Source: Roseofilum reptotaenium CS-1145 (GTDB taxonomy: Bacteria > Cyanobacteriota > Cyanobacteriia > Cyanobacteriales > Desertifilaceae). From it: a stretch of 64,000 nucleotides of DNA. Below the pieces are notes generated by a model, which saw only the letters and a list, made by a program, of their open reading frames with translations, was not told the origin of the DNA and ran no database searches. The position numbers and the translations under genes are program-made. Shown here one piece after another: positions 1-64,000 of this stretch; position 1 is the first letter of the stretch, and each line of letters starts with the position of its first letter. The stretch covers positions 1-64,000 of the forward strand of contig NZ_JAQMUE010000072.1 of the NCBI RefSeq assembly GCF_028330985.1, in the 5' to 3' direction.

Positions 1-2
1 TC

Positions 3-140
3 TGGGCCCTCTTTTGCTTGATGGTAGGCTACGCCCAGGGACTCTCTACTCTGGTGGGGGACTATCTTAAGGAGTCGGGGCATTGCTTTGCTTGGACACT
101 CTTCATTTATATCGTAACTTATTCATCGGACTTGATATGA
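3..140 (+). CDS. possible 3' end of a truncated membrane protein gene
   Basis: The first 140 bases hold an open frame with no start in the window, ending at TGA 138-140. The 45 visible residues are hydrophobic (VGYAQGLSTLVGDYL, then TLFIYIVTY), which would suit the C-terminus of a membrane protein. Length and composition alone do not prove it is coding; the sequence left of the window would decide. I do not recognise a family. Confidence 0.25.
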   Translation, partial: WALFCLMVGYAQGLSTLVGDYLKESGHCFAWTLFIYIVTYSSDLI

Positions 141-240
141 TTCCACCAACGACCCCTTGATCGTTTTCTCTGCGATCGCGGGAAGAAAACTAGATTTGGT
201 ATGATGAGGGCTGACCCCTTAAAGAGTGTGCAATCGCCCC

Positions 241-1701
241 ATGACCCTAACGTTGACCAATACCCTCACGCGCAGTAAACAACCCTTCGAGTCCCTAGAA
301 CCAGGGAAAGTACGGATTTATTGTTGTGGAGTCACCGTTTATGACTACTGTCATCTCGGTCATGCACGGTCTTACATTGCTTGGGATACCCTGCGGCGCT
401 ATTTGCAATGGCGAGGCTATCAAGTGCGCTACGTACAGAATTTTACCGATATTGACGATAAGATTCTCAAACGTGCTAGAGAAACTGGGTCAACAATGGA
501 AGTAGTAGCCGAAACCTATACTCGAACCTATTTTGAAGATATGGCTCGTCTCAATGTCCTGGAAGCTGATGACTATCCCAGGGCAACCCATACCTTAAAT
601 GGTATTTTACGCCTTATCCATGAATTGGAAGCCAAAGGATATGCCTATGCTTCTGACGGTGATGTGTATTACCAAGTACGTCAGTTTCAAGATTATGGGA
701 AGCTCTCCGGGCGCAAGTTGGAGGAGATGCAAGCAGGAGCATCGGGGAGAGTAGGAGAAAGTTCGGAAGACTCTAAGAAAAAAGACCCCTTTGACTTTGC
801 CTTGTGGAAAGGAGCAAAACCCGACGAACCGAGTTGGGAGTCTCCCTGGGGAAAAGGTCGCCCCGGATGGCATATTGAATGCTCCGCTATGGTGAGGGAG
901 TGTTTGGGAGAGACTATTGATATTCACTGTGGTGGCGCGGATCTGGTGTTTCCTCACCATGAGAATGAGGTGGCGCAGTCAGAGGCAGTTACGGGTCAAC
1001 CCTTGGCCCGGTATTGGTTACACAATGGCTTTGTGACGGTGAATGGGGAGAAAATGTCCAAATCTTTGGGTAATTTTACAACGATTCGGGATTTGCTGGA
1101 CTCTGAAAATGGCCCGGAACCGATGGCGCTACGGTTATTTGTTGTTCAGGCCCAATATCGCAAACCGATTGATTTTACTCCAGAGGCGATCGCCTCTGCA
1201 CAGCGCTCTTGGAATACCCTCAAAGAAGGGTTATCTTTTGGTTACAAACATGGGGCAGCGTGGGGATGGGACTTGCAGGCGAAATCTGAGGATCTCAACC
1301 CGGAAAGTGTGGCAAATTTCAATAGTGCGATGGATGATGACCTGAATACATCAGGCGGATTAGCCGTATTATTTGAATTAGCCAAAGGATTGAACCGTGA
1401 AAACAATCGTTTGATTCATGAAGGTAAAACAGAGGTCGATCCAGAGCAGTTATATCAACAATGGCAAACCTTAGTTACTCTCTCTCAAGTGTTGGGGTTA
1501 GAAGTGGAAGCCGAGACAGCACCTGAGTCTCCAGGAGCGCAATTGAGCGATCGCGAGATTGAAGAGGCGATCGCCGCTCGTCAAGCTGCCCGCAAAGCCA
1601 AAAACTTTGCCGAAGCGGATCGCATTCGCGATAACTTACAAAGCCAAGGTATTACGCTTATCGATCAACCCGGTGGCATCACCCAATGGCATCACAATTA
1701 A
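241..1701 (+). CDS. cysS: cysteinyl-tRNA synthetase
   Basis: Class I aminoacyl-tRNA synthetase that charges tRNA-Cys with cysteine in the cytoplasm. The HIGH signature appears as HLGHARSY just after the N-terminal [10 protein letters not shown] stretch, and KMSKS is intact in [12 protein letters not shown]. Zinc ligands are expected at the early Cys, the Cys of WHIECSAM and the His/Glu of FPHHENEV. An in-frame GTG at 226 would add five residues; ATG 241 (MTLTLTNT) gives 486 aa and fits the family N-terminus, so I chose it. The gene stands alone, followed closely by a permease gene on the same strand. Confidence 0.97.
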
Positions 1702-1725
1702 CGCCCTAAAGAGGGAAAATTGGGT

Positions 1726-1790
1726 TTTTCCGATTTCCGATTTCCGATTCCCTCTTTCTTTTTCCCTTTTCCTTATTCCTTCTTCCTTTT
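1726..1790 (+). repeat. pyrimidine-rich heptamer repeat (TTTCCGA / TTCCCTT type)
   Basis: Three near-perfect TTTCCGA units run into degenerate TTCCCTT-like units between cysS and the next gene. The tract happens to be open in the permease frame and would encode a Phe/Pro-rich run, so it can inflate the annotated N-terminus. Such short tandem heptamers are common in cyanobacterial intergenic DNA. Confidence 0.6.
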
Positions 1791-1791
1791 T

Positions 1792-2886
1792 ATGCACGAA
1801 CAACGGATTGCTTTTTCCCTATCCACGTTCCTATTAACCTTACTCTCGGTTTTGTTAATTGTCTTATTTTGGCAATTACGGGGACTCGTGCTTTTGTTAA
1901 TGATTTCGATTGTGCTGGCCGCTTCTATTGCTCCCTTAGTAGATGCGGCTGAACATTTACGAATTCCCCGATGGTTAGGTGTAATTTTAGTTTATCTTAC
2001 CCTGCTTTTTGGATTAACGGGTCTGGGCTTATTAATCGGCCCAACTGTCTTTCAGCAAATTGAGCGTTTGTTGCAAAAACTCCCCTCCTATGCTGATGTT
2101 CTCTTACAATTAACAGAAGATTCACTCAACAATTGGACCAATACGCCTCCCGAACTCCTTGAACTTGTAGATTTTCAACAAATCACCAGTTGGCTGATCC
2201 GCTCAAGTCAACAATTGGTACTGCGATCCTATAGCATTACGCGGGGCATTATTGGAGGAGTCTTTAGCTTAATTTTATCTCTCTTTATTTCTGGTTATAT
2301 GGTCGCCGATAGCCAAACCTTAATTAACAGTTTGGTGCGCCTACTTCCTGAACCTTGGGACACCAAAATTGCGTCCCAAATTCCCACGATTAGCTACCGT
2401 ATGGGTAGCTATATTCGCGGTCGGTTAGTCGTTTCTTTTATCCTAAGCATTGTCACTACTCTAGGCTTAGGTATCCTGGGATTACGGGAATTTTCCCTCG
2501 GTTTAGGAGCGATCGCCGGAGTCACCAACCTAATCCCCTTTATCGGCCCGGTTTTAGGCGCTATCCCTGCCCTTGTAGTGGCGATCGCTTCCGGAGGCTG
2601 GACCTTCTTATGGGTGTTATTATTTTTTGTAATTATTCAAAATCTAGAAACCTATATTCTCGATCCTTTCCTGGTTGGCTCATCAGTAGGCGTTCATCCT
2701 CTCTATCAATTACTCGCCGTCCTTGGCGGAACTCAAGTCTTAGGAATTATTGGAGCCTTAATCGTGCCCCCTTGGGTGGCAGGGGGAGCAACCCTCTTGG
2801 AAAATCTTTATATTCAACCTAAACTAGAAGCCGAAAAACAAACTCACATGAGTTCTCAGGCGACAGAAGACTTGGGGGAGACATAA
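1792..2886 (+). CDS. AI-2E family (PerM/TqsA-like) membrane transporter
   Basis: Polytopic inner-membrane protein of the AI-2 exporter-like superfamily; substrates of cyanobacterial members are unknown. From ATG 1792 it is 364 aa and starts MHEQRIAFSLSTFLL. About eight membrane segments are visible: three N-terminal helices, a soluble amphipathic middle (residues ~95-175), then a helical C-terminal half. The family region LGAIAGVTNLIPFIGPVLGA lies around residue 240. A longer frame from 1720 would only translate the low-complexity heptamer tract, so I reject that start. The 3' end overlaps the next, convergent gene by about 30 bp. Confidence 0.85.
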   Translation: MHEQRIAFSLSTFLLTLLSVLLIVLFWQLRGLVLLLMISIVLAASIAPLVDAAEHLRIPRWLGVILVYLTLLFGLTGLGLLIGPTVFQQIERLLQKLPSYADVLLQLTEDSLNNWTNTPPELLELVDFQQITSWLIRSSQQLVLRSYSITRGIIGGVFSLILSLFISGYMVADSQTLINSLVRLLPEPWDTKIASQIPTISYRMGSYIRGRLVVSFILSIVTTLGLGILGLREFSLGLGAIAGVTNLIPFIGPVLGAIPALVVAIASGGWTFLWVLLFFVIIQNLETYILDPFLVGSSVGVHPLYQLLAVLGGTQVLGIIGALIVPPWVAGGATLLENLYIQPKLEAEKQTHMSSQATEDLGET

Positions 2887-3143
2887 ACAGTATTGGTGCG
2901 ATGAAATAACGTGGGGTAAGGAGAATAATAAACCGCCGAAATTTCAGGACTGATCTTCACTTTTCCTTTGATCACCGATCGTAATAACCGATTCATCGAT
3001 CGCTCATCTTCTTCCGTTAAGTGTTCATCTAAGGTCGCAGCCATAAGACCATAGCGATCAGCCAGAGTTAACACCCCCGTTTCTCGTGCAGAAACTAAAA
3101 TTTCGGAGATCGCTCCAGGTAGGATTTGGTGTTTTATTAACAT
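2856..3143 (-). CDS. small hypothetical protein (95 aa)
   Basis: A compact protein starting MLIKHQILPGAISEILVSA. It is helical and charged in the middle (DEHLTEEDERSMNRLLRS) with a strand-rich C-terminus (KVKISPEISAVYYSP). It has no membrane segment or signal peptide. ATG 3143 is preferred over the GTG at 3158. The pattern (short, acidic helix, promoterless neighbour) resembles small cyanobacterial conserved proteins, but I do not recognise a named family. It converges on and overlaps the permease gene by 31 bp. Confidence 0.6.
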   Translation of the reverse strand: MLIKHQILPGAISEILVSARETGVLTLADRYGLMAATLDEHLTEEDERSMNRLLRSVIKGKVKISPEISAVYYSPYPTLFHRTNTVYVSPKSSVA

Positions 3144-3376
3144 AATCAGTCCATACACGAGTCATCTTCACTTTACTATCAACGATATCTAGCATTTTAA
3201 CTGTGATTGATATCGCTCTTCTCAAGTGATTTAGATCGCTCTGAGTGCCTCAAAATTCACCCCAAAATCATCAATTTATCCGTGTGATTTTGTGCTTTAA
3301 TTATCTCGATTTGGATCTAAACCCCTAATCTTTGGTAAGGTTAAGAAGAATAATTCCGTGTTGGAGTAAGTCACCG

Positions 3377-4234
3377 ATGAGTGAAAATCTACCCAATTTT
3401 TTCACCTCCCAGGAGGAAGAAGTAATTACCGATGATATCCCAGAAGCTTTACGGGATACTCCTGTACCGGTGGCTGAGGTGCAAGAAACTGCATCATCGG
3501 GTTCTGGGCGCGGAATGTGGATCGGATTTGCAGGAGTGGCGATCGCTCTCAGCACCGGTATTTTCATTTTCAGTAGTAATTTCCTTACCCCAAACACTGC
3601 CTCAGAGTCTAGAGTTCCCCTATCCTCAGCCACAGAAACCAACGAGTTGGGTGAAGATGGAGCGGAAGAAGCTGAAACCCCAACAACGTCCGATCGGGGG
3701 AACTTACTCGGTCATTTGGCTTATGAAGAAGCCCCAGTCGATGATTTAATGGCGATTACCGCTGATGGTAGTTTACGATTACGAAAAATGGCGGCGATTA
3801 AGTTCCAACAGATGGTGAATGCAGCCCAAAGAGATGGAGTGGTGTTGGTTCCTTTGTCTGCCTTTCGTAGCTTAAACGATCAGGAGTATTTATTTTTTGA
3901 CGTTAAAGCTCAACGGGGACAAGTCGCGACTCAACGGGCAGAAGTGAGCGCTCCTCCAGGTTATAGTGAGCATCATACTGGGTATGCCATCGATATTGGG
4001 GATGGCTATGTACCGGCAGTTGATTTTTCTCCAGAGTTTGAGAATACTTCTGCTTTTAAGTGGTTAGAAGAAAATGCCGCTTATTATAGTTTTGAGTTGT
4101 CCTTTCCCCCGAATAATCCTCAAGGCATTAGCTATGAACCCTGGCACTGGCGTTTTGTTGGCGATCGCCATAGTTTGGAGACGTTTTATAAGGCCCGAGA
4201 GGAGTTCCAGACTGACGAAGCATCAGAGGAATGA
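3377..4234 (+). CDS. membrane-anchored VanY-type D-alanyl-D-alanine carboxypeptidase (M15B)
   Basis: Zinc peptidase expected to trim D-Ala from peptidoglycan stem peptides outside the membrane. It has a short cytoplasmic N-terminus, one membrane segment (GMWIGFAGVAIALSTGIFIF, residues ~50-70), an acidic linker and a C-terminal M15B domain. The domain shows SEHHTGYAIDIGDG (zinc His and Asp) and EPWHWRFVG (catalytic Glu, zinc His). ATG 3377 is chosen over the upstream frame start at 3332 because MSENLPNFFTSQ is the more natural N-terminus. It sits 30 bp before a zinc-protease-like gene on the same strand. Confidence 0.88.
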   Translation: MSENLPNFFTSQEEEVITDDIPEALRDTPVPVAEVQETASSGSGRGMWIGFAGVAIALSTGIFIFSSNFLTPNTASESRVPLSSATETNELGEDGAEEAETPTTSDRGNLLGHLAYEEAPVDDLMAITADGSLRLRKMAAIKFQQMVNAAQRDGVVLVPLSAFRSLNDQEYLFFDVKAQRGQVATQRAEVSAPPGYSEHHTGYAIDIGDGYVPAVDFSPEFENTSAFKWLEENAAYYSFELSFPPNNPQGISYEPWHWRFVGDRHSLETFYKAREEFQTDEASEE

Positions 4235-4264
4235 GGGGAAATTATTCGTTATCGAGAGAAATTC

Positions 4265-4987
4265 ATGAATCAACTGAGCTTAAATTTGATCGCGATCGCC
4301 GTTTTTACCCTGACCCTGTCGAGTCTATTGGGGCCTATAATCCATTTAAATCCAGCAATTCCAGCAATCATAGCTTTTGGAATTTTGGGATTTATGGCGA
4401 TCGATAGCCTTCAATGGCAAGGCCAAGGCAGTAATCTAGGGTTAGGCTTAATTGCCAGTTTATCGCCTGCATATCGCGATCGCCTCTTACACCACGAAGC
4501 CGGTCATTTTCTCGTTGCCTCTCTCCTAGATATTCCCATCACTGGCTATACCCTCAACCCCTGGGAAGCCCTGAAAGCGGGGCAACGGGGACAAGCGGGC
4601 GTAAGTTTCGATCAAGAAGCCATAACAGAACAACTCAAATCGACAGCCCTCACCCAGCAATGGATTGACCGCTATTGTCTCCTGTTGATGGCAGGCGTTG
4701 CAGCCGAAGAACTCGTTCATGGTAATGCTGAAGGGGGAGCCGATGACCGACAAAACCTCAACATGCTCCTGAAACTCTATTCCCCTGGAACTGTTGATTT
4801 TACCCCTAAGCAAAAATGGGCCAAATTACAAGCCCGAACCTTAATTGAAAATCAGTGGGATGCCTATCAAGCCTTAGTTGTCGCCATGGGTCAACGTTTA
4901 TCTGTTCCTGAATGTCAAGACCAAATTAAACAACAGGCTTGTATAACCTCAACGGATCTAGCTCCAATTGATATCTGCTGCCCATAA
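4265..4987 (+). CDS. membrane-linked M41-like zinc protease without AAA domain
   Basis: The 240-aa protein opens with two hydrophobic helices (residues ~5-45) and then carries HHEAGHFLVA, the HEAGH zinc site typical of the FtsH (M41) peptidase domain. A downstream acidic stretch (ASP-rich GGADDRQNLNMLL) could give the third ligand. No ATPase region is present, so this is a stand-alone peptidase-like domain. Such proteins are known as conserved cyanobacterial Zn-protease-like proteins with no settled role. It follows the VanY-like gene by 30 bp and may be co-transcribed. Confidence 0.75.
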   Translation: MNQLSLNLIAIAVFTLTLSSLLGPIIHLNPAIPAIIAFGILGFMAIDSLQWQGQGSNLGLGLIASLSPAYRDRLLHHEAGHFLVASLLDIPITGYTLNPWEALKAGQRGQAGVSFDQEAITEQLKSTALTQQWIDRYCLLLMAGVAAEELVHGNAEGGADDRQNLNMLLKLYSPGTVDFTPKQKWAKLQARTLIENQWDAYQALVVAMGQRLSVPECQDQIKQQACITSTDLAPIDICCP

Positions 4988-5060
4988 TAGATGGACGATG
5001 GAGCCTCAGATCTCCCTAAATTCACTAAAACGATCCCATTTTCCGCGTCTTCCTTTCCCC

Positions 5061-5654
5061 ATGTCCTCCTCATTTTCCCCTCCTCCCCTCTGGCGATCGC
5101 TTCTAGAGCAAGCCTTAAAGGATCACCGAGATCGTTCAGAATCCCGTTACTTTCAACTGGCTACTGTTCGCCCCAACGGGAAACCCGCCAATCGGAATGT
5201 TGTATTTCGAGGATTTCTCGACTCCACCCATCAACTCCAAATCGTCACTGATAACCGCAGCGATAAAATACATCAATTGCATCGCAGTCCTTGGGCAGAA
5301 ATCTGTTGGTATTTCAGCCTCACACGCCAGCAATTTAGACTTTCAGCCCAAACCACTTGTATTGATGAAAATACTGATCATTCTTTTCTACTATCAAAAA
5401 GAATTCAAGTTTGGCAACAGCTCTCGGATGCCACTCGACAACAATTTACCTGGCCCGCTTGTGGAACAGACCGAGACAAAAACGGTTTTCCAGGAACTTA
5501 TCCCAATCCTGATACTCCCTTACCTAATTTTGTCTTAGTCCTATTCCAGCCCATTGAGGTCGATCTCGTTGATTTACGAGAGTCTCCCCCACAAAGGATA
5601 CACTATCAGTTGCAACCCAATGGTGATTGGAGTGAGCGACCCCTTAATCCTTAA
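5061..5654 (+). CDS. Alr4036-type pyridoxamine 5'-phosphate oxidase-like FMN-binding protein
   Basis: Split-barrel flavin-binding protein of the PNPOx-like superfamily. The family signature is the N-terminal LATVRPNGKPANRNVVFRGF followed by IVTDNRSDKIHQL and AEICWYFSLTRQQFRLSA, and the C-terminal FQPIEVDLVDLRESPPQR strand region. ATG 5061 (MSSSFSPPPLWRSLLEQAL) gives 197 aa; the frame from 4968 overlaps the previous gene and adds an unlikely leader. Members are annotated as PNPOx-like, but whether they oxidise pyridoxamine phosphate is not established. Confidence 0.82.
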   Translation: MSSSFSPPPLWRSLLEQALKDHRDRSESRYFQLATVRPNGKPANRNVVFRGFLDSTHQLQIVTDNRSDKIHQLHRSPWAEICWYFSLTRQQFRLSAQTTCIDENTDHSFLLSKRIQVWQQLSDATRQQFTWPACGTDRDKNGFPGTYPNPDTPLPNFVLVLFQPIEVDLVDLRESPPQRIHYQLQPNGDWSERPLNP

Positions 5655-5677
5655 GCGATCGCTCATGACTCCTTGCT

Positions 5678-6505
5678 TCAAATCCCCGATCCATCTAAAA
5701 ACTCTTCAAGCGCTCGATCTTTCAGGGCACAACTACTGTAATTAGAGCGATGGGATGGGGATTCTAATTCTTCCTCCTGCAAAGCAGACTGATTCCAGGA
5801 ATCCCAACTCGCTGAACTAATACATTGACCCTCTAGACTAATGCCCTTACTTTCCTGAAGCAAACGCACCTGTTCTTCTAATTGCTCAATTCGGTCTACC
5901 AAAGTCCGAATCATCTCCGCTTCCGCATCTGGTAGTCGTCCATGCTCTAGGGGATTAACACGAACTCCAGAACGATAAACAATGCGTCCCGGAATACCGA
6001 CCACCGTACAATCTGAAGGCACATCCCGCAAGACCACCGATCCCGCACCGATGCGGACATTATTGCCAATTAACAGATTACCGAGAACCTTAGCTCCCGC
6101 ACCTACCACTACATTTTCGCCCAGGGTAGGATGGCGTTTACCACTTTCCTTACCCGTTCCGCCTAGAGTTACCCCTTGATAGATTAGGGTATAGTCTCCG
6201 ACAATCGCCGTCTCACCAATCACCACACCCATACCATGGTCAATAAAGACTCCTTTACCAATGGTCGCTCCTGGGTGGATTTCAATACCCGTAAACCAAC
6301 GAGCCAGATGGGAAATCAGCCGGGGAATAAACGGAAGTCCTAGGACATGGAGCCAATGGGCCAAGCGATAAAACAGTAGCGCTTGTAGTCCAGGGTAGCA
6401 AAACAAGACTTCCAGCCAATTTCGGGCAGCGGGATCGCGATCGAAGATGATACGGAAGTCAGCAACAAGATTACTTAGCACGATTGAAAGTATCCAACGC
6501 TTCAT
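5678..6505 (-). CDS. cysE: serine O-acetyltransferase
   Basis: Makes O-acetylserine from serine and acetyl-CoA, the first step of cysteine synthesis. After the conserved N-terminus ([18 protein letters not shown]) there is a left-handed beta-helix of hexapeptide repeats: [28 protein letters not shown] and [23 protein letters not shown] 6505 is taken as start. GTG 6481 would begin at [10 protein letters not shown], closer to many homologues, and GTG 6517 is also in frame. No clear ribosome site separates them. The C-terminal ~80 residues are a coiled coil and tail longer than in minimal CysE. It is convergent with the PNPOx-like gene. Confidence 0.93.
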
Positions 6506-6612
6506 CAAACAGATCACTGTAGATCTTAACGTTTAGTGGCCAGTTTACCCAAGTGATTGGCGTTAAGTTAAAGTGAAATCGAGTCATCTTTTCCTAAACC
6601 TAAAAGCGATCG

Positions 6613-6771
6613 ATGCCTATCCTGATTTTGCTCATCGTCTTAATTGCCGGATACTTCGGCAGTGAACTCATCGCACTAGAAGCCATCAGTCTTCTGAAAA
6701 GCCTCTCTCTTTCTCCTTGGCTACTGATAACCCTCATCGTCTCCTTATTCATCTGGTGTTTCGGAGACTAG
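6613..6771 (+). CDS. 52-aa double-span hydrophobic peptide
   Basis: A short frame from ATG 6613 to TAG 6769-6771 encodes two hydrophobic stretches (PILILLIVLIAGYFGSEL and PWLLITLIVSLFIWCFGD) joined by a short helical linker (EAISLLKSLSLS). It is divergent from cysE, with an AT-rich gap carrying possible promoters for both. The start follows TAAAAGCGATCG, with no strong Shine-Dalgarno. I do not recognise a family. The regular two-helix layout in an otherwise gene-free gap argues for a real gene. Confidence 0.5.
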   Translation: MPILILLIVLIAGYFGSELIALEAISLLKSLSLSPWLLITLIVSLFIWCFGD

Positions 6772-6820
6772 CTGAGATATTGCACTACACTCGGTCAGCC
6801 CTAATTTCAAGCGTGCTGCT

Positions 6821-7267
6821 CTAGTAGTATTTGATCAACTTCAAACAATTGCGTCGATCCTCTGTATGGGTATAGCTGAGGCAATCGGCAATATCGGACA
6901 TCATAAACCAACCCCGTCCCCCTTCCTGATCAGGGGTTGGGCGAGGTTGGGTTCTGAGCCATTGCTCAATATCAAACCCTTGGCCATAATCCCAAATCGA
7001 TATGGTGATTGAATCAGCAGCTAAGATCACTTCAATATCAATAGTCGTATCTTTAGCCAAATGATGATGGGCATGTCGAACAGCATTGGTTAATCCTTCA
7101 TAAAATGCAGTTTGACACTCAATCCAGGTGTCTTTAGGAATGGGTAGGGAGGGAGGCTTAAGCTCTTCAAACCAGGCCAAGGCATGGGATAAAGCCTGGC
7201 CATTAGAATGAACTTGCAGATAAGCTCTATGGGGCAATTTCAATGGTATAACCCTTAAATCAGGCAA
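6821..7267 (-). CDS. RsbW/SpoIIAB-like anti-sigma factor serine kinase
   Basis: A stand-alone GHKL ATPase domain (148 aa) of the anti-sigma kinase type. The N-box is EGLTNAVRHAHHH, the G1 box WDYGQGFD and the G2 box GGRGWFMM. Such kinases bind a sigma factor or other partner and phosphorylate STAS antagonists. The frame opens with TTG 7265-7267 (complement CAA); no better start is obvious. It lies beside a PP2C-type response regulator and a STAS protein, which together make a complete partner-switching set. It is separated from them by a mobile-element remnant. Confidence 0.85.
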   Translation of the reverse strand: MPDLRVIPLKLPHRAYLQVHSNGQALSHALAWFEELKPPSLPIPKDTWIECQTAFYEGLTNAVRHAHHHLAKDTTIDIEVILAADSITISIWDYGQGFDIEQWLRTQPRPTPDQEGGRGWFMMSDIADCLSYTHTEDRRNCLKLIKYY

Positions 7268-7421
7268 TCAGCACAGGTGAAGAAGCATTCAAACCCTTGA
7301 ACCCGCCAACCCAAAGGCTATGATTTCATCATAACCATGGGTTTGGAATCGGTAAGATAGAGACGGACACTAAATCGAGGGTCACGCTTCTTACTCAATT
7401 GTGGGTTTGGTGCTTCTGTTT

Positions 7422-7560
7422 TTGACATTCCCCGGCCATTCGATGCGGGGATTCTTGGTTCAACGAGTCCACTTAGACTAAATCCCTTGCGAAATTCAAT
7501 CCAGAGGTAGGTCTCTCCTCAAGCGTTACTTTCCGAGTGCCCCTCGGTAGTTGGATTATT
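7422..7560 (-). ncRNA. candidate omegaRNA-like scaffold at the right end of the element
   Basis: The last ~140 nt before the right end, on the minus strand, contain an inverted CCGAGGGGCACTCGG hairpin, a GTGGACTCGTTGAACCAAGA segment and the terminal CCCCG hairpin. This layout is what I associate with right ends of cyanobacterial tnpB elements, which double as omegaRNA scaffolds whose guide is the flanking DNA. Expression and function are not shown by the sequence; the call is an inference from layout. Confidence 0.35.
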
Positions 7561-7807
7561 CCAAAATTGGTTTTTATTTCAATCCTGTGTTGTCTAGCCC
7601 CTTTGAAGATTTTACCTATTCCTAGGGGAAAACTAGAACAATGGAATAGAACCCCATATCTTCAATTGCCAAGGTACAGATTGCCGTTAGGCATTTAGGT
7701 TTTTATACAGGTTAATTACCATTCCTGTGAATCCCATTGTACCATAAGGGCAGGTTAAAACCTGCCCGCTCGCCTTCATCCCCGGAATGAATTCACGGGG
7801 TTTTCAG
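7422..7807 (-). mobile_element. non-autonomous IS200/IS605-like element (no transposase left)
   Basis: Read on the minus strand, the region starts near 7807 with AAAA followed by a hairpin with arms CCCCG/CGGGG and an 11-nt loop (7780-7800). It ends with a second hairpin of the same arms and loop size (7430-7450), then AATGTCAA (TCAA at 7422-7425). Subterminal imperfect hairpins at both ends and a TCAA right-end cleavage tetramer are hallmarks of IS200/IS605 elements. No tnpA or tnpB frame survives in the ~390 bp. A 20-nt perfect palindrome (GGGCAGGTT arms, 7748-7767) lies just inside the left end. The exact left boundary is inferred. Confidence 0.6.
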
Positions 7808-7895
7808 CATATCTCTTATAAGCGATCAAATAGGCTATCAAAGCGATCTCACTTTTGTCAGATTTTCCAGCTCCCAGTCTGATGACATTTAAATC

Positions 7896-9032
7896 ATGTA
7901 CAAAGTTTTGATTATAGAGGATGACCCTTTGTTTCGGTTAGTGTTGACCAAAGCACTGAAGAATCAAGGGTATGATGTGACCGTTGCCACGAATGGTGAA
8001 GACGGCTTAGAACAAGCAGCCAGTCTGCGCCCTGGATTGATTTTGTGCGATTGGATGATGCCCCGCATGGATGGATTGGAAGTTTGTCGCCGCATTAAGG
8101 CTAATCCTGATTTAACAACGACGTTTTTTGTGCTGCTGACGGCCCGTGAGGGAGTGGAAGACCGGGTTCAGGGTCTCGATAACGGGGCAGATGATTTTTT
8201 GTCTAAACCCATTGAGGTGAATGAGTTACGGGCGAAGGTGCGGGCAGGTTTGCGACTGCACCAACTCAGTCAAGATTTACAAACAGCTAAACAGAGACTT
8301 GAAGAAGAGTTGACAGAAGCAGCAGATTATGTTAAATCACTTCTTCCCGGCCCTTTGCACGAGTCTGTTTCGATTGATTCGAGGTTTATTCCTTCTCGTC
8401 AATTGGGAGGGGACTGTTTTGATTATTATTGGCTCAATGAAAATCAGCTCGTGATTTATGTGGTGGATGCGGCGGGTCATGGTGTGGGCAGTGCCCTGTT
8501 ATCGGTTTCTGTCTTGAATTTATTGCGCTCTCAATCTCTCTCTGGGGTTGATTTTTCTCAACCCCATCAGGTGCTAATGGGTCTGAATGATACATTTCAG
8601 ATGGAAACTCAAGGCGATCGCTACTTTACGATTTGGTATGGGGTTTATCACCGAAAGGAACAGTCTCTGGTCTATGCCAGCTCCGGTCATCCTCCCGCTA
8701 TCCTCTTATCTCCTAGACCCAAGCAGGATATAGAAGTTCAACATCTGAAGACACCCGGTTTCCCCATTGGTATGTTTCCTGGAGTAGAGTATAAGGTACA
8801 TCAGTGTCATATCGAACCCCAGAGTACCCTCTATGTGTTTAGTGATGGGGTCTATGAAATTCATCAGACCGATGGCACACTCTGGGGACTTGAGGCGTTT
8901 AGTGAGTTTTTGGTCACCCATCAACACCTCTGCTCTGAATTGTTAGATCATTTACTCCATTGCATTTATACATTAAATTCCAATACCATCTTGAATGATG
9001 ACTTATCGTTACTTCAGATTAAGTTTCATTAA
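7896..9032 (+). CDS. response regulator with PP2C/SpoIIE-type serine phosphatase output
   Basis: An N-terminal receiver domain (residues 1-120) carries the acidic pocket (EDD 8-10), phospho-acceptor D52 (ILCDWMMPR) and the TAREG and SKP elements. A short coiled coil (residues ~125-150) leads to an RsbU/SpoIIE PP2M phosphatase domain. That domain has metal motifs GGDCFDYYW and VVDAAGHGVGSAL, then FSDGVYE and the late NDDLSLL. The likely job is to dephosphorylate a STAS partner when the receiver is activated. It faces the STAS gene, with 11 bp between stop codons, and is part of the partner-switching cluster. Confidence 0.93.
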   Translation: MYKVLIIEDDPLFRLVLTKALKNQGYDVTVATNGEDGLEQAASLRPGLILCDWMMPRMDGLEVCRRIKANPDLTTTFFVLLTAREGVEDRVQGLDNGADDFLSKPIEVNELRAKVRAGLRLHQLSQDLQTAKQRLEEELTEAADYVKSLLPGPLHESVSIDSRFIPSRQLGGDCFDYYWLNENQLVIYVVDAAGHGVGSALLSVSVLNLLRSQSLSGVDFSQPHQVLMGLNDTFQMETQGDRYFTIWYGVYHRKEQSLVYASSGHPPAILLSPRPKQDIEVQHLKTPGFPIGMFPGVEYKVHQCHIEPQSTLYVFSDGVYEIHQTDGTLWGLEAFSEFLVTHQHLCSELLDHLLHCIYTLNSNTILNDDLSLLQIKFH

Positions 9033-9043
9033 CGGCGAGGCAC

Positions 9044-9367
9044 TCATGAATTCTGCAACTTATTCTCGCACTCCTCACGGCTAGAATAGACCTCAAATAC
9101 CCGATCCATGCTGGTGAGTTCAAAGAGCATCCTTACTTGCTCATTAATGGAGCAGATCAAGAGTTTACCCCCCGCAGAGCGTACAGTTTTTAAAGCCGCT
9201 ACTAGGGCCCCTAGACCAGAACTATCAATAAAGGTTACCTCTTTGAGGTCAATCACGATCGCGTCAGCACCCGATTTGACTAATGCGCTGACTTCATCTC
9301 TAAACTGACCTGCTTTGGTACTATCTAAAATGCCGGAGGGTTGAATGTGTTTAACAGTTTGACTCAT
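9044..9367 (-). CDS. STAS-domain anti-sigma factor antagonist
   Basis: A single-domain SpoIIAA/RsbV-like protein (107 aa). The phosphorylation loop reads VTFIDSSGLGALVAALK, keeping the DSSG core that is phosphorylated in characterised antagonists. It would cycle between the RsbW-like kinase at 6821-7267 and the PP2C regulator at 7896-9032. The ATG at 9365-9367 fits the family N-terminus (MSQTVKHIQPSGILDS). It is convergent with the phosphatase gene. Confidence 0.9.
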   Translation of the reverse strand: MSQTVKHIQPSGILDSTKAGQFRDEVSALVKSGADAIVIDLKEVTFIDSSGLGALVAALKTVRSAGGKLLICSINEQVRMLFELTSMDRVFEVYSSREECENKLQNS

Positions 9368-9576
9368 AGCTCTGGTTGACAGAAGTTGCTAAGTTGGTTA
9401 ACGATCCCGATTTATTGGATTTAGTTCAATAGGATACTATAATTTTCGATTCGGGTTAATCTGATTCTATCCGGATTAACGAAGAACTCAAAGGGGTGCT
9501 AAGATCCTGGATATTTGTGTGTTTAAGGCAATCTCTGCAATCATTGTGGGATTGTCCTTAGAGTCAAACCAAGGTA

Positions 9577-9623
9577 TTTTGAGGGGAGTAGGGTAAAGGA
9601 ATGACGTAGGTTGCTCCTCAAAA
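9577..9623. promoter_or_regulatory. inverted repeat in a 356-bp divergent gap
   Basis: The gap between the STAS gene and the glycosyltransferase gene (9368-9723) contains TTTTGAGG at 9577-9584 and CCTCAAAA at 9616-9623, an 8-bp perfect inverted repeat 31 nt apart. Promoters for both divergent genes must lie in this gap. The repeat could be an operator or a transcript hairpin; nothing else distinctive is seen there. Confidence 0.3.
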
Positions 9624-9723
9624 CCCAAGCGATCTCTGACCAAAATAGGATCGCAATTATAGCTAAATGATTATGGGAAATCAATGCATCTATAACAATA
9701 TAGAGAGATCGCCATTAAAGAGA

Positions 9724-10194
9724 ATGATTCTAACTACAGTTGGCACTGAACCCTATCCCTTTAATCGTTTGATGAGTTGGTTGCAGGTTCTGGTGAACCG
9801 AGAATTGATTCAGGAAGAACTCATTGTACAATACGGCAGTTGTAGCGTTTGGCCTGAAAGCAAAGACTGTTTTGCTGATATTCCAGAGACTGAATTAATC
9901 CAGTTGGGTAAAGATGCTCGTCTGATCATTGGGCACTGTGACCCTCATTGGCTCAAGTGCTTCGATAAAACGGCTAACCCTTATATTTTAGTTCCCCGTG
10001 CCCAATGCTATAAAGAGCATATTGACGATCGCCAAATTGAGTTGGCCAGTAATCTAGCATTGGCAGGAGTTCCCATTGCTTGGTCTCCAGGAGACCTAGT
10101 ACGGTTTCTTCATTCTCCTCGAAGGATTTCTCGGTCTACCCTAATGACAGTCGCCAATGAAACGGTGAAACGCTCTCTAAAAAAGGGCCGTTGA
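9724..10194 (+). CDS. GT28 C-terminal-like glycosyltransferase subunit (Alg13/PssE type)
   Basis: A 156-aa protein starting MILTTVGTEPYPFNRLMSWL, typical of the C-terminal half of MurG/GT28 enzymes found as separate subunits in exopolysaccharide systems. Later segments (DARLIIGHCDPH, then YILVPRAQCYKEHIDDRQIELA) match the nucleotide-sugar-binding part, with the usual PR..HxDDRQ-like turn. The start ATG 9724 follows AAAGAG; an upstream frame from 9667 is rejected. No partner subunit (Alg14/PssD-like) is adjacent. The next gene is a sugar transferase, so a shared polysaccharide pathway is likely. Confidence 0.72.
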   Translation: MILTTVGTEPYPFNRLMSWLQVLVNRELIQEELIVQYGSCSVWPESKDCFADIPETELIQLGKDARLIIGHCDPHWLKCFDKTANPYILVPRAQCYKEHIDDRQIELASNLALAGVPIAWSPGDLVRFLHSPRRISRSTLMTVANETVKRSLKKGR

Positions 10195-10275
10195 CTCAGC
10201 CCTCTGATTTTCACCATAGGGTATTTTTTCTGTTTTGACAGAATAGAACTGCAATAGACTCCCCTTGAGGTGTTT

Positions 10276-11271
10276 ATGAACAATCCAGTTAATCCCCCTG
10301 AGTTTGCCATGACTTCTTTTGGGGCTTGTTGTTTGGTTCAATTATCCAAAAATTTTACCGTGACCCAAGCGGTGGCGTTTAAAGACTATTTTAAGCAGGT
10401 CTGCGATCGGCAATCGGGTCTCGAGCGGGTGATTTTGGATTTAGGACAAACTACATTTATTGATAGTAGTGGTATTGGCGCTTTAGTGGGCTGTTTGAAA
10501 ATAGCTCGTGCCCAGCAGATCGAGTTGATTATTTGGAGTCTTCATCCTCAAGTGAAGATGGCTTTTGAATTAACGGGACTTACGGAGGCCTTTACCATTG
10601 ATCTGGGTACAGATGCCCTGTTAACACCAGTCACTGAGATTCCTCAGAGTGCCCCAAAGATTCATCCTTCGGTACGATCTCCCTTCAAGCGGTTATTAGA
10701 TATTATCGGTAGTTTGGTGGGCTTAGGGATTACGGCACTTCTATTTCTCCCGATTGCGATCGCCATTCAAATTGACGATCCTGGGCCCATATTTTTCGGT
10801 CAAATTCGCTGCGGCTGGATGGGGAAACGCTTTAGAATTTGGAAGTTTCGATCTATGGTGGCGAATGCTGAAGCCCTGAAGCATCAAGTTAAAAATGAAG
10901 CAGAAGGAGCCTTTTTTAAAAATAAGGACGATCCGAGAGTTACCCGTGTAGGGAAATTCTTACGTCGCACGAGTCTAGATGAACTACCCCAGTTTTGGAA
11001 TGTTTTAAGGGGAGAAATGAGTCTCGTGGGAACTCGTCCCCCTACAGCAGATGAAATTGAGCGCTATGAGATTCCTAAATGGCAACGGCTTGATGTGAAA
11101 CCAGGTATGACTGGAGAATGGCAGGTGAATGGGCGATCGTCTATCCGAGACTTTGAAACCGTCATTCAAATGGATTTGCGCTATCAAGAAAACTGGAGTT
11201 TATTGCATGATATTAAACTCATTTTGAAGACTATTGTGGTCTTATTTCAAAAAAATGCGGGAGCGATGTAG
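10276..11271 (+). CDS. STAS domain fused to polyprenyl-phosphate sugar-1-phosphate transferase
   Basis: Two domains in one 331-aa chain. Residues ~10-110 form a STAS domain with the antagonist loop [17 protein letters not shown]. Residues ~130-331 form a bacterial sugar transferase (WbaP/HepC-like): one membrane segment ([20 protein letters not shown]), then [38 protein letters not shown] and [10 protein letters not shown]. The enzyme should load a sugar phosphate onto a lipid carrier for exopolysaccharide. GAGG five bases before ATG 10276 decides the start over GTG 10270. It lies downstream of a partner-switching set, which suggests control by Ser phosphorylation. Confidence 0.9.
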
Positions 11272-11324
11272 AACTCACAAACCCCCAGCTAATAATGATT
11301 AATCGTTAATGATTAATGAGGCAT

Positions 11325-11420
11325 CTATCCACCAGCAGCAAAGGTAAACATTACCAGAGCAGATAAAAGAATTCCAGGACTGAGCAATAAAATCAACGTC
11401 AGTAAATCATGAACCGTCAT
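11325..11420 (-). CDS. 31-aa single-span membrane peptide
   Basis: A minus-strand frame from ATG 11418-11420 to TAG encodes one hydrophobic helix (LLTLILLLSPGILLSALVMF) with a short N-terminus (MTVHD) and a small C-terminal AAGG. AGGAG lies about 11 nt before the start, which supports translation. The size is that of the small photosystem and cytochrome subunits, but the sequence matches none of PsbM, PsbT, PsaI, PetN or PetL that I know. It is divergent from recR. Confidence 0.5.
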   Translation of the reverse strand: MTVHDLLTLILLLSPGILLSALVMFTFAAGG

Positions 11421-11573
11421 ACCCAATGGCTCTCCTAAAGTAAACACTACATTTTGTTAGGGTATCCCATTCCTTCCAAAAAGCAACCCCAGAATGAAAA
11501 TTCTTAATCCTCGCTTAAGCTCATCGGTCAGTGTTACGCTGGAGAAGCATCTGTACCAATAAGGAGCAAGAAA

Positions 11574-12170
11574 ACGGTTTATCCTAGTCCTTTAGCTCGT
11601 CTGATCGAGCAATTCCAACGGTTACCTGGTGTTGGACCAAAAACGGCGCAACGTCTGGCTCTTCATACGATAAAGCGGCCAGAAGCAGAAATCAAAGCTC
11701 TCGCACAGGCTCTACTGGATGCTAAACAACAAGTGGGGTTGTGTCAGAAGTGTTATCATCTTTCCGCCGATCCTTTATGTAGTATTTGTCGTAATCAAAA
11801 TCGCGATCGCCAGATCTTGTGCGTAGTCGTAGACTCGCGAGATGTGATTGCTCTGGAAAAAACCAGAGAATACCGAGGACTCTATCATGTTCTCGGCGGT
11901 GTAATTTCCCCCATGGATGGAATTGGCCCAGAACAACTGACGATTCAATCACTGGTGCAACGAGTGAGCCAAGAAAACATCCAAGAAGTGATTCTAGCGA
12001 TTAGTCCTAGTGTGGAAGGAGAAACCACTACCCTCTATATCGGTCAACTCCTGAAACCCTTTACACGGGTGACCCGCATCGCCTTTGGATTGCCCATGGG
12101 AGGAGATCTAGAATACGCTGATGAAGTCACCCTCGCTCGTGCCTTAGAAGGTCGCCGAGAACTCGATTAA
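11574..12170 (+). CDS. recR: recombination mediator RecR, apparent ACG start
   Basis: Works with RecF/RecO to load RecA at gaps. The protein has the helix-hairpin-helix [18 protein letters not shown], the zinc finger [16 protein letters not shown] and a Toprim domain ([13 protein letters not shown], then [16 protein letters not shown]). The conserved N-terminus ([12 protein letters not shown]) is in frame from 11577, but no ATG, GTG or TTG lies upstream before the in-frame stop at 11505. GGAG at 11563-11566 sits 7 nt before ACG 11574, the expected start position, giving 198 aa, a normal length. A GTG at 11733 would delete the HhH, so it is rejected. Confidence 0.88.
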
Positions 12171-12177
12171 AACCCAA

Positions 12178-12783
12178 TTATTTCAGTTTTTGCTTAACAA
12201 AGTTGAAAATTTTCACGACCTGTTGTTTCAAAGGTTCAATTTGAGCAACTTGTTTCTTCAGTGCGTTAATTTCAGCTTGCATTTTCTCAATTTGCTCTTT
12301 TAGGGCGGCAACTTCGGCCCCCGATGCTCCGGCTGACGGTGCAGCACCTGTAGGAGTCGATCCTGTATTACCAGCCGTTGTGTCTCCTCCCCCTAGAGCA
12401 GGTCGAGGCTTTTTGGCTTTAGCCATAGCTGACTTAATCGCAGCAATCAAATCTTTTTGTTCAAACGGCTTGGGGATAAATTCCCAAAATTCAAAGGGTT
12501 CTTTAATTTTTTCGGTAACCTCTTCCTTACGTCCTGACATTAAGACCAGAGGAATTTTACGCAAATCGCTATTACCCTGAATTTGCTGAAAAACCTCAAA
12601 TCCGCTGACTTTGGGTAAGAGGAAATCGAGCATAATCAAGTTAGGGTGTTCTTGGCGGATCAAATTGAGTCCTTCTTCACCATCTTTGGCTTCAACGACT
12701 TCAAAGTTACCTTTTGGTAACATATCCTTAACTCGCGCTCTGATGACACGACTATCATCAATGACTAGAATTTTATGTCCCAC
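12178..12783 (-). CDS. response regulator with C-terminal coiled coil
   Basis: A receiver domain (residues 1-120; DD 9-10, phospho-acceptor D53 in IMLDFLLPK, MSGR and K in IPKPFE) is followed by a Gly/Thr/Ala-rich linker and a heptad-repeat coiled coil (LKEQIEKMQAEINALKKQ). There is no DNA-binding domain, so output is probably by protein contact. The start is GTG 12783: AAGGAG lies 6 nt upstream, and VGHKILVIDDSR is the normal receiver start. The longer frame to 12819 would place that ribosome site inside the gene. It is convergent with recR, 7 bp between stops. Confidence 0.9.
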   Translation of the reverse strand: MGHKILVIDDSRVIRARVKDMLPKGNFEVVEAKDGEEGLNLIRQEHPNLIMLDFLLPKVSGFEVFQQIQGNSDLRKIPLVLMSGRKEEVTEKIKEPFEFWEFIPKPFEQKDLIAAIKSAMAKAKKPRPALGGGDTTAGNTGSTPTGAAPSAGASGAEVAALKEQIEKMQAEINALKKQVAQIEPLKQQVVKIFNFVKQKLK

Positions 12784-13019
12784 AATGAACTCCTTGAAAA
12801 GGTGACGATTGAATAGCAATCCTGAGTTGAGCAGGGGGGCGAACGGTGGTGTTCAGAGGTCTAGGTCAATCCAGAAGAGGAATGGGGTGAGGTCACGCCC
12901 ATGATGATGATTAGAAGATCATCAAGGCAATTCCTCTCTTTTTTGCTCTATCTATCAATAATAATAGAATTCTGACCCTAATCACTGGAGTCGTTTGAGA
13001 ACCCTATTGATCGTTAACC

Positions 13020-13943
13020 ATGAATTCTAATCCATCTGATGTATCGGTTACACTTGCTGCTGTTTCGGCTGCTACCCAGAAGAGAGAGAGATCGCCTTTA
13101 GCCACCCTTCCCCCTTGGCTACGGCGCTCTATTGGTAAAGCGAGCGAGCTGTCTACGGTACAAAAAATTATCAAGCAACGCCAAATTTATACTATTTGTG
13201 AGGAAGGGCGATGTCCGAATCGGGCTGAGTGCTATAGCCAAAAAACGGCAACTTTTTTACTCATGGGACCGACTTGTACCCGTGCTTGTGCCTTTTGTCA
13301 GGTGGATAAGGGACATGCTCCCATGCCCCTCGATCCAGAGGAACCGGATAAAATCGCAGAATCGGTACAGCTCTTGGGCTTAAAGTATGTGGTGTTAACA
13401 TCGGTTGCTCGCGACGATCTCCCCGATCAGGGGGCTGGATGGTTTGTGAAGACTATGGAGCGAGTGCGCGAAGTGAATCCAGGAACGGAAATTGAGGTGT
13501 TAACGCCTGATTTTCGGGGACAACGGGATTTAGTTGTTCAGGTGGCTGAGGCGAATCCGGCTTGTTATAACCATAATATTGAAACCGTCAGACGTTTACA
13601 GCGTCCCGTGCGCCGAGGAGCGAAGTACGAGCGTTCTTTGGATGTGCTGCGCTGGGTAAAAGAGGTGAATCCTAATATTCCCACGAAATCGGGGTTAATG
13701 TTGGGCCATGGGGAAACTGAGGCGGAAATTGTGGAGACATTGGAGGATTTACGGGGGATTAATTGCGATCGCCTAACTCTGGGTCAATACATGCGCCCGT
13801 CCTTAGATCATCTCCCCGTGCAACGCTATTGGCATCCTGATGAATTTGAGAAATTAGGCGAAATTGCCCGCAATATGGGCTTTAATCATGTGCGTTCTGG
13901 CCCCTTGGTTCGTAGTTCCTACCATGCGGGGCAAGAGTCTTAG
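13020..13943 (+). CDS. lipA: lipoyl synthase
   Basis: Radical SAM enzyme inserting two sulfurs into octanoyl chains on lipoyl domains. The auxiliary cluster motif is [12 protein letters not shown] and the radical SAM motif [13 protein letters not shown] (CxxxCxxC). Later signatures are [18 protein letters not shown] and [11 protein letters not shown], with the C-terminal [13 protein letters not shown]. It is 307 aa with a slightly long N-terminus (~35 residues before the catalytic core), common in cyanobacteria. It lies on its own between a divergent regulator and the GxxExxY element. Confidence 0.97.
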
Positions 13944-13976
13944 CTGGGAAGGTGTAGGATGGGAAGGGAGAGGATA

Positions 13977-14427
13977 TAAACCACGGAGGCACGGAGGGCA
14001 CAGAGATGGAAGGTGGTGATTTGAATAAGATATCGGGGGAGGTGATTGGGGGAGCAATTGAGGTGCATCGAGAGTTGGGGCCGGGTTTGTTGGAGTCTGC
14101 CTATGAAAATTGCTTAAGGTATGAATTGCAGCAGCGAGGATTACGAGTTGAGCAGCAGGTCGCCCAGTCTGTTTTCTATAAGGGATTACAGTTGGAGTGT
14201 GGTTATCGTTTAGATTTACTGGTTGAAAATCAAGTGATTGTGGAGCTAAAAGCTGTTGAAGCTATCCTACCGATTCATCAAGCCCAACTTCTGACCTACC
14301 TCAAACTCCGTCAACTCCGCCTAGGATTGCTCATCAACTTCAACGTTCCCATTCTTAAAAACGGCATCAAACGCCTGATCAATGGCTAATCCAAAACCCA
14401 GTGTACTCTGTGCCTCCGTGGTTTTAT
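13977..14427 (+). mobile_element. GxxExxY cassette bounded by inverted repeats
   Basis: The left repeat, ATAAACCACGGAGGCAC at 13977-13993, runs on as a second GGAGGGCAC unit and AGAG to base 14005. The right repeat at 14406-14427, read in reverse, is ATAAAACCACGGAGGCACAGAG. Apart from the extra 9-nt unit on the left and one A, the two are identical. They enclose one complete gene with 0 bp and ~16 bp margins. The left repeat also supplies the GGAGG ribosome site. No target duplication is evident by eye. Mobility is inferred; the structure is seen directly. Confidence 0.6.
14006..14389 (+). CDS. GxxExxY protein (PD-(D/E)XK nuclease-like)
   Basis: A 127-aa member of the GxxExxY family: [18 protein letters not shown] carries the name motif, followed by the nuclease-like strands [22 protein letters not shown], whose D...ExK acidic core suits the PD-(D/E)XK fold. 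The end ([15 protein letters not shown]) is also typical. The family is widespread, its cellular role unsettled. The start ATG sits directly after the left repeat, with GGAGG 8 nt upstream. The gene is the sole cargo of the repeat-bounded cassette. Confidence 0.9.
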
Positions 14428-14606
14428 GTATAACCTAGGGACAAAAAAGAAGGGAGAACATCACATTCTCCCTTCTTTTGTTCACCCTTTAAGCGCTTGC
14501 GTAGCATTTGGGTTTGTTTTTTCAGTTGTCGCTGGCGGGCCGATCCGCCTTTTCCTTTATCATTTCTCCCTTTACGGCGGGGAGATTCCCATCGCTTGAG
14601 CCTCAT
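14424..14606 (-). CDS. possible small basic protein (60 aa) running through a hairpin
   Basis: A minus-strand frame starting MRLKRWESPRRKGRNDKG is strongly basic up to QMLRKRLKG, as in small RNA- or ribosome-associated proteins. It then reads through the perfect hairpin at 14445-14479 and into the right repeat of the GxxExxY cassette before stopping. The basic part looks coding; the tail looks like terminator sequence that has lost its stop. The call is tentative. Confidence 0.3.
   Translation of the reverse strand: MRLKRWESPRRKGRNDKGKGGSARQRQLKKQTQMLRKRLKGEQKKGECDVLPSFLSLGYT
14445..14479 (-). terminator. perfect 14-bp hairpin, likely intrinsic terminator
   Basis: AAAAGAAGGGAGAA at 14445-14458 pairs perfectly with TTCTCCCTTCTTTT at 14466-14479, with a 7-nt loop. 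Read on the minus strand it ends in a run of six T. It would terminate transcription coming from the small basic frame, and could also stop transcripts from lipA and the GxxExxY gene. Confidence 0.7.
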
Positions 14607-14697
14607 AAACCCTCCGTTCAGTGGTCTGACTTTTTTTCAGTCTTTCCGTATCTTAGCACAGTTGAAAGAAAGGCAGAGAGCTTCTCGCCCCATTCCC

Positions 14698-14958
14698 CTA
14701 TCCTCCGCTCACGGGAGGAATTAAGACGACTTCATCGCCAGATTCTAGGATTCGATCGCCCTCTACAAACTGTAAATTAATCCCAAACCGGGTTAGGGGT
14801 TGCCATGGGGCTAGTTGGGGATATTCAGTAATCATACGATCGAGTACAACAGAAACGGGGGTATGGGGGGGAAATTCCCAGGCCAGTTCAGGTACACCAT
14901 AGGCTTCTTGATAAACGGCAAAGAGCTTAATGGTGATCGGAATAGGAGATGTAGCCAT
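14698..14958 (-). CDS. moaD: MoaD/ThiS-family ubiquitin-like sulfur carrier
   Basis: An 86-aa beta-grasp protein ending in the essential Gly-Gly (IPPVSGG), which is thiocarboxylated for sulfur delivery. The start TIKLFAVYQEAYG and the SGDEVVLIPPVSGG C-terminus fit the molybdopterin synthase small subunit. No moaE is adjacent, so another MoaD-like sulfur-carrier role is possible. It lies 5 bp downstream of the yebC-like gene on the same strand, likely in one transcript. Confidence 0.82.
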   Translation of the reverse strand: MATSPIPITIKLFAVYQEAYGVPELAWEFPPHTPVSVVLDRMITEYPQLAPWQPLTRFGINLQFVEGDRILESGDEVVLIPPVSGG

Positions 14959-14963
14959 AATTG

Positions 14964-15731
14964 CTAAACGACACTTAAAGACATTAATTGATCGCTCATT
15001 TCAAAGTTAGGAGTGACAGTTTGAATATCATCTAAGTCTTCGAGAGCGTCTAGTAATTTAAGCAGCGATCGCGCTAAGTCTTCTTCTTTTACATCTACCG
15101 TCATATTCGGTATCCAGCGTAACTCTGAGGTGATAATCTCTAGTTTTGCTTCTTGTAGGGTTTGCGTCAAGTTTTGCAGATTGCCTGCCTCGGTAAACAC
15201 TTCTACAGTTGCCTCATCATCGGGATCGTCAACCCATTCGTAGGTTTGCGCTCCTGCTTCGATGGAGATTTCTAATAACTGATCTTCATCTACTTTACCG
15301 GTAAGTCGCACGACTCCATTCTGGGTAAACATCCAGCTCACACATCCAGTTTCCCCTAAGTTTCCCCCATTTTTATTAAAGGCTTCCCGCACATCTGCGG
15401 CTGTACGATTACGCTTATCGGTGAAAGCTTCAATCAGAATAGCCACGCCACCAGGCCCATATCCCTCATAGCGGATAAACTCATATTGGTTATTATCGGC
15501 TTCCCAAGTGCCTGCTCCTTTGGCGATCGCTCGCTCAATATTGTCATTGGGAATTCCCGCTGCCTTTGCCTTTTCAATTGCCGTCCGTAACTGAAAATTC
15601 CCTGCTGGATCGGCACCACTGCGAGCCGCTACAATAATTTCTCGCGAAACTTTAGTAAATACTTGTCCTCTTTTTGCATCTACCCGTGCTTTCTGACGCT
15701 TAATATTTGCCCACTTACTATGTCCTGCCAT
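14964..15731 (-). CDS. yebC: YebC/PmpR-type regulator
   Basis: A 255-aa member of the YebC/TACO1 family. It begins MAGHSKWANIKRQKARVDAKR and continues with KAKAAGIPNDNIERAI and GYGPGGVAILIEAFTDKRNR, all diagnostic. Family members are described as DNA-binding regulators or, for TACO1-like proteins, as factors easing translation of difficult mRNAs; which applies here cannot be told. Length is normal. It is followed by the moaD-like gene at 5 bp. Confidence 0.95.
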   Translation of the reverse strand: MAGHSKWANIKRQKARVDAKRGQVFTKVSREIIVAARSGADPAGNFQLRTAIEKAKAAGIPNDNIERAIAKGAGTWEADNNQYEFIRYEGYGPGGVAILIEAFTDKRNRTAADVREAFNKNGGNLGETGCVSWMFTQNGVVRLTGKVDEDQLLEISIEAGAQTYEWVDDPDDEATVEVFTEAGNLQNLTQTLQEAKLEIITSELRWIPNMTVDVKEEDLARSLLKLLDALEDLDDIQTVTPNFEMSDQLMSLSVV

Positions 15732-15815
15732 AATCCGGTTTAGGGATTTAATAATCTAACTTTTCTTAATCTTGAATCATAACATATTCCAACTTTAAAA
15801 TCAACTCATCCAGAC

Positions 15816-16469
15816 CTATTCAGCCCCCTTGAGCGCTGCCACTACGTCAATCAACTCCCGAGGTTCTGAGAGCAAAAAATCTGGATCGTACTCTGATAAA
15901 ATCTCTGGCCACTGAAATCCCCAACCAACAGCGATCGCCTTAACTCCGATTTGATGGGCCGCTTGAATATCACGCACTTCATCCCCTATATAGATTACTT
16001 GTTCTAGAGACCAACGTCGCTTTTTGATTATCTTCTTAATCACCCGACTTTTTCCGAATACATTTAACTCCGATTCAATAAACTCAAATAAATGATCTAA
16101 CTGGTATTTTTTCAAAAAACTATTGACATTCTCTCGTCCATTTGAGGTCACAATTCCCAAGGTATACCCTTGATGCTTAAGGGTCTCTAATACGTCTGCC
16201 ATACCCTCAACTAAGCTCAAAGTATGAATGGCTTGATTCATTTCCCGTCTTAGCCGCAGCATCAGGAAGGGAAGCTTATACCAAGCCACTCCTACTTTCT
16301 TGAGAACCTGTTCCGTAGAGTTGTTTCTGAGGTAATGGAGTTCTTCTGGCGAAGTGGAGCGATAGCCAAATTCGGGAGCAAGACGGTTACTAATTTCAAC
16401 CACTAGATCCAAAGATTCTGCTAATGTACCATCAAAATCAAAGATGAGGTGTAGAGTATTCAGCACCAC
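15816..16469 (-). CDS. HAD-superfamily phosphatase (phosphoglycolate phosphatase-like)
   Basis: Motif I is FDFDGTLAES, motif II VTSNG, then the conserved Lys region GKSRVIKKI and motif IV YIGDEVRDIQAA, the full set for a C1-capped HAD phosphatase. The frame is open to TTG 16493; GTG 16469 (VVLNTLHLIFDFDG) fits the family N-terminus better and I use it (217 aa). GTG 16466 is equally possible. Substrate cannot be told from sequence; annotated relatives range from phosphoglycolate to nucleotide phosphatases. Confidence 0.88.
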   Translation of the reverse strand: MVLNTLHLIFDFDGTLAESLDLVVEISNRLAPEFGYRSTSPEELHYLRNNSTEQVLKKVGVAWYKLPFLMLRLRREMNQAIHTLSLVEGMADVLETLKHQGYTLGIVTSNGRENVNSFLKKYQLDHLFEFIESELNVFGKSRVIKKIIKKRRWSLEQVIYIGDEVRDIQAAHQIGVKAIAVGWGFQWPEILSEYDPDFLLSEPRELIDVVAALKGAE

Positions 16470-16524
16470 AATTACAAGAGGATATGGGGACAACCGATCG
16501 GGATAACATCAATAGAAGTCAGGA

Positions 16525-17052
16525 TTATGGACAGGGGCGATCGCTCAGGGGACTGGTCTGGAGCTGAGTGAGGGAGGCTGGCGTAAGGGTAATTGGGGTG
16601 ATGGGCATCCACTTAAAGACTGTAGTTTTATCAGCCTCTTGGGAGATGTAAATGGGAGCAATTCGATCGAATTCCTCTTGGTTCAACTCTAGGGAGAATT
16701 TATGGAGGGTATAGACCGTAGGTAAATTATAGCCTTTAGAGATCTTTTGGCATAATTCAGTTCCTAGAGATAAAAAGCGATCGCTTGAGAGCGTTAAATC
16801 TAATTCTTCCCGAATTCCCCGCATTGCGGCTTGAATGGGTTCTTCACCTGATTTGAGCTTTTCAGATACGCCCGCGAGATCTCTTTTGCGGGTATCCCCT
16901 TGATCGAGAATTTGATAGGCTTCAAATAACTGAAGTTCGGCTGGCAGATACGTCACGCGCACGCAAGCGACTTGAATGTAGCGGATACCCTCTTGGATCA
17001 CGGATTCTCCTGATTGAATCTCTTGTTGGAGTTGTGCTATTGTTCGTTGCAT
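16525..17052 (-). CDS. Nudix-like domain protein with a degenerate Nudix box
   Basis: The 175-aa protein has a Nudix-type fold signature: a strand region (YIQVACVRVTYL), then GVSEKLKSGEEPIQAAMRGI followed by REELDLTL. Compared with Gx5Ex7REUxEExGU, the spacing is right (Ex7R present, EE present), but the first Gly, the Glu of RE and the last Gly are altered. Catalysis may be lost or changed. It starts at ATG 17050-17052 (MQRTIAQLQQEIQ) with a helical lead-in. It lies between a HAD phosphatase and the divergent purN. Confidence 0.6.
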   Translation of the reverse strand: MQRTIAQLQQEIQSGESVIQEGIRYIQVACVRVTYLPAELQLFEAYQILDQGDTRKRDLAGVSEKLKSGEEPIQAAMRGIREELDLTLSSDRFLSLGTELCQKISKGYNLPTVYTLHKFSLELNQEEFDRIAPIYISQEADKTTVFKWMPITPITLTPASLTQLQTSPLSDRPCP

Positions 17053-17304
17053 GATTTTACCTCGGGCAATTTTTAAAGATGTTTTTTATCGGGTTGCGAT
17101 CCTTCTGCCATTGTCCTTCCCTCTTTTGCGTCAGTACAACAAACAAAACAGGACTATTTAAGCAAAGGTTTTCAGGAATATCAGTCAGAATTAAGATTTG
17201 TTTTATAAATCTTCTAGAACATTAGGAATCTTCTGTTTTCAGGAAGACGACCTATGTTAAACTACTGATTCAGGACTATTTTAGAGTTACCGGGGGCATA
17301 AAAA

Positions 17305-17955
17305 ATGAAAACTGCTGCCATCGATCGGAGTTTAGTTTCTCCAGAGTGCGATCGCTATCCTCAATTTACGGAACCTCTGCAATTAGGGGTGATGGCATCG
17401 GGGAGCGGCGGTAATTTTGAGAGCCTATTAGAGGCGATCGCCGCCGGGAAACTACATGCCCGAATCAATGCCCTGATCTACAATAACCCAGGGGCAAAAG
17501 TTGCCGCTCGCGCTCAACGCTGGGGTATTCCTGCTATTTTACTCAACCATCGAGACTATAAAAAGCGCCGTCAAGAATTTGATGCTGCCATTGTCGAAAC
17601 CCTAAAAGAACACGGGGTACAATGGGTAATTATGGCAGGATGGATGCGGATCGTTACTGAAATAATCCTCAGTGCTTTCCCTAACCGTGTGATTAATATT
17701 CATCCCAGTTTATTACCCAGTTTTCGCGGAATTCGCGGGATAGAAGATGCCTTAGAAGCCAGGGTGAAAATTACAGGATGTACCGTACATCTAGCGGATT
17801 TAGAAGTAGATACAGGGCCAATTTTAGTGCAAGCAGCGGTTCCCGTGCTACCCGATGATACTCCAGAAACCCTACATGCCAGAATTCAAATACAAGAACA
17901 TCGAATCTTACCTCAAGCGATCGCCCTAGCTGCCCAGCAATATAGTGCGTTGTAG
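17305..17955 (+). CDS. purN: phosphoribosylglycinamide formyltransferase
   Basis: Transfers a formyl group from 10-formyl-THF to GAR in purine synthesis. Substrate-binding SGSGGNFESLLEAI and the catalytic block NIHPSLLPSFRG (Asn, His) are present. The D of the active site falls in LEVDTGPILVQ. The protein is 216 aa, with an N-terminal extension of ~25 residues before the core (LQLGVMASGSGG). ATG 17305 follows GTTACCGGGGGCATAAAAA, with GGGGG as a possible ribosome site. Confidence 0.95.
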   Translation: MKTAAIDRSLVSPECDRYPQFTEPLQLGVMASGSGGNFESLLEAIAAGKLHARINALIYNNPGAKVAARAQRWGIPAILLNHRDYKKRRQEFDAAIVETLKEHGVQWVIMAGWMRIVTEIILSAFPNRVINIHPSLLPSFRGIRGIEDALEARVKITGCTVHLADLEVDTGPILVQAAVPVLPDDTPETLHARIQIQEHRILPQAIALAAQQYSAL

Positions 17956-18045
17956 GGAATGGGGAATACCAAGATATAATAAGAGAAAACTCGGATCGGT
18001 TGAAAATCTCTAGTCCCTAAAAAAAAAACAAATGGCTGCGTAAAA

Positions 18046-19533
18046 ATGACAATGGATGAGCGTGAGAATCAACAGGCATTTGCTGTAAGTGGCGATCGCC
18101 AAAGGGAACACGATCGATTACAGACCTTACAAAAACTTGGCTTACTTGACAACAGTAGTGTACCCATCTTTGAAGAAGCCACCCAAACCGTTGCCCACTA
18201 TCTGCAAGTTCCCATTTGCATTCTAGGCATTGTCGATCGCAAAGTCGAATGGCTCAAAGCTGCCTTTGGTCTCTCCCGTCTGGGACTCATGAATGACCTA
18301 GCCGCCCAACGCTCCATCCCCCTAGAACATTCCCTCAGTCGTCAAATTGTCGAAACCCGCAAAAAATGGCTAATTGCTGATTTAGCTAATCATGAAGAAC
18401 TCAGCCAAAATTTCCTCTATCAAGAATATGGAATTCACTCCTATTTAGGCCTTCCCCTCATTCTCTCTGAAGGCGAATGTATTGGAGCCTTAGCTGTTTT
18501 AGATCTTGAACCTCACAGATTCACCTCGCAAGAAATTTCCTATCTAGAAATGACAGCTCGCTGGAGTTTGAGTGAATTTGAACGTGCCCATATACTGAAA
18601 ATACCCTCTAACCAAACTGGATTAGTCGGTGTGAGTGCAACGCCCCAAAATTCCTCTTCTCAAGAGTTCACCACCCACTCTTCCAGGCCTGCTCCGGCTA
18701 TGGCCAGTAAAAACAAACTCCTAAATCAACTGACCCAAGAGCTACGCACGCCCCTAACCTCAGTCCTGGGAATGGCTAAAATGCTCAACACCGAAACCTA
18801 TGGCCCCCTAACCCCAAAACAAAAAGAATACATGACCATTATTTACGATAGTGGTCAAAATTTACTCTCTTTAATTAATCAAATCTTAGAATTAGCTGTT
18901 CTTGATGACCTCGCTCCACCGCTCAAAATTAAGCCAGTTGATGTAGAAATGCTCTGTCAGCAAGCCACCAGTCATTTAGAGACTTTAGCTAACGATCAAA
19001 ACAAACAAATTCGTTTATCTATTGAACCCGGAGTCCGCATTTGGCATGTTGATAAAGTATTAGTCCAACAAATTCTCTACCATCTGATTGCTAGTGTCAT
19101 GGAGGGTGCAGCCGAAGAAAGTATCATTCGCCTTCATGCCTCTCATCGGGAAGATCAATTGTATTTTTCCATTTGGATTTCCCATCCTTGGCTTGGAGAA
19201 GGACTTCCTAACCTAGATGAAGTGAAACACTGGTTTAAACAAAAAGAATTAAGAGACTCTAAGCACAGTGTAGCTCCTCCTGATAGCTCTTCTGGTTGGT
19301 CTGAATCTCCTGCATATGATTCGGTAAAATCTGATGGGTTCACCGAGGTTTCGTCCCCATTAGAAACTCTAGAAGAGCAACGAGAGACTTCTAGTAGCTT
19401 CAAAACTAAAATGCAGTTTCTACGTTTAGAGTTAAGTTTTAATCTGGCTCAACTCCATAGAGGACATTTAGAGATTCAAGGGAAAAATGCGGCTAGTTAT
19501 CGGTATATCGTAAAATTGCAAGAATATGTATAG
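18046..19533 (+). CDS. GAF-domain histidine-kinase-like protein lacking the phospho-histidine
   Basis: Residues ~25-185 form a GAF domain of the oxidoreductase/kinase type (VPICILGIVDRKVEWLKAAF, then YLGLPLILSEGECIGALAVL). Residues ~230-300 form an HisKA-like dimerisation helix pair, but the phospho-acceptor position reads TQELRTPLTSVLGM, with Gln instead of His. The C-terminal part resembles a GHKL domain in layout (DKVLVQQILYHLIASVMEGA), yet has no clear N-box Asn or DxGxG box. It is most likely a signalling pseudo-kinase, perhaps a scaffold. The stop TAG coincides with the first bases of a dispersed repeat. Confidence 0.82.
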   Translation: MTMDERENQQAFAVSGDRQREHDRLQTLQKLGLLDNSSVPIFEEATQTVAHYLQVPICILGIVDRKVEWLKAAFGLSRLGLMNDLAAQRSIPLEHSLSRQIVETRKKWLIADLANHEELSQNFLYQEYGIHSYLGLPLILSEGECIGALAVLDLEPHRFTSQEISYLEMTARWSLSEFERAHILKIPSNQTGLVGVSATPQNSSSQEFTTHSSRPAPAMASKNKLLNQLTQELRTPLTSVLGMAKMLNTETYGPLTPKQKEYMTIIYDSGQNLLSLINQILELAVLDDLAPPLKIKPVDVEMLCQQATSHLETLANDQNKQIRLSIEPGVRIWHVDKVLVQQILYHLIASVMEGAAEESIIRLHASHREDQLYFSIWISHPWLGEGLPNLDEVKHWFKQKELRDSKHSVAPPDSSSGWSESPAYDSVKSDGFTEVSSPLETLEEQRETSSSFKTKMQFLRLELSFNLAQLHRGHLEIQGKNAASYRYIVKLQEYV

Positions 19534-19577
19534 CGCTTTACGCTAGGGAATAGGGAACAGGCAATAGGCTATAGGGA
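19531..19577 (+). repeat. dispersed palindrome plus GGGAATA-type heptamers
   Basis: TAGCG-CTTTA-CGCTA is followed by GGGAATAGGGAACAGGCAATAGG. The same layout recurs at 37669, at 47787 and, reversed, near 24846. The palindrome starts on the stop codon of the preceding gene. Confidence 0.6.
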
Positions 19578-19637
19578 ATGCTCTATCTCCATATCACTGT
19601 GTTTCCTTGTTCTCCCCATTCAAGACCTTTATCGTGA

Positions 19638-20669
19638 TTACGGTGTGCGTTGTAAGTATTGGAAAATCAGTTCCGCAGCGAGTTCATTACCGGCAATATT
19701 CCAATGACTATCATTAGGTTTGTAGAGTTGTTCAAATTCTGAATATCCTTGAAAGTAAGGGAGGAGATCGATAAAATTAATCTCCGCTTCATTCAGTTCT
19801 TCTTGTAAGTATTGATTGGGTAAGCTAAAGTCAAAATCTTGGAGATTCATCTCTTGTGAATCAATGACTTTACTTTGTAGATTTGGATTGACTTGCAGTT
19901 CATCAGGAATCAGAATCACAAGCAGCTCAATATTCTGGCGATCGCACAACTCTTTAATTTCTCTTAAATACGTCATGGCTCCCCACACTTTGGATTCTAG
20001 TTCTGAATTATCGACCCGAAACAAGTCACTTCTGCCGATTTCAATTTGTAAATATTTCTCATCCGTGAGTGTGGGTAGATCGTCCTGATACTCTAGGTTG
20101 CCATGAATGACGGTTCCTTCATAACTGTTCTGAAGATCGATGAGGAATTTCCAAAACGAGAACACATAAGAATAGGATTCAATACTGCGTTTTGAATCAT
20201 CAAAATCATTACCGATAAAGAAGCTCAGGATGACTCGATCTGGATTTAAGGCTAGTCCTTCAGTCACCAGAAGAGCAAGATAATCTTTTGGGGAAAGGTT
20301 AGGAATTCCCATATTAATGATTTCTACACGATCGTCTCGTTGTTTGAGTTTCTCTTCCAAGCGAGTATAATAGTTGTAGTTATAGGGAACGACACCATAA
20401 GCAAAAGAGTCTCCTATGCCCAGAATGCGGAAAGTGTTTGGCGCTTTTTCAACTTGAAACTCCACATCTTTGAATCCCTGAGAATTCAAGCGAAAGTTAT
20501 ATTCAGGTGCTAAGGGTTGGCCGCGAAAGCGATTGTAGGAGTTATCATGAAAAATGAAACTGGGATGCAAGTAGTTGTAGACTCGAAAGATAATTTCTGT
20601 TAATCCTAGGGAGATCAAGAGAATTAAGCCGATTTTAGCGAACGTTTGACTTGGTTTTTTAAATCTCAT
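19638..20669 (-). CDS. membrane-anchored SGNH/GDSL-family hydrolase
   Basis: After an N-terminal anchor (IGLILLISLGLTEIIFRVY, residues ~12-30) the protein shows SGNH blocks: GIGDSFAYG (nucleophile Ser), the Gly block NMGIPNLSPKDY, IGNDFDD (Asn) and the terminal DSHWNIAG (Asp-x-x-His). Such enzymes deacylate or transfer acyl groups, often on polysaccharides, outside the membrane. It is 343 aa. It begins 17 bp after the stop of the Ser/Thr kinase gene on the same strand, so the two probably share a transcript. Confidence 0.82.
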   Translation of the reverse strand: MRFKKPSQTFAKIGLILLISLGLTEIIFRVYNYLHPSFIFHDNSYNRFRGQPLAPEYNFRLNSQGFKDVEFQVEKAPNTFRILGIGDSFAYGVVPYNYNYYTRLEEKLKQRDDRVEIINMGIPNLSPKDYLALLVTEGLALNPDRVILSFFIGNDFDDSKRSIESYSYVFSFWKFLIDLQNSYEGTVIHGNLEYQDDLPTLTDEKYLQIEIGRSDLFRVDNSELESKVWGAMTYLREIKELCDRQNIELLVILIPDELQVNPNLQSKVIDSQEMNLQDFDFSLPNQYLQEELNEAEINFIDLLPYFQGYSEFEQLYKPNDSHWNIAGNELAAELIFQYLQRTP

Positions 20670-20686
20670 GCGATAAAAAACAGGAT

Positions 20687-22525
20687 TTATTGATCCGTCA
20701 CACTAATATCTAAGCTAAAGTCTGTGGACTCGGTAGCTAGGACATCAATGATATACTCTCCACTTTCGGGAACTTGAGATTCCCAATAGAGTAAATCATA
20801 GGCTTCTGGAATCAGTTCTCCTGTAGGATAGCGGATATTCAGGGTTACATTACCTTCAATTACCCTGACTTGCATGATCTGATCTTTTCTTACCCTGAGT
20901 AAATATCGCTGAATTTGCTCGCGATCGCTCTGAGAGTTGATTTCTATTCCTGTGGTTCCCGGTGCAAACTGAATCGTTTCACTGTTAATTTCCGGTTCCG
21001 GGGTTGGCTCTAGTTCTGGAGTCGTTTCCGGTTCTGGAGTCGGTTTAACGGGAATATTCAACTGCTCAATTTCCAGTTGATAATCTGTTTCCTGTAAGCC
21101 TCGCAAGGGACTAACGATGACGGCATATTCTCCAGAAATAGGAAAGTCTCCTTCCCAGAGGGAAATATCCGTGGAGCGATCGCCGATCTCCTCTCCTTCG
21201 GGAGTCAACAGCGTCATCAACACTCCATCCCCAGTAATAAACATCGAAAACCGATCCCCTTCCTGGGCAGAAATCAGATAATATTGGACTTCATTGGCTT
21301 TGAGCGATCCTTCCACCCTTGTCACGTCCCCCGGTTCAACCGTTAACCGTTCCTGATACGTGGTGGGTAAATTAGGAGGTTTAGGGGTTTGAAGGGGAGT
21401 TGGTGAAGGGGAAGAGGATAGAAACGGTGAAGGAGATACAGACGGTGAGGGAAAGGGAGATGGAGACGATGAAGGAGATTCTACCCCAGGATTGACCGTT
21501 TCCACCCTATCCTGACGCAACCAAGCACTCACCACCATCCAAGACGTAATCCCTGTAACCAACGCCACGATCGCCCCAATCATTGCTATTTTGGAACCAG
21601 ACATAGGCTCGGTACCTGAAGATACAGAATTTTGATATTGAGATTGAGTATATTGAGGGGTAAGTGCTTGGGTTTGTTGCTCCGACAAACGAGGGAGAAC
21701 GGTTGCACCACCAAGCGCATGTAAAATGCGCTCGGCACTTGGGAAGCGATCGCCCGGTTGTTCCGCTAACAGGCGCTCCAAAATCTGGGTAAACTGGGGA
21801 CTCAGGGAAGAACTCGGCAGTTTCCAAGTCAGGGTTTGCGGATCGAACAATTCCGCTGGTTCCTTCCCCGTCAACAGCACCAACACCGTCACCCCTAGAG
21901 CATAAAAATCACTACTTGGGTAGGCTAAACCCATCTGAAGTTGTTCTCTGGGAGCATATCCCACCTTACCCACCGTTGTTGGCAAAGTTCCCGTTTCACT
22001 GCATAACTGTGTCGCCAGTTCTTTTCCTACACCAAAATCAATTAACACCGGCAACCCATCCCGTTGTCGCCACATCATATTATCCGGGGCAATATCGCGA
22101 TGGATTACCCCTTGAGAATGGAGATATCCCAAAACCGGCAACACTTGAGCCAGAAACGTCTTGACTTCATCTTGCGAAAACACGTGCCCTTGTGCTTTGC
22201 GCTCATCGAGCAGAGTCTGATAGGATTTCCCCTCCACATAATCTTGAACTAAAAACAAGCGTCCCTCTTCCTCAAAATTGGCGCGAAACTGGGGAACTTG
22301 GGCATGTTGCAGTTTGTAGAGAATCGTTGCTTCCCGTTGAAATAACTCCTCAGCTTTCTGAAGTCCTTGAGGATTTCTGGAACTCGGGACAAACTCCTTA
22401 ATGGCGCACAGTTCATTAAAGCGCCCCAAATCTTCCGCCAAGTAGGTACAACCAAACCCTCCTTGACCCAGAAGTTTCACTAACCGATAGCGATGTTGTA
22501 GAATCAAGCCCAAGGGTGATGACAT
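20687..22525 (-). CDS. serine/threonine protein kinase with extracytoplasmic PPC-like domains
   Basis: The kinase domain (residues ~10-265) is complete: Gly loop LLGQGGFGCTYLAED, Lys in CAIKEFV, HRDIAPDNMMW (catalytic Asp), LIDFGVGKE and GYAPREQLQ. A membrane segment (IAMIGAIVALVTGITSWMVV) follows at ~315-335, then a Ser/Pro-rich linker and two beta-rich repeats of the PPC type (VEPGDVTRVEGSLKANEVQ; FAPGTTGIEINSQSDREQ). I start at ATG 22525 (MSSPLGLILQ, 612 aa); GTG 22540 would add five residues. The likely role is sensing at the cell surface. A SGNH hydrolase gene follows. Confidence 0.92.
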   Translation of the reverse strand: MSSPLGLILQHRYRLVKLLGQGGFGCTYLAEDLGRFNELCAIKEFVPSSRNPQGLQKAEELFQREATILYKLQHAQVPQFRANFEEEGRLFLVQDYVEGKSYQTLLDERKAQGHVFSQDEVKTFLAQVLPVLGYLHSQGVIHRDIAPDNMMWRQRDGLPVLIDFGVGKELATQLCSETGTLPTTVGKVGYAPREQLQMGLAYPSSDFYALGVTVLVLLTGKEPAELFDPQTLTWKLPSSSLSPQFTQILERLLAEQPGDRFPSAERILHALGGATVLPRLSEQQTQALTPQYTQSQYQNSVSSGTEPMSGSKIAMIGAIVALVTGITSWMVVSAWLRQDRVETVNPGVESPSSSPSPFPSPSVSPSPFLSSSPSPTPLQTPKPPNLPTTYQERLTVEPGDVTRVEGSLKANEVQYYLISAQEGDRFSMFITGDGVLMTLLTPEGEEIGDRSTDISLWEGDFPISGEYAVIVSPLRGLQETDYQLEIEQLNIPVKPTPEPETTPELEPTPEPEINSETIQFAPGTTGIEINSQSDREQIQRYLLRVRKDQIMQVRVIEGNVTLNIRYPTGELIPEAYDLLYWESQVPESGEYIIDVLATESTDFSLDISVTDQ

Positions 22526-22596
22526 AACAGACGTTTCCACTCACAACTCAATTGGATCTAGCGATCGCAATTGTTTTATTTTATTATATTTCCCCA

Positions 22597-24291
22597 TCAA
22601 TCCTCTTTTGCACCGGAAAATCGATTAATTTCTAATTGTAAATCTTCTACGGCTTGCTCAAGGTTCTGTAAAGCAAAACTGGTTTGTTCAAAGGTTTCTC
22701 TAAGATAAGTCGCTGTATGTTCAGAATCTGAATTGAGTTCATTTACCGCTTCAGTAATCTGATTCGCTCCTTCTTTTTGCCGTTGAATATTGTCGCGCAT
22801 GGACTGAATTTCTGGACCCAATGCTTCCATATACTCTTTCGTAAAACTTTTCATTTGATCCACCCCATTTTTCACCGATTTTTGCATCTCTTTCACAATC
22901 GGCTGAATCGTTTTAGCAATCATTGCAGCTTCTGTTGCCAAATGACTAATTTCTCTCGCAATCACCGTAAATTCTTGACTGCTTTCACGGGTATTTGTTC
23001 TAGCTGCTTCAATCGAAGCATTCAGAGATAACATCTTGGTTTGTGTGGCGATTCCTGTTATCCTGTTAACAATCTGATTGACGCGTCTAGAGTCATTATC
23101 AATTTTTTTTAATTGCCCCGATAGAATATCAACTGAGTGATTAAGAGCAGTAAATGTAGTTTGAAAACTTTCAATCTTATCCAATAAGATATCAGACGTT
23201 TCCGCTATAATCTCAGTATTTCTCCCTACCTTCTGACTGCCCACCACTTGGTTATCAATCATGCCTTTGAGCTGGCGACTAGAATCTCGAATAAGCTGAG
23301 TAACTTGGGTTGATTCTAGCACTTGACTCCCCAAAACTTTTAATAAATTAATACTGTTTTTGAGATCTTTAGATAAATATCGAGTTTTAGTTTGATAGGT
23401 TTCTATGTATTCTAAGCACAGTCCAGTTAAAGGAACAAGATAGGCAATAATTTTCAGGAAATGGGCAATATTAAAATTATTGTCAAATAAAGCAGTTGAG
23501 CCAAAGGCCATATAAACTTGCGTAGCGACATTGGGAATCACACTAATGATTAATGAATCTGCAAAAATACTCGGTTCCTTTCTGTAAAACATGGGATATA
23601 AGACCCAGCCACTGAACAGAAATAACAGCAAAGGAATTACATCCCAGGGACGCGTAATTAGCGAATTGGGAAACATTGTTTCTGGAAGATGGTGACTGGT
23701 GGCAGAAAAGTAAATAATACCATAGGCAACAAAGCCAAATACGATACTGACTGAAAAAATAAGTCTAAATCGTTTTTTAGAGTTTTTTTTAGCTGGGGAA
23801 TCGATGGAACTATTCATCAAAAGAATCAAAACTCCACCGATCATAATTAGGGCATGAAATAAACGACAAATTGCCCAAGTAAAGGGGATTAAATTTTCAG
23901 GATCGGCGACCGTATTAATTAAGCGATCGGAGGCTAAAGTATGAAAAGCATCCATAACTCCTGCAAAGAATAAAGCAATTCCTAATGTAGGAGTAATCGG
24001 ATTGCCTTGGATACTATAATTGAGAAAACTTAATAGAACAATTAAAAGCGCCACACAACAAGCACTCCATTCTAAAATGGTATGTACAAAGCTACCGGCT
24101 AAGGCATAGTGCATGGCATCAACGACTTGACTGTTTTCCCAATTTAGAGCATCTTGGAGATCGAAAGATTGGCCGGGTGTTCCAAAGTCAAGTCCTAAGA
24201 GATTTAAGCTAAAAGGAAGGATACAGATCAGGACGACTATCCAGGCGATCTGACTAGGAACTTTAGGTTTACTATGATAGGTTGATGACAT
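22597..24291 (-). CDS. multi-span membrane sensor with MCP-like signalling hairpin
   Basis: The N-terminal ~310 residues hold about eight membrane helices of a MASE3-like sensor (GVMDAFHTLASDRLI is the characteristic Asp-x-x-His loop). The C-terminal half is a long coiled coil whose tip, KMLSLNASIEAARTNTRESS then EFTVIAREISHLA, matches the methyl-accepting chemotaxis signalling region with its conserved NASIEAAR. No HAMP domain is obvious. It may feed a chemotaxis-type kinase for motility or phototaxis; ligand unknown. It is 564 aa and stands alone, upstream of a repeat-rich gap. Confidence 0.8.
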   Translation of the reverse strand: MSSTYHSKPKVPSQIAWIVVLICILPFSLNLLGLDFGTPGQSFDLQDALNWENSQVVDAMHYALAGSFVHTILEWSACCVALLIVLLSFLNYSIQGNPITPTLGIALFFAGVMDAFHTLASDRLINTVADPENLIPFTWAICRLFHALIMIGGVLILLMNSSIDSPAKKNSKKRFRLIFSVSIVFGFVAYGIIYFSATSHHLPETMFPNSLITRPWDVIPLLLFLFSGWVLYPMFYRKEPSIFADSLIISVIPNVATQVYMAFGSTALFDNNFNIAHFLKIIAYLVPLTGLCLEYIETYQTKTRYLSKDLKNSINLLKVLGSQVLESTQVTQLIRDSSRQLKGMIDNQVVGSQKVGRNTEIIAETSDILLDKIESFQTTFTALNHSVDILSGQLKKIDNDSRRVNQIVNRITGIATQTKMLSLNASIEAARTNTRESSQEFTVIAREISHLATEAAMIAKTIQPIVKEMQKSVKNGVDQMKSFTKEYMEALGPEIQSMRDNIQRQKEGANQITEAVNELNSDSEHTATYLRETFEQTSFALQNLEQAVEDLQLEINRFSGAKED

Positions 24292-24465
24292 AGTATGTTT
24301 TTCTTCTTCAATTGAATATTCCTTTTAAAATACAGTATTTGACAATTAATATTCATCGAACCATACAGGCAAGAGTGATTATGTCTATATTGAACAATTG
24401 TAAGATAATTATTTCTGGTTTATGACAACCTGAAAATAAAGTGGGTTTTATCGCAGACAAAAGGA

Positions 24466-24839
24466 GAGTTAGGACATTTTCTATTGCGATTCGTGACTAT
24501 TGCCTATTGCCTCAAACCATAACTTAACTGTCTTAACCATTTTTTCTCTGCTATATGATTATAGCAATAATACTCTTAAAAATTTTAATTAATATAGTTC
24601 TTCTTTCTTCTGGAAGAGTACAACGTGAAGCCTTAGATTCTAAGCAATACAAGTTATAGTGCTACGTTTTATGGTTAGGACATTTCTAAATCCTATAAGT
24701 CTTTCATCGTCTACGATTGCCTGTTGCCTGTTATAGCAGGGAAAGGGAGAGTTAGGACATTTTCTATTGCCTGTTGCCTATTGCCTATTGCCTTAAACCA
24801 TCACCTAACTGTCCTAACCAACTCCTTTTCTGCTATACC
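24466..24839 (+). repeat. two ~95-bp direct repeats with GTTAGGACA / TGTCCTAAC arms
   Basis: The gap 24292-24893 contains GAGAGTTAGGACATTTTCTA near 24466 and again near 24750. Each is followed by TTGCCTA-type heptamers, a CAAACCAT/AAACCATC stretch, AACTGTC(C/T)TAACC and TTTTTCTCTGCTATA or TTTTCTGCTATA. In the second copy GTTAGGACA and TGTCCTAAC form 9-bp inverted arms. A third GGTTAGGACATTTC lies near 24674. No gene of 60 aa or more is seen in this gap. Confidence 0.6.
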
Positions 24840-24845
24840 TGTTCC

Positions 24846-24860
24846 CTAGCGCGAAGCTCT
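24846..24860 (-). repeat. reverse copy of the TAGCGC palindrome repeat
   Basis: CTAGCGCGAAGCTCT preceded by GTTCC is the reverse-oriented, degenerate form of the TAGCGC-TTC-GCGCTA-GGGAATA repeat seen best at 37669. It directly abuts the heptamer tract to its left. Confidence 0.45.
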
Positions 24861-24893
24861 CTATGGCTAATCAACTACTTTTAGCCATCCGTT

Positions 24894-25070
24894 TTAGAGT
24901 GCTTCAAAGATTCGTTGAATTACGGTACGTTGTTCTGTAGTTAAGATAGATTCTGATTGTAAGGTACGCATGAGGAGTTGTTGATCTAACCGTGAAATTC
25001 TGCCACGGGCAAAAATTTGGGCGAGGACTTGCTCTATCATGAACTCAGAGAAAATGGCTTCAGCAGGCAT
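24894..25070 (-). CDS. 58-aa conserved-looking small protein
   Basis: From ATG 25068-25070 to TAA, the frame encodes an all-helical, charged protein: MPAEAIFSEFMIEQVLAQIF, then ARGRISRLDQQLLMRTLQSE and a tail TEQRTVIQRIFEAL. The IFARGRIxRxDQQ segment resembles a family of very short cyanobacterial proteins of unknown role that I have seen beside diverse genes. No membrane segment. It lies alone in a 970-bp gap. Confidence 0.5.
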   Translation of the reverse strand: MPAEAIFSEFMIEQVLAQIFARGRISRLDQQLLMRTLQSESILTTEQRTVIQRIFEAL

Positions 25071-25271
25071 GGGATTAGGTTGAACTCTATAGTTTGAGTA
25101 TCTCCCGGAAGCCTGTGCCTAGCCGTGATGAGTTTCTCTGAGCTGGCGTGACACTTAGGGATCTTAAGGGTGATTAACTAGGATAGGGATAGTGATCGAG
25201 ATCGCTCGATAGGAGTATCTAGGGATAATTAACGTATCGAGCAGACTCGATAGGACTAAAGTCCAGAGCTA

Positions 25272-28019
25272 CTATTTCACCGTTGACTTGGACTCTAGGG
25301 GAGCATCAAGAACCTTGGCAATGCGATCGCGAGTTTTTTCTAAGTGAGCCTTAGTATAAGGTTCTAAGCCTCTTCCCCGTCGGCGCAAGGTGTTATCAAT
25401 CCGATCTTCTAATTCCCGTAAGTTATACCAAGCTAGGGTAACGGCATCTTCAGGAACTCTAACTTGTCGTAAGCTCATCTTGCTTAAGACGGATACATAC
25501 TCCCGTTGTAGAGCGCGACGGATACTGGAGAGATTGGCGATATCTCCATCAATAACTTCCGTCCAAATACTCTCTTGCAAGGTGGTGAAGAGTTCCGGTA
25601 ATTTCAAGACTTCTTCCATCGAATCAGTTTTTAACTCTAGATCTTGCAGACGGGAAAGACGGGTGGGAGAGAGGAGATTTCGCAAGACAACCGTCTGTAA
25701 GAATAGGAGGCGATCGCTAATTGGATAATCCAACTCAAACAAATCTGGGAATGCCCCCCAATGAGACCAACGAGAGGGCGCTAATTGATTCAGCAACTGG
25801 GGTGAAAACTCAAAAGCTTTTGCGGAAAACACATTTTCATTGATCGCTTCTAAGGCTGCTCGTTGCTTCTCTACTGGCAGGGGTTGAAAGGGCAAACTGC
25901 CATTCGGATCGCCCGCATAATGGCGATTAAACGATTGTCCCCCCACATAGAGGGTTAAATTCATCGCATTGCGGAAATAGTAGAAAAACACAGCATCAAA
26001 TAAATCCCGCATTTCACTGAAACTCTCTCCCGGAGCAGGCGATCGCCGATTTAACCGAGACCACATAGCTTGGGCATTTTCAAATTGCCATTGGGCATAG
26101 GTCAGGGGATCGCTACTGAGATCGAAAATATTCACCGCTGGGTCAAGACCACTGATAAAATCCTCATCCGTACCATAGGCTAATTCTGGTTCTGCCGCCC
26201 GTTGAGCAATTTGGCGCAATTCTCGCAATTCTGCTTCTGGAGAAACTGCATTTAGAGGTTTATACCCATATTCAATTGCCCAAATATCATAAGGCCCTAA
26301 TTTGGTGGGAAAATAATCCCCTTGCGGTTTTCCTGGGGGCGCTAAATTCGGGGAGACATAATCCATCACCGACCCCACCATTCCCAGTGTACGGGTGATT
26401 TCTGGGTTTTGTAATTCTTCTGGACTCAGGAGGGTACTGCCATGGAAATTATGCCGTAATCCTAGGGTATGACCGACTTCATGGGCGACTAAAAAGCGGA
26501 TAAATTGTTGTACATAATTCTCCATTTCTGGGCTACTGGGCAACACATTGTGCATCAAAGAAAGGGAGGTTGACCCGATCGCCAATTGCCGGTTAAACTC
26601 CTTGGCAAAGCAAACATCCCGATCTAAGAGAGATTTTGCTAAGGGAAACCCAGAGAGAAGATCTTTTTTCTCTTCCGATTCTTCCGAAAGGTCAACCCCC
26701 CGTAAATAACTTTGTTCTAGGGTGTTTTGGCAAAACCGTTGCAGTAAATTCTGTTGTTCTCCCCCTCCTGCGTCAGGATTGACTAAGGTTTGATATTGTC
26801 CTTTGATTAAGCGCACAACATTGGCATCAATCAAAATATCTGCATCTAAAATTTGTCCAGTTAGGGGGTTCGTGCGGGAAGGGCCAATCCCATAAAAACT
26901 GGGTTCAAAGGAACTTGACCAGCGCACCACATTGTAGCGAATATCGGCTGGAGTCCAGTCCGCTTGATCGGGCATTTGTCGCGCTTCGATCGCCTGAGGT
27001 AATCCTGCTTGGGCAAAGGCTTCATTCCACATCAGAATCCCTTCTTTGACCACCTGGCGATATTCTAGGGGAACGGTATTTTCAATCCAAAAAACTAAGG
27101 GTTTTCCTGGTTGGATATTCCAACGATTAATGTAACGCACAAAGGGATCGCGGCGATCGCTATTGCCAAAGTCCTTATAGGCGGTTAAAAAATAACCCAC
27201 GCGCTCATCCGCTAACCGAGGCTGATAGTCATGGGTTGGCAATGGGGAAAAACTATAATGCACGGCTAAATTGAAAGCGCGGCTGTCCGGCAGGCTGGAT
27301 AACCCGAAGCCTCCCCCTCGAAAGCCATAGAGGGCTTCAATTTCCAGATTTTCGGGAAAATTCTCAACTTCTGTAATATAAGAACTATCTGGAGCGACTG
27401 AATAGGTGCCATCGAGCAGATAGGGTAAAAACGTGGATAAGCCACTGAGATCCCCTTCTCCCATGACTAGATTGCTGACATCAATCAGTAAGGATTTCCG
27501 TTCTGGATGAACACTTTTAATTTCTAAGGAATACAGCACCGAATCGCTAAAGCCGTCCTGGAGCGATCGCGCCAAGGGATCGCCCGGATTCGTGCGAAAA
27601 TTGGTTTGAGGAACCACAAATTGCACCCGGTCTTGCACTTCGCGAAACTGGAATAAAATCTCACCTATGGGCATTCCATTTAATAAAAATCCTTCGCCAA
27701 TGCCACTCGATAGAGTCATCACGCATAAGAAATTCCGGTTCAGTTGTTCGGGGGCAATTTCTAAATAGAGATGCTTATTTTTTTCGGCTTTGTAGAGGGG
27801 AAATAAACCATCTTGTTTCTGAGTTCCTTGAATCACCTGATCGAAGGATTTAGGTGCTTTAGACTCTGATGCTTCTTCGGATTTGATCCGATCTTCAATA
27901 GTCTGGGAAACCTGTACCACTGGTGTAACTGGCCGATCGACAAATGTTCCCCAACTGGGCAAGATCGTGACCGCCAGAAATCCCAGAATTAAACCGGCAA
28001 TTAGATATAGTCTTTTCAT
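25272..28019 (-). CDS. secreted zinc-dependent metalloprotease (DUF5117/DUF4953 type)
   Basis: A 915-aa exported protein. ATG 28019 starts a signal peptide (MKRLYLIAGLILGFLAVTIL); the frame from 28031 adds four residues. The zinc site is VAHEVGHTLGLRHNFHGS, an extended HExxHxxGxxH. A beta-rich N-terminal domain precedes it (NRNFLCVMTLSSGIGEG, then FREVQDRVQFVVPQTNFRTN), and VMDYVSPNLAP follows as the Met-turn. The family is large, with roles in protein degradation outside the cytoplasm. It is followed, 50 bp upstream in transcription, by the GH116 gene on the same strand. Confidence 0.88.
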   Translation of the reverse strand: MKRLYLIAGLILGFLAVTILPSWGTFVDRPVTPVVQVSQTIEDRIKSEEASESKAPKSFDQVIQGTQKQDGLFPLYKAEKNKHLYLEIAPEQLNRNFLCVMTLSSGIGEGFLLNGMPIGEILFQFREVQDRVQFVVPQTNFRTNPGDPLARSLQDGFSDSVLYSLEIKSVHPERKSLLIDVSNLVMGEGDLSGLSTFLPYLLDGTYSVAPDSSYITEVENFPENLEIEALYGFRGGGFGLSSLPDSRAFNLAVHYSFSPLPTHDYQPRLADERVGYFLTAYKDFGNSDRRDPFVRYINRWNIQPGKPLVFWIENTVPLEYRQVVKEGILMWNEAFAQAGLPQAIEARQMPDQADWTPADIRYNVVRWSSSFEPSFYGIGPSRTNPLTGQILDADILIDANVVRLIKGQYQTLVNPDAGGGEQQNLLQRFCQNTLEQSYLRGVDLSEESEEKKDLLSGFPLAKSLLDRDVCFAKEFNRQLAIGSTSLSLMHNVLPSSPEMENYVQQFIRFLVAHEVGHTLGLRHNFHGSTLLSPEELQNPEITRTLGMVGSVMDYVSPNLAPPGKPQGDYFPTKLGPYDIWAIEYGYKPLNAVSPEAELRELRQIAQRAAEPELAYGTDEDFISGLDPAVNIFDLSSDPLTYAQWQFENAQAMWSRLNRRSPAPGESFSEMRDLFDAVFFYYFRNAMNLTLYVGGQSFNRHYAGDPNGSLPFQPLPVEKQRAALEAINENVFSAKAFEFSPQLLNQLAPSRWSHWGAFPDLFELDYPISDRLLFLQTVVLRNLLSPTRLSRLQDLELKTDSMEEVLKLPELFTTLQESIWTEVIDGDIANLSSIRRALQREYVSVLSKMSLRQVRVPEDAVTLAWYNLRELEDRIDNTLRRRGRGLEPYTKAHLEKTRDRIAKVLDAPLESKSTVK

Positions 28020-28069
28020 ACCCCAATCCAACAGTTAAGCGTTAGTTTTGATTCCATGATTAGATCCCC

Positions 28070-30574
28070 CTATCTCCCTATCCCCTCATCCTCTTTCCTT
28101 ACCCAAACTTGGTAGAGTCCCCAAATGGCCATGGCCCGCAAATAATGACTAGCGCGGAAGGTTCGGGCTGCGGTAATGGCTTCTGGGGTGCGAAATTGTA
28201 GCCCATGGGTATAAATTTGATTGACTACAGCTTCCGCAATAGTAAAGGCTTCGGCTTTCATTCCCTGTTGTAACATAAATGCGGCTAATCCGAAGTTAAT
28301 TCCTGTCCAGATTTCTAGGGGATGGGTTGCCTTGGGGTTTTCTGGCGAGCCATCGAGGTTAACACCATTGGCTACACCTAGAGCTGCTCGATCTGGGTTT
28401 TGGCTCTGATTAAATTGGGTGAAACAAGTGTGATAGATGGTTTGTAGGGTGGCTATCGTGCAGTCAGCGGGCACAATGGATGGTAAATTTAATAACTGGG
28501 TATAAAATTGACCGCAGAGCTGATCGGCCATCACGACTTGCGATCCACTTTGGCTATCCAAGTTATAATATGCTCCATTCCAGAGCGTTTTTTGATACAG
28601 AGGTTTAGATTGGTTTAACCAGGTTGACCATTGTTCAATTTGAGCTTGGACGTTGGTCTCTGGGGAGTCTTGAGCGTCTTGCAGATGTTGACCGATCGCG
28701 ATCGCCCCTTCTAAAGCCGCTAACCATAACCCCCCACAATAGGCGCTGATCCCCTTAAGCTGCCAATCATCAAAGGTTTGGTCGGGCGCTCCTGAGTTTT
28801 CGGGGATGCCATCACCATCTTCATCAAAGGTTTTGAGATAATCCAGGGTTTCCACAAGAGCGAACCAGCACTCTTGCAAAAACTCTAGATCCTCTGCTCC
28901 CGTCCACAGAAAATAGCGATAGACTTGCAAGACAAAATCGCATCCTAAATCTTTCCATAGGTTGCAGTCCTGATAGCTGGTATAGTTGCTTTTCTGCCAA
29001 GGATGTTCGTTGGGAGCGCCTAGATCGTGGGGGGTAGCACTGGCAATTTTGCGCACCGCTTGCGCTTGATTATAACCAATAATTCTCGGCGTACTATCTC
29101 CCTGGGGAATGGCGCGAGCAAAGGCTAACATCACTGCTTTTTCCAGTTTCGGCCACAGTAAAGTTAAGGCAAATCCACCATAGAGCCTAACGTCTAAGCT
29201 TTCATACCAGCGATAGTCTAAGCATTCGAGTACCCCAAATTGACCAATGGGGTCATTTTCTGTGCCTGCTGTCCACAGGGTTCCACCGTCGGCAAGTAGG
29301 TAAAGTTCATTAAACAGAGCCATTTTCAGGGGTTCGGGAAATCCGGAATCGCCTAAAATCGGTTTGCGCCAATCTGCGATCGCCTCTTTCCAAGTATCTG
29401 AATGTTTCAGAGCTGTGCGTACCATTGACCAGGCATTTTTACCATTTCGCCCGAAAAAGTCGGTATAGCGTCGATAGTAGCCAATCGGTTGCCCGGCGGT
29501 TGCTTCATCGGTTGAGGGAACTTGTCCAGCAGAGTCACCCTTGGCTTGGGTATAGCCAAATTGGGTAACGGGAAAGTCCCAAGCGAGGATAAAGGGAATT
29601 TTGCGAGTCCGTCCGGGTCTGAGGGTAAAGCGGACGGCGATCGCACAAGCGAGACGTTCCCCAGATGCGGCTGGGGTTTCGTCTTCCGAGTCGGACAAAG
29701 ACCCATCGGTAGCAAAGGGAGACCAAACCGCCTCCCCACTACTGGTAGGGTCCCAACGGGTATGGTAAAAGACTTCGACGGCTGGATTGGCGATCGTGGC
29801 GATTGCCCATTGCCCTTCTCCTTCTTCGGGGATCTCATGGGTACTCAGGCGACTCATTAAGCATCCCACCCGAAAGTTATTTTCAATCCACCGGTTATAG
29901 TTATCCGTACTTTCTCCCCATTGGGGTTGATAGTCATAAACCGGCGATCCATCATCCCGAACCCGGATTTCAGGGGTTTTGATCGCATTCGTAAACCAAC
30001 CCACCGTATTTTCCCAGGTGAGCAGAATACTCAGAGTAAGGGGTTGATCGGTCGGGTTATGGGCAGTCCATTCAAAGATGGCGAGGGGATAGCTTGTTTC
30101 TTGGTAGTTGTGGGGAATAATGGGCGAAAACTGTTCGCACAGCAGTTGGGACTGATAAACTCCTTCGTAGTGGTACCAGCTTTGGGGATAAAGGGCACTG
30201 TAGGTTCCCGTTTGTTGGACAGTGCTGGTGGGGGGATACCATTGCCAACTGCTTAGGCTTCCATCTGTGGGGGGTTCGGTACTTAAGGCATAGGTTTTGC
30301 TGCGCCCATCTGAGGTTTCTTCAAAGACACTAAATTGACACGCGGGTAAGGTTTTGAAGATATGTTCTCCCCCATCAATATGCCAGAGGTTAAAGTCTCC
30401 CCTGGGCGATCGCCCGATGCATCCTGCACCTAAGCCACCGAGGGGCATTCCATGCCAAGGGCCATCATCTAAATTGGAAGCATAACGCACGGTGTAAGGG
30501 TTGTCCCACCCTAAACCGAGAGGGCGTTGCCATGCACAGGAAGGAATCTGGGGTTGAAAGGGTTGGTTGGTCAT
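28070..30574 (-). CDS. GH116 family glucosidase/glucosylceramidase-like enzyme
   Basis: An 834-aa cytoplasmic enzyme of the bile-acid beta-glucosidase (GBA2) type. The N-terminal beta-sandwich begins GMPLGGLGAGCIGRSPRGDF, and the C-terminal (alpha/alpha)6 barrel includes WYESLDVRLYGGFALTLLWP (nucleophile Glu region YESLDVR), DEDGDGIPENSGAPDQTFDD (acid/base Asp region) and GVANGVNLDGSP. ATG 30574 is chosen; the frame extends to 30634 but overlaps the GUN4-type gene start region. Substrate is probably a beta-glucoside or glucosylated lipid. There is no signal peptide. Confidence 0.9.
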   Translation of the reverse strand: MTNQPFQPQIPSCAWQRPLGLGWDNPYTVRYASNLDDGPWHGMPLGGLGAGCIGRSPRGDFNLWHIDGGEHIFKTLPACQFSVFEETSDGRSKTYALSTEPPTDGSLSSWQWYPPTSTVQQTGTYSALYPQSWYHYEGVYQSQLLCEQFSPIIPHNYQETSYPLAIFEWTAHNPTDQPLTLSILLTWENTVGWFTNAIKTPEIRVRDDGSPVYDYQPQWGESTDNYNRWIENNFRVGCLMSRLSTHEIPEEGEGQWAIATIANPAVEVFYHTRWDPTSSGEAVWSPFATDGSLSDSEDETPAASGERLACAIAVRFTLRPGRTRKIPFILAWDFPVTQFGYTQAKGDSAGQVPSTDEATAGQPIGYYRRYTDFFGRNGKNAWSMVRTALKHSDTWKEAIADWRKPILGDSGFPEPLKMALFNELYLLADGGTLWTAGTENDPIGQFGVLECLDYRWYESLDVRLYGGFALTLLWPKLEKAVMLAFARAIPQGDSTPRIIGYNQAQAVRKIASATPHDLGAPNEHPWQKSNYTSYQDCNLWKDLGCDFVLQVYRYFLWTGAEDLEFLQECWFALVETLDYLKTFDEDGDGIPENSGAPDQTFDDWQLKGISAYCGGLWLAALEGAIAIGQHLQDAQDSPETNVQAQIEQWSTWLNQSKPLYQKTLWNGAYYNLDSQSGSQVVMADQLCGQFYTQLLNLPSIVPADCTIATLQTIYHTCFTQFNQSQNPDRAALGVANGVNLDGSPENPKATHPLEIWTGINFGLAAFMLQQGMKAEAFTIAEAVVNQIYTHGLQFRTPEAITAARTFRASHYLRAMAIWGLYQVWVRKEDEGIGR

Positions 30575-30584
30575 AGGGTTTATT

Positions 30585-31049
30585 CTACAAGTCTCGGCGC
30601 GATAGTAGGGCAATTCTCCAGGTGCCGAGGACAAAGGAGAAACAGGGATGATCCCCGACAGGAATCAGGAGTTTGGCGACGGGTAAATGCCCCAATGGAG
30701 CTTCAAGGCTAAAGGTTAATCGATCATAATCTAACCAGATTTCTTGCGATCTCCATCCAACTCTCTGGCCAAATTCAGCATAGTTTTGATAGCTGAGGTT
30801 CCAGATTTGCTGTTGGATCGAAAACCCAAAATGATTGTAGCTATGTTCTCTCCACAGGCGATCGAGCCATTGGAGATCGGAGGTAGGGATAGCCAGAGCA
30901 TGGGACTTGTTGATGTAGCCTTCTGAAGCGCGATCGCTTAACTGCAATAATATCCTGCCGGTTTCTTCATCTGCTTCTTTCCACTGTTGTACTACCAGCA
31001 GATCTTCTAGTGTTTGATAAGTTGACTCATGAGGAATTACGGTTTTCAT
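30585..31049 (-). CDS. GUN4-domain protein
   Basis: A 154-aa single GUN4-like domain: LEDLLVVQQWKEADEETGRI is the typical first helix pair, then IPTSDLQWLDRLWREHSYN and HFGFSIQQQIWNL. In photosynthetic organisms GUN4 domains bind porphyrins and stimulate Mg-chelatase; others are fused to or partnered with kinases. The classical chelatase activator is longer (~230 aa with an N-terminal helical bundle), so this is a short paralogue. It lies 10 bp before the GH116 start on the same strand and may be co-transcribed. Confidence 0.82.
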   Translation of the reverse strand: MKTVIPHESTYQTLEDLLVVQQWKEADEETGRILLQLSDRASEGYINKSHALAIPTSDLQWLDRLWREHSYNHFGFSIQQQIWNLSYQNYAEFGQRVGWRSQEIWLDYDRLTFSLEAPLGHLPVAKLLIPVGDHPCFSFVLGTWRIALLSRRDL

Positions 31050-31185
31050 GGGTATTTTTTCTTCATTGCTCCCTTAATTTATGATAGCGCTTTTAGGCTC
31101 TTTTGCTCAATAGGCTACCCTTGTTCTCCGTGAACTCACTATGATATAAATCAAGAAACTTGACGTGATAATCTGGCACTAATTT

Positions 31186-31725
31186 ATGTCTTCTCCGTTG
31201 GAAACCTGTCTCCTAGAAAACTTGGATTATATCCCCTACCTTGACGATCAAGGACAATTCCCCGAACAATTCTCTAAAAAAATTGGAGTTTATGCTATTT
31301 TTAACGAAAATAAAACATTACAACTGGTTCATTATTCACGGGATATCTATCTAAGCCTAAAACAACATATGGTGCGACAACCTCAAGGATGTTATTGGGT
31401 GAAAGCCTATGTGATTGACAAGCCGAACCGCAGCCAATTAGAACAAATCAAAGAAGCTTGGATTACCGAAAATGGATCAATTCCCCAAGGGAATGACACA
31501 CAGTTCAGTCAATGGACCGATCCCATTGATGCTACGGTGTCCATGACAGATGAGGAAAAGGCAAGTTATGAAACCAGTGATGAATTAGGAAAAATCAAGC
31601 TTTTAAAAACGGTAGCTCGCCGAGTTCAAGAGGAAATCTTAGCGCGTTTAGAGCCTCGGAAAATTCAAGATTCATTTCGGTTTAATCCGAAATTAAAAGA
31701 AAAAGGATTATTGGACTTGAAGTAA
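31186..31725 (+). CDS. GIY-YIG nuclease-like protein with altered YIG motif
   Basis: The N-terminal ~100 residues follow the GIY-YIG layout: KIGVYAIFNENKTLQLVHYS places GVY where GIY should be, and LVHY where YIG should be, then RDIYLSLKQHMVRQPQGCYW. A conserved-looking block (REAW-like IKEAWITENGSIPQGN) follows. Homologues in other cyanobacteria keep YIGYSRD, so catalysis is doubtful here. The C-terminal ~70 residues are charged and helical. Start ATG 31186, 179 aa. Flanked on the right by a hairpin repeat. Confidence 0.68.
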   Translation: MSSPLETCLLENLDYIPYLDDQGQFPEQFSKKIGVYAIFNENKTLQLVHYSRDIYLSLKQHMVRQPQGCYWVKAYVIDKPNRSQLEQIKEAWITENGSIPQGNDTQFSQWTDPIDATVSMTDEEKASYETSDELGKIKLLKTVARRVQEEILARLEPRKIQDSFRFNPKLKEKGLLDLK

Positions 31726-31786
31726 TTCCATATCTTTATGAAGATGGGCTTAAGCTCGTTGCCTCTCAAGTGGCAAGGTTGAATTT

Positions 31787-31861
31787 GTAGGTTAGGTTGA
31801 ACGATAGTTAAACCCAACAAGGTTTGACTGACGTTAAGTTGAGGCACGAAACCCAACCTAC
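31787..31861. repeat. GTAGGTTxGGTT ... AACCCAACCTAC hairpin repeat
   Basis: GTAGGTTAGGTTGA at 31787-31800 pairs, with one mismatch, with AACCCAACCTAC ending at 31861. Internally, GTTGAACG...AAACCCAACA forms a second smaller stem, so it reads as two nested or tandem hairpins. This type of small intergenic repeat is widespread in cyanobacteria. It is followed by TTGCCTA heptamers (31877-31901). Confidence 0.65.
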
Positions 31862-31891
31862 ATTCTTAACTCTTGCCTATTTGCCTATTGC

Positions 31892-32407
31892 CTATTGCTT
31901 TTCACTGGGCTTCCAAAGAACTTGACTGACTTTCTCCCAAGTTTTCTGGGCTGCCTCCTTAATTTGATTGCGATTATACCATTTCTGAAACTCTTGCTCA
32001 TATTCAACATCAGTCATCTGGTAAGTATTCCAGGTTTTCAGACCAAGGAGTAGTCCCCAGGTCAAAATGACATAGAGCGACCAGGACAACGTGCCAACAC
32101 TGACTAAATTAATAACGACGAGAAAACTATTAGCAATAATATATTTGCCAGCATCTTTCTTTAAGGTTTGATAACGCTGGATATCAAATTCTTTACGATG
32201 TTTCAGCTTACCTTGTTTATCTAGCCACTCTTGCTCGGCAGCTTTTAACTGTTCAGGGGAAATTTCTAGTTCTGTGGCAATTTCCACTAACTGTTCATAG
32301 GAAAACTCTTCTAAATGATTTTGGCGGGCGATCGCCAACTGCAAAATCTGTTGAAGATCCTCTTGGCGATAGGAACGAGAGATAGGCGACGAAGAACCAG
32401 ACATCAT
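31892..32407 (-). CDS. two-TM (2TM) domain protein
   Basis: A 171-aa protein: an N-terminal helical region (YRQEDLQQILQLAIARQNHL, then IATELEISPEQLKAAEQEWL) precedes two membrane helices (YIIANSFLVVINLVSVGTLS and SLYVILTWGLLLGLKTWN), followed by a basic, charged tail. The N-terminal module resembles the sensor-like helical part seen in SHOCT/2TM proteins, some of them kinase-associated. Function unknown. Two ATGs (32407, 32404) are adjacent; either could be used. Confidence 0.7.
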   Translation of the reverse strand: MMSGSSSPISRSYRQEDLQQILQLAIARQNHLEEFSYEQLVEIATELEISPEQLKAAEQEWLDKQGKLKHRKEFDIQRYQTLKKDAGKYIIANSFLVVINLVSVGTLSWSLYVILTWGLLLGLKTWNTYQMTDVEYEQEFQKWYNRNQIKEAAQKTWEKVSQVLWKPSEKQ

Positions 32408-32650
32408 CTTAAAGTTATAGGAGAATCAGAATCCAATCATTGACCAGGGGAGGGGGAGTGAGAGTGAAGGTGGGATAACATTTGCCCCCATCTATTATGC
32501 CGAAGTTTAACCGATCCAGACAAGGGGATGGGGAAGTGTTAACACTAGGACTTAGAGCAAGAGAATAGGCAGATTCTAAACCCTTAAGCCGAACTGTTCA
32601 AGGACGGATAATCCCCCCAAAACGTCCTTAACCCTCAATGAGCCGACGAT

Positions 32651-32656
32651 TACAAT
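32651..32656 (+). promoter_or_regulatory. -10 box (TACAAT) of the first site-2 protease gene
   Basis: TACAAT lies 66 nt before ATG 32717. The leader between box and ATG is nearly the same at all three paralogues: a CGCACC segment, a C-rich CTCCCC stretch, a GATGCAATCT-like stretch and AGAGGTGTCTT before the ATG. The 309-bp gap upstream (32408-32716) shows nothing else distinctive. Confidence 0.6.
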
Positions 32657-32716
32657 AGAGAGAGCGAGGCGCACCCCTCCCCTTATGTGATGCAATCTCA
32701 AAATCAGAGGTGTCTT

Positions 32717-33847
32717 ATGAACGGCAATATTCGTGTGGGCAGTCTTTTTGGCATTCCCTTTTATCTTAATCCCTCCTGGTTTCTGGTTCTCGGTTTAGTG
32801 ACGTTGAACTATGGAACCAACCTCAGTGCTACTTTTCCCCAACTTGGTTTAGCTTTACCTTGGATTTTAGGATTAGGCGCTGCTCTGCTACTCTTTTCTT
32901 CTGTTTTAGCCCACGAACTTGGCCATAGTTTGGTTGCTATCCGTCAGGGGATTGGGGTGAATTCGATTACTTTATTTCTCTTTGGGGGACTAGCGAGTTT
33001 AGAAAAAGAATCGAAAACTCCTGCTGAAGCTTTTTGGGTGGCGATCGCCGGCCCTGCGGTGAGCCTAATTCTCTTTGGTCTGTTTACAGGTATCGCTATA
33101 TATGCCCCCCTGAGTGGCCCCATAGCCGCCATTATTGAGCTTATCGCTTACATTAACCTAGTTTTAGCCCTTTTTAACCTGATTCCTGGTTTACCACTGG
33201 ATGGGGGTAATATCCTTAAGGCTCTAGTGTGGAAAATCACTGGAAACCCAAACCGAGGCGTGGTATTTGCCAGTCGGATGGGACAAGCGATCGGTTGGTT
33301 CGGTGTAGCGATCGGCGGACTCTCCCTGTTTAATATTCAAATGGTTCTGTTCGGTGTACCCATTGCTGGTAGTATTTGGACGCTCTTAATTGGTTGGTTC
33401 CTGTTGCAAAATGCTGGTCGCTCAGCCCAGTCAGCAACCCTGCAAGATATTCTCACTCACCTAAAAGCAGAAGATGCAGTTTATACCGAAAGTCCTATCG
33501 TTGTGTCTCATCTCTCCTTGCGCGAGTTTGCCAATAACTATGTAATTGGTCAAAAGCAATGGAAAAAGTTCTTGGTCATTGATGCCGAAGGTCTTCTGTT
33601 AGGAACAATCTCCATTGATGATATGCGATCGGTTGCCACCTCCGAATGGCCTGAAACCAGGGTTGAATCCTTAGTTAAACCAACTCCTACTTCAGAAATG
33701 ATTCAATCCGATCAAAACCTCTTAGAAGTTGTGCAACTCTTGCAAGAAAAACAACTCTCTGAACTACCAGTGGTTCGCGAGAATGGTATTTTAGTCGGCT
33801 TACTGGATAAGACGGAAATTGCCCGCTTGGTTCAACAGCAAGCCTAA
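32717..33847 (+). CDS. site-2 protease-like (M50) membrane peptidase with CBS pair, copy 1
   Basis: The membrane metalloprotease core has LAHELGHSLVAI (HExxH) and GLPLDGGNILKAL, the second zinc motif, with five to six membrane helices. The C-terminal half has two CBS domains (residues ~230-376; VVSHLSLREFANNYVIGQ, then DEGLLLG-type TISIDDMRS and ELPVVRENGILVGLLDK), typical nucleotide-sensing regulators. ATG 32717 (MNGNIRVGSLFGIPFYL) is decided by comparison with copy 3, in which the upstream extension contains a stop. It is the first of three tandem paralogues. Confidence 0.9.
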   Translation: MNGNIRVGSLFGIPFYLNPSWFLVLGLVTLNYGTNLSATFPQLGLALPWILGLGAALLLFSSVLAHELGHSLVAIRQGIGVNSITLFLFGGLASLEKESKTPAEAFWVAIAGPAVSLILFGLFTGIAIYAPLSGPIAAIIELIAYINLVLALFNLIPGLPLDGGNILKALVWKITGNPNRGVVFASRMGQAIGWFGVAIGGLSLFNIQMVLFGVPIAGSIWTLLIGWFLLQNAGRSAQSATLQDILTHLKAEDAVYTESPIVVSHLSLREFANNYVIGQKQWKKFLVIDAEGLLLGTISIDDMRSVATSEWPETRVESLVKPTPTSEMIQSDQNLLEVVQLLQEKQLSELPVVRENGILVGLLDKTEIARLVQQQA

Positions 33848-33887
33848 TCCATTAACAATTAATAATGAATAATGAATAATTATTCAT

Positions 33888-33934
33888 TGTAGGGGCGTTC
33901 ATGTCGCGAAGCGAAACGGCCGTTCGCCCCTACA
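33888..33934. repeat. TGTAGGGGCG ... CGCCCCTACA hairpin repeat
   Basis: Ten-base perfect arms at 33888-33897 and 33925-33934 enclose a TTCATGTCGCGAAGCGAAACGG-type loop. Similar shorter hairpins occur at 38504-38533 and 47818-47847. Just left lies an AATGAATAATTATTCATT palindrome that may end transcription of the first protease gene. Confidence 0.6.
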
Positions 33935-33990
33935 GATTTTTAAATACATGACAGACTACTTTATGTAAATAAAAACAATCGGTTTTGACC

Positions 33991-34157
33991 ATGGAAAACA
34001 AATTTTCACAGCTCTATCAAACAGATTTTAATTTGTGGATTGAGAAAACCATTAGTTATTTAAAAGTGGAGGACTTCAATAGGCAGTATTTCCAGCGGAT
34101 TGTCCTTTTTCTCAAGAACAAGTCTTAGATATGGATTATTTTCCCAACGAGTCTTGA
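33991..34157 (+). pseudogene. internally deleted DUF29-family gene
   Basis: ATG 33991 starts a frame reading FSQLYQTDFNLWIEKTISYL then KVEDFN, the typical DUF29 N-terminus. About 35 codons in, the match jumps to another frame: VFPADCPFSQEQVLDMDYFP, the DUF29 C-terminus, ending at TGA 34155-34157. The central ~90 residues are missing and the two ends are out of frame, so this is a decayed gene. DUF29 genes are common and often multi-copy in cyanobacteria. Confidence 0.65.
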
Positions 34158-34245
34158 TATCAAGTCCAGGTAATCCATGAAAATGTTAGGTAGAGGGGTA
34201 GGGTATCCAACTAAGTTGCTGTCACTCTAATTACAGCCGTTAGAT

Positions 34246-34251
34246 TACAAT
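34246..34251 (+). promoter_or_regulatory. -10 box (TACAAT) of the second site-2 protease gene
   Basis: TACAAT lies exactly 66 nt before ATG 34312, as at copies 1 and 3, within the copied promoter-leader block. Confidence 0.6.
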
Positions 34252-34311
34252 GGGGAGAGCAAGCCGCACCGCTCCCCCGATGCGATGCAAGCTCAAAATC
34301 AGAGGTGTCTT

Positions 34312-35622
34312 ATGAACGGCAATATTCGTGTGGGCAGTCTTTTTGGTATTCCCTTTTATCTTCATCTGTCCTGGTTTCTGCTTGTCGGTTTAGTGACATT
34401 CAGCTATGGGATTATAGGATTAGGCGTTGTTCTGTTGGTCTTTTCTTCGGTTGTAGCCCACGAACTCGGTCATGGTCTAGTTGCGATTCGTCAGAGGATT
34501 GGGATTAAATCGATTACGTTGTTCCTGTTTGGGGGACTAGCACGTTTAGAGAAAGAACCGCAAACCCCTAGTGCAGCTTTCTGGGTGGCGATCGCCGGCC
34601 CTGGGATCAATTTAATCCTCTTTGGTCTGTTTATGGTCATAGGACGGTTTACTTTCATAACTATGACTCCTCCCCTGAGTATTCGTTTAGCCTCGATTTG
34701 TGGCTTTCTAGCGTACATTAACCTGATTTTAGGCCTGGTTAACCTGATTCCTGGCTTACCCCTGGATGGGGGCCATATTCTCAAAGCTCTGGTGTGGAAA
34801 ATTACCGGTAAACCGAAGCAGGGTCTGATGTTTGCCAGTCGTATGGGACAAATCATGGGTTGCTTGGGTGTGGCGATCTGTATACTCTCCTGGTTTAATA
34901 TTCCAGTAGTTCTCTTTGGGATTCGCATTTCTGGTGGTATTTGGACGTTCATCATCAGTTGGTTTATGGTGCAAAATGCGGGTGCTGTTCAGAAATTAGT
35001 GGATATTCAGACGAAAATATACTCTCAGTATCATGAATTTGTACGGGTTGATGCTCAAGATTTTTCCCATCTCGATTTGAAGTTTTACCAGCAGGCACAA
35101 AGGCAATTAGAACGCTTAGGTTTTGAGAAACTGGCAGATATTGAAGATGTGACGATCTCTGGAGTCAACCGCAGCCAACCGCGTTTTTTCTTTCGGCTAA
35201 TGCTCAGTCGCGATCGCCGCACTGTAGCTTGGATTCACACCAGTCCTTTATCCAAATTGGTTAAGGGATTTCAGGCGATCGGTTTAGCTCCCCAAGGCGG
35301 TAAAATGGTAAGTCTAGATTCTGAATTTGAAGGAGGAACGTTTCTCCTCACTCTTAATACTCAAGGTTTCTCTAACTTACCATTTCCTACTCCTAATATT
35401 GAGGATCGGCAATTTCCTACAGATACATCTATTTCTGAATTGGTCAGACAACACCGCATTCGCGTCAGAGATCTCAATCCTCATACTCCCGCACTGATTG
35501 TACGCAACTTTGACCAGGCGATCGCCCTCGAACATCGCTTAGAAACCCTCATGAATCAGCACAAACAAGCTCAAGGGTACGTCACTCGCAACACCATTGA
35601 ACGTAACGCCCAATCCTCCTAA
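34312..35622 (+). CDS. site-2 protease-like (M50) membrane peptidase, copy 2, novel C-terminal domain
   Basis: The peptidase half matches copy 1 (VAHELGHGLVAI, GLPLDGGHILKAL, the more usual DGGH). In place of CBS domains it carries a ~200-residue soluble domain (from ~SQYHEFVRVDAQDFSHLDLK to VTRNTIERNA). Its start, LDLKFYQQAQRQLERLGFEK, looks helical, and the middle holds a SRDRRTVAW strand. I do not recognise this domain. ATG 34312 is set by comparison with copy 3. It lies in tandem between copies 1 and 3. Confidence 0.85.
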   Translation: MNGNIRVGSLFGIPFYLHLSWFLLVGLVTFSYGIIGLGVVLLVFSSVVAHELGHGLVAIRQRIGIKSITLFLFGGLARLEKEPQTPSAAFWVAIAGPGINLILFGLFMVIGRFTFITMTPPLSIRLASICGFLAYINLILGLVNLIPGLPLDGGHILKALVWKITGKPKQGLMFASRMGQIMGCLGVAICILSWFNIPVVLFGIRISGGIWTFIISWFMVQNAGAVQKLVDIQTKIYSQYHEFVRVDAQDFSHLDLKFYQQAQRQLERLGFEKLADIEDVTISGVNRSQPRFFFRLMLSRDRRTVAWIHTSPLSKLVKGFQAIGLAPQGGKMVSLDSEFEGGTFLLTLNTQGFSNLPFPTPNIEDRQFPTDTSISELVRQHRIRVRDLNPHTPALIVRNFDQAIALEHRLETLMNQHKQAQGYVTRNTIERNAQSS

Positions 35623-35656
35623 AATAACCTTAATCCTGAATCAGGCGATCTCTACA

Positions 35657-35662
35657 TACAAT
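35657..35662 (+). promoter_or_regulatory. -10 box (TACAAT) of the third site-2 protease gene
   Basis: TACAAT lies exactly 66 nt before ATG 35723. The leader keeps CGCACCGCTCCCCC and the AGAGGTGTCTT ribosome site. Here the sequence before the ATG contains a TAA in the extended frame, which proves the upstream ATGs in copies 1 and 2 are not needed. Confidence 0.65.
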
Positions 35663-35722
35663 GAAGAGAATGAGACGCACCGCTCCCCCAATGCGATGCA
35701 ATCTTAAAATCAGAGGTGTCTT

Positions 35723-37123
35723 ATGAACGGCAATCTTCGTGTGGGCAGTCTTTTTGGTATTCCCTTCTATATCCATTTATCTTGGTTTCTGGTTGTCGGA
35801 TTCGCGATGTTCAGTGGTGGGATTATAGGATTAGGTTTTGCTCTGCTAGTCTTTTCTTCGGTTGTAGCCCACGAACTCGGTCATAGTCTGGTTGCCATTC
35901 GCCAGGGGATTGGGGTTAAATCCATTACCTTATTTCTCTTTGGAGGACTGGCAAGTTTCGAGAAAGAACCAAAAACCGCTAGTGCAGCCTTTTGGGTGGC
36001 GATCGCCGGCCCTGCGGTCAATTTAATCCTCTTTGGTCTGTTTACTGTCATTGTACTGTTAACTGCCCTAGCCAGTATCGCTGTTCCCCTAAGTGCCCCC
36101 TTAGCCCTCATTTTTGGCTTTCTAGCATACATTAACCTGATTTTAGGCCTTTTTAACCTGATTCCCGGTTTACCCCTAGATGGGGGCCATATCCTCAAGG
36201 CTCTGGTGTGGAAAATTACCGGTAAACCGAAGCAGGGTCTGGTGTTTGCCAGTCGTATGGGACAGATCATTGGTTGTTTCGGTGTGGCGATCTCCATACT
36301 CTCCCTGTTTAATATGCCACTGGTTCTGTTTGGTATCCCCATTTCCGGTGGTATTTGGACGTTCATCATCAGTTTGTTTATGTTGCAAAATGCGAGTCAC
36401 TCGACTGACGTGAATCAAGCGGCTGAAGAATTACTGGATTATCATAAGAAAATCTACTCTCAGCAGCATGAATTTGTGCAGGTTGATGCTCAAGATTTTT
36501 CCCATCTCGATTTGAAGTTTTACCAGCAGACACAAAGACAATTAGAACGCTTAGGTTTTGAGAAACTGGCAGATATGGAAGATGTGACGATCTCTAAAGC
36601 CAACCGAAGCCAACCGCGTATTTTGATTCGGGTGATGCTCAGTCGCGATCGCCGTACTGTAGCTGGAATTTTTCACTTTCCTTTACCCCTATTAGTCAAA
36701 GCGCTTCAGGCGATCGGTTTAGCTCCTAAAGGCGGTAAAACGATAGATTTAGAATCTGAATTTGAAGACGGAACATTTCTGACTACGTCTAATACTCAAG
36801 GTTTTGACAATAGCTCGCCCTTTCCCAAAATCGAGCGCCAGCAACTGCCGGGAACAGCGTCGATTTCTGAATTGGTTAGAGCACACCGCATTCGCGTCAG
36901 AGATCTCAATCCTCACACTCCTGCATTAATCATACGCAACTTTGACCAGGCGATCGCCATGCAACATCGCTTAGAATCCCTTAAAAATAGTCACAAAGAA
37001 GCTCAAGGCTACCTCACTCGCGAAGACATTCAACGCCAAGCTAAAAAAGGTCAAGAAGCAGCCGCAGAAGTCCTCGGTGATGCTTTGGACGACCTTAAAG
37101 CTAGAAAATCACAAGAAGAGTAA
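35723..37123 (+). CDS. site-2 protease-like (M50) membrane peptidase, copy 3, novel C-terminal domain
   Basis: Close paralogue of copy 2: VAHELGHSLVAI, GLPLDGGHILKAL and the same soluble C-terminal domain (DFSHLDLKFYQQTQRQLERL). A longer charged tail (AKKGQEAAAEVLGDALDDLK) ends it. At 466 aa it is the longest of the three. The near-identity of stretches to copy 2 suggests recent duplication or gene conversion. It is followed, 3 bp after the stop, by a convergent HAD-like gene. Confidence 0.87.
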   Translation: MNGNLRVGSLFGIPFYIHLSWFLVVGFAMFSGGIIGLGFALLVFSSVVAHELGHSLVAIRQGIGVKSITLFLFGGLASFEKEPKTASAAFWVAIAGPAVNLILFGLFTVIVLLTALASIAVPLSAPLALIFGFLAYINLILGLFNLIPGLPLDGGHILKALVWKITGKPKQGLVFASRMGQIIGCFGVAISILSLFNMPLVLFGIPISGGIWTFIISLFMLQNASHSTDVNQAAEELLDYHKKIYSQQHEFVQVDAQDFSHLDLKFYQQTQRQLERLGFEKLADMEDVTISKANRSQPRILIRVMLSRDRRTVAGIFHFPLPLLVKALQAIGLAPKGGKTIDLESEFEDGTFLTTSNTQGFDNSSPFPKIERQQLPGTASISELVRAHRIRVRDLNPHTPALIIRNFDQAIAMQHRLESLKNSHKEAQGYLTREDIQRQAKKGQEAAAEVLGDALDDLKARKSQEE

Positions 37124-37126
37124 TGC

Positions 37127-37603
37127 CTAGGAAGTTTCGCTCTCTTTGAAGTTTCTCACAGCATTCAGAACTTTTTGTACCCAGTGATTATCTAGGGGAG
37201 ATGTGATCACCACATTAAAATCATACTGTGCCGCTTCTAATTGAACTCCTTCAGCATCATCTATATGAAGATCTATGCCAAATGCTTTGGGGTGTTTGCT
37301 GGGATAAGGATAGGCTTTGTATTTCTGGAAGTACCGATCGTGAACTTTTTGATTAATCACTTCTTTTATCTGAATACCATAAAAACAGAAGAATAAACGT
37401 ATATAAATAAGAGGACGATATGAAGTGGTATAAATACATATTTCATGTCTCTCTTTTTTGAGTTGTCTGATGAGATTTCCAGTCCCGAATCGTAAAGGTT
37501 CATTAAACCATAATCTCAATAAGCGTGGAACTGCGTTAGGCTCATATCTTGAATGTGATTGCCAACAAATGAGCGTGTCATCTAAATCAAATGATATTTT
37601 CAC
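37127..37603 (-). CDS. HAD-superfamily-like protein
   Basis: A 158-aa protein opening with KISFDLDDTLICWQSH, the DxDxT motif I of HAD phosphatases. ICIYTTSYRPL matches motif II (Thr/Ser) and LHIDDAEGVQLEA the DD of motif IV. The cap region is small (NAVPRLLRLWF to ESETS). Substrate unknown. It converges on copy 3 of the protease genes. Base composition is lower in GC than its neighbours, which may indicate transfer. Confidence 0.72.
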   Translation of the reverse strand: MKISFDLDDTLICWQSHSRYEPNAVPRLLRLWFNEPLRFGTGNLIRQLKKERHEICIYTTSYRPLIYIRLFFCFYGIQIKEVINQKVHDRYFQKYKAYPYPSKHPKAFGIDLHIDDAEGVQLEAAQYDFNVVITSPLDNHWVQKVLNAVRNFKESETS

Positions 37604-37668
37604 TGAATAGAAATCTATTTTCAGATGTTAGGAATTATGAAGCATTCAAAGAACTTCATGTAGGTATA

Positions 37669-37705
37669 TAGCGCTTCGCGCTAGGGAATAGGGAATAGGC
37701 AATAG
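37669..37705 (+). repeat. dispersed TAGCGC-TTC-GCGCTA palindrome plus heptamers
   Basis: The clearest copy: perfect arms TAGCGC and GCGCTA with a TTC loop at 37669-37683, then GGGAATA GGGAATA GGCAATA. Related copies are at 19531, 47787 and, reversed, near 24846. Confidence 0.65.
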
Positions 37706-37739
37706 CTTGTATGGCTTAGGTTCTAAGGCTTCAAGCTGT

Positions 37740-38100
37740 ACCTCATAGAAGAGAGAAACGCTATAGTATCGGGAATAAAACGAAAAACATTACCAGCTAT
37801 TGCCCAAATCAATGGATTAGACAATGGGATTAAAGGAGTCCTATCAGATAGCTTGTCTGGAGAAAGTGAAGAAAAGTTGATCAGGAAATTAGAAAAATGA
37901 GGACTTGAGTATATGGTAGCCATACGAAGCAACCATGGGGTCTAGCTTCCGCCTGGAGCAAGGTTAAGAGCGAATCGATAGAGAAAATTTGAGTGCATGA
38001 TGAGCGATGAAAAAAAGAAATTCGTTACGTCCGAGAAATTATTTTTGGCAAACGAGGTAAGCGTACTTATTGGAAAATTACAACAGATCCAGAAACCTTT
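37740..38100 (+). other. remnant-rich stretch with coding fragments
   Basis: Between 37604 and 38066 no intact gene is seen. In the plus strand near 37760-37900 an open frame reads AIAQINGLDNGIKGVLSDSL then GESEEKLIRKLEK and a stop. Further on, 38017-38100 reads VREIIFGKRGKRTYWKITTD, which resembles the C-terminus of a ParE/RelE-type toxin. Both lack starts and are probably gene remnants. Confidence 0.2.
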
Positions 38101-38462
38101 TTCAACACCTCCCGCAAGGCAAAAGCAAACTTCTCATGCAAGTTCCGCGCCAACTCCTCTAACACATTCAACGATAATTCCAGCCTGGCTTTCCCCCGCA
38201 CTTCCTGCAACAGCACCAACCAATCCGCCGCCGTCAACACCTGCACTGGCTCATTGCCCAGAGCCTGGCTAAACAAGCCGGTAACCTGCCCATCCTGGAT
38301 CGGGTCAAATTTATCAGAATCAACCGCTTTCAGCTCTTCAGCGATATTTTTCCAGTGTCTGACGGTATATTCAGCCAGGGATACCATCCTTTTCTTCGAT
38401 GCCCGATAAGTCCCCGCCTCAGCCCTCGCCTTAATCAGCCATGCGATCGCCAACAATACCAT
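38067..38462 (-). CDS. hypothetical helical protein (131 aa), possibly truncated
   Basis: ATG 38460-38462 follows AAAGAG. The protein starts MVLLAIAWLIKARAEAGTYR and is helical and amphipathic (VRHWKNIAEELKAVDSDKFD; LELSLNVLEELARNLHEKFA). It is GC-richer than its surroundings and lies among remnants, which may indicate transfer or a fragment of a larger protein. I do not recognise a family; coding is likely from the length and composition. Confidence 0.45.
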   Translation of the reverse strand: MVLLAIAWLIKARAEAGTYRASKKRMVSLAEYTVRHWKNIAEELKAVDSDKFDPIQDGQVTGLFSQALGNEPVQVLTAADWLVLLQEVRGKARLELSLNVLEELARNLHEKFAFALREVLKKVSGSVVIFQ

Positions 38463-38503
38463 CGTTGCTCTTTATTCTATTGCCTATTCCTGATTCTACA
38501 TCT

Positions 38504-38533
38504 CGTAGGGACGAAACATTTTTCGCCCCCACG
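38504..38533. repeat. CGTAGGG ... CCCCACG hairpin repeat
   Basis: CGTAGGGACGAA and TTCGCCCCCACG form imperfect arms around an AACATT-like loop. It is a short relative of the hairpin at 33888-33934, placed just after the murI stop. Confidence 0.45.
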
Positions 38534-38541
38534 ATTAGCGG

Positions 38542-39393
38542 TTATGGGTTCATAGTCGCATTTTCTTTATTGCACTCTCGTGCATTAGAAACCGGAATAG
38601 GACTTAAATGTACCTGTTCAACCAGGGGGGTATATCCCAACCAACACAGAGAACCCGTTGTAAACTGTTGAGGAGAACCACTAACACCAAAGCGGGTGGG
38701 CTTAGGTGCGTAGCCATTCCGCAAACCCAGCAACTCCAGCTCTTGACCTGTTGCTTTAACAACATGAACGGCTGGATTAATCACTTGTACCGATTTTGGC
38801 AACAGTTGACGAATCACCGAATCTAAAAGAGGGTAGTGGGTACAGCCATAAACCAGAGTATCAATATTTTGTTGTAGCAGAGGTTGCAAATAGGAACGAG
38901 CAACCTCATAAGTATAGGGGTCATTGATGCGATTTTGTTCAATGAGGGGTACAAACTCTGGGCATCCCACTTGCCATACCTGAACCGTTGGATCAACTTC
39001 AATCATGGCTTGACGATAGGCTTGACTGGCAGCAGTTGCAGGAGTGGCAATCACTCCGACCCGTTTACCGACAGCAACAGCCGCTCTAGCGGCTGGTAAA
39101 ATTAATCCGAGGATGGGAGTTGAGAACTCATCGCTAATGGCTTCTAGTGCTAAAGCATTACTGGTATTGCAAGCCATGACTACCATTTTCACCTGTTGCT
39201 GTTCCATCCAGGTGATAATTTCTCGTACAAATTGAATAATCTCTTCCGACGATCGCGTACCATAGGGCAAGCGTGCGGTATCGCCAAAATAAATAATCGA
39301 TTCCTGGGGAAGCTGACGATACAGTTCGCTCAGAACCGTTAGTCCGCCTACACCGCTATCAAAAACCCCAATTGGTCGATGATTGATGGTCAT
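38542..39393 (-). CDS. murI: glutamate racemase
   Basis: Supplies D-glutamate for peptidoglycan. GVFDSGVGGLTVLSEL opens the enzyme; the two catalytic cysteines lie in VVMACNTSNALA and VYGCTHYPLLD. The 283-aa length is normal. It precedes, on the same strand, two AMIN-domain amidases, so three wall genes sit together; the same grouping of amidase and racemase genes is known in other cyanobacteria. ATG 39393 is the only sensible start. Confidence 0.97.
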   Translation of the reverse strand: MTINHRPIGVFDSGVGGLTVLSELYRQLPQESIIYFGDTARLPYGTRSSEEIIQFVREIITWMEQQQVKMVVMACNTSNALALEAISDEFSTPILGLILPAARAAVAVGKRVGVIATPATAASQAYRQAMIEVDPTVQVWQVGCPEFVPLIEQNRINDPYTYEVARSYLQPLLQQNIDTLVYGCTHYPLLDSVIRQLLPKSVQVINPAVHVVKATGQELELLGLRNGYAPKPTRFGVSGSPQQFTTGSLCWLGYTPLVEQVHLSPIPVSNARECNKENATMNP

Positions 39394-39453
39394 GATTTCT
39401 CTTTACTCCAAATCACTCACTCACACCATGGGGTTTAGCTGCGCCTCCCCCCA

Positions 39454-40998
39454 CTAATAATTTTGCTGAATATGGCGCAAAATGCCATTCGCGATGCCTT
39501 GAGCCATCTGGCGACGGAAAACTGGGTTAGCTAACTTCACCGAATCTTCCCGACCGGTGATAAATCCAGTTTCCACCAAGACCGAAGGCATCGATGTTTT
39601 CCTCAGCACATAAAATCTAGCACGACGAACTCCGCGATCGCGAATATTTAAAGTTTGCAGGATCGTATTATGGATATCACGAGCTAAACGCTGACCGGTT
39701 TGATAGTAAAATGTTTCTAACCCATTCACTTCTGGACGGCTCAGACTAATCGCATTTGCATGAATGCTCACAAATAATGTCGCATTTGCCCTCTCAGCCG
39801 TCGCAACCCTTGGTGCTAAATCAATTTCCCGGTCATCGCGACGGGTCATCACGATTTGTACGCCATTTTGCTCCAAGATAGCAGCCACTTGATTGGAGAT
39901 ATCCATCACAATCTCTTTTTCCAGGAGTCCATTTCCCACCGCTCCGGGATCGCGGCCACCATGACCGGGGTCAATGGCTACCCGAATGCGAGAATTCCGA
40001 GGAGGTCTGGGGTTGGAAGGACGAGGATTAGTCGTTGGAGGAGGTAAGGGTTGGGGACGAGGAACTGGTGGAGGTAAGGGTTTGGCTGGTGGCGGTACAT
40101 TAATCGCAATGCCATCTTGAGGCGGTGAAGGTGATGGAGGTTGTGTAGGAGAAGGGCCAACAGAAGAATTCGCTGATACGAGTTCCAGATTCGTGGGCCA
40201 AGATTGTTGGGCATCTTGGGTAGATAAAGTACCAGTACCCGGAACTGGCATAAGAATCACCGCATAAGATGCTCTTACTGCTTTCCAATCGGGACTTGCA
40301 GGAGTCACATCTAGAGTTACTCGCACAATCGAATCCCTATGTTGGCTCATCTGGATTTGCCTTACCCCTCGACTATTAATTACCAAGGGTCTTTGATGTA
40401 AATCTTGGGCTAAGGTCACCCCCTCAAAATCGAGGGTAATTTGCCGTTGATTGGAGGTGCGTCTAACAGACTTAATTTTGGGATGATCTCCATTCACCCG
40501 TAACAAAAAGCTATCACGGGTCACCCGAATCGCTTCCACCACCGATGTGGCGCTACTTGGGGGAGCGGGTTGAGGCGCTGAAACAGGAGGGGGCGTAGGT
40601 CGTCTATCCCGTTGAGGATTAGGAATTTGCACCACCCATCGACGAGGAGAAATGCCTTGGAATTTCACTTGATTGGGGTCAATGGTATAACCAGGGGCAA
40701 GTTCCACCACTAAGCGAGTCGTATTAGAATTAAATTGACCCGTACGGACTTTGGCAATCCCAGGAGTATTGACCAACTGCTGGCGTAGGGCACTCCCTAA
40801 CTGAATTCCGGGCAAGTCAATCACCAGGCGAGTCGGCCCCTCAATGAGTTGCGCTCTGGGTTGGACATTGGTATCGGTAGTAAATTCTAAACGATTGCTT
40901 CTGGCATCAAAGCGCCAATTTTGCAAACTGGCTGCATAGACAGGAGATGAAAGCAGCCATAATCCTAAAACACCGGGTAAGAGCCAATGAAGTTTCAC
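39454..40998 (-). CDS. amiC: AMIN-domain N-acetylmuramoyl-L-alanine amidase
   Basis: Exported zinc amidase (Amidase_3) cutting between MurNAc and L-Ala, needed for septum splitting or nanopores. A signal peptide (WLLPGVLGLWLLSSPVYA) precedes two AMIN-type segments (residues ~25-110, ~150-240), a long Pro-rich linker, and the catalytic domain with VAIDPGHGGRDPGAVG (zinc His), FVSIHANAISL and VLVETGFITG (catalytic Glu). It is 514 aa. It follows a longer paralogue by 107 bp, in the same orientation, with murI next. Confidence 0.93.
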   Translation of the reverse strand: MKLHWLLPGVLGLWLLSSPVYAASLQNWRFDARSNRLEFTTDTNVQPRAQLIEGPTRLVIDLPGIQLGSALRQQLVNTPGIAKVRTGQFNSNTTRLVVELAPGYTIDPNQVKFQGISPRRWVVQIPNPQRDRRPTPPPVSAPQPAPPSSATSVVEAIRVTRDSFLLRVNGDHPKIKSVRRTSNQRQITLDFEGVTLAQDLHQRPLVINSRGVRQIQMSQHRDSIVRVTLDVTPASPDWKAVRASYAVILMPVPGTGTLSTQDAQQSWPTNLELVSANSSVGPSPTQPPSPSPPQDGIAINVPPPAKPLPPPVPRPQPLPPPTTNPRPSNPRPPRNSRIRVAIDPGHGGRDPGAVGNGLLEKEIVMDISNQVAAILEQNGVQIVMTRRDDREIDLAPRVATAERANATLFVSIHANAISLSRPEVNGLETFYYQTGQRLARDIHNTILQTLNIRDRGVRRARFYVLRKTSMPSVLVETGFITGREDSVKLANPVFRRQMAQGIANGILRHIQQNY

Positions 40999-41105
40999 GC
41001 CATTTCCTCGCTGATGATAGTGATACGCCCTTGCTCATCCGACAATCCCTACATCAGCCTTGGAAGTGAACCCTGATGAGGGCGTGAAACTTTCAAAGCT
41101 GTGCT

Positions 41106-43028
41106 CTAGTAGTTTTGCCGGACGTACAGCAAAATTCCATTGGCGATCGCCTGAGCCATTTGACTTCTAAAGGCCGGAGCCATTAACCGGGGAGCATCCT
41201 GTGCCCCAGTCACAAATCCAGTTTCCACTAATACGGAAGGCATCGAAGTTCTACGGAGGACGTAAAAGCGAGCGCGTTTTACTCCTCGGTCTCTCATCGG
41301 TATGCTCCGGAGGATGGAACCTTGAATTGCTTGGGCTAGGCGAAGGCCTGTGTTGTAATAGTACGTTTCCACGCCATTGACATCCGGACGGCTCAGACTA
41401 ATTGCGTTGGCATGAATACTAACAAAGAGTGTGGCGTTTACCCGTTGGGCGAGATTTACCCGAGGCGCGAGATCGATTTCCACTTCGCGATCGCGGGTTA
41501 AAATCACTTGAATCCCATTTTGTTGCAGGATAGCGGCCACTTGGCGAGAGATATCTAACACCACGTCCGTTTCTCGCAATCCCCCAATTCCAACTGCACC
41601 TGGATCGCGGCCACCGTGACCCGGATCGATCACAATTGTAATCCGAGAATTGGGAGTGCGTCTGGTCGAAGGCAGAGGCCATTGGACACCTGGCGAGGGA
41701 CGGCTAGGAGCCGGTTGTGGATTAGCCGGTCGCGGGACGGGTATGGGAACAGTAGAAGGGCGAGGATTAGGAGAAGTGGCGAGGGGAGGGAGTGTTGAAC
41801 CACTTGACCCCAAAGATAAAGCAATCACCTGAGAACCCGCTTGATTAATCTGTCCCAAGGTGAACCCAGAACGAGGAGTCATGGAAATCACCACAGTTTG
41901 CTCGTCAGCCTGTTGGACATCAAAACGAGAAAAGGGACTATTCCCTCCAACGGGAATCGATGGGACATTTTCCCCTAAGCGAGCGGGAGAGACTCTTAAG
42001 GTATAGACCGAAGGATTAGGCCATTGACCCACCGCATTGACTCTTCCGGTAGCGCGAACCACCAGTTGGGAATTACCTCCAGAAAGTTCGATCGCCTGAA
42101 TCACTGGTGGTTGAGTTGGATCAAACTGATTAGAATCTGCGGCTGAAATTTGGCGACCCGCAGGCCAAGGTCTGGAACCGGAAGTATTAGTTCCACTCCC
42201 TGCCCTGGGAATCAGAACCATACCTAAGCGATTGGGCAAAGCTTGCCAATCCGCACTTTGGGGATTGACATTGAGGGTAATGCGAGTTCCGGTATTATCT
42301 CCCTCCAAGGGGCTGAGAATCAGTTGATTCACCCCTCGACTATTAATATTTAAGCGTCTTGGGTTTAAATTATTGGGTAGTGCAACACCTTTGAGATCAA
42401 TTTCAATTTGACGCTGGTCTGAGGAGCGCTCTACCCTGGCAATGTCTGGCTGATTGGTGGTGCGAATAAAAAAACCATCTCCTGTCACTCGAACAGTTTC
42501 AATTTGATTAGTGCTGCGGTTCGGGGAGGGCTGTTGAGCAACCGGTCGAGGGTTGGGAGGCGAAGTTAAGGTTGGGGGAGGATTGGAGCGTGTTGGGGTT
42601 GTCCCCTCTCGTTGGGGTTGGGGCAGTTGTACCGTCCATTGGGAAGCAGAAGACCCCACAAATCTCACTTGACTGGGATCTAGGGTATACCCTGGAGTCA
42701 ATTCGATGACGATACGGGTGGTGTTCCGTTCAAATTGCCCGGTTCTAACTTGTTTAATCCCTGGAGTCGATACAAATTGAGAACGAATTTGATTACCTAA
42801 AGTGGTTCCCGGCAAATCAATCACTAAACGGGTGGGATTAAAAATCAGTTGAGCCGTGGGTTGAACTCGCCCATTGGTGGCAAATTCCAGACGATTGTTT
42901 CTGGCATCAAACCGCCAATATTGTAAACTGGCTGCTTGGACTGGAGCTGACCACAGCCAGAGTCCTAAAAGGCTAGGAAATAACCAACGCAGTTTCACAG
43001 ATGGGCCTTTAGAGTGACTAAATTTCAT
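41106..43028 (-). CDS. amiC: AMIN-domain N-acetylmuramoyl-L-alanine amidase, longer paralogue
   Basis: Same architecture as the 39454-40998 gene, but 640 aa: signal peptide (WLFPSLLGLWLWSAPVQA), AMIN segments at ~30-115 and ~165-260, a further beta-rich AMIN-like part (~290-400), Pro-rich linker, then Amidase_3 with IDPGHGGRDPGAVG, FVSIHANAISL and VLVETGFVTG. The extra module lengthens the peptidoglycan-binding region. Tandem unequal AMIN amidases are typical of filamentous cyanobacteria. ATG 43028 is used; the ten residues before VKLRWLF may be dispensable. Confidence 0.93.
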   Translation of the reverse strand: MKFSHSKGPSVKLRWLFPSLLGLWLWSAPVQAASLQYWRFDARNNRLEFATNGRVQPTAQLIFNPTRLVIDLPGTTLGNQIRSQFVSTPGIKQVRTGQFERNTTRIVIELTPGYTLDPSQVRFVGSSASQWTVQLPQPQREGTTPTRSNPPPTLTSPPNPRPVAQQPSPNRSTNQIETVRVTGDGFFIRTTNQPDIARVERSSDQRQIEIDLKGVALPNNLNPRRLNINSRGVNQLILSPLEGDNTGTRITLNVNPQSADWQALPNRLGMVLIPRAGSGTNTSGSRPWPAGRQISAADSNQFDPTQPPVIQAIELSGGNSQLVVRATGRVNAVGQWPNPSVYTLRVSPARLGENVPSIPVGGNSPFSRFDVQQADEQTVVISMTPRSGFTLGQINQAGSQVIALSLGSSGSTLPPLATSPNPRPSTVPIPVPRPANPQPAPSRPSPGVQWPLPSTRRTPNSRITIVIDPGHGGRDPGAVGIGGLRETDVVLDISRQVAAILQQNGIQVILTRDREVEIDLAPRVNLAQRVNATLFVSIHANAISLSRPDVNGVETYYYNTGLRLAQAIQGSILRSIPMRDRGVKRARFYVLRRTSMPSVLVETGFVTGAQDAPRLMAPAFRSQMAQAIANGILLYVRQNY

Positions 43029-43224
43029 GACGGTTGATGACGGTTGATTGGGAGGAGTGTATAAGTAACAGTCCGGTCACGAGTATATTACAAGTGCTGA
43101 CTGATTCAACAAAAGGGATGGGGGCCAATCCTGGTTAAGATCGCGATCGCGATCTGACCAGATGATTGCACCCCCATAATCTTTTATTCAATGCTGATTT
43201 TAATGCCAATCGGTGGCGATCGCT

Positions 43225-44658
43225 TCACTGGGTCGTTTCGGATTCGGCGATCGCTGCGGGTTCTTTGCTCGGTTCCCCACTTGATGCTTCAGAGGCCTCT
43301 GACTGTTGAAAAGCAACTCTCAATAAGGGTGGGGCAACAAAAGTGGTCAGGATGACCATCACAATAATAGCTGCATCCAAGGATTCGGGTAGAACACCAC
43401 TGGCCGATCCAACTCCAGCAAAGACTAATCCCACTTCTCCCCGTGGAATCATACCTACACCAACGGCGATCCGATTTACAGGTTCACCACCGAATAGGGT
43501 AAAGCCACTGACGACTTTACCAACGATCGCCACAACCACTAGAAAACTGGCAATAATCAGACCTTCGCGGTTACTGGGAACCGCAGGGTTAAGAACAGAC
43601 AGATCGGTTTTGGCTCCAACGGTGACAAAGAAAATAGGAACGAGCATAAATCCAATCGGTTCGACTAATTCTTCGAGTTCTCGATGTTTTTCCGTCTCTC
43701 CTAGAATTAAACCGGCTGTAAAGGCTCCTAAAATGGCTTCGAGTTGAATGACTGCACCGATATAGGCAAAAATAAAGGCGATAATTAATCCACCGATTAA
43801 TAGGGTTCCCGGAGTAGTGAGTTTATTGATCAAACCCATAAAGTAGGGCATGACAAGGCGACCCAAGATAATCGAACCAATCAAGAACGCGGCAGCACTG
43901 AGTACCAGATAAATAATGCTGGAAACTTCTACTTCACCTTTTTCCGCTAAAGAGGCGACGATCGCTAGAATAATAATGCCGAGGATATCATCTAATACGG
44001 CTGCACCAATAATGATTTGTCCTTCTTTGTCATTCAGACGTTTGATTTCTGCCAAGACTTTAGCCGTAATTCCAATACTGGTGGCGGTTAAAGCTGCACC
44101 AGCAAAAATGGCAGGAATACTCGGCACATGGAAAAGATAAATCAGTCCCAATGTACCCGCTAAAAATGGGACAACGACTCCCGTGACTGCCACTAATGCT
44201 GATTGGACTCCGGCATCAATCAGTTGTTTTAAGTCAGATTCTAAACCGATTTGAAACAGGAGAAAAATAACCCCTAATTCTGATAAAACGGAGATCACTT
44301 CACTTTGAGCGAGAAAAACACCGTTAGCTCCTTCCGGGGTCAAACCGGCTGTTTGTTCCAGCAAGGTAATAATTAGAGATCCCTCTGCACCTGCCCCGCC
44401 TTCTGGAAAGACCAACAATTTGAGGACAGAAACCCCAATAACGACCCCTCCCAAGAGTTCTCCAAGGACGGGAGGTAAGTCCAGGCGGGCGCATAACTCA
44501 CTACCAATTTTACTGGCTAGATAAATAGTAACAAGGCTCAGAAGAACTCCAGCTAAGACGAGGGTAGCGCTGGGGGCTTCAGCTTCAGTTGCTGTCGCTA
44601 ACAAGGGGGTGAGACTGGTTGGGGTGTGAGAAAACACCCAAGGGAATATTTCAACCAT
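43225..44658 (-). CDS. CPA2-family cation:proton antiporter
   Basis: A 477-aa polytopic membrane protein of the CPA2 (NapA/Kef-like) family. About twelve to thirteen helices are visible. Characteristic segments are LPPVLGELLGGVVIGVSVLK, SELGVIFLLFQIGLESDLKQ, AALTATSIGITAKVLAEIKR (the ion-binding region) and ILGAFTAGLILGETEKHREL. A 25-residue acidic tail ends it. It probably exchanges Na+ or K+ for protons; some cyanobacterial homologues are in the thylakoid. No KTN domain is attached. GTG or other starts upstream are not needed. Confidence 0.9.
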   Translation of the reverse strand: MVEIFPWVFSHTPTSLTPLLATATEAEAPSATLVLAGVLLSLVTIYLASKIGSELCARLDLPPVLGELLGGVVIGVSVLKLLVFPEGGAGAEGSLIITLLEQTAGLTPEGANGVFLAQSEVISVLSELGVIFLLFQIGLESDLKQLIDAGVQSALVAVTGVVVPFLAGTLGLIYLFHVPSIPAIFAGAALTATSIGITAKVLAEIKRLNDKEGQIIIGAAVLDDILGIIILAIVASLAEKGEVEVSSIIYLVLSAAAFLIGSIILGRLVMPYFMGLINKLTTPGTLLIGGLIIAFIFAYIGAVIQLEAILGAFTAGLILGETEKHRELEELVEPIGFMLVPIFFVTVGAKTDLSVLNPAVPSNREGLIIASFLVVVAIVGKVVSGFTLFGGEPVNRIAVGVGMIPRGEVGLVFAGVGSASGVLPESLDAAIIVMVILTTFVAPPLLRVAFQQSEASEASSGEPSKEPAAIAESETTQ

Positions 44659-44755
44659 TATATTATTTAACTGATCGATGTCTACTGTACAGGTTCTTTA
44701 CAAATGTAAAGCAAATCTGAAGAAAAGCGAAAGTAAGAGTTTCACATGATTGTGA

Positions 44756-45565
44756 TTAGAATACGCGATGGCTTAAACTGGGCATCTGTTGACGCACTTG
44801 TTGTAAACGGTTCGGATTGATTTCGGCGATCGCCACTCCAGGTTCTTCTCCAGCATCGGCGAGAATAATCCCCCAAGGGTCAATAATCATAGCGTGACCG
44901 TGGGTTTTGCGGCGAGCATAATGGCAGCCGGTTTGGGCTGGTGCGATACAATAACAGGTGTTTTCAATCGCTCTGGCTTGCAATAAAACTTGCCAATGGT
45001 CTTTTCCGGTATAAGCGGTAAAAGCAGCCGGAACAAACAAAACCTCAGCGCCTTGCTCAGACAAAGAGCGATATAATTCTGGAAAGCGCACATCATAACA
45101 GACGGACAATCCTAAGTAACCGAACTCCTCAGACTTGTAGATAGGAGACACTTCAGTTCCTGCTTCCACCGTTAAGGATTCCTGGTAGGTATTTCCATCA
45201 GGCACATTGACATCAAACAAGTGGACTTTATAATATCGGGCGACTTCTTCTCCATTAGCATTAATCAGCAGAGCTGTATTATGAACTTTATCACTGCTCA
45301 CTGGGATAGGAAATCCACCCCCTAGGAGAGTCACTTGGAAGCGTTGGGCCATTGTTTTGAGAAATTTCTCAGTTTGCCTAGCAATAGAGTCCGCTTGGGC
45401 AATTTTTTCTGCTTCTATGCCCAAGAAGGGGAAGTTTTCTGGTAGGGCGATCAGTTCTGCCCCTTGACGTTTGGCTAAATCAATGAGGTCTTCCGCTTCA
45501 GCGAGGTTTTTCTCCAGATCGGGGACACTGGTCATCTGGATAGCGGCTGCTCGATAGGGTTTCAT
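44756..45565 (-). CDS. nitrilase-superfamily carbon-nitrogen hydrolase (Nit1/Nit2-like)
   Basis: The catalytic triad is present: Glu in IALPENFPFLG, Lys in VARYYKVHLFDV and Cys in GLSVCYDVRFPELYRSL. The Nit-type tail ITAGE-like HAMIIDPWGIILADAGEEPG follows. The 269-aa size and motif sequence match the Nit branch, often an omega-amidase or deaminated-glutathione amidase; the exact substrate is uncertain. It is a single gene, upstream of a divergent hypothetical gene across a gap with heptamer repeats. Confidence 0.9.
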   Translation of the reverse strand: MKPYRAAAIQMTSVPDLEKNLAEAEDLIDLAKRQGAELIALPENFPFLGIEAEKIAQADSIARQTEKFLKTMAQRFQVTLLGGGFPIPVSSDKVHNTALLINANGEEVARYYKVHLFDVNVPDGNTYQESLTVEAGTEVSPIYKSEEFGYLGLSVCYDVRFPELYRSLSEQGAEVLFVPAAFTAYTGKDHWQVLLQARAIENTCYCIAPAQTGCHYARRKTHGHAMIIDPWGIILADAGEEPGVAIAEINPNRLQQVRQQMPSLSHRVF

Positions 45566-45815
45566 GGTCTGAACTGGATGTGAGGAATAAACTATCTAGG
45601 ATACCTGTTAGATGGGCATTAGGGGAATAGGGAAAAGGCAATAGACAATGAGGAGAGACTCCAGATACTCCAGATATAGATATATAGAGATCGTAGAGAG
45701 AATAAGTTACTCCCAACTCCCAACTCCAGAGTGCTGACTCCTTACGGAACAGCGAAGAGCTAAGTTGTAGTTACTCGTGCTATTGAGATGCAAGTGCCAA
45801 TATTGCTTAAGTATT

Positions 45816-46439
45816 ATGACGGATCAATTTAAAATGAATTCAGACTGGTCCCCTCCAGGTTACCCCTTAGACATAGAACTGCTCGAAGCTCTATTGTTGA
45901 ATCAGGAACGAGTTTACCCGTGGAATCACTCAATCTTGGAGGACGAGGTTTATTTCTCCGAAATCGAGAATTTGATGGAAATACACACTTCAGAGATGGT
46001 GGCTGATTTGGATGAAGGGTGTCACGAATTTTATCAAACGTTGGATAAGGTATGGGAGTCATTACAACCCGTAGCAGCGAATCGTTTAAACTCTCAATTA
46101 CAAGGGAAATTTAGCCAAATAGTTCCCCAGTCTCTACTGGAAACGATTGCAGGTAAGGCAGAGGAATTAACTACGTCTTCAGCATCCATGGCCGATCAGT
46201 TAATTCACTGTGTCCAAGATAGCTTATCCCAGTGGGATATTGAAGATCTATTGGTCTTAGCTCGTCCCTTTGCCTATGCCATGCGAGGAGGAGAAGAAAA
46301 AACGGCTTTAGACCGAGTGGTACAAAAAGCAAGTACCCTAGATTGGGAATCGTGTTCAGAGTTAGACAGAGCAAGATTAACTTTAGCGGTGGCTCGTTAT
46401 GCGATCGCCTATCGAGATCAACCGATAGATCCAGTTTAG
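45816..46439 (+). CDS. hypothetical helical protein (207 aa)
   Basis: From ATG 45816 (MTDQFKMNSDWSPPGYPLDI) the protein is acidic and helical throughout (EIENLMEIHTSEMVADLDEG; DKVWESLQPVAANRLNSQLQ). A longer frame from 45777 is rejected for its Cys-rich leader. No membrane segment or catalytic motif is visible. It is 207 aa. I do not recognise a family; it is convergent with the FHA-PrsW gene. Confidence 0.72.
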   Translation: MTDQFKMNSDWSPPGYPLDIELLEALLLNQERVYPWNHSILEDEVYFSEIENLMEIHTSEMVADLDEGCHEFYQTLDKVWESLQPVAANRLNSQLQGKFSQIVPQSLLETIAGKAEELTTSSASMADQLIHCVQDSLSQWDIEDLLVLARPFAYAMRGGEEKTALDRVVQKASTLDWESCSELDRARLTLAVARYAIAYRDQPIDPV

Positions 46440-46449
46440 ATGAGGGGAT

Positions 46450-47784
46450 CTACTCTTTAATTCGAGTCGCAAAATTTTGTGATCGCGTGGGAGAAAGGGC
46501 ACGGGCTTTCAAAATAGCGGCAGCTAGAAAGGCATAAGATAGTACACCAATGGCCGCTAAACAGATCAACCCAGCGAATAGAGACACTTGGGAGGCGACA
46601 AAAGTTCCCGTCGTATTCCAAAGTCCATGTAATAAGGCAGCACTCCCATAGCCAATGGCTAGGATCTGCCATCGCTGCTTGGGTTTCAGGACACTCAGGC
46701 CGATAAAATAGCCTAAATAGCCGCTATAGGCTAAATGTCCAGACACCGATCCCAAAATGCGAGGAATTAATAATTGTAGTCCAGCAAGTTGTCCCATATC
46801 GCCTCCAGAAATGGCGGCAATACTTTGAATTTGGGAGGGCACATACAAGCCTAGGGTTTCAATTAAGGTGAAACCAACGGCAGAAGCGGTACCAATTAAG
46901 ATGCCATCCAGGGGTTCTCGTACTCCCCAGGTTTGGTGAGTAGAGACAAAGCGGAATTTACCCCAAAAGAGAACGAGGAAGATGGGAAGAGCTTTGATCA
47001 ACTCTTCTAACAGCCCTGTCCCTAGGGTTTGACGGGCTAATGTGGGTAACAATTGGTCTCCAGTTGCCCATCCTGCCAGGCCTTGGTAGAAGAAGGGAGC
47101 AAGGAGTTGCACGAGAGGAATAGCCAGTAGGAGTGTCCAGAGGGCCGATCCGAGGAGCAGCCACCAGGGTTTATGTTTACCGCAGAGTTGATAAATATAA
47201 GTATAAGCGATCGCTGCTAAATAGGCTCCTAAAACCAGATTAAACAGTTCGGGAATCCTGAGGAAAAAGAGTAACACCGCCACTAGAGCGGTTAAACTTG
47301 CAGGGATGAGATAGGCTTTACGGGCTAATTCTTGTCCAGTGGAGAAGATGGGAAACAGTTGGGTGAGGGTAACTGACTGAGTAGCGGCGGGTTGAGAAAT
47401 ACTAGAATTAGAGACTAAGGTAGGTGTTGGGACAGCGTTTCGAGAGCGCAATTCAACTTCAAATACTGGCCCCTTAAGACCGAGCATAATGCGATCGCCA
47501 TTCTTTAAGCAGTGACATCCCCTTAACAGACTTTGGTTAACATAGGTTCCGTTAGCACTGCCCAGATCGCAAACTTCCCAATGGTTGTCTATTTGAGAAT
47601 ACCGAATCACCGCATGTTTGCGGGAGACGATCGTATATTGGTGGGCATCCAGGGCAATTTGGCAACTGGGATCGCGCCCAATGATCATCTCTTCAGTTTC
47701 CCATAGGGGATATCGGGGATTAGACTGGGTTCTTCCTAATCCCCGAATCAGTTTTAAGAATCCTTGAGGCTCAGTCCCACTCAT
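46450..47784 (-). CDS. FHA domain fused to PrsW-type intramembrane protease
   Basis: Residues ~20-115 form an FHA phosphopeptide-binding domain: EEMIIGRDPSCQIALD, VSRKHAVIRY, LGSANGTYVNQS. The C-terminal ~270 residues hold seven to eight membrane helices with PrsW motifs: LLEELIKALPIFLVLFW (EE pair), GTASAVGFTLIETLGL (Glu) and LLHGLWNTTG (His). PrsW family members cut anti-sigma factors or other membrane proteins. The fusion suggests cleavage controlled by Ser/Thr phosphorylation. It is 444 aa, starting MSGTEPQGFLKL. Confidence 0.87.
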   Translation of the reverse strand: MSGTEPQGFLKLIRGLGRTQSNPRYPLWETEEMIIGRDPSCQIALDAHQYTIVSRKHAVIRYSQIDNHWEVCDLGSANGTYVNQSLLRGCHCLKNGDRIMLGLKGPVFEVELRSRNAVPTPTLVSNSSISQPAATQSVTLTQLFPIFSTGQELARKAYLIPASLTALVAVLLFFLRIPELFNLVLGAYLAAIAYTYIYQLCGKHKPWWLLLGSALWTLLLAIPLVQLLAPFFYQGLAGWATGDQLLPTLARQTLGTGLLEELIKALPIFLVLFWGKFRFVSTHQTWGVREPLDGILIGTASAVGFTLIETLGLYVPSQIQSIAAISGGDMGQLAGLQLLIPRILGSVSGHLAYSGYLGYFIGLSVLKPKQRWQILAIGYGSAALLHGLWNTTGTFVASQVSLFAGLICLAAIGVLSYAFLAAAILKARALSPTRSQNFATRIKE

Positions 47785-47786
47785 AC

Positions 47787-47815
47787 AGCGCTAGGCGCTA
47801 GGCAATAGGCAACAG
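47787..47815 (+). repeat. dispersed AGCGCTAGGCGCTA repeat plus heptamers
   Basis: AGCGCTAGGCGCTA is followed by GGCAATAGGCAACAGGG, an altered copy of the palindrome-heptamer repeat family (19531, 37669). It begins directly before the FHA-PrsW start. Confidence 0.5.
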
Positions 47816-47817
47816 GG

Positions 47818-47847
47818 AGTAGAGGCAAAGAATTTTTCGCCCCTACT
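47818..47847. repeat. AGTAGAGGC ... GCCCCTACT hairpin repeat
   Basis: Arms AGTAGAGGC (47818-47826) and GCCCCTACT (47839-47847) pair with one mismatch. Relative of the GTAGGGGCG hairpins at 33888 and 38504. Confidence 0.4.
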
Positions 47848-47907
47848 TGTAATCAATAACAGAGCAAACGTCCGTAAATTTAGCATCAGTTTACCGAAAT
47901 AGAACAG

Positions 47908-48108
47908 TTACTGGTTGTTGTTTGCATCCTGAACAGCCGCAAAAAAAGACCAGCCCGTGACTGGGATACTGATAGCTAAGATAATACGGGTCGTGGAAAC
48001 TCCCAGATCGGGTGTGCCGGAAGAGAGTTCAAAGATACAGCCAGTGGCGGCGATCGCCGCAATACAGCACAGGGCTAAGAGTAAGCCACTTTTGGGAGTT
48101 AAAGCCAT
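47908..48108 (-). CDS. small two-helix membrane protein (66 aa)
   Basis: Two hydrophobic helices (LLLALCCIAAIAATGCIFEL and TRIILAISIPVTGWSFFAAV) are joined by a polar turn (SSGTPDLGVS). The pattern matches a small conserved cyanobacterial protein of unknown function. It lies 9 bp downstream of the peptide deformylase gene on the same strand and could share its transcript. Confidence 0.7.
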   Translation of the reverse strand: MALTPKSGLLLALCCIAAIAATGCIFELSSGTPDLGVSTTRIILAISIPVTGWSFFAAVQDANNNQ

Positions 48109-48117
48109 GGGTTATTT

Positions 48118-48681
48118 CTAGGAGTAAGGTTTAACGTCTTGACTGGAAAAACCAAATTTTTGCAGTTCTTCATTGAGAGCGATCGCATTTTCGATGCGGT
48201 CTACAAACATCACTCCCTGGAGATGATCGAGTTCATGCTGAATAGCACGGGAGAGGAGTCCGTCAGCTTGGAGGGTTTTGGGCCGGCCATATTCGTCTTT
48301 ATAGCTGACTTGAATTACATCCGGTCGCTGGAGATCCATGTAGACCCCTGGAACACTCAGACATCCTTCTTGATAGGTACAGAGTTCGCGACCGTAGGAT
48401 TTAATGGTGGGATTGATTAAGATTAAGGGAATATTGGCTGCCTCTTCCGGATCGCAGTCGATCACCACCAGTTGTTTGCCGATCGCTACTTGGGGAGCTG
48501 CCAGGCCGATCCCATCCGAACTATACATGGTTTGTAACATTTCTTTAGCCAGTTGGCGAATGCTCTCATCCACTTTCGAGATCCGCTTGGCATTCGTCCG
48601 CAGGACGCGATCGCCTAGGGTATGGATATTCAGTGGGGGGTGATCGAGTTTTTTCTTTTCTACCAGAACACTAGAACTCAT
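48118..48681 (-). CDS. def: peptide deformylase
   Basis: Removes the N-formyl group from new proteins. All three family motifs are intact: GIGLAAPQV, EGCLSVPGVY and IQHELDHLQGVMF (HExxH). The protein is 187 aa, starting MSSSVLVEKKKLDHPPLNIH, with a cyanobacterial N-terminal extension before the core. The next gene downstream is the 66-aa membrane protein. Confidence 0.96.
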   Translation of the reverse strand: MSSSVLVEKKKLDHPPLNIHTLGDRVLRTNAKRISKVDESIRQLAKEMLQTMYSSDGIGLAAPQVAIGKQLVVIDCDPEEAANIPLILINPTIKSYGRELCTYQEGCLSVPGVYMDLQRPDVIQVSYKDEYGRPKTLQADGLLSRAIQHELDHLQGVMFVDRIENAIALNEELQKFGFSSQDVKPYS

Positions 48682-48757
48682 AAGGTCTGTATCTTAAACA
48701 AGCTAAAGGTCGTGAATCATCTGATCTATTGTAACCAACTCCGGTATTGACTTAGAT

Positions 48758-48946
48758 TTAGGGGCGATCGCTTGATGACAAGGGAAAGGTTTGCTTAAAT
48801 TCTTCAATTAGGTCATCCATCTCTTCCAAGGCTTGATTGACATCTAACCGGAGACTACCTAGATTCGGTTGTTCGAGTAACTGTACGAGGGCTTCTCGCT
48901 TGCTCTCTAGGATAGTGACTTTTTCTTGAATAGTGGATAGATCCAT
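48758..48946 (-). CDS. small helical protein (62 aa)
   Basis: A short acidic, heptad-rich protein (MDLSTIQEKVTILESKREAL, then NQALEEMDDLIEEFKQTFPL), probably a coiled coil. It is divergent from plmA by 143 bp. It looks coding because of the clean acidic heptads and a lack of other frames; it is not assigned to a family. Confidence 0.5.
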   Translation of the reverse strand: MDLSTIQEKVTILESKREALVQLLEQPNLGSLRLDVNQALEEMDDLIEEFKQTFPLSSSDRP

Positions 48947-49089
48947 TGTTTCTTTAATTCAGATAGGACTTCTCTATAGCTTAACAAAACTTGATACTTT
49001 CTCCCCACTCTACCCATAGATCAACCAGCTATTACCCAGAAGCGCTATATACTAGAAATCAGTGACATTGTGGGAGTAAATCTGGGCAG

Positions 49090-50073
49090 ATGGTCAAATT
49101 TCAGATCCAGCCAGAGAGTGAAATTCCGGCTTCTAATCAGTTATTTAATCAATTACGATTTGCGATCGCCTCTGGTCAATACCCTCCTGGCTCTCAATTG
49201 CCGAGTACCCGTGCCTTAGCCATGCAAACCGGTTTGCATCGCAATACCATTAGCAAGGTCTATCGCCAATTAGAAGACACCGGGCTAGTTGAAGCCCAAG
49301 CTGGTTCGGGAATTTATGTGCGGCAGCAAGGGAAAGGACTGTTTACAAAGTATAAATCTGAACTGCTCCAAACCTATCCCCAAGCTCAATCCATTGTCCA
49401 AAATAGCGTCAATCAATTAATTCAAGAAGGCTGCTCTCTCCACGAAGCACGAGAATTATTTTTAGCAGAAGTTGATTGGCGTTTGCGTTGTAGTGCGCGG
49501 GTTTTAGTCACGGCTCCCACCAATGATATTGGCGTAGGGCAACTGATGATGGAAGAATTACAAGCAGCTCTGCATATTCCTGTACAGTTAGTTCCTTTAG
49601 AAGAATTAGACGATCTCTTGAATCATACGCGATCGGCGACCGTTGTCACCAGTCGCTATTTTTTTGGCGATGCAGAAAACATTGCTGCACCCAAATCAGC
49701 GCGGGTAGTTCCTGTAGAAATCTATGATTATGCCCCCGAAGTTGAATTAGTGAAAGGACTACCTAAAGGCACATATTTTGGAGTAGTCAGTCTCTCCCAT
49801 GGAATTTTACGCGCTGTTGAAGTGATTATTCATAGTTTGCGCGGTGAGGATGTGTTGGTGATGACCGCTCATCGAGACGATCGCTATAAACTTAATGCTA
49901 TGGTGAGGACGGTTCAGTATGTAGTCAGTGACGTTGCCAGTTATGACGCAGTTAAAGCTGCCCTCCAAGAAGCCAGAGAAGATATTATTCGCCCTCCTCG
50001 ATTAATTCAAACCCAGAGCTATATCGATCAGTCTTCGATTAACCGCCTGAAGCGAGAACTGGGATTAGACTAA
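49090..50073 (+). CDS. plmA: GntR-type regulator of the PlmA family
   Basis: The N-terminal winged helix (residues ~10-75; FAIASGQYPPGSQLPSTRAL, then GLHRNTISKVYRQLEDTGLV) is followed by a C-terminal domain (RVLVTAPTNDIGVGQLMMEE; DRYKLNAMVRTVQYVVSD). This arrangement, 327 aa, matches the cyanobacterium-specific PlmA regulators, which are reported to contact the PII-PipX nitrogen/carbon sensors. The gene symbol rests on architecture and length. It overlaps the GGDEF/EAL gene by 9 bp at the 3' end. Confidence 0.8.
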   Translation: MVKFQIQPESEIPASNQLFNQLRFAIASGQYPPGSQLPSTRALAMQTGLHRNTISKVYRQLEDTGLVEAQAGSGIYVRQQGKGLFTKYKSELLQTYPQAQSIVQNSVNQLIQEGCSLHEARELFLAEVDWRLRCSARVLVTAPTNDIGVGQLMMEELQAALHIPVQLVPLEELDDLLNHTRSATVVTSRYFFGDAENIAAPKSARVVPVEIYDYAPEVELVKGLPKGTYFGVVSLSHGILRAVEVIIHSLRGEDVLVMTAHRDDRYKLNAMVRTVQYVVSDVASYDAVKAALQEAREDIIRPPRLIQTQSYIDQSSINRLKRELGLD

Positions 50074-52719
50074 TCCGTGAGCTGAAGGCTGGGCTAATAA
50101 ATTGGCGATCGCTTGTGCTGTCATCGGTTTAGAGTAGAAGTAACCTTGACCATATTCACACCCGAATTGTTGCAGAAGTTTGTGCTGTTCAATCTTTTCA
50201 ATCCCTTCAGCCACAATATCCATCCCTAAATTATGACCTAAATTAATCACGGCTTTAATAATTTCTCGATAGTGAGATGAAGCTTTGGAATCTAGATTAT
50301 TGAGAAAACTGCGGTCAATTTTTAGGGTATGAACGGGGAAACGATACAGATAGCTTAAAGAAGAATAACCCGTACCAAAATCATCAATACAGAGTTGAAT
50401 CTGACGGGCTTTCAGTTGTTGAAAAATTAGATTAGCCACTTTAGAATTATCAATGATAGCGCTTTCCGTAATTTCTAGTTTGAGAAATTTGCCTTCAATC
50501 TGGGTTACCTCTAGAATGCGATCGATTTGTTCGATTAGATCGGGTTGGGCAAACTGTTTGACAGACAGATTGACATTCATCGTCAGTGGAGAGCGATCGG
50601 GGAATTGGATATTCCAAAGGTGCAATTGCTGACAGGCCTGTTCCAGAACCCAAGTTCCAATCGGTAAAATTAACCCCGTTTCTTCGGCCACAGGAACAAA
50701 TTCAGCGGGAGAAACAAATCCCCATTCGGGATGATACCAGCGTAGAAGCGATTCAAAACCGGTCAGTTGGCTGGTCTTTAAGTCAACAATGGGTTGATAG
50801 TAAAGGTGCAATTGTTGGCGATCGATGGCTCCTCGGAGGTCTGTTTCTAATTTAAGGCGGTTAACCGCTTGGGTATGGAGAAGGGTATTATAGACGGCGT
50901 AACGTCCTTTACCCGCCGTTTTAGCTTGGTACATGGCTAAATCTGCATCTCGGAGGATATCATCGGCTTGGTCATATCTGATCGTGCTTAGGGTAATTCC
51001 GATGCTGCTATTGGCAAAGACTTCATGACCATTGAGGTGGAAAGGATTGGAGAGTTTACTTAATATTCGTTGAGCGACTTTGGTGGCATCTTGAAGAGTG
51101 TGAATCTTGTCCAGGAAGATGGTAAATTCATCTCCTCCGAGTCGCGCCAGTAGATCGATTGGACGGAGGCAGTTTTCTAGACGACGAGCGATCGCCATTA
51201 ACAATAAGTCTCCTACCAAATGACCCAGACTATCATTGACTTTCTTAAAGCCATCTAAATCGAGAAATAGGACAGCAAACTGATAATTGGAGTCTTTTTG
51301 GGTCTTTTCAATGGCCCGTTGTAGATATTCAACAAACAAAGCGCGGTTGGGAAGATTGGTAAGATGATCGTAAAAGGCATGATGTTCGAGTTGCTCTTCC
51401 GCTTGTTTGCGATCGCTGATATCAGTTTGAATCCCAATAAAGTGGGTCAGATGGCCTTGAGTATTAAAAACTGGCGACATCCGCAGTTCATTCCAAAATA
51501 GTTGACCATCTTTACGCACATTTTGCAGAATGGCATGGCATTCTGTTCCTTGTTCAATAGCTTGACGAATTGCATCAAGGGCATTTTGATCTCGGTAAAT
51601 CCCTTGTAGAAAACGGCAGTTCTGACCTAGTACATCTTCTCGCTTATATCCCGTAATCTCTTCAAAGGCTGGATTGACATAAACAATCGGATTATCCGGT
51701 TGAGTGGAATCAGTAATAATAATGCCATTATTGCTAGAGGCGATCGCCCGCTCCATCAAATTTAATTGATCTTGGGCTTGTAGGCGAGTCATCACGCTCG
51801 TTAGCACATTGGCGATCGTTTGCAAAAATGATACATCTTCCTGGGTAAAGGGTCGATACTCCCTCGCATACACACTTAACACCCCAAACGGCCCCTCGGA
51901 ACCTGGAATCCCAGAAATAATCGTACTTACCCCAGAAACCACCCGATGATTATGCAACAGAGGAGAACCACTAAATCGAGTTTCTATCGGCAAATCTTCC
52001 ACAATAATGGATTTTCCCTGAGATAAAGTATACCCAGCATGACAAGTGGGTTGAGCGCTTAACATCGCTTGACCCACCAATTCAGCTTGCCACCCTACCC
52101 CTGACCGGAGCAACAGTGTCTGATAATTCGGTAACAATTCCAAGATTGCACTATAGTCTACCGACAAGGTTTCACTGACCAATTCCACGGCTGTTTGCAT
52201 TACAGCATCAAGATCGTGATCCTCTAAAGCCTTTTGGCTCAGTTCTGAAACCGCAGCTTGCTGTTGTAGACGGGAGTGTAATTCAATCTCCACCTGCTTA
52301 TGATCGGTCATATCCCGACCCACCATATAAATTAACCCCTCATCTGGATCAGGAACCGCAGTCCAAGCAATCCACCGATAGGAGCCATCTTGACAGCAAT
52401 ATCGATTTTCTAAATCAAGGCGGGGTTGTCCTGAGACTAATCGCTCTAATGCCAGGCGAGTAGGCTTTTTATCCTCTGGGTGGATGAACTGCAAGAAATT
52501 CTGTTGAGATAATTCTTCTGGGCTATATCCTAATGTCGTTTCCCATGTCAGATTTATTTTTTGTAGATTCCCCTGAAAGTCAATCAGACAGAGGAGTTCT
52601 AGGGACAGGTTAAAAAAACGTTCCTGATGATTGGTCTCAGTTGTCATCCGACCCTCATGCCAATGCAAAGGGTCTGTTTGTCGGATAGATTTCTGAAATT
52701 GTTGAAGATGTTGTTGCAC
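50065..52719 (-). CDS. PAS-GAF-PAS-GGDEF-EAL cyclic-di-GMP enzyme
   Basis: An 884-aa cytoplasmic sensor: PAS (~25-140), GAF (~155-315; FGVLSVYAREYRPFTQEDVS), PAS (~325-445; FEEITGYKREDVLGQNCRFL), GGDEF (~450-610) and EAL (~620-875). The cyclase signature RLGGDEFTIF is intact. The phosphodiesterase signature appears as FESLLRW (ESL for EAL), with NVNLSVKQF, the Glu of EITESA and the DDFGTGYSSL loop all present. It may do both reactions. GTG 52719 opens the frame; ATG 52647 is an alternative start. Confidence 0.92.
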   Translation of the reverse strand: MQQHLQQFQKSIRQTDPLHWHEGRMTTETNHQERFFNLSLELLCLIDFQGNLQKINLTWETTLGYSPEELSQQNFLQFIHPEDKKPTRLALERLVSGQPRLDLENRYCCQDGSYRWIAWTAVPDPDEGLIYMVGRDMTDHKQVEIELHSRLQQQAAVSELSQKALEDHDLDAVMQTAVELVSETLSVDYSAILELLPNYQTLLLRSGVGWQAELVGQAMLSAQPTCHAGYTLSQGKSIIVEDLPIETRFSGSPLLHNHRVVSGVSTIISGIPGSEGPFGVLSVYAREYRPFTQEDVSFLQTIANVLTSVMTRLQAQDQLNLMERAIASSNNGIIITDSTQPDNPIVYVNPAFEEITGYKREDVLGQNCRFLQGIYRDQNALDAIRQAIEQGTECHAILQNVRKDGQLFWNELRMSPVFNTQGHLTHFIGIQTDISDRKQAEEQLEHHAFYDHLTNLPNRALFVEYLQRAIEKTQKDSNYQFAVLFLDLDGFKKVNDSLGHLVGDLLLMAIARRLENCLRPIDLLARLGGDEFTIFLDKIHTLQDATKVAQRILSKLSNPFHLNGHEVFANSSIGITLSTIRYDQADDILRDADLAMYQAKTAGKGRYAVYNTLLHTQAVNRLKLETDLRGAIDRQQLHLYYQPIVDLKTSQLTGFESLLRWYHPEWGFVSPAEFVPVAEETGLILPIGTWVLEQACQQLHLWNIQFPDRSPLTMNVNLSVKQFAQPDLIEQIDRILEVTQIEGKFLKLEITESAIIDNSKVANLIFQQLKARQIQLCIDDFGTGYSSLSYLYRFPVHTLKIDRSFLNNLDSKASSHYREIIKAVINLGHNLGMDIVAEGIEKIEQHKLLQQFGCEYGQGYFYSKPMTAQAIANLLAQPSAHGLV

Positions 52720-53151
52720 TGCGAAAATCCCTATGGAACTTTTGAATCAATCATCAACTTTTTCCCTTACAATTCTCCTATTTATTTGTTAAATATCAAA
52801 TGATACATTAATTCTAGCATTTTTCAGATAGACTTGAGGGGGTTTCGGGTTGACCTGATATTAGATATAGAGTAAACACTATCTTTGAGAAAAAACAAAT
52901 AGAGATTTATAATGGCATTGATTAGGAGATGATGTAGTCAGGGATCAATAGGATCGAGTCTAAATAATGATTAATATTTTTGATTCTCCATAGATATGTT
53001 TTTAGGGATTCTCTTGATAATTCTATCAACCAAGAGATTAGTCATTGGGTTTTATCTTATTGTTAAAATAAAAACAACAGTGAATGAAAAAACAAATTGA
53101 TCAAAGAATTCCAGTGATTACTTTTAAATAAATTTCCACTAATATATCCAT

Positions 53152-53177
53152 GATCGGATTTACTCTGAAGTCCGATC
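53152..53177 (+). promoter_or_regulatory. GATCGGA/TCCGATC inverted repeat upstream of pst
   Basis: Seven-base perfect arms (53152-53158, 53171-53177) with a 12-nt loop lie in the 605-bp AT-rich gap 52720-53324. It is a possible operator or weak transcript hairpin. The rest of the gap is AT-rich with no gene. Confidence 0.3.
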
Positions 53178-53222
53178 AAAGAATCATAAATTATTTCTAA
53201 AATAATTTTTTATTAATATTTA

Positions 53223-53252
53223 TTTTACCTAATCTTAACCAAAAGAGCGCCA
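53223..53252 (+). promoter_or_regulatory. candidate Pho box for SphR/PhoB before pstS
   Basis: TTTTACCT (53223) and CTTAACCA (53234) are spaced 11 bp start to start; a weaker third unit (GAGCGCCA) falls at 53245. Cyanobacterial Pho boxes are tandem 8-bp CTTAACCT-like units with 3-bp spacers. The site lies ~75-100 bp before the pstS start, which suits activation under phosphate limitation. Confidence 0.55.
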
Positions 53253-53324
53253 TAAAGGGTTAACCTGCAATCAACATCTTCTCGTACACTGAAGATTGCC
53301 CTAATCTCAAACTTGATTGATCTT

Positions 53325-54455
53325 ATGTTTTCCTTCTCTAACTGCAAGCGTAAAAGCATTTCCCTATTAATTGCAGCCCTGAGCGCTGTAGCCTTAGCCT
53401 CCTGTGCTGGTGGAGATGATACATCTCAAGTGGGAAGCACTACAGGTGGAGGTGAAGCGAAATCCACCAGCAAATTGGCCCTAGCCGGTAACACCAGTTT
53501 AACGGGAGCCGGAGCCTCTTTTCCCGCCCCTCTTTACCAACGCTGGTTCCTAGACTTTAGTAATGCAACCCCCAACCTTCAGATTGACTATCAGTCGGTT
53601 GGTAGTGGAGCTGGGGTAGAACGATTTATGCAAAACTTGGTTAACTTTGGAGCCAGTGATGTAGCGATGAAAGATGATGAAATCTCCGAAGTTGACAAAG
53701 GCGTTTTGATGCTCCCCATGACCGCTGGAAGTGTGGTAATGGCTTATAACCTTCCAGGTGTTGATGAACTCAACTTAACCCAAGAAGCTTTGATTGATAT
53801 CCTCTTAGGGAATATTACCCAATGGAATGACCCCAAAATTGCCTCAGCTAATTCCGGTATCACTCTTCCAGATACAAATATCACCGTAGTTTATCGGTCT
53901 GACGGTAGCGGAACCACAGGGGTGTTCACTAAAAATCTGAGCGCCATGAGCGAAGAGTGGAAAAACCAAGTTGGTGAAGGCAAAACTGTAGAATGGCCGG
54001 TTGGTATTGGTGGAGCCAAAAATGATGGGGTAGCCGCCCAAGTCAGGCAAACAGAAGGAGCCATTGGTTATCTAGAGCTAGGATTTGCCAAAAGCGCCGG
54101 CTTGAATATGGCATCCCTAGAAAATAAATCGGGTAATTTTATTTATCCCACTGATGAAGCAGCATCTCAATCCCTGGCAGCGGTGCAATTACCGGAAAAC
54201 TTACGCGCTTTTGTCACGAACCCAGAAGGGGAAGAGTCTTATCCGATTGTCACCTATACTTGGTTGCTGGCCTACAAGGAATATGATGATCCAGAAATTG
54301 CCAAGTCTGTCGAAGCCATGATTGAATATGGTCTGAACGAGGGACAAACGATTAGTGCCGATTTGGGCTACATTCCCTTACCGGATAACGTGCGGGAAAA
54401 AGTGGCCATGGTTGCTGATTCCATTAGCCCAGATTATGAGATTGAAGTGAAATAG
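53325..54455 (+). CDS. pstS: phosphate ABC transporter substrate-binding lipoprotein
   Basis: Binds phosphate outside the membrane and passes it to PstCA. ATG 53325 starts MFSFSNCKRKSISLLIAALS with lipobox LASC. The PstS fold follows: GAGASFPAPLYQRWFLDF, QSVGSGAGVERFMQNLVNFG, GASD and the phosphate-loop YRSDGSGTTGVFTKNLS. The protein is 376 aa. It is first in pstSCAB, after the candidate Pho box. Alternative TTG 53313 would add four residues. Confidence 0.95.
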   Translation: MFSFSNCKRKSISLLIAALSAVALASCAGGDDTSQVGSTTGGGEAKSTSKLALAGNTSLTGAGASFPAPLYQRWFLDFSNATPNLQIDYQSVGSGAGVERFMQNLVNFGASDVAMKDDEISEVDKGVLMLPMTAGSVVMAYNLPGVDELNLTQEALIDILLGNITQWNDPKIASANSGITLPDTNITVVYRSDGSGTTGVFTKNLSAMSEEWKNQVGEGKTVEWPVGIGGAKNDGVAAQVRQTEGAIGYLELGFAKSAGLNMASLENKSGNFIYPTDEAASQSLAAVQLPENLRAFVTNPEGEESYPIVTYTWLLAYKEYDDPEIAKSVEAMIEYGLNEGQTISADLGYIPLPDNVREKVAMVADSISPDYEIEVK

Positions 54456-54476
54456 AGTCTCAATTTCCTCGTGCGA

Positions 54477-54505
54477 TTAGGAGTAAGGGACTCCCTTACT
54501 CCTAA
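54477..54505 (+). terminator. perfect 13-bp hairpin between pstS and pstC
   Basis: TTAGGAGTAAGGG (54477-54489) pairs with CCCTTACTCCTAA (54493-54505) around a 3-nt loop. No T run follows, so full termination is unlikely; a role as an RNA stabiliser or partial attenuator that raises PstS over PstCAB is typical of such sites. Confidence 0.6.
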
Positions 54506-54541
54506 CCCTTGATTCCCCACCTATGTTATTAATGTTATTCT

Positions 54542-55492
54542 ATGGTTTCTGTAGCAAAAGCTGAATCTGGGCGATCGCGCTCTAATGTAGAAAAAAACTT
54601 AGACCGAGGTTTTATTGGTCTTACCTTTATTTTTGCCTTATCCATTGCCGCTATCCTAATTATCATCACCCTCACTGTGGGTTTGGGTGCTCTTGATGCT
54701 CTGCAACAATTTGGTATTCCCTTTCTCTTCCAAAGTGCCTGGAACCCGGTTCAAGATGAATATGGGATTTGGCCCATGATCTACGGAACGATGATGAGTG
54801 CAGCCATTGCTCTAATGATTGCTGTACCTCTCGGTCTGGGAACGGCTGTTTTCCTGAGTGAAGACTTTATTCCCGTCAATATCCGTACTGTTTTGGTGTT
54901 TCTTGTCGAACTGCTGGCAGCTATTCCCAGTGTGGTGTATGGATTATGGGGGATTTTCGTCTTAATTCCTCTGATCAAGCCTATGGGTGACTTTATGCAT
55001 AACACCTTTGGGTGGTTTCCCTTGTTTAGCACCCCTCTAGCTGGCCCAGGCATGTTACCGGCTGGATTAGTCCTATCTATTATGATTCTACCGATTATTA
55101 CGGCGATCGCCCGTGATTCCCTAGCTAGCTTGCCTCCAGACCTGCGACAAGCCTCCCTAGGACTCGGTGCAACCCGGTGGGTCACCATTTTTCGCGTTCT
55201 CCTGCCAGCCGCCTTCTCCGGTATCGTTGGCGGAATTATGTTAGCTCTTGGTCGAGCCATGGGAGAAACCATGGCAGCTACCATGCTCATCGGTAACTCT
55301 AACAAAATGAGCCTCTCGATTTTGGCTCCCGGTAATACCATTGCCTCATTGATGGCGAACCAATTCCCTGAAGCCTCTGGACTACAGGTTTCTGCCCTCA
55401 TGTACGCCGGTTTGATTCTGATGATTCTGACCTTAGTCGTCAATGTGCTAGCTGAATGGATTGTCAATCAAGTCAAAGCCAAATATGACTAG
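54542..55492 (+). CDS. pstC: phosphate ABC transporter permease
   Basis: A membrane permease (316 aa) of the high-affinity phosphate transporter. It has about six helices; the PstC N-terminal region (GFIGLTFIFALSIAAILI) and the EAA-type coupling loop (SLPPDLRQASLGLGATRWVT) are present. The permease start AESGRSRSNVEKNL is reached from ATG 54542, 87 bp after pstS. It is second in pstSCAB. Confidence 0.95.
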   Translation: MVSVAKAESGRSRSNVEKNLDRGFIGLTFIFALSIAAILIIITLTVGLGALDALQQFGIPFLFQSAWNPVQDEYGIWPMIYGTMMSAAIALMIAVPLGLGTAVFLSEDFIPVNIRTVLVFLVELLAAIPSVVYGLWGIFVLIPLIKPMGDFMHNTFGWFPLFSTPLAGPGMLPAGLVLSIMILPIITAIARDSLASLPPDLRQASLGLGATRWVTIFRVLLPAAFSGIVGGIMLALGRAMGETMAATMLIGNSNKMSLSILAPGNTIASLMANQFPEASGLQVSALMYAGLILMILTLVVNVLAEWIVNQVKAKYD

Positions 55493-55504
55493 GTTAATAG
55501 GTAA

Positions 55505-55558
55505 TGGCTAAATTTCCCCCTATTCCCTATTTCCTATTCCCTATTCCCTATTCCCTGA
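55505..55558 (+). repeat. CCCTATT heptamer tract between pstC and pstA
   Basis: CCCCTATTCCCTATTTCCTATTCCCTATTCCCTATTCCCT is a run of imperfect CCCTATT units just before the pstA ATG. It does not interrupt a gene. Confidence 0.6.
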
Positions 55559-55562
55559 CTTT

Positions 55563-56459
55563 ATGAACCCTTCTACAGAATCGAAGTCCCTAGCCAGTAG
55601 CCTAATCCAAGATAATAGCCGCCCCAGAGCCATATTTGATCGGGTGATGACAACCATTTCTGGGATTTGTATTGGACTAACAATATTGCCCCTATTTGCG
55701 GTCTTAATTTATGTGATTATTAAAGGAGGATCGCGCCTAAGTCTAGCTCTATTCACCCAATTGCCACCAGCAGCCGGACAAACTGGAGGAGGAATTGCTA
55801 ACGCTATCCTAGGAACGTTTATTACCGTCGGCATTGCCAGCGTAATTGCTGTACCTATTGGCGTATTGGCAGCCGTTTATCTATCTGAATTTAGTTCGAG
55901 TAGCCAAGTCGCCCGTAAAGTGGCTCGTGGAATTCGGTTTGCCACGAATGTCCTGAGTGGTGTGCCCTCCATTATTGCTGGAGTCTTTGCATATAGTTTA
56001 GTTGTTTTAACCACAGGAACCTTTTCTGCCTTAGCAGGAGGCGTAGCCCTATCGGTGTTAATGCTTCCTACCATTATTCGGACCACCGACGAAGCACTGC
56101 AAATTGTACCTCAAGATATTCGTTGGGCATCCGTTGGTGTAGGAGCATCCAATTATCAAACTGTCCTTAAAGTGGTTTTACCCGCTGCCCTCCCTGCCAT
56201 TTTGACTGGAGTCACCCTAGCGGTTGCCCGTGCTTCGGGAGAAACCGCGCCCCTCCTATTTACGGCACTCAATTCTAATTTTTGGCCCAGAGGCTTGATG
56301 GCTCCTACGCCATCCTTAGCCGTGCTAGTTTACAACTTTGCGAGTAGTTTTGATCTGAAACTGCAAGAATTAGCTTGGGCAGCATCTTTAGTCTTAGTCA
56401 TGTTGGTATTAATCAGTAGTATTATTGCTCGATTAGCCACCCGTCAAAGTCAGTTTTAA
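55563..56459 (+). CDS. pstA: phosphate ABC transporter permease
   Basis: The partner permease of PstC (298 aa), six helices, with the coupling loop IVPQDIRWASVGVGASNYQT and ASGETAPLLFTALNSNFW, typical of PstA. It starts MNPSTESKSLASSLI at ATG 55563, 70 bp after pstC across the heptamer tract. It is third in pstSCAB. Confidence 0.95.
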   Translation: MNPSTESKSLASSLIQDNSRPRAIFDRVMTTISGICIGLTILPLFAVLIYVIIKGGSRLSLALFTQLPPAAGQTGGGIANAILGTFITVGIASVIAVPIGVLAAVYLSEFSSSSQVARKVARGIRFATNVLSGVPSIIAGVFAYSLVVLTTGTFSALAGGVALSVLMLPTIIRTTDEALQIVPQDIRWASVGVGASNYQTVLKVVLPAALPAILTGVTLAVARASGETAPLLFTALNSNFWPRGLMAPTPSLAVLVYNFASSFDLKLQELAWAASLVLVMLVLISSIIARLATRQSQF

Positions 56460-56494
56460 TGTTTATACGTTTATTCAAGAATTGAGGAAAGACC

Positions 56495-57328
56495 ATGACC
56501 AATGCAGATTCAACAAATGCAGATTCAACTACAGTGAACAAAACTGAAACCGTCTTAAGAACTGACAATGTAAGTATTTTTTACGGTGATTTTAAAGCGG
56601 TTCGGGATGTATCTATGGACATTCCCAAAAATCGTGTAACTGCTTTTATTGGCCCATCAGGATGCGGTAAAAGTACGATTTTAAGGTGTTTTAATCGTCT
56701 GAATGACTTAATTCCCATCTTTAAGTTGGAAGGAAAAATCTTCTATCACGATCAAAGTTTATACGAAAATAACATTGATGCAGTGGAAGTTCGCCGACGG
56801 ATTGGCATGGTGTTTCAAAAACCCAACCCTTTCCCCAAATCCATTTATGATAATATCGCCTATGGTGTGCGGATTAATGGGTTAGGTAAATCTAAGTCAG
56901 AGATTGACGAAATTGTGGAGCGATCGCTCCGTCAAGCGGCCCTATGGGATGAAGTCAAAGATAAAATGCACCAAAGTGGGTTTGCCCTGTCTGGAGGACA
57001 ACAACAGCGCCTGTGTATTGCTCGCACAGTTGCTATTAATCCGGATGTGGTGTTAATGGATGAACCCTGTGCATCCCTCGACCCCATTTCTACCCTCAAA
57101 GTAGAAGAACTGATCCATGAACTCAAAGAAAATTACACCATTGTAATTGTGACTCACAATATGCAACAGGCTTCGCGGGTGTCTGATATGACTGCCTTCT
57201 TCAACGCTAAAGCAATTGAAGGGGGTAAACGGTTTGGGTATTTAGTCGAATATGACAATACAGAAGATATTTTCCAAAATCCCCAAGAAGAAGCCACTCA
57301 GCAGTATGTCAGTGGACGCTTTGGATAA
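56495..57328 (+). CDS. pstB: phosphate ABC transporter ATP-binding protein
   Basis: The ATPase of the transporter (277 aa): Walker [18 protein letters not shown], signature [18 protein letters not shown], Walker [14 protein letters not shown] and the switch His in [11 protein letters not shown]. The N-terminal 20 residues contain an [15 protein letters not shown] repeat, unusual but harmless. It is last in pstSCAB, 35 bp after pstA. Confidence 0.97.
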
Positions 57329-57420
57329 GATTAATCACGACCCAATGATCGCCAACGTCACCATTCACGATAGGATCAACTGACGAGTAAATCTCAATGA
57401 TGCAGTTTTTGATGATCCTT

Positions 57421-57819
57421 ATGAAGCGATTTTTTGCACGATTGCTACCCTTGATTTTAGTGGCGATCATGGGTTTGGTTGGGTGTTCCAACACCCCTTC
57501 TGTGATTACAGGCAACTATTCTCAAGATACTTTGAATATGGTTGATAGCCTACGCACAGCGATTGAACTTCCTGAAGATGCTCCCAATAAGGCTGAGGCT
57601 CAAGCAGAGGCAAGGGAGTTAATTAATCAATATGCGTCTCGATATCGTCGAGATAGATCTGTGGCTACTTTAACTTCATTTACCACAATCCGCACAGCAC
57701 TCAACAGTTTGGCAGGACATTATAGTTCTTATCCGAATCGTCCGGTTCCAGAAAAGTTAAAACAACGGATTAACCAGGAATTGCGCCAAGTCGAAGCAGC
57801 GCTTAAACGGGGAGCCTAA
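57421..57819 (+). CDS. psb27: photosystem II assembly lipoprotein Psb27
   Basis: Luminal lipoprotein that binds CP43 during photosystem II assembly and repair. ATG 57421 (MKRFFARLLPLILVAIMGL) gives a signal peptide ending in the lipobox LVGC. The helical body (SQDTLNMVDSLRTAIELPED; AREAI-type INQYASRYRRDRSVATLTSF; HYSSYPNRPVPEKLKQRIN) matches Psb27. Earlier in-frame ATGs at 57397 onward would lengthen the signal region and are rejected. It lies 92 bp after pstB in the same direction. Confidence 0.92.
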   Translation: MKRFFARLLPLILVAIMGLVGCSNTPSVITGNYSQDTLNMVDSLRTAIELPEDAPNKAEAQAEARELINQYASRYRRDRSVATLTSFTTIRTALNSLAGHYSSYPNRPVPEKLKQRINQELRQVEAALKRGA

Positions 57820-57848
57820 TTGCCCAGTCTCAAGGCTAATCGGTAATA

Positions 57849-57899
57849 AGTAATGGGTAAACGGTTTTTCCCTAGAGAAACCCAGTTTTACTCATTACT
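57849..57899. terminator. bidirectional hairpin between psb27 and the deaminase-like gene
   Basis: AGTAATGGGTAAA and TTTTACTCATTACT pair with one mismatch, and inside them GGTTTTTC pairs with GAGAAACC around a CCTA loop. The site lies between two convergent genes and likely ends both transcripts. Confidence 0.6.
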
Positions 57900-57914
57900 C
57901 ACTCCTCATTACTC

Positions 57915-58961
57915 CTAGGTTAAGGCTGGGGTTAGATTGGGGTTTGGTTCGTTTTGCAAGAGTCCCGTTAACAGAGAAGCTGGGTGTTCGGGGTAAGGCC
58001 AAGCAAAAGCATGACGGAATGAAGCATCTTGACAGGCTTGGAGTTGCTCAAAGTCGATGATGTCTAAAGTTAGTAAGTTTTCATATTCAAAGGGTAGACG
58101 AACATTATGGAGTCCGGCATTATCGGTGCAAATAGCAATGTCTACCCCAGCGTCAAAACAGCGATCAAAGACAATTTTCAGTTCACTTAAGTCGTCTAGA
58201 GTTCCTGTTTTCAGGTAGGTAGTCGGGCATACTTCTAGACATTGCCCTTGCCTCGCCAGTTGCGGTAAGAGATGAGGGTAGTGGAGGGGAATTTGAATCC
58301 CATGGCCAATACGCATCAGATAGGGGAGTAGTTCAGGATAACAACCCTCATGGGTTTCGTAGAGATGTCCGGTTGTTTTGAGGCCGAGCGATCGCGCATA
58401 CTCATAGAGCTGAATTAATTCCGACAAGCGATCGCCATAATGGGCATCTCCACCTGCAAGATCAATCCCACAAACATATTCAGGCATTTGGGCGGCAAGT
58501 TCCACAATCGCCCGATTTACCTCATCAGGCAGACGAGAATGGGTACAGAGGATCTGGCTTGTAATAATACTATAGTTATGATTTTGGCTCGCCTGACCTA
58601 CAGCTTCCACAATAGCCGCCATGCGATCGATACGATCATTCTGGCTATACTCTTCTGGAGTCCGTAGGTAAGGCGTATAGCGTAATTCCAAATAGGCTAA
58701 ATTTTCAAACACATAAGCCCCTCGAATCAAGCGATAAATAAAATAGGGTAATGTGTCTAAAGTTTGGGTTTTCTCAACTAAGGTATGGAGTTCTAAATAT
58801 TCATCTAAGGTTTTCCGAGGACGGGTATAGAAATCTTCAAACTCAGGATACTCAGCAAACTGCTCAGACCATTCTGAGCCACTACGGTGAAAATAGCGCC
58901 AGAGAATGCGAGGGACGACCGAACCGCCTAAGTGTCGGTGGAGTTCAGCATAAAGAGCCAC
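57915..58961 (-). CDS. adenosine deaminase-family amidohydrolase
   Basis: A metal-dependent TIM-barrel hydrolase, 348 aa. The metal-binding start is ALYAELHRHLGGSVVPRI; later come HLYETHEGCY (His/Glu) and AICTDNAGLHNVRLPFEY (catalytic Asp region). The substrate may be adenosine, adenine or a related nucleoside; family motifs alone do not decide. GTG 58959-58961 is the start, with GAGG 8 nt upstream. It is convergent with psb27. Confidence 0.85.
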   Translation of the reverse strand: MALYAELHRHLGGSVVPRILWRYFHRSGSEWSEQFAEYPEFEDFYTRPRKTLDEYLELHTLVEKTQTLDTLPYFIYRLIRGAYVFENLAYLELRYTPYLRTPEEYSQNDRIDRMAAIVEAVGQASQNHNYSIITSQILCTHSRLPDEVNRAIVELAAQMPEYVCGIDLAGGDAHYGDRLSELIQLYEYARSLGLKTTGHLYETHEGCYPELLPYLMRIGHGIQIPLHYPHLLPQLARQGQCLEVCPTTYLKTGTLDDLSELKIVFDRCFDAGVDIAICTDNAGLHNVRLPFEYENLLTLDIIDFEQLQACQDASFRHAFAWPYPEHPASLLTGLLQNEPNPNLTPALT

Positions 58962-59090
58962 AAGGATAACCTCTTAAAATCTGCGATCGATGGAATTTAA
59001 TCACATTTCACCTCCTATGGTAATCCTGAAAATTTAGTTCAGCACCCTTCAGGACAAATTTCAATCCGTTACTCCAAAGATCAAAAATTT

Positions 59091-60425
59091 TTAAGAGACG
59101 CTTTCAATTCGGGTTAAGCGGGCCCCTAGATTTCGCAGTTTGACTTCAAGCTGTTCATATCCCCGGTCTAGATGTTGTAAATCTTGAACGGTTGTGGTGC
59201 CTTCAGCAGCTAATCCCGCTAAAACTAGAGCAGCGGAAGCCCGTAAATCTGTGGCTAATACCGGCGCACCTGATAACAGGGGTACACCTTTAACAATAGC
59301 TATATTCCCCTTAACACGGATATTGGCTCCCATGCGTTGTAATTCAGCCACATGGCGTAGACGATTTTCAAACACGGTTTCGGTGACCATACTATTACCA
59401 TCGGCTACGGTGAGCAAAGCCATAAACTGGGCTTGCATATCTGTGGGAAAGCCAGGATAAGGAAGGGTTTCAATGTCTGTCGGCAAAATGCGCTCTGCGG
59501 GAAGAAGGCGTAATTGTCTTTCTCCTTCTTTGATTACTTTTGCGCCCGTTTCTTCTAATTTAGCGATTACTGGAGTCAGGTGAGAGGCAATCACCCGATT
59601 GAGCAACAATTCGGATTGGGTAATGGCAGCCGCGACTAAAAAGGTTCCAGCCTCAATGCGATCGGGAATGACTTCATAGTCGGTACTATGCAGTTGAGAA
59701 ACCCCTTCAATCCAAATCGTTTTTGTGCCAGCTCCCTTAATGCGAGCGCCCATAGAACGACAGAAGTTAGCCAAATCTACAACTTCGGGTTCTTGCGCAG
59801 CATTTTCAATACAGGTTTCCCCATCCGCTAAGGTCGCTGCCATCATCAGGGTTTCCGTTGCCCCCACACTGGGATAATCCAGATAGATTTTAGCTCCTTT
59901 GAGTTTACCCTGGGGAGCATAGGCATTCACAACTCCATGTTCGATTTGGACATGGGCCCCCATGGCTTGGAGTCCGCGCACATGCAGATCTACAGGACGA
60001 GCGCCGATCGCACAGCCACCGGGTAAGGGGACTTGGGCTGTACCCAAACGGGCTAATAAGGGGCCAATAATAAAGAAACTGGCTCGCAGTTGGCTAACTA
60101 CTTCATAGGGTGCTTGTCCTTGAGTGATGTCAGTGGCATCCAATTCTAGGGTGTCTCCCTGGCGTTGGAGCTGAATGCCCAAAGATTCTAGAATCTGGCC
60201 CATGCGATTGACATCAACCAGGTTGGGTACATTGCGTAATCGGCAAGTTTGGGAGCAAAGTACTACGCCTGCGAGAATAGCTAAGGCGGAGTTTTTGGCT
60301 CCACTGATCTGCACTTGGCCGCTTAAGCGGAATTTGCCTTCAATTTCAAGCATAGAAGGGGTTTTTGCCGCTGCCACAGGCGCGACATTAGTTGAAATCA
60401 CGGTATTAATAGCTCTATCCTCCAA
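59091..60425 (-). CDS. murA: UDP-N-acetylglucosamine 1-carboxyvinyltransferase
   Basis: First committed step of peptidoglycan: transfers enolpyruvate to UDP-GlcNAc. The N-terminal [20 protein letters not shown] and the catalytic Cys loop [15 protein letters not shown] are intact (the Cys targeted by fosfomycin). The C-terminal [16 protein letters not shown] and [17 protein letters not shown] match the family. It is 444 aa with a 20-residue leader before [10 protein letters not shown], so a shorter start there is possible. Confidence 0.97.
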
Positions 60426-60516
60426 AAATTAAGTAATTCTTACCATAGGTTCCGAAGTTGGTTTGATTGTACCGGAAAGTTTTCCAGTACGCTAATCCAA
60501 TCTCCGGATCTTTTAT

Positions 60517-61134
60517 TCAGTTTTCAGAGGCACGGGCTTCTAGCCATAGGGGAACGACAATCCAAGCGATGAGGAGAAGTAGGGCGAGGATCGCAAATTG
60601 TCCCACCCAAGCGATGAGTTGCTCGAGGGAAATGAGGTGACCAACAAAGAACGCGAGACTCACCATAACACTTGCCCAAAGGGTGGCTCCAGCAACGTTA
60701 CAGAGGAGGAATTTAGGATAGGGCATTTCTACAATACCTGCGATCGGTCCAGCAAAGATCCGCAGCAGGGCAATGAAGCGACCGAGAAAGACGGCGCGAG
60801 CGGCATTTTGCTGAAATTTGCTTTTGGCATTTTCCAGTTGATGTTCAGCGACTCGAAAGAATTTGCCTACTTTGAGCAGTAGGGGCCATCCTCCGGTTCT
60901 GCCGATCCAATATCCACAACTATCCCCGATCGCCGCTCCGGCGATCGCACTAATGAGAACTCGCCAATATACCATTTCACCGCTACCCGCTAGAAATCCA
61001 CCAACGAGGGTAATGGTTTCACCGGGTAGGGGGAGTCCGGTATTTTCGAGCATTATGCCCAGGAAGATGGTCCAGTATCCGTATTGACTGGCGAGGGATT
61101 GAATTGTATCGAGTGAGAGAAATTCTAAGGACAT
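60517..61134 (-). CDS. DedA-family membrane protein
   Basis: A 205-aa membrane protein of the DedA/SNARE-associated family, now linked to lipid-carrier flipping. Markers are ENTGLPLPGETITLVGGFLA, SCGYWIGRTGGWPLLLKVGK and the conserved FLGRFIALLRIFAGPIAGIV, with about five helices. It starts at ATG 61134 and lies 91 bp upstream of murA in the same direction. Confidence 0.88.
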   Translation of the reverse strand: MSLEFLSLDTIQSLASQYGYWTIFLGIMLENTGLPLPGETITLVGGFLAGSGEMVYWRVLISAIAGAAIGDSCGYWIGRTGGWPLLLKVGKFFRVAEHQLENAKSKFQQNAARAVFLGRFIALLRIFAGPIAGIVEMPYPKFLLCNVAGATLWASVMVSLAFFVGHLISLEQLIAWVGQFAILALLLLIAWIVVPLWLEARASEN

Positions 61135-61470
61135 GCAAACCAGGTAGGTGAGAAGAGAACGTATGAGTTACGTTGTCAGATTAAGCTTTTTTCGATCTTG
61201 GCGTGTAATCCAGGTACTGTCAATCTGGATTGGGGATCAATGCTTCAGGAAAGTTTGGGTAATCTGGTGAAGTTCTGAGAAAGTGTTGTTTTTGGGGCTG
61301 ACAATTCTCAATTTTCACGCTTATATTAAGAAGGTCTTAAGAGGCGATCGCTAGAGTATGATTACTTAAAGCTAGAGTTCGGTCACTCAGTTTACCAACT
61401 TTTTTAGCTTTAGATCTTAGATTGGTCAAGGAACTCAACCTCCTAGGGACTTACTAAAAGGATAATCACG
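61135..61470. other. 336-bp gap with no recognisable feature
   Basis: No open frame, hairpin or repeat beyond HIP1 and simple A/T runs is seen between the DedA gene and the STAS gene. It must hold promoters for both divergent genes. Confidence 0.6.
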
Positions 61471-61827
61471 ATGACAAGTACAGCAATGGGTCAGTTTACG
61501 GTTCTTCACCCTCAAGGGTCTTTTGATGCTCAGAGGGGTGAACAGATTTCTCGGCAGATTGAGGAGATCTCCTCTCAAATGTCTATCCTTTGTCTAGATT
61601 TGGCTGGGGTGGGTTTTATGGATAGTGCGGGTTTAGGTAAATTGGTTCATGGACTCAAAGCAGCTCGCCAGCAGGGTTGCCGCCTGGTTCTGTGCAATAT
61701 TCCAGGACAGGTGAAATTAATATTAGATATCGCTAGACTAGAAGGTGTATTTGAAATTTACCCTTCCTACGAAAAAGTATTAGAGGTGTTTCAACCGGAT
61801 CAATTGATGGCATTAAGCGCTGTTTGA
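61471..61827 (+). CDS. orphan STAS-domain anti-anti-sigma-like protein
   Basis: A 118-aa single STAS domain (AMGQFTVLHPQGSFDAQRGE; LCLDLAGVGFMDSAGLGKLV). The loop reads DSAG rather than DSSG/DSTG, so one of the two hydroxyl positions used by phospho-antagonists is Ala; the first Ser remains. No kinase or phosphatase gene lies next to it. The stop overlaps the next, convergent gene by 15 bp. Confidence 0.85.
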   Translation: MTSTAMGQFTVLHPQGSFDAQRGEQISRQIEEISSQMSILCLDLAGVGFMDSAGLGKLVHGLKAARQQGCRLVLCNIPGQVKLILDIARLEGVFEIYPSYEKVLEVFQPDQLMALSAV

Positions 61828-62460
61828 AGGAAGCGGAAGCGGTTTGATTTGCAAGTCGATGAGGGGGGTTCCGATTTGGCAATACCAATAACTGGTGAGT
61901 AAGTCTGGCTCTTGAACCCCCAAACTGGCTAAGACTGGGGTATCAGGAAACGGAATCAGGCGATCGAAGCAGGGATTGGATGTGCCTCCAAACTGAAGCA
62001 GATAAACGCCAGGAATAGCTTGAATATGGCGCAGCAATTGATAACCGAGTTGGTACAGGGTTTGACGAGTTCGATCGCCTAGATGTAGGGGTTGATGATA
62101 GGTCAGGTTCCCATTTTGAATCGCTTCACCATAAAGCGGGCCTTTGGCGCTGAGAATAATTGGTAACCAATTTTTTCCTTCACCGATCGGATATCCCCAG
62201 ATGGAAACTGTTTGCTGCAAGGACTCTATGGAGCGACAAAATTCGTAAGTTTTTTGACCCAAAAACGGAAGATGATCGGGAATATTGAGGGTGAGTGGAC
62301 AGAACAAAACCTCCTCTGAAGCTTTGAGCGTTTGGATCGATTGAATCGTTGTGTCAATCTTGGGTGAAATCCGTTGTATTGTGTCCTGTAATTTGATGGG
62401 TAGAGTAGCCGAGCGATCGCGCTCTGACTCGACAACGATCTGTACAGAGGAATAGATCAT
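61813..62460 (-). CDS. hypothetical protein (215 aa)
   Basis: A soluble, mixed alpha/beta protein (VQIVVESERDRSATLPIKLQ; YSCQIGTPLIDLQIKPL-like end; LLQFGGTSNPCFDRLIPFPD). A cyanobacterial conserved protein is likely; I recognise no catalytic motif. It lies 9 bp downstream of the coiled-coil gene, which in turn follows the NblS-like gene, so it may be in that transcript. Confidence 0.72.
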   Translation of the reverse strand: MIYSSVQIVVESERDRSATLPIKLQDTIQRISPKIDTTIQSIQTLKASEEVLFCPLTLNIPDHLPFLGQKTYEFCRSIESLQQTVSIWGYPIGEGKNWLPIILSAKGPLYGEAIQNGNLTYHQPLHLGDRTRQTLYQLGYQLLRHIQAIPGVYLLQFGGTSNPCFDRLIPFPDTPVLASLGVQEPDLLTSYWYCQIGTPLIDLQIKPLPLPSNSA

Positions 62461-62469
62461 GGCGATCGG

Positions 62470-63000
62470 TTAGGTTTGGGGAGAGGTGATGGGAAAGTTA
62501 GGTAAATCAATGCGAGACGGGTTACGGGTTCTCATGGCTAACCGATAACTGACGCTTTGTAATTCAGCATGGAGTTGCCTATTTTCCCGTTGCAGGAGGG
62601 AAACCTTTTCCCGGATGGGTTCCATGCGTTCGGCAAATTTTTGCCGATAGAGATGGGGAAGTTCTTGTACGACTTGTTCGAGCATTCCAGAGCGATCGCT
62701 TAATTCTTGCACGGACTGGCGCAGTTGATAAATCTCACCATCTCGCTCTTGAATTTGTTCTTGATAAAACTGTACTTGCTCTTCCACCTTTTGCAGTTGC
62801 TCTTGTAGCGATCGCAAATTTTCGGTTTGATCTGCTGACCCAGTTTGAGCCGGGATAAATGAGGCGTTTCCTTTCACTAAGCGAAACAGTTCTTGAGACA
62901 ACTGTTGTACCAATTGATCTCTTAAGGTTAACTCTTCCTGCAAGCGCGTCATTTCGGCTTGAAATTCCTGAATAGCTTCCGAGTCAGAAGAATGGGTCAT
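62470..63000 (-). CDS. long coiled-coil protein (176 aa)
   Basis: Almost entirely heptads: EAIQEFQAEMTRLQEELTLR, EQLQKVEEQVQFYQEQIQER, QKFAERMEPIREKVSLLQRE. No membrane or catalytic motif. It starts at ATG 62998-63000, 48 bp after the stop of the NblS-like kinase gene on the same strand. A structural or scaffold partner of a signalling protein is the simplest reading, not proven. Confidence 0.7.
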   Translation of the reverse strand: MTHSSDSEAIQEFQAEMTRLQEELTLRDQLVQQLSQELFRLVKGNASFIPAQTGSADQTENLRSLQEQLQKVEEQVQFYQEQIQERDGEIYQLRQSVQELSDRSGMLEQVVQELPHLYRQKFAERMEPIREKVSLLQRENRQLHAELQSVSYRLAMRTRNPSRIDLPNFPITSPQT

Positions 63001-63048
63001 GTTTTTAGGTCTCCTTTGGGTAATGGGGAATAGGGAATGGAAAATAGG

Positions 63049-64000
63049 TTAGGTATTGATGGGAGATCCTCCATATACAGGTTCCAAGGAACTGACCGGT
63101 TCCGGCTCGATCGCCTCCTCATACAAGGCTAGATCGAACCAAAAGGTTGTACCGACTCCCACTTCACTGACCAATTGTACACAACTATTATGTTTGTCAA
63201 TAATATTGCGAACAATAGATAATCCAAGTCCCGTTCCTTCCAACGTATGCACCCGGTTTTCCACTCGATAGAACCGGTCAAAAATAGCAGCTTGATCTTC
63301 CGTGTCAATGCCGATTCCCGTATCAGATATTTCAATACGGACAACGTTCTGATTGCTCTGAGGACAATAGGCACGAATCATAACTTTACCTTGGGACTCT
63401 GTAAATTTAAGAGAATTTCCCACTAGATTCGTGAGGACTTGGAGGAGTAAATCATAATGGCCCCAAATTTTAGGTAAATCGGCTTCAATTTCTTGTCCGA
63501 GTTCAATCCCTTTATCTTTGGCATTGAGTTGATACGTGCGTAGGGTTTGCTCAATCAGTTGTCCCACATAAACTGCATCCAAATGATAAGTGCGGCTCGA
63601 TTCTAGGCGAGATAAATCTAAGACATCATTGACCAACCGGGTGAGGCGATCGGTTTCATGATTGGCGGTTTCCAGAAAATCTCGCCGTTCCACATCACTC
63701 AATTCTTCTCCATATTCATAAAGGGTTTCGATAAATCCTTTAATATTAAATAATGGTGTTCTCAGTTCATGGGAAACATTACTAATAAATTGGCTTTTTG
63801 CTTCATTGAGTTCTACTTCGCGGGTAATATCTTGAACGGTTATAGCAATCCCTTTCAAGTTGCCAATATTTGCATTTTCTAAATTCGGTTTAATATGATG
63901 CTCATACAAGACACATTCTTGGGCTAGGGGGCGTTCTGGAACCACACAAGTGTCATTCGCATCGTGTAAGCAGTCTTGACATAGGGCATTTTCTCCCGTG
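63049..64000 (-). CDS. nblS: NblS/Hik33-like sensor histidine kinase, 3' part
   Basis: The gene runs off the right edge; only the C-terminal ~317 residues are visible. A PAS-linked segment (GENALCQDCLHDANDTCVVP, then ECVLYEHHIKPN) leads to the kinase: SHELRTPLFNIKGFIETL (phospho-His), the N-box VLTNLVGNSLKFTES, DTGIGIDTEDQAAIFDRFYR, and EGTGLGLSIVRNIIDKHN. The segment FNIKGFIETLYEYGEELS is typical of NblS/Hik33, a conserved cyanobacterial stress-light sensor. The ATG-type start near 63945 is internal, not the real start. Confidence 0.85.
   Translation of the reverse strand, partial: TGENALCQDCLHDANDTCVVPERPLAQECVLYEHHIKPNLENANIGNLKGIAITVQDITREVELNEAKSQFISNVSHELRTPLFNIKGFIETLYEYGEELSDVERRDFLETANHETDRLTRLVNDVLDLSRLESSRTYHLDAVYVGQLIEQTLRTYQLNAKDKGIELGQEIEADLPKIWGHYDLLLQVLTNLVGNSLKFTESQGKVMIRAYCPQSNQNVVRIEISDTGIGIDTEDQAAIFDRFYRVENRVHTLEGTGLGLSIVRNIIDKHNSCVQLVSEVGVGTTFWFDLALYEEAIEPEPVSSLEPVYGGSPINT

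Follow-up and report, generated by a model that had tools for sequence, protein, structure and literature searches.

STAS domains fused to sugar transferases in cyanobacteria and a candidate partner-switching gene set beside one of them in Roseofilum reptotaenium

Introduction

Work on how bacteria allot limited polyprenyl phosphate to surface glycans has mostly dealt with transcription. EpsW-EpsZ in Myxococcus and CapB-CapM in Staphylococcus are known cases in which the initiating enzyme, a phosphoglycosyl transferase (PGT), is itself under direct post-translational control (PMC12802240, in whose main text, as available, the word STAS is absent). Partner-switching control of such an enzyme was not among the open-licence papers found, to the extent of their available passages.

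In HmpU/HmpV/HmpW of Nostoc punctiforme, at a motility and polysaccharide locus, the unphosphorylated STAS protein is the proposed output, and its target is left undefined in the passages available (PMC8256260, PMC6495340). In SypE/SypA of Vibrio fischeri, STAS phosphorylation controls polysaccharide-dependent biofilm, the target again being given as unknown in the available text (PMC8256260).

The type of fusion described here is already in print as all4160 of Anabaena PCC 7120, a glycosyltransferase with an N-terminal STAS domain (PMC8256260). Heterocyst envelope polysaccharide synthesis depends on all4160 (PMC4390870). The open-licence literature mentions the fusion in these two papers, and no title or available passage concerned its phosphorylation or its kinase.

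Results

The window is the whole 64,000-nucleotide stretch of Roseofilum reptotaenium CS-1145 that was analyzed. The features of the gene set are as follows.

6821..7267, minus strand: RsbW/SpoIIAB-like serine kinase, 148 aa (Pfam HATPase_c_2, 2.5e-20)
7896..9032, plus strand: receiver and SpoIIE/RsbU-type PP2C phosphatase, 378 aa (Pfam Response_reg 8.7e-30, SpoIIE 1.4e-42)
9044..9367, minus strand: single-domain STAS antagonist with FIDSSG (Pfam STAS, 3.2e-22)
9667..10194, plus strand: GT28 C-terminal-domain-like (Alg13/PssE-type) protein (no Pfam match of its own at E 0.01)
10270..11271, plus strand: STAS-PGT fusion, the PGT being a monotopic-type polyprenyl-phosphate sugar-phosphate transferase, 333 aa (Pfam STAS 7.3e-17, Bac_transf 2.3e-66)
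10321..10602, plus strand: fused STAS domain, residues 18-111 (Pfam; fold matches to TM1442, SpoIIAA and RsbV)
10465..10467, plus strand: codon of S66, predicted phospho-acceptor in FIDSSG of the fused STAS (alignment)
10687..11247, plus strand: PGT domain, residues 140-326, with the Asp-Glu dyad D237-E238 (Pfam; alignment)

The five-gene layout proposed in the first-pass annotation was confirmed, four genes having Pfam matches and the GT28-like gene being the weakest. Both STAS proteins read FIDSSG, as had been stated. The putative acceptor serine of the lone STAS is S49. A serine in FIDSSG is usual in partner-switching STAS proteins and its presence alone is no proof of use in the fusion.

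In the survey, 386 genomes of the phylum supplied a sample of 96 STAS-PGT fusions, to which 45 named fusions were added. The controls were the first 40 plain PGT genes listed after the fusions, from a longer series, with G159 left out. Genome-level counts of fusion, kinase and cassette genomes are lower bounds, among the matches listed.

All five genes recur, in unchanged order, in the second genome of the genus (G213, L116). In five more sampled genomes (L118, L119, L120, L124, L194) the fusion has a kinase, a PP2C and a lone STAS no farther than 5 kb away, in differing orders, a combination seen at none of the 40 plain PGT loci. On these grounds the five-gene grouping is unlikely to be due to chance.

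The acceptor serine was conserved in 141 of 141 aligned fusions, the residue after it varying in three, and the dyad was DE in all 141. The fused STAS matched SpoIIAA and RsbV by both sequence and fold and is of the SpoIIAA/RsbV type. The PGT domain matched PglC and WbaP and is a Bac_transf domain with the Asp-Glu dyad of the monotopic PGTs; a re-entrant membrane helix and transferase activity are predicted for the fusion. The structure model contained a single long helix at residues 138-169. Its mean pLDDT was 75.9 with a low-confidence linker at 114-130, and it was uninformative on the placement of the STAS domain relative to the active site. Two fusions (L209, L210) have a divergent STAS by alignment, reading GLDSSA, with no partner gene nearby; they were included in the 96 although missed by the STAS profile. 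A further candidate (L211 in G159, partial match 85-331) was ruled out as a STAS fusion by alignment and left out of the 96. The L208 locus also has a lone STAS with FLDSAG.

Twelve of 15 aligned rows of the GT28-like family matched Glyco_tran_28_C. The HCGxGT loop is lost in the window protein (HCDPHW) and its two nearest relatives. With no Pfam match, the loop lost and no match to an Alg14 partner in the window's genome, the window protein does not classify as a GT28 (Alg13/PssE) subunit and, judged from these features, is probably an inactive relic. An Alg14-like gene lies upstream in ten relatives (L118, L119, L120, L124, L129, L134, L147, L155, L177, L207). GT28 was found near 14 of 96 fusions, in addition to one GT28-STAS-PGT triple fusion (L130), and near two of 40 controls, one of which is a frameshifted fusion (L212). 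The four loci L118, L119, L120 and L124 each hold GT2, Alg14-like, GT28, STAS-PGT, kinase, STAS, receiver-PP2C and a hybrid-histidine-kinase relative; GT2 relatives were also within 3 kb of four of 40 controls. Exopolysaccharide, which had been put forward as the product, is a candidate only. In a Pfam scan of 18 proteins of the window, located from 226 to 20669, the fusion and an AlgX-like SGNH protein 8 kb away were the sole pointers to glycans.

Of the 96 sampled fusions, 40 had an RsbW-like kinase no farther than 5 kb away, downstream on the same strand in 37, compared to one of 40 plain PGT controls, itself a frameshifted fusion. At 29 of the 96 sampled loci no more than 300 bp separated the fusion from a same-strand kinase downstream. 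Sampled and named loci together gave 48 downstream same-strand kinases. A candidate start codon fell within the end of the fusion in 21 of them, and 12 of these 21 had no alternative start ahead of the kinase core. A PP2C was within 5 kb of eight of 96 fusions and none of 40 controls, and a lone STAS within 5 kb of 11 of 96 and one of 40, respectively.

No kinase was found within 5 kb of 56 of 96 sampled and 34 of 45 named fusions, with contig ends masking the first downstream kb in none of the 56 and two of the 34. According to the first-pass annotation, its reading would be refuted if most homologues of the fusion had no kinase/phosphatase set nearby. By raw count most do lack it (56/96 for the kinase, 88/96 for PP2C), but 45 of the 56 belong to one clade, and outside this clade a kinase was present in 40 of 51. 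The serine is retained in the kinase-less clade, whose STAS shows no loss of conservation when fusions of equal PGT identity are compared (0.65 versus 0.57 at PGT 0.80-0.85). Decay of the serine loop as an accompaniment of kinase loss was rejected: the serine is still there in the three fusion genomes that gave no kinase match (G014, G076, G093), two of which differ at the glycine of the loop.

Kinase distances correlated more closely with those of the fused STAS (partial r 0.60) than with those of the PGT domain (0.27), a weak difference (interval 0.01-0.61) on the 30 of 48 rows left after removal of near-copies, with relatedness controlled through the PGT domain only.

STAS domains can act as subunits without phosphorylation. 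The fused STAS might be purely structural, making contact with the membrane or within a dimer, like the STAS domains of SulP transporters and MlaB, with the downstream kinase serving another STAS. The clade of 45 fusions without a kinase is consistent with this, as are the unphosphorylated subunits found elsewhere, but the serine is invariant (141/141), and the sole split STAS/PGT pair observed, which has no kinase, has lost it (L218, FLDGFG). In addition, a lone STAS was within 5 kb of just eight of the 40 kinase-linked fusions, which leaves the fused STAS as the sole nearby candidate substrate in the other 32. We regard a purely structural role as quite improbable.

In the window kinase, residues E57, N61, G95 and G119 are invariant across 28 aligned rows, and the N-box Glu/Asn and G boxes of GHKL ATPases are present. 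Its sole match among solved sequences at E up to 0.01 was RsbW 6m36 (E 0.0018). By domain it is an RsbW/SpoIIAB-type serine kinase, and phosphorylation of a STAS serine is predicted. The window PP2C belongs to the SpoIIE/RsbU type; D173, D191, D317, D368 and D369, which we take to be metal-binding, are invariant across 16 aligned rows.

The window kinase clustered with the kinases of free-standing cassettes (SH-aLRT 87, branch not starred). The window's kinase, PP2C and STAS are such a cassette, which elsewhere is mostly located away from the fusion. The identical layout stands alone in other genomes (L262-L269), and among the matches listed a fusion was near the cassette in eight of 59 cassette genomes, figures that are lower bounds. 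Sixteen cassette genomes had no fusion among the matches listed; the cassette must therefore have other targets. In the sister genus (G008) the kinase and PP2C are on a different contig from the fusion (L255). These observations would fit a cassette that signals elsewhere and adjoins the fusion incidentally in this genus. However, the lone STAS of G008 still adjoins the fusion (L117), kinase, PP2C and STAS adjoin fusions in other lineages in different orders (the L118 group, L194, and named L033, L035 and L046), and a downstream kinase is missing at the fusion in both genomes of the window's genus. We regard unlinked neighbors as unlikely.

A kinase of this type was present in at least 83 of 86 fusion genomes versus at least 39 of 300 others, not corrected for ancestry. 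The direction of control could also be the reverse: during active glycan synthesis a membrane STAS-PGT would capture the RsbW-type kinase, releasing a sigma factor or another client. Slr1861 of Synechocystis, which is of the SpoIIAB type, is an anti-SigC factor partnering a STAS protein (PMC12329169, passages available), and mutants in sigC and sigE have less all4160 transcript, through either direct or indirect effects (PMC4390870, passages available). Control without a sigma factor had been proposed for the window and is a candidate reading. No Sigma70_r2 place was found on its contig, a point against sigma release; the genome has 11 such places, and a sigma factor may be bound in trans. An enzyme whose dyad is intact in 141 of 141 fusions is an odd carrier for a mere antagonist. 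We regard regulation of the kinase by the fusion as unlikely.

Discussion

The fusion is often beside a matching kinase gene in many cyanobacteria, which suggests direct phospho-switching of sugar-chain synthesis. The reading preferred here, at a probability of roughly 0.6, is that the kinase acts on the fused STAS and that the STAS on the PGT is a regulated docking module. Domains, gene order, conservation and phylogeny are the observed part of this explanation. The RsbW-type kinase would bind the unphosphorylated fused STAS and phosphorylate the first serine of D-S-S-G, presumably S66 in the window, and a SpoIIE-type phosphatase would reverse this. A lone STAS, where present, may be a competitor for this kinase. 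The activity or assembly of the transferase would change on docking or phosphorylation, in an on or off direction, and with it the initial membrane step of what is presumably one glycan pathway would be directly switched.

Many lineages have the kinase directly downstream of the fusion, in an operon. In the window's genus that kinase is absent, and the cassette beside the fusion probably serves it. The window holds an unusual, rearranged version of the fusion and kinase set. The proposal that the kinase acts on the fused STAS has strong comparative support in general, from the 29 close downstream kinases among 96 loci, the overlapping starts and the invariant serine. For the window's own kinase the evidence divides: it groups with the kinases of free-standing cassettes, and the set is found near fusions in other lineages.

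If the fused STAS is a kinase substrate, it offers a concrete, testable answer to what STAS outputs act on where no sigma client is known. One serine per protein suffices as a test handle, including in heterocyst formers (all4160). More tentatively, and at slightly less than even odds, there may be a cyanobacteria-wide class of partner-switching whose client is an initiating glycan enzyme, through a built-in STAS and a same-operon kinase, and not a sigma factor. The targets of lone STAS proteins of the HmpV/SypA type may be alike (PGTs or their kinases).

The all4160 protein, as described in the available passages, has the same domain layout as the window fusion and probably belongs to the clade of 45 fusions that lack a kinase. 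The available passages of PMC8256260 and PMC4390870 link the gene with no kinase or phosphatase, whereas the window fusion has GT28-like and partner-switching neighbors. RsbU/RsbV/RsbW and SpoIIE/SpoIIAA/SpoIIAB share the kinase, STAS and PP2C families and the D-S-S-G loop with the window, but no sigma gene was found on the window contig, and one of the two STAS domains there is part of a membrane enzyme. Slr1861/Ssr1600/SigC and the icfG operon of Synechocystis likewise pair a SpoIIAB/RsbW-type kinase with STAS substrates; their output is a sigma factor, and no sugar transferase appears in the available passages (PMC12329169). The tags of hmpW and hmpU are consecutive (Npun_R5134, R5135) with hmpV apart (Npun_F5169; PMC10581220, passages available), whereas the window cassette runs kinase (minus), PP2C (plus), STAS (minus). 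Identity of the cassette with hmpUVW was dropped because the hmp locus tags do not fit this layout. SypA is a lone STAS, whereas the window STAS is part of an enzyme. EpsZ and CapM are controlled by a response regulator and a tyrosine kinase, respectively, whereas STAS partner-switching is proposed for the window.

The five-gene set and the fusion protein

The genome containing the window was 5.67 Mb in 113 contigs, with the window at positions 1-64000 of contig C72. The set of five genes claimed by the first-pass annotation at 6821-11271 was borne out, all five being present with order and strands read directly.

Genes of the set spanning 6821-11271, in order, with strand and basis
First, minus strand: RsbW-like kinase (gene reading and domain scan)
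Second, plus strand: receiver-SpoIIE phosphatase (gene reading and domain scan)
Third, minus strand: lone STAS protein (gene reading and domain scan)
Fourth, plus strand: GT28-like protein (gene reading)
Fifth, plus strand: STAS and bacterial sugar transferase fusion (gene reading and domain scan)

Bac_transf was found at five places in the genome. In a sequence search of solved structures the transferase part of the fusion was nearest to WbaP and PglC and the STAS part to SpoIIAA. One half of the structure model (mean pLDDT 75.9) matched PglC and the other TM1442, SpoIIAA and RsbV. Based on these sequence and fold matches the fusion is a phosphoglycosyl transferase (PGT) carrying an anti-sigma-antagonist-type STAS domain in front. 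Among the 18 scanned window proteins between 226 and 20669 no other glycan genes were found except for an AlgX-like SGNH protein at 19638-20669 (minus strand; ALGX 7.9e-9), 8 kb from the fusion, possibly a glycan acetylation gene. An additional lone STAS gene was present at 61471-61827 (plus strand, 118 aa, loop FMDSAG).

Distribution of the fusion and its neighbors

The fusion protein was searched against 386 genomes of the phylum and, among the matches listed, 96 rows in 86 genomes spanned both domains. A partial match in genome G159 was left out of the 96 after alignment. The surroundings of 95 fusions and the window itself were compared with 40 plain PGT loci as controls, using profiles built from the window's proteins. 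Within 5 kb, an RsbW-like kinase was found at 40 of the 96 sampled fusions (37 of them downstream and in the same orientation), PP2C at 8, a lone STAS gene at 11 and a GT28-like gene at 14, all 14 upstream on the same strand. The corresponding control counts were 1/40, 0/40, 1/40 and 2/40. At 30 sampled loci the kinase lay within 300 bp, 29 being downstream and same-strand. The sole kinase-linked control, L212, carries STAS-coding sequence in a different frame immediately ahead of the PGT and is therefore a frameshifted fusion, not a plain PGT. This frameshift lies in the STAS part of L212:8400-9621, with GT28 upstream and an overlapping kinase downstream.

In the named set a kinase was near 11 of 45 fusions, including Planktothrix, Microcystis, Microcoleus, Cyanobium and Laspinema. 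Of the 34 without one, 2 were on contigs ending within 1 kb downstream. The observation made in the first-pass annotation is genuine and conserved, and it extends further than that annotation could tell.

The 80 named relatives kept by the search were cyanobacteria by title, save L032 and L070. The L032 fusion (7963-8991) is on a contig labelled Rhabdochromatium marinum, a purple bacterium, with a G+C of 0.61 for the contig and 0.62 for the fusion; this may be transfer or contamination.

Gene overlap and the predicted acceptor serine

Downstream same-strand kinases numbered 48 (37 from the sample, 11 from the named set). A candidate start codon fell inside the 3' end of the fusion in 21, and in 12 of these no alternative start codon precedes the kinase core. 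Fusion and kinase often resemble a single translational unit. This is not general, since 9 of the 48 follow a gap of several hundred bases (such as L133 and L145).

The first serine of D-S-S-G was present in all 141 fusions (96 sampled and 45 named, among which species may overlap), the second in 138/141 and the transferase Asp-Glu dyad in 141/141. At L218:8992-10294 (minus strand) STAS and PGT are separate adjoining genes; the STAS loop is FLDGFG, lacking the serine, and no kinase was found near this pair. The ATP-lid of the kinases of L118, L119, L120, L124, L130, L134 and L155 has Trp-Gly (HWG or QWG), the position being GRG in most other aligned kinases. These may be weak kinases or mere binders.

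Fusions without a kinase

In the tree of 96 fusions 45 kinase-less members formed a single clade (SH-aLRT 100; 99 in an earlier tree), all from genomes of one family (f5). A kinase was present in 40 of the 51 sampled fusions outside it. Among the 34 named kinase-less loci 23 were titled Nostoc, Anabaena, Calothrix and other genera, which we take to be Nostocales. A DUF3318 gene (for example L025:8100-8762) was within 3 kb of 35/45 clade members and 21/40 kinase-linked fusions, in total 56/85 sampled fusions compared to 0/40 controls. From its presence near both groups and absence from the controls, much of the clade probably occupies the same locus as the kinase-linked fusions and has lost the kinase there. 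The clade keeps the predicted acceptor serine, and its STAS shows no greater relaxation than in kinase-linked fusions matched for PGT identity. Among the matches listed, and uncorrected for relatedness, a kinase of this type occurred anywhere in the genome for 83 of the 86 genomes with a fusion, compared with 39 of the 300 that had no listed fusion. The three fusion genomes without a kinase match (G014, G076 and G093) belong to one genus by code.

The GT28-like gene and glycan operon context

Upstream of the fusion, nine sampled loci (L118, L119, L120, L124, L129, L134, L147, L155 and L207) and named L036 and L043 had a GT2 relative together with an Alg14-like gene. With GT28 this arrangement resembles a glycan operon of what we take to be the PssD/PssE kind. 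In L118, L119, L120 and L124 the fusion is followed by a kinase, lone STAS and receiver-PP2C, then by a relative of hybrid histidine kinases with, in L118, the one locus read, HNOBA, PAS, GAF, HisKA, receiver and Hpt domains. A chain from sensor to glycan enzyme sits together in these four loci. The compact cluster at L118:5676-16429 runs GT2, Alg14-like, GT28, STAS-PGT, kinase, STAS, receiver-PP2C and hybrid histidine kinase, and similar clusters are in the other three; the L118 GT28 gene is apparently split by an in-frame stop. At L130:8998-10416 (minus strand) a single 473-aa open frame encodes GT28, STAS and PGT together as a triple fusion. The aligned window GT28-like protein has HCDPHW compared to HCGEGT in most relatives, and the window's genome gave no Alg14 match. 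On these grounds we take it to be either a relic or a protein that serves a different role.

The window's cassette

The window's order of kinase (minus), PP2C (plus) and STAS (minus) is that of free-standing cassettes such as L262-L269. A tree of 65 kinases placed the window kinase with those of free-standing cassettes (SH-aLRT 87, not starred), outside the kinases downstream of fusions. In at least 59 genomes a kinase gene lay no more than 3 kb from a receiver-PP2C of this kind. Among the matches listed, a fusion lay within 8 kb of the cassette in 8 of these (two from the window's genus, five from family f5, and G229) and 16 cassette genomes had no listed fusion. A kinase linked to a fusion coexists with a separate cassette in at least 24 genomes. 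Genome G008, of the sister genus, has its lone STAS adjoining the fusion (L117) and its kinase and PP2C on another contig (L255). In the window's genus, then, the fusion has no downstream kinase of its own and a general cassette adjoins it. The window is a rearranged, partly decayed example of the set.

Proposed mechanism and comparison with known systems

Beyond domains, gene order and conservation, we infer the mechanism by analogy with SpoIIAB-SpoIIAA. The kinase would bind unphosphorylated STAS and phosphorylate the first serine, and a phosphatase would reverse this. With STAS on the PGT, kinase binding or phosphorylation would alter the enzyme at the membrane. Partner-switching control of the PGT is a well-motivated proposal.

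No paper tying a kinase to a STAS-PGT fusion was found in the open-licence literature, subscription papers being mostly outside it. HmpV and SypA are STAS outputs without a known target (PMC8256260, PMC6495340). For Synechocystis Slr1861/Ssr1600, kinase activity was demonstrated and a phosphomimetic STAS lost binding (PMC12329169). Control of a PGT by a bound signalling domain is feasible given EpsW-EpsZ, an initiating enzyme controlled in this way with dimerisation proposed as the target (PMC12802240). The STAS-PGT fusion type is already in print as all4160, the same type as the window fusion (PMC8256260), and its transcript was reduced in sigC and sigE mutants (PMC4390870).
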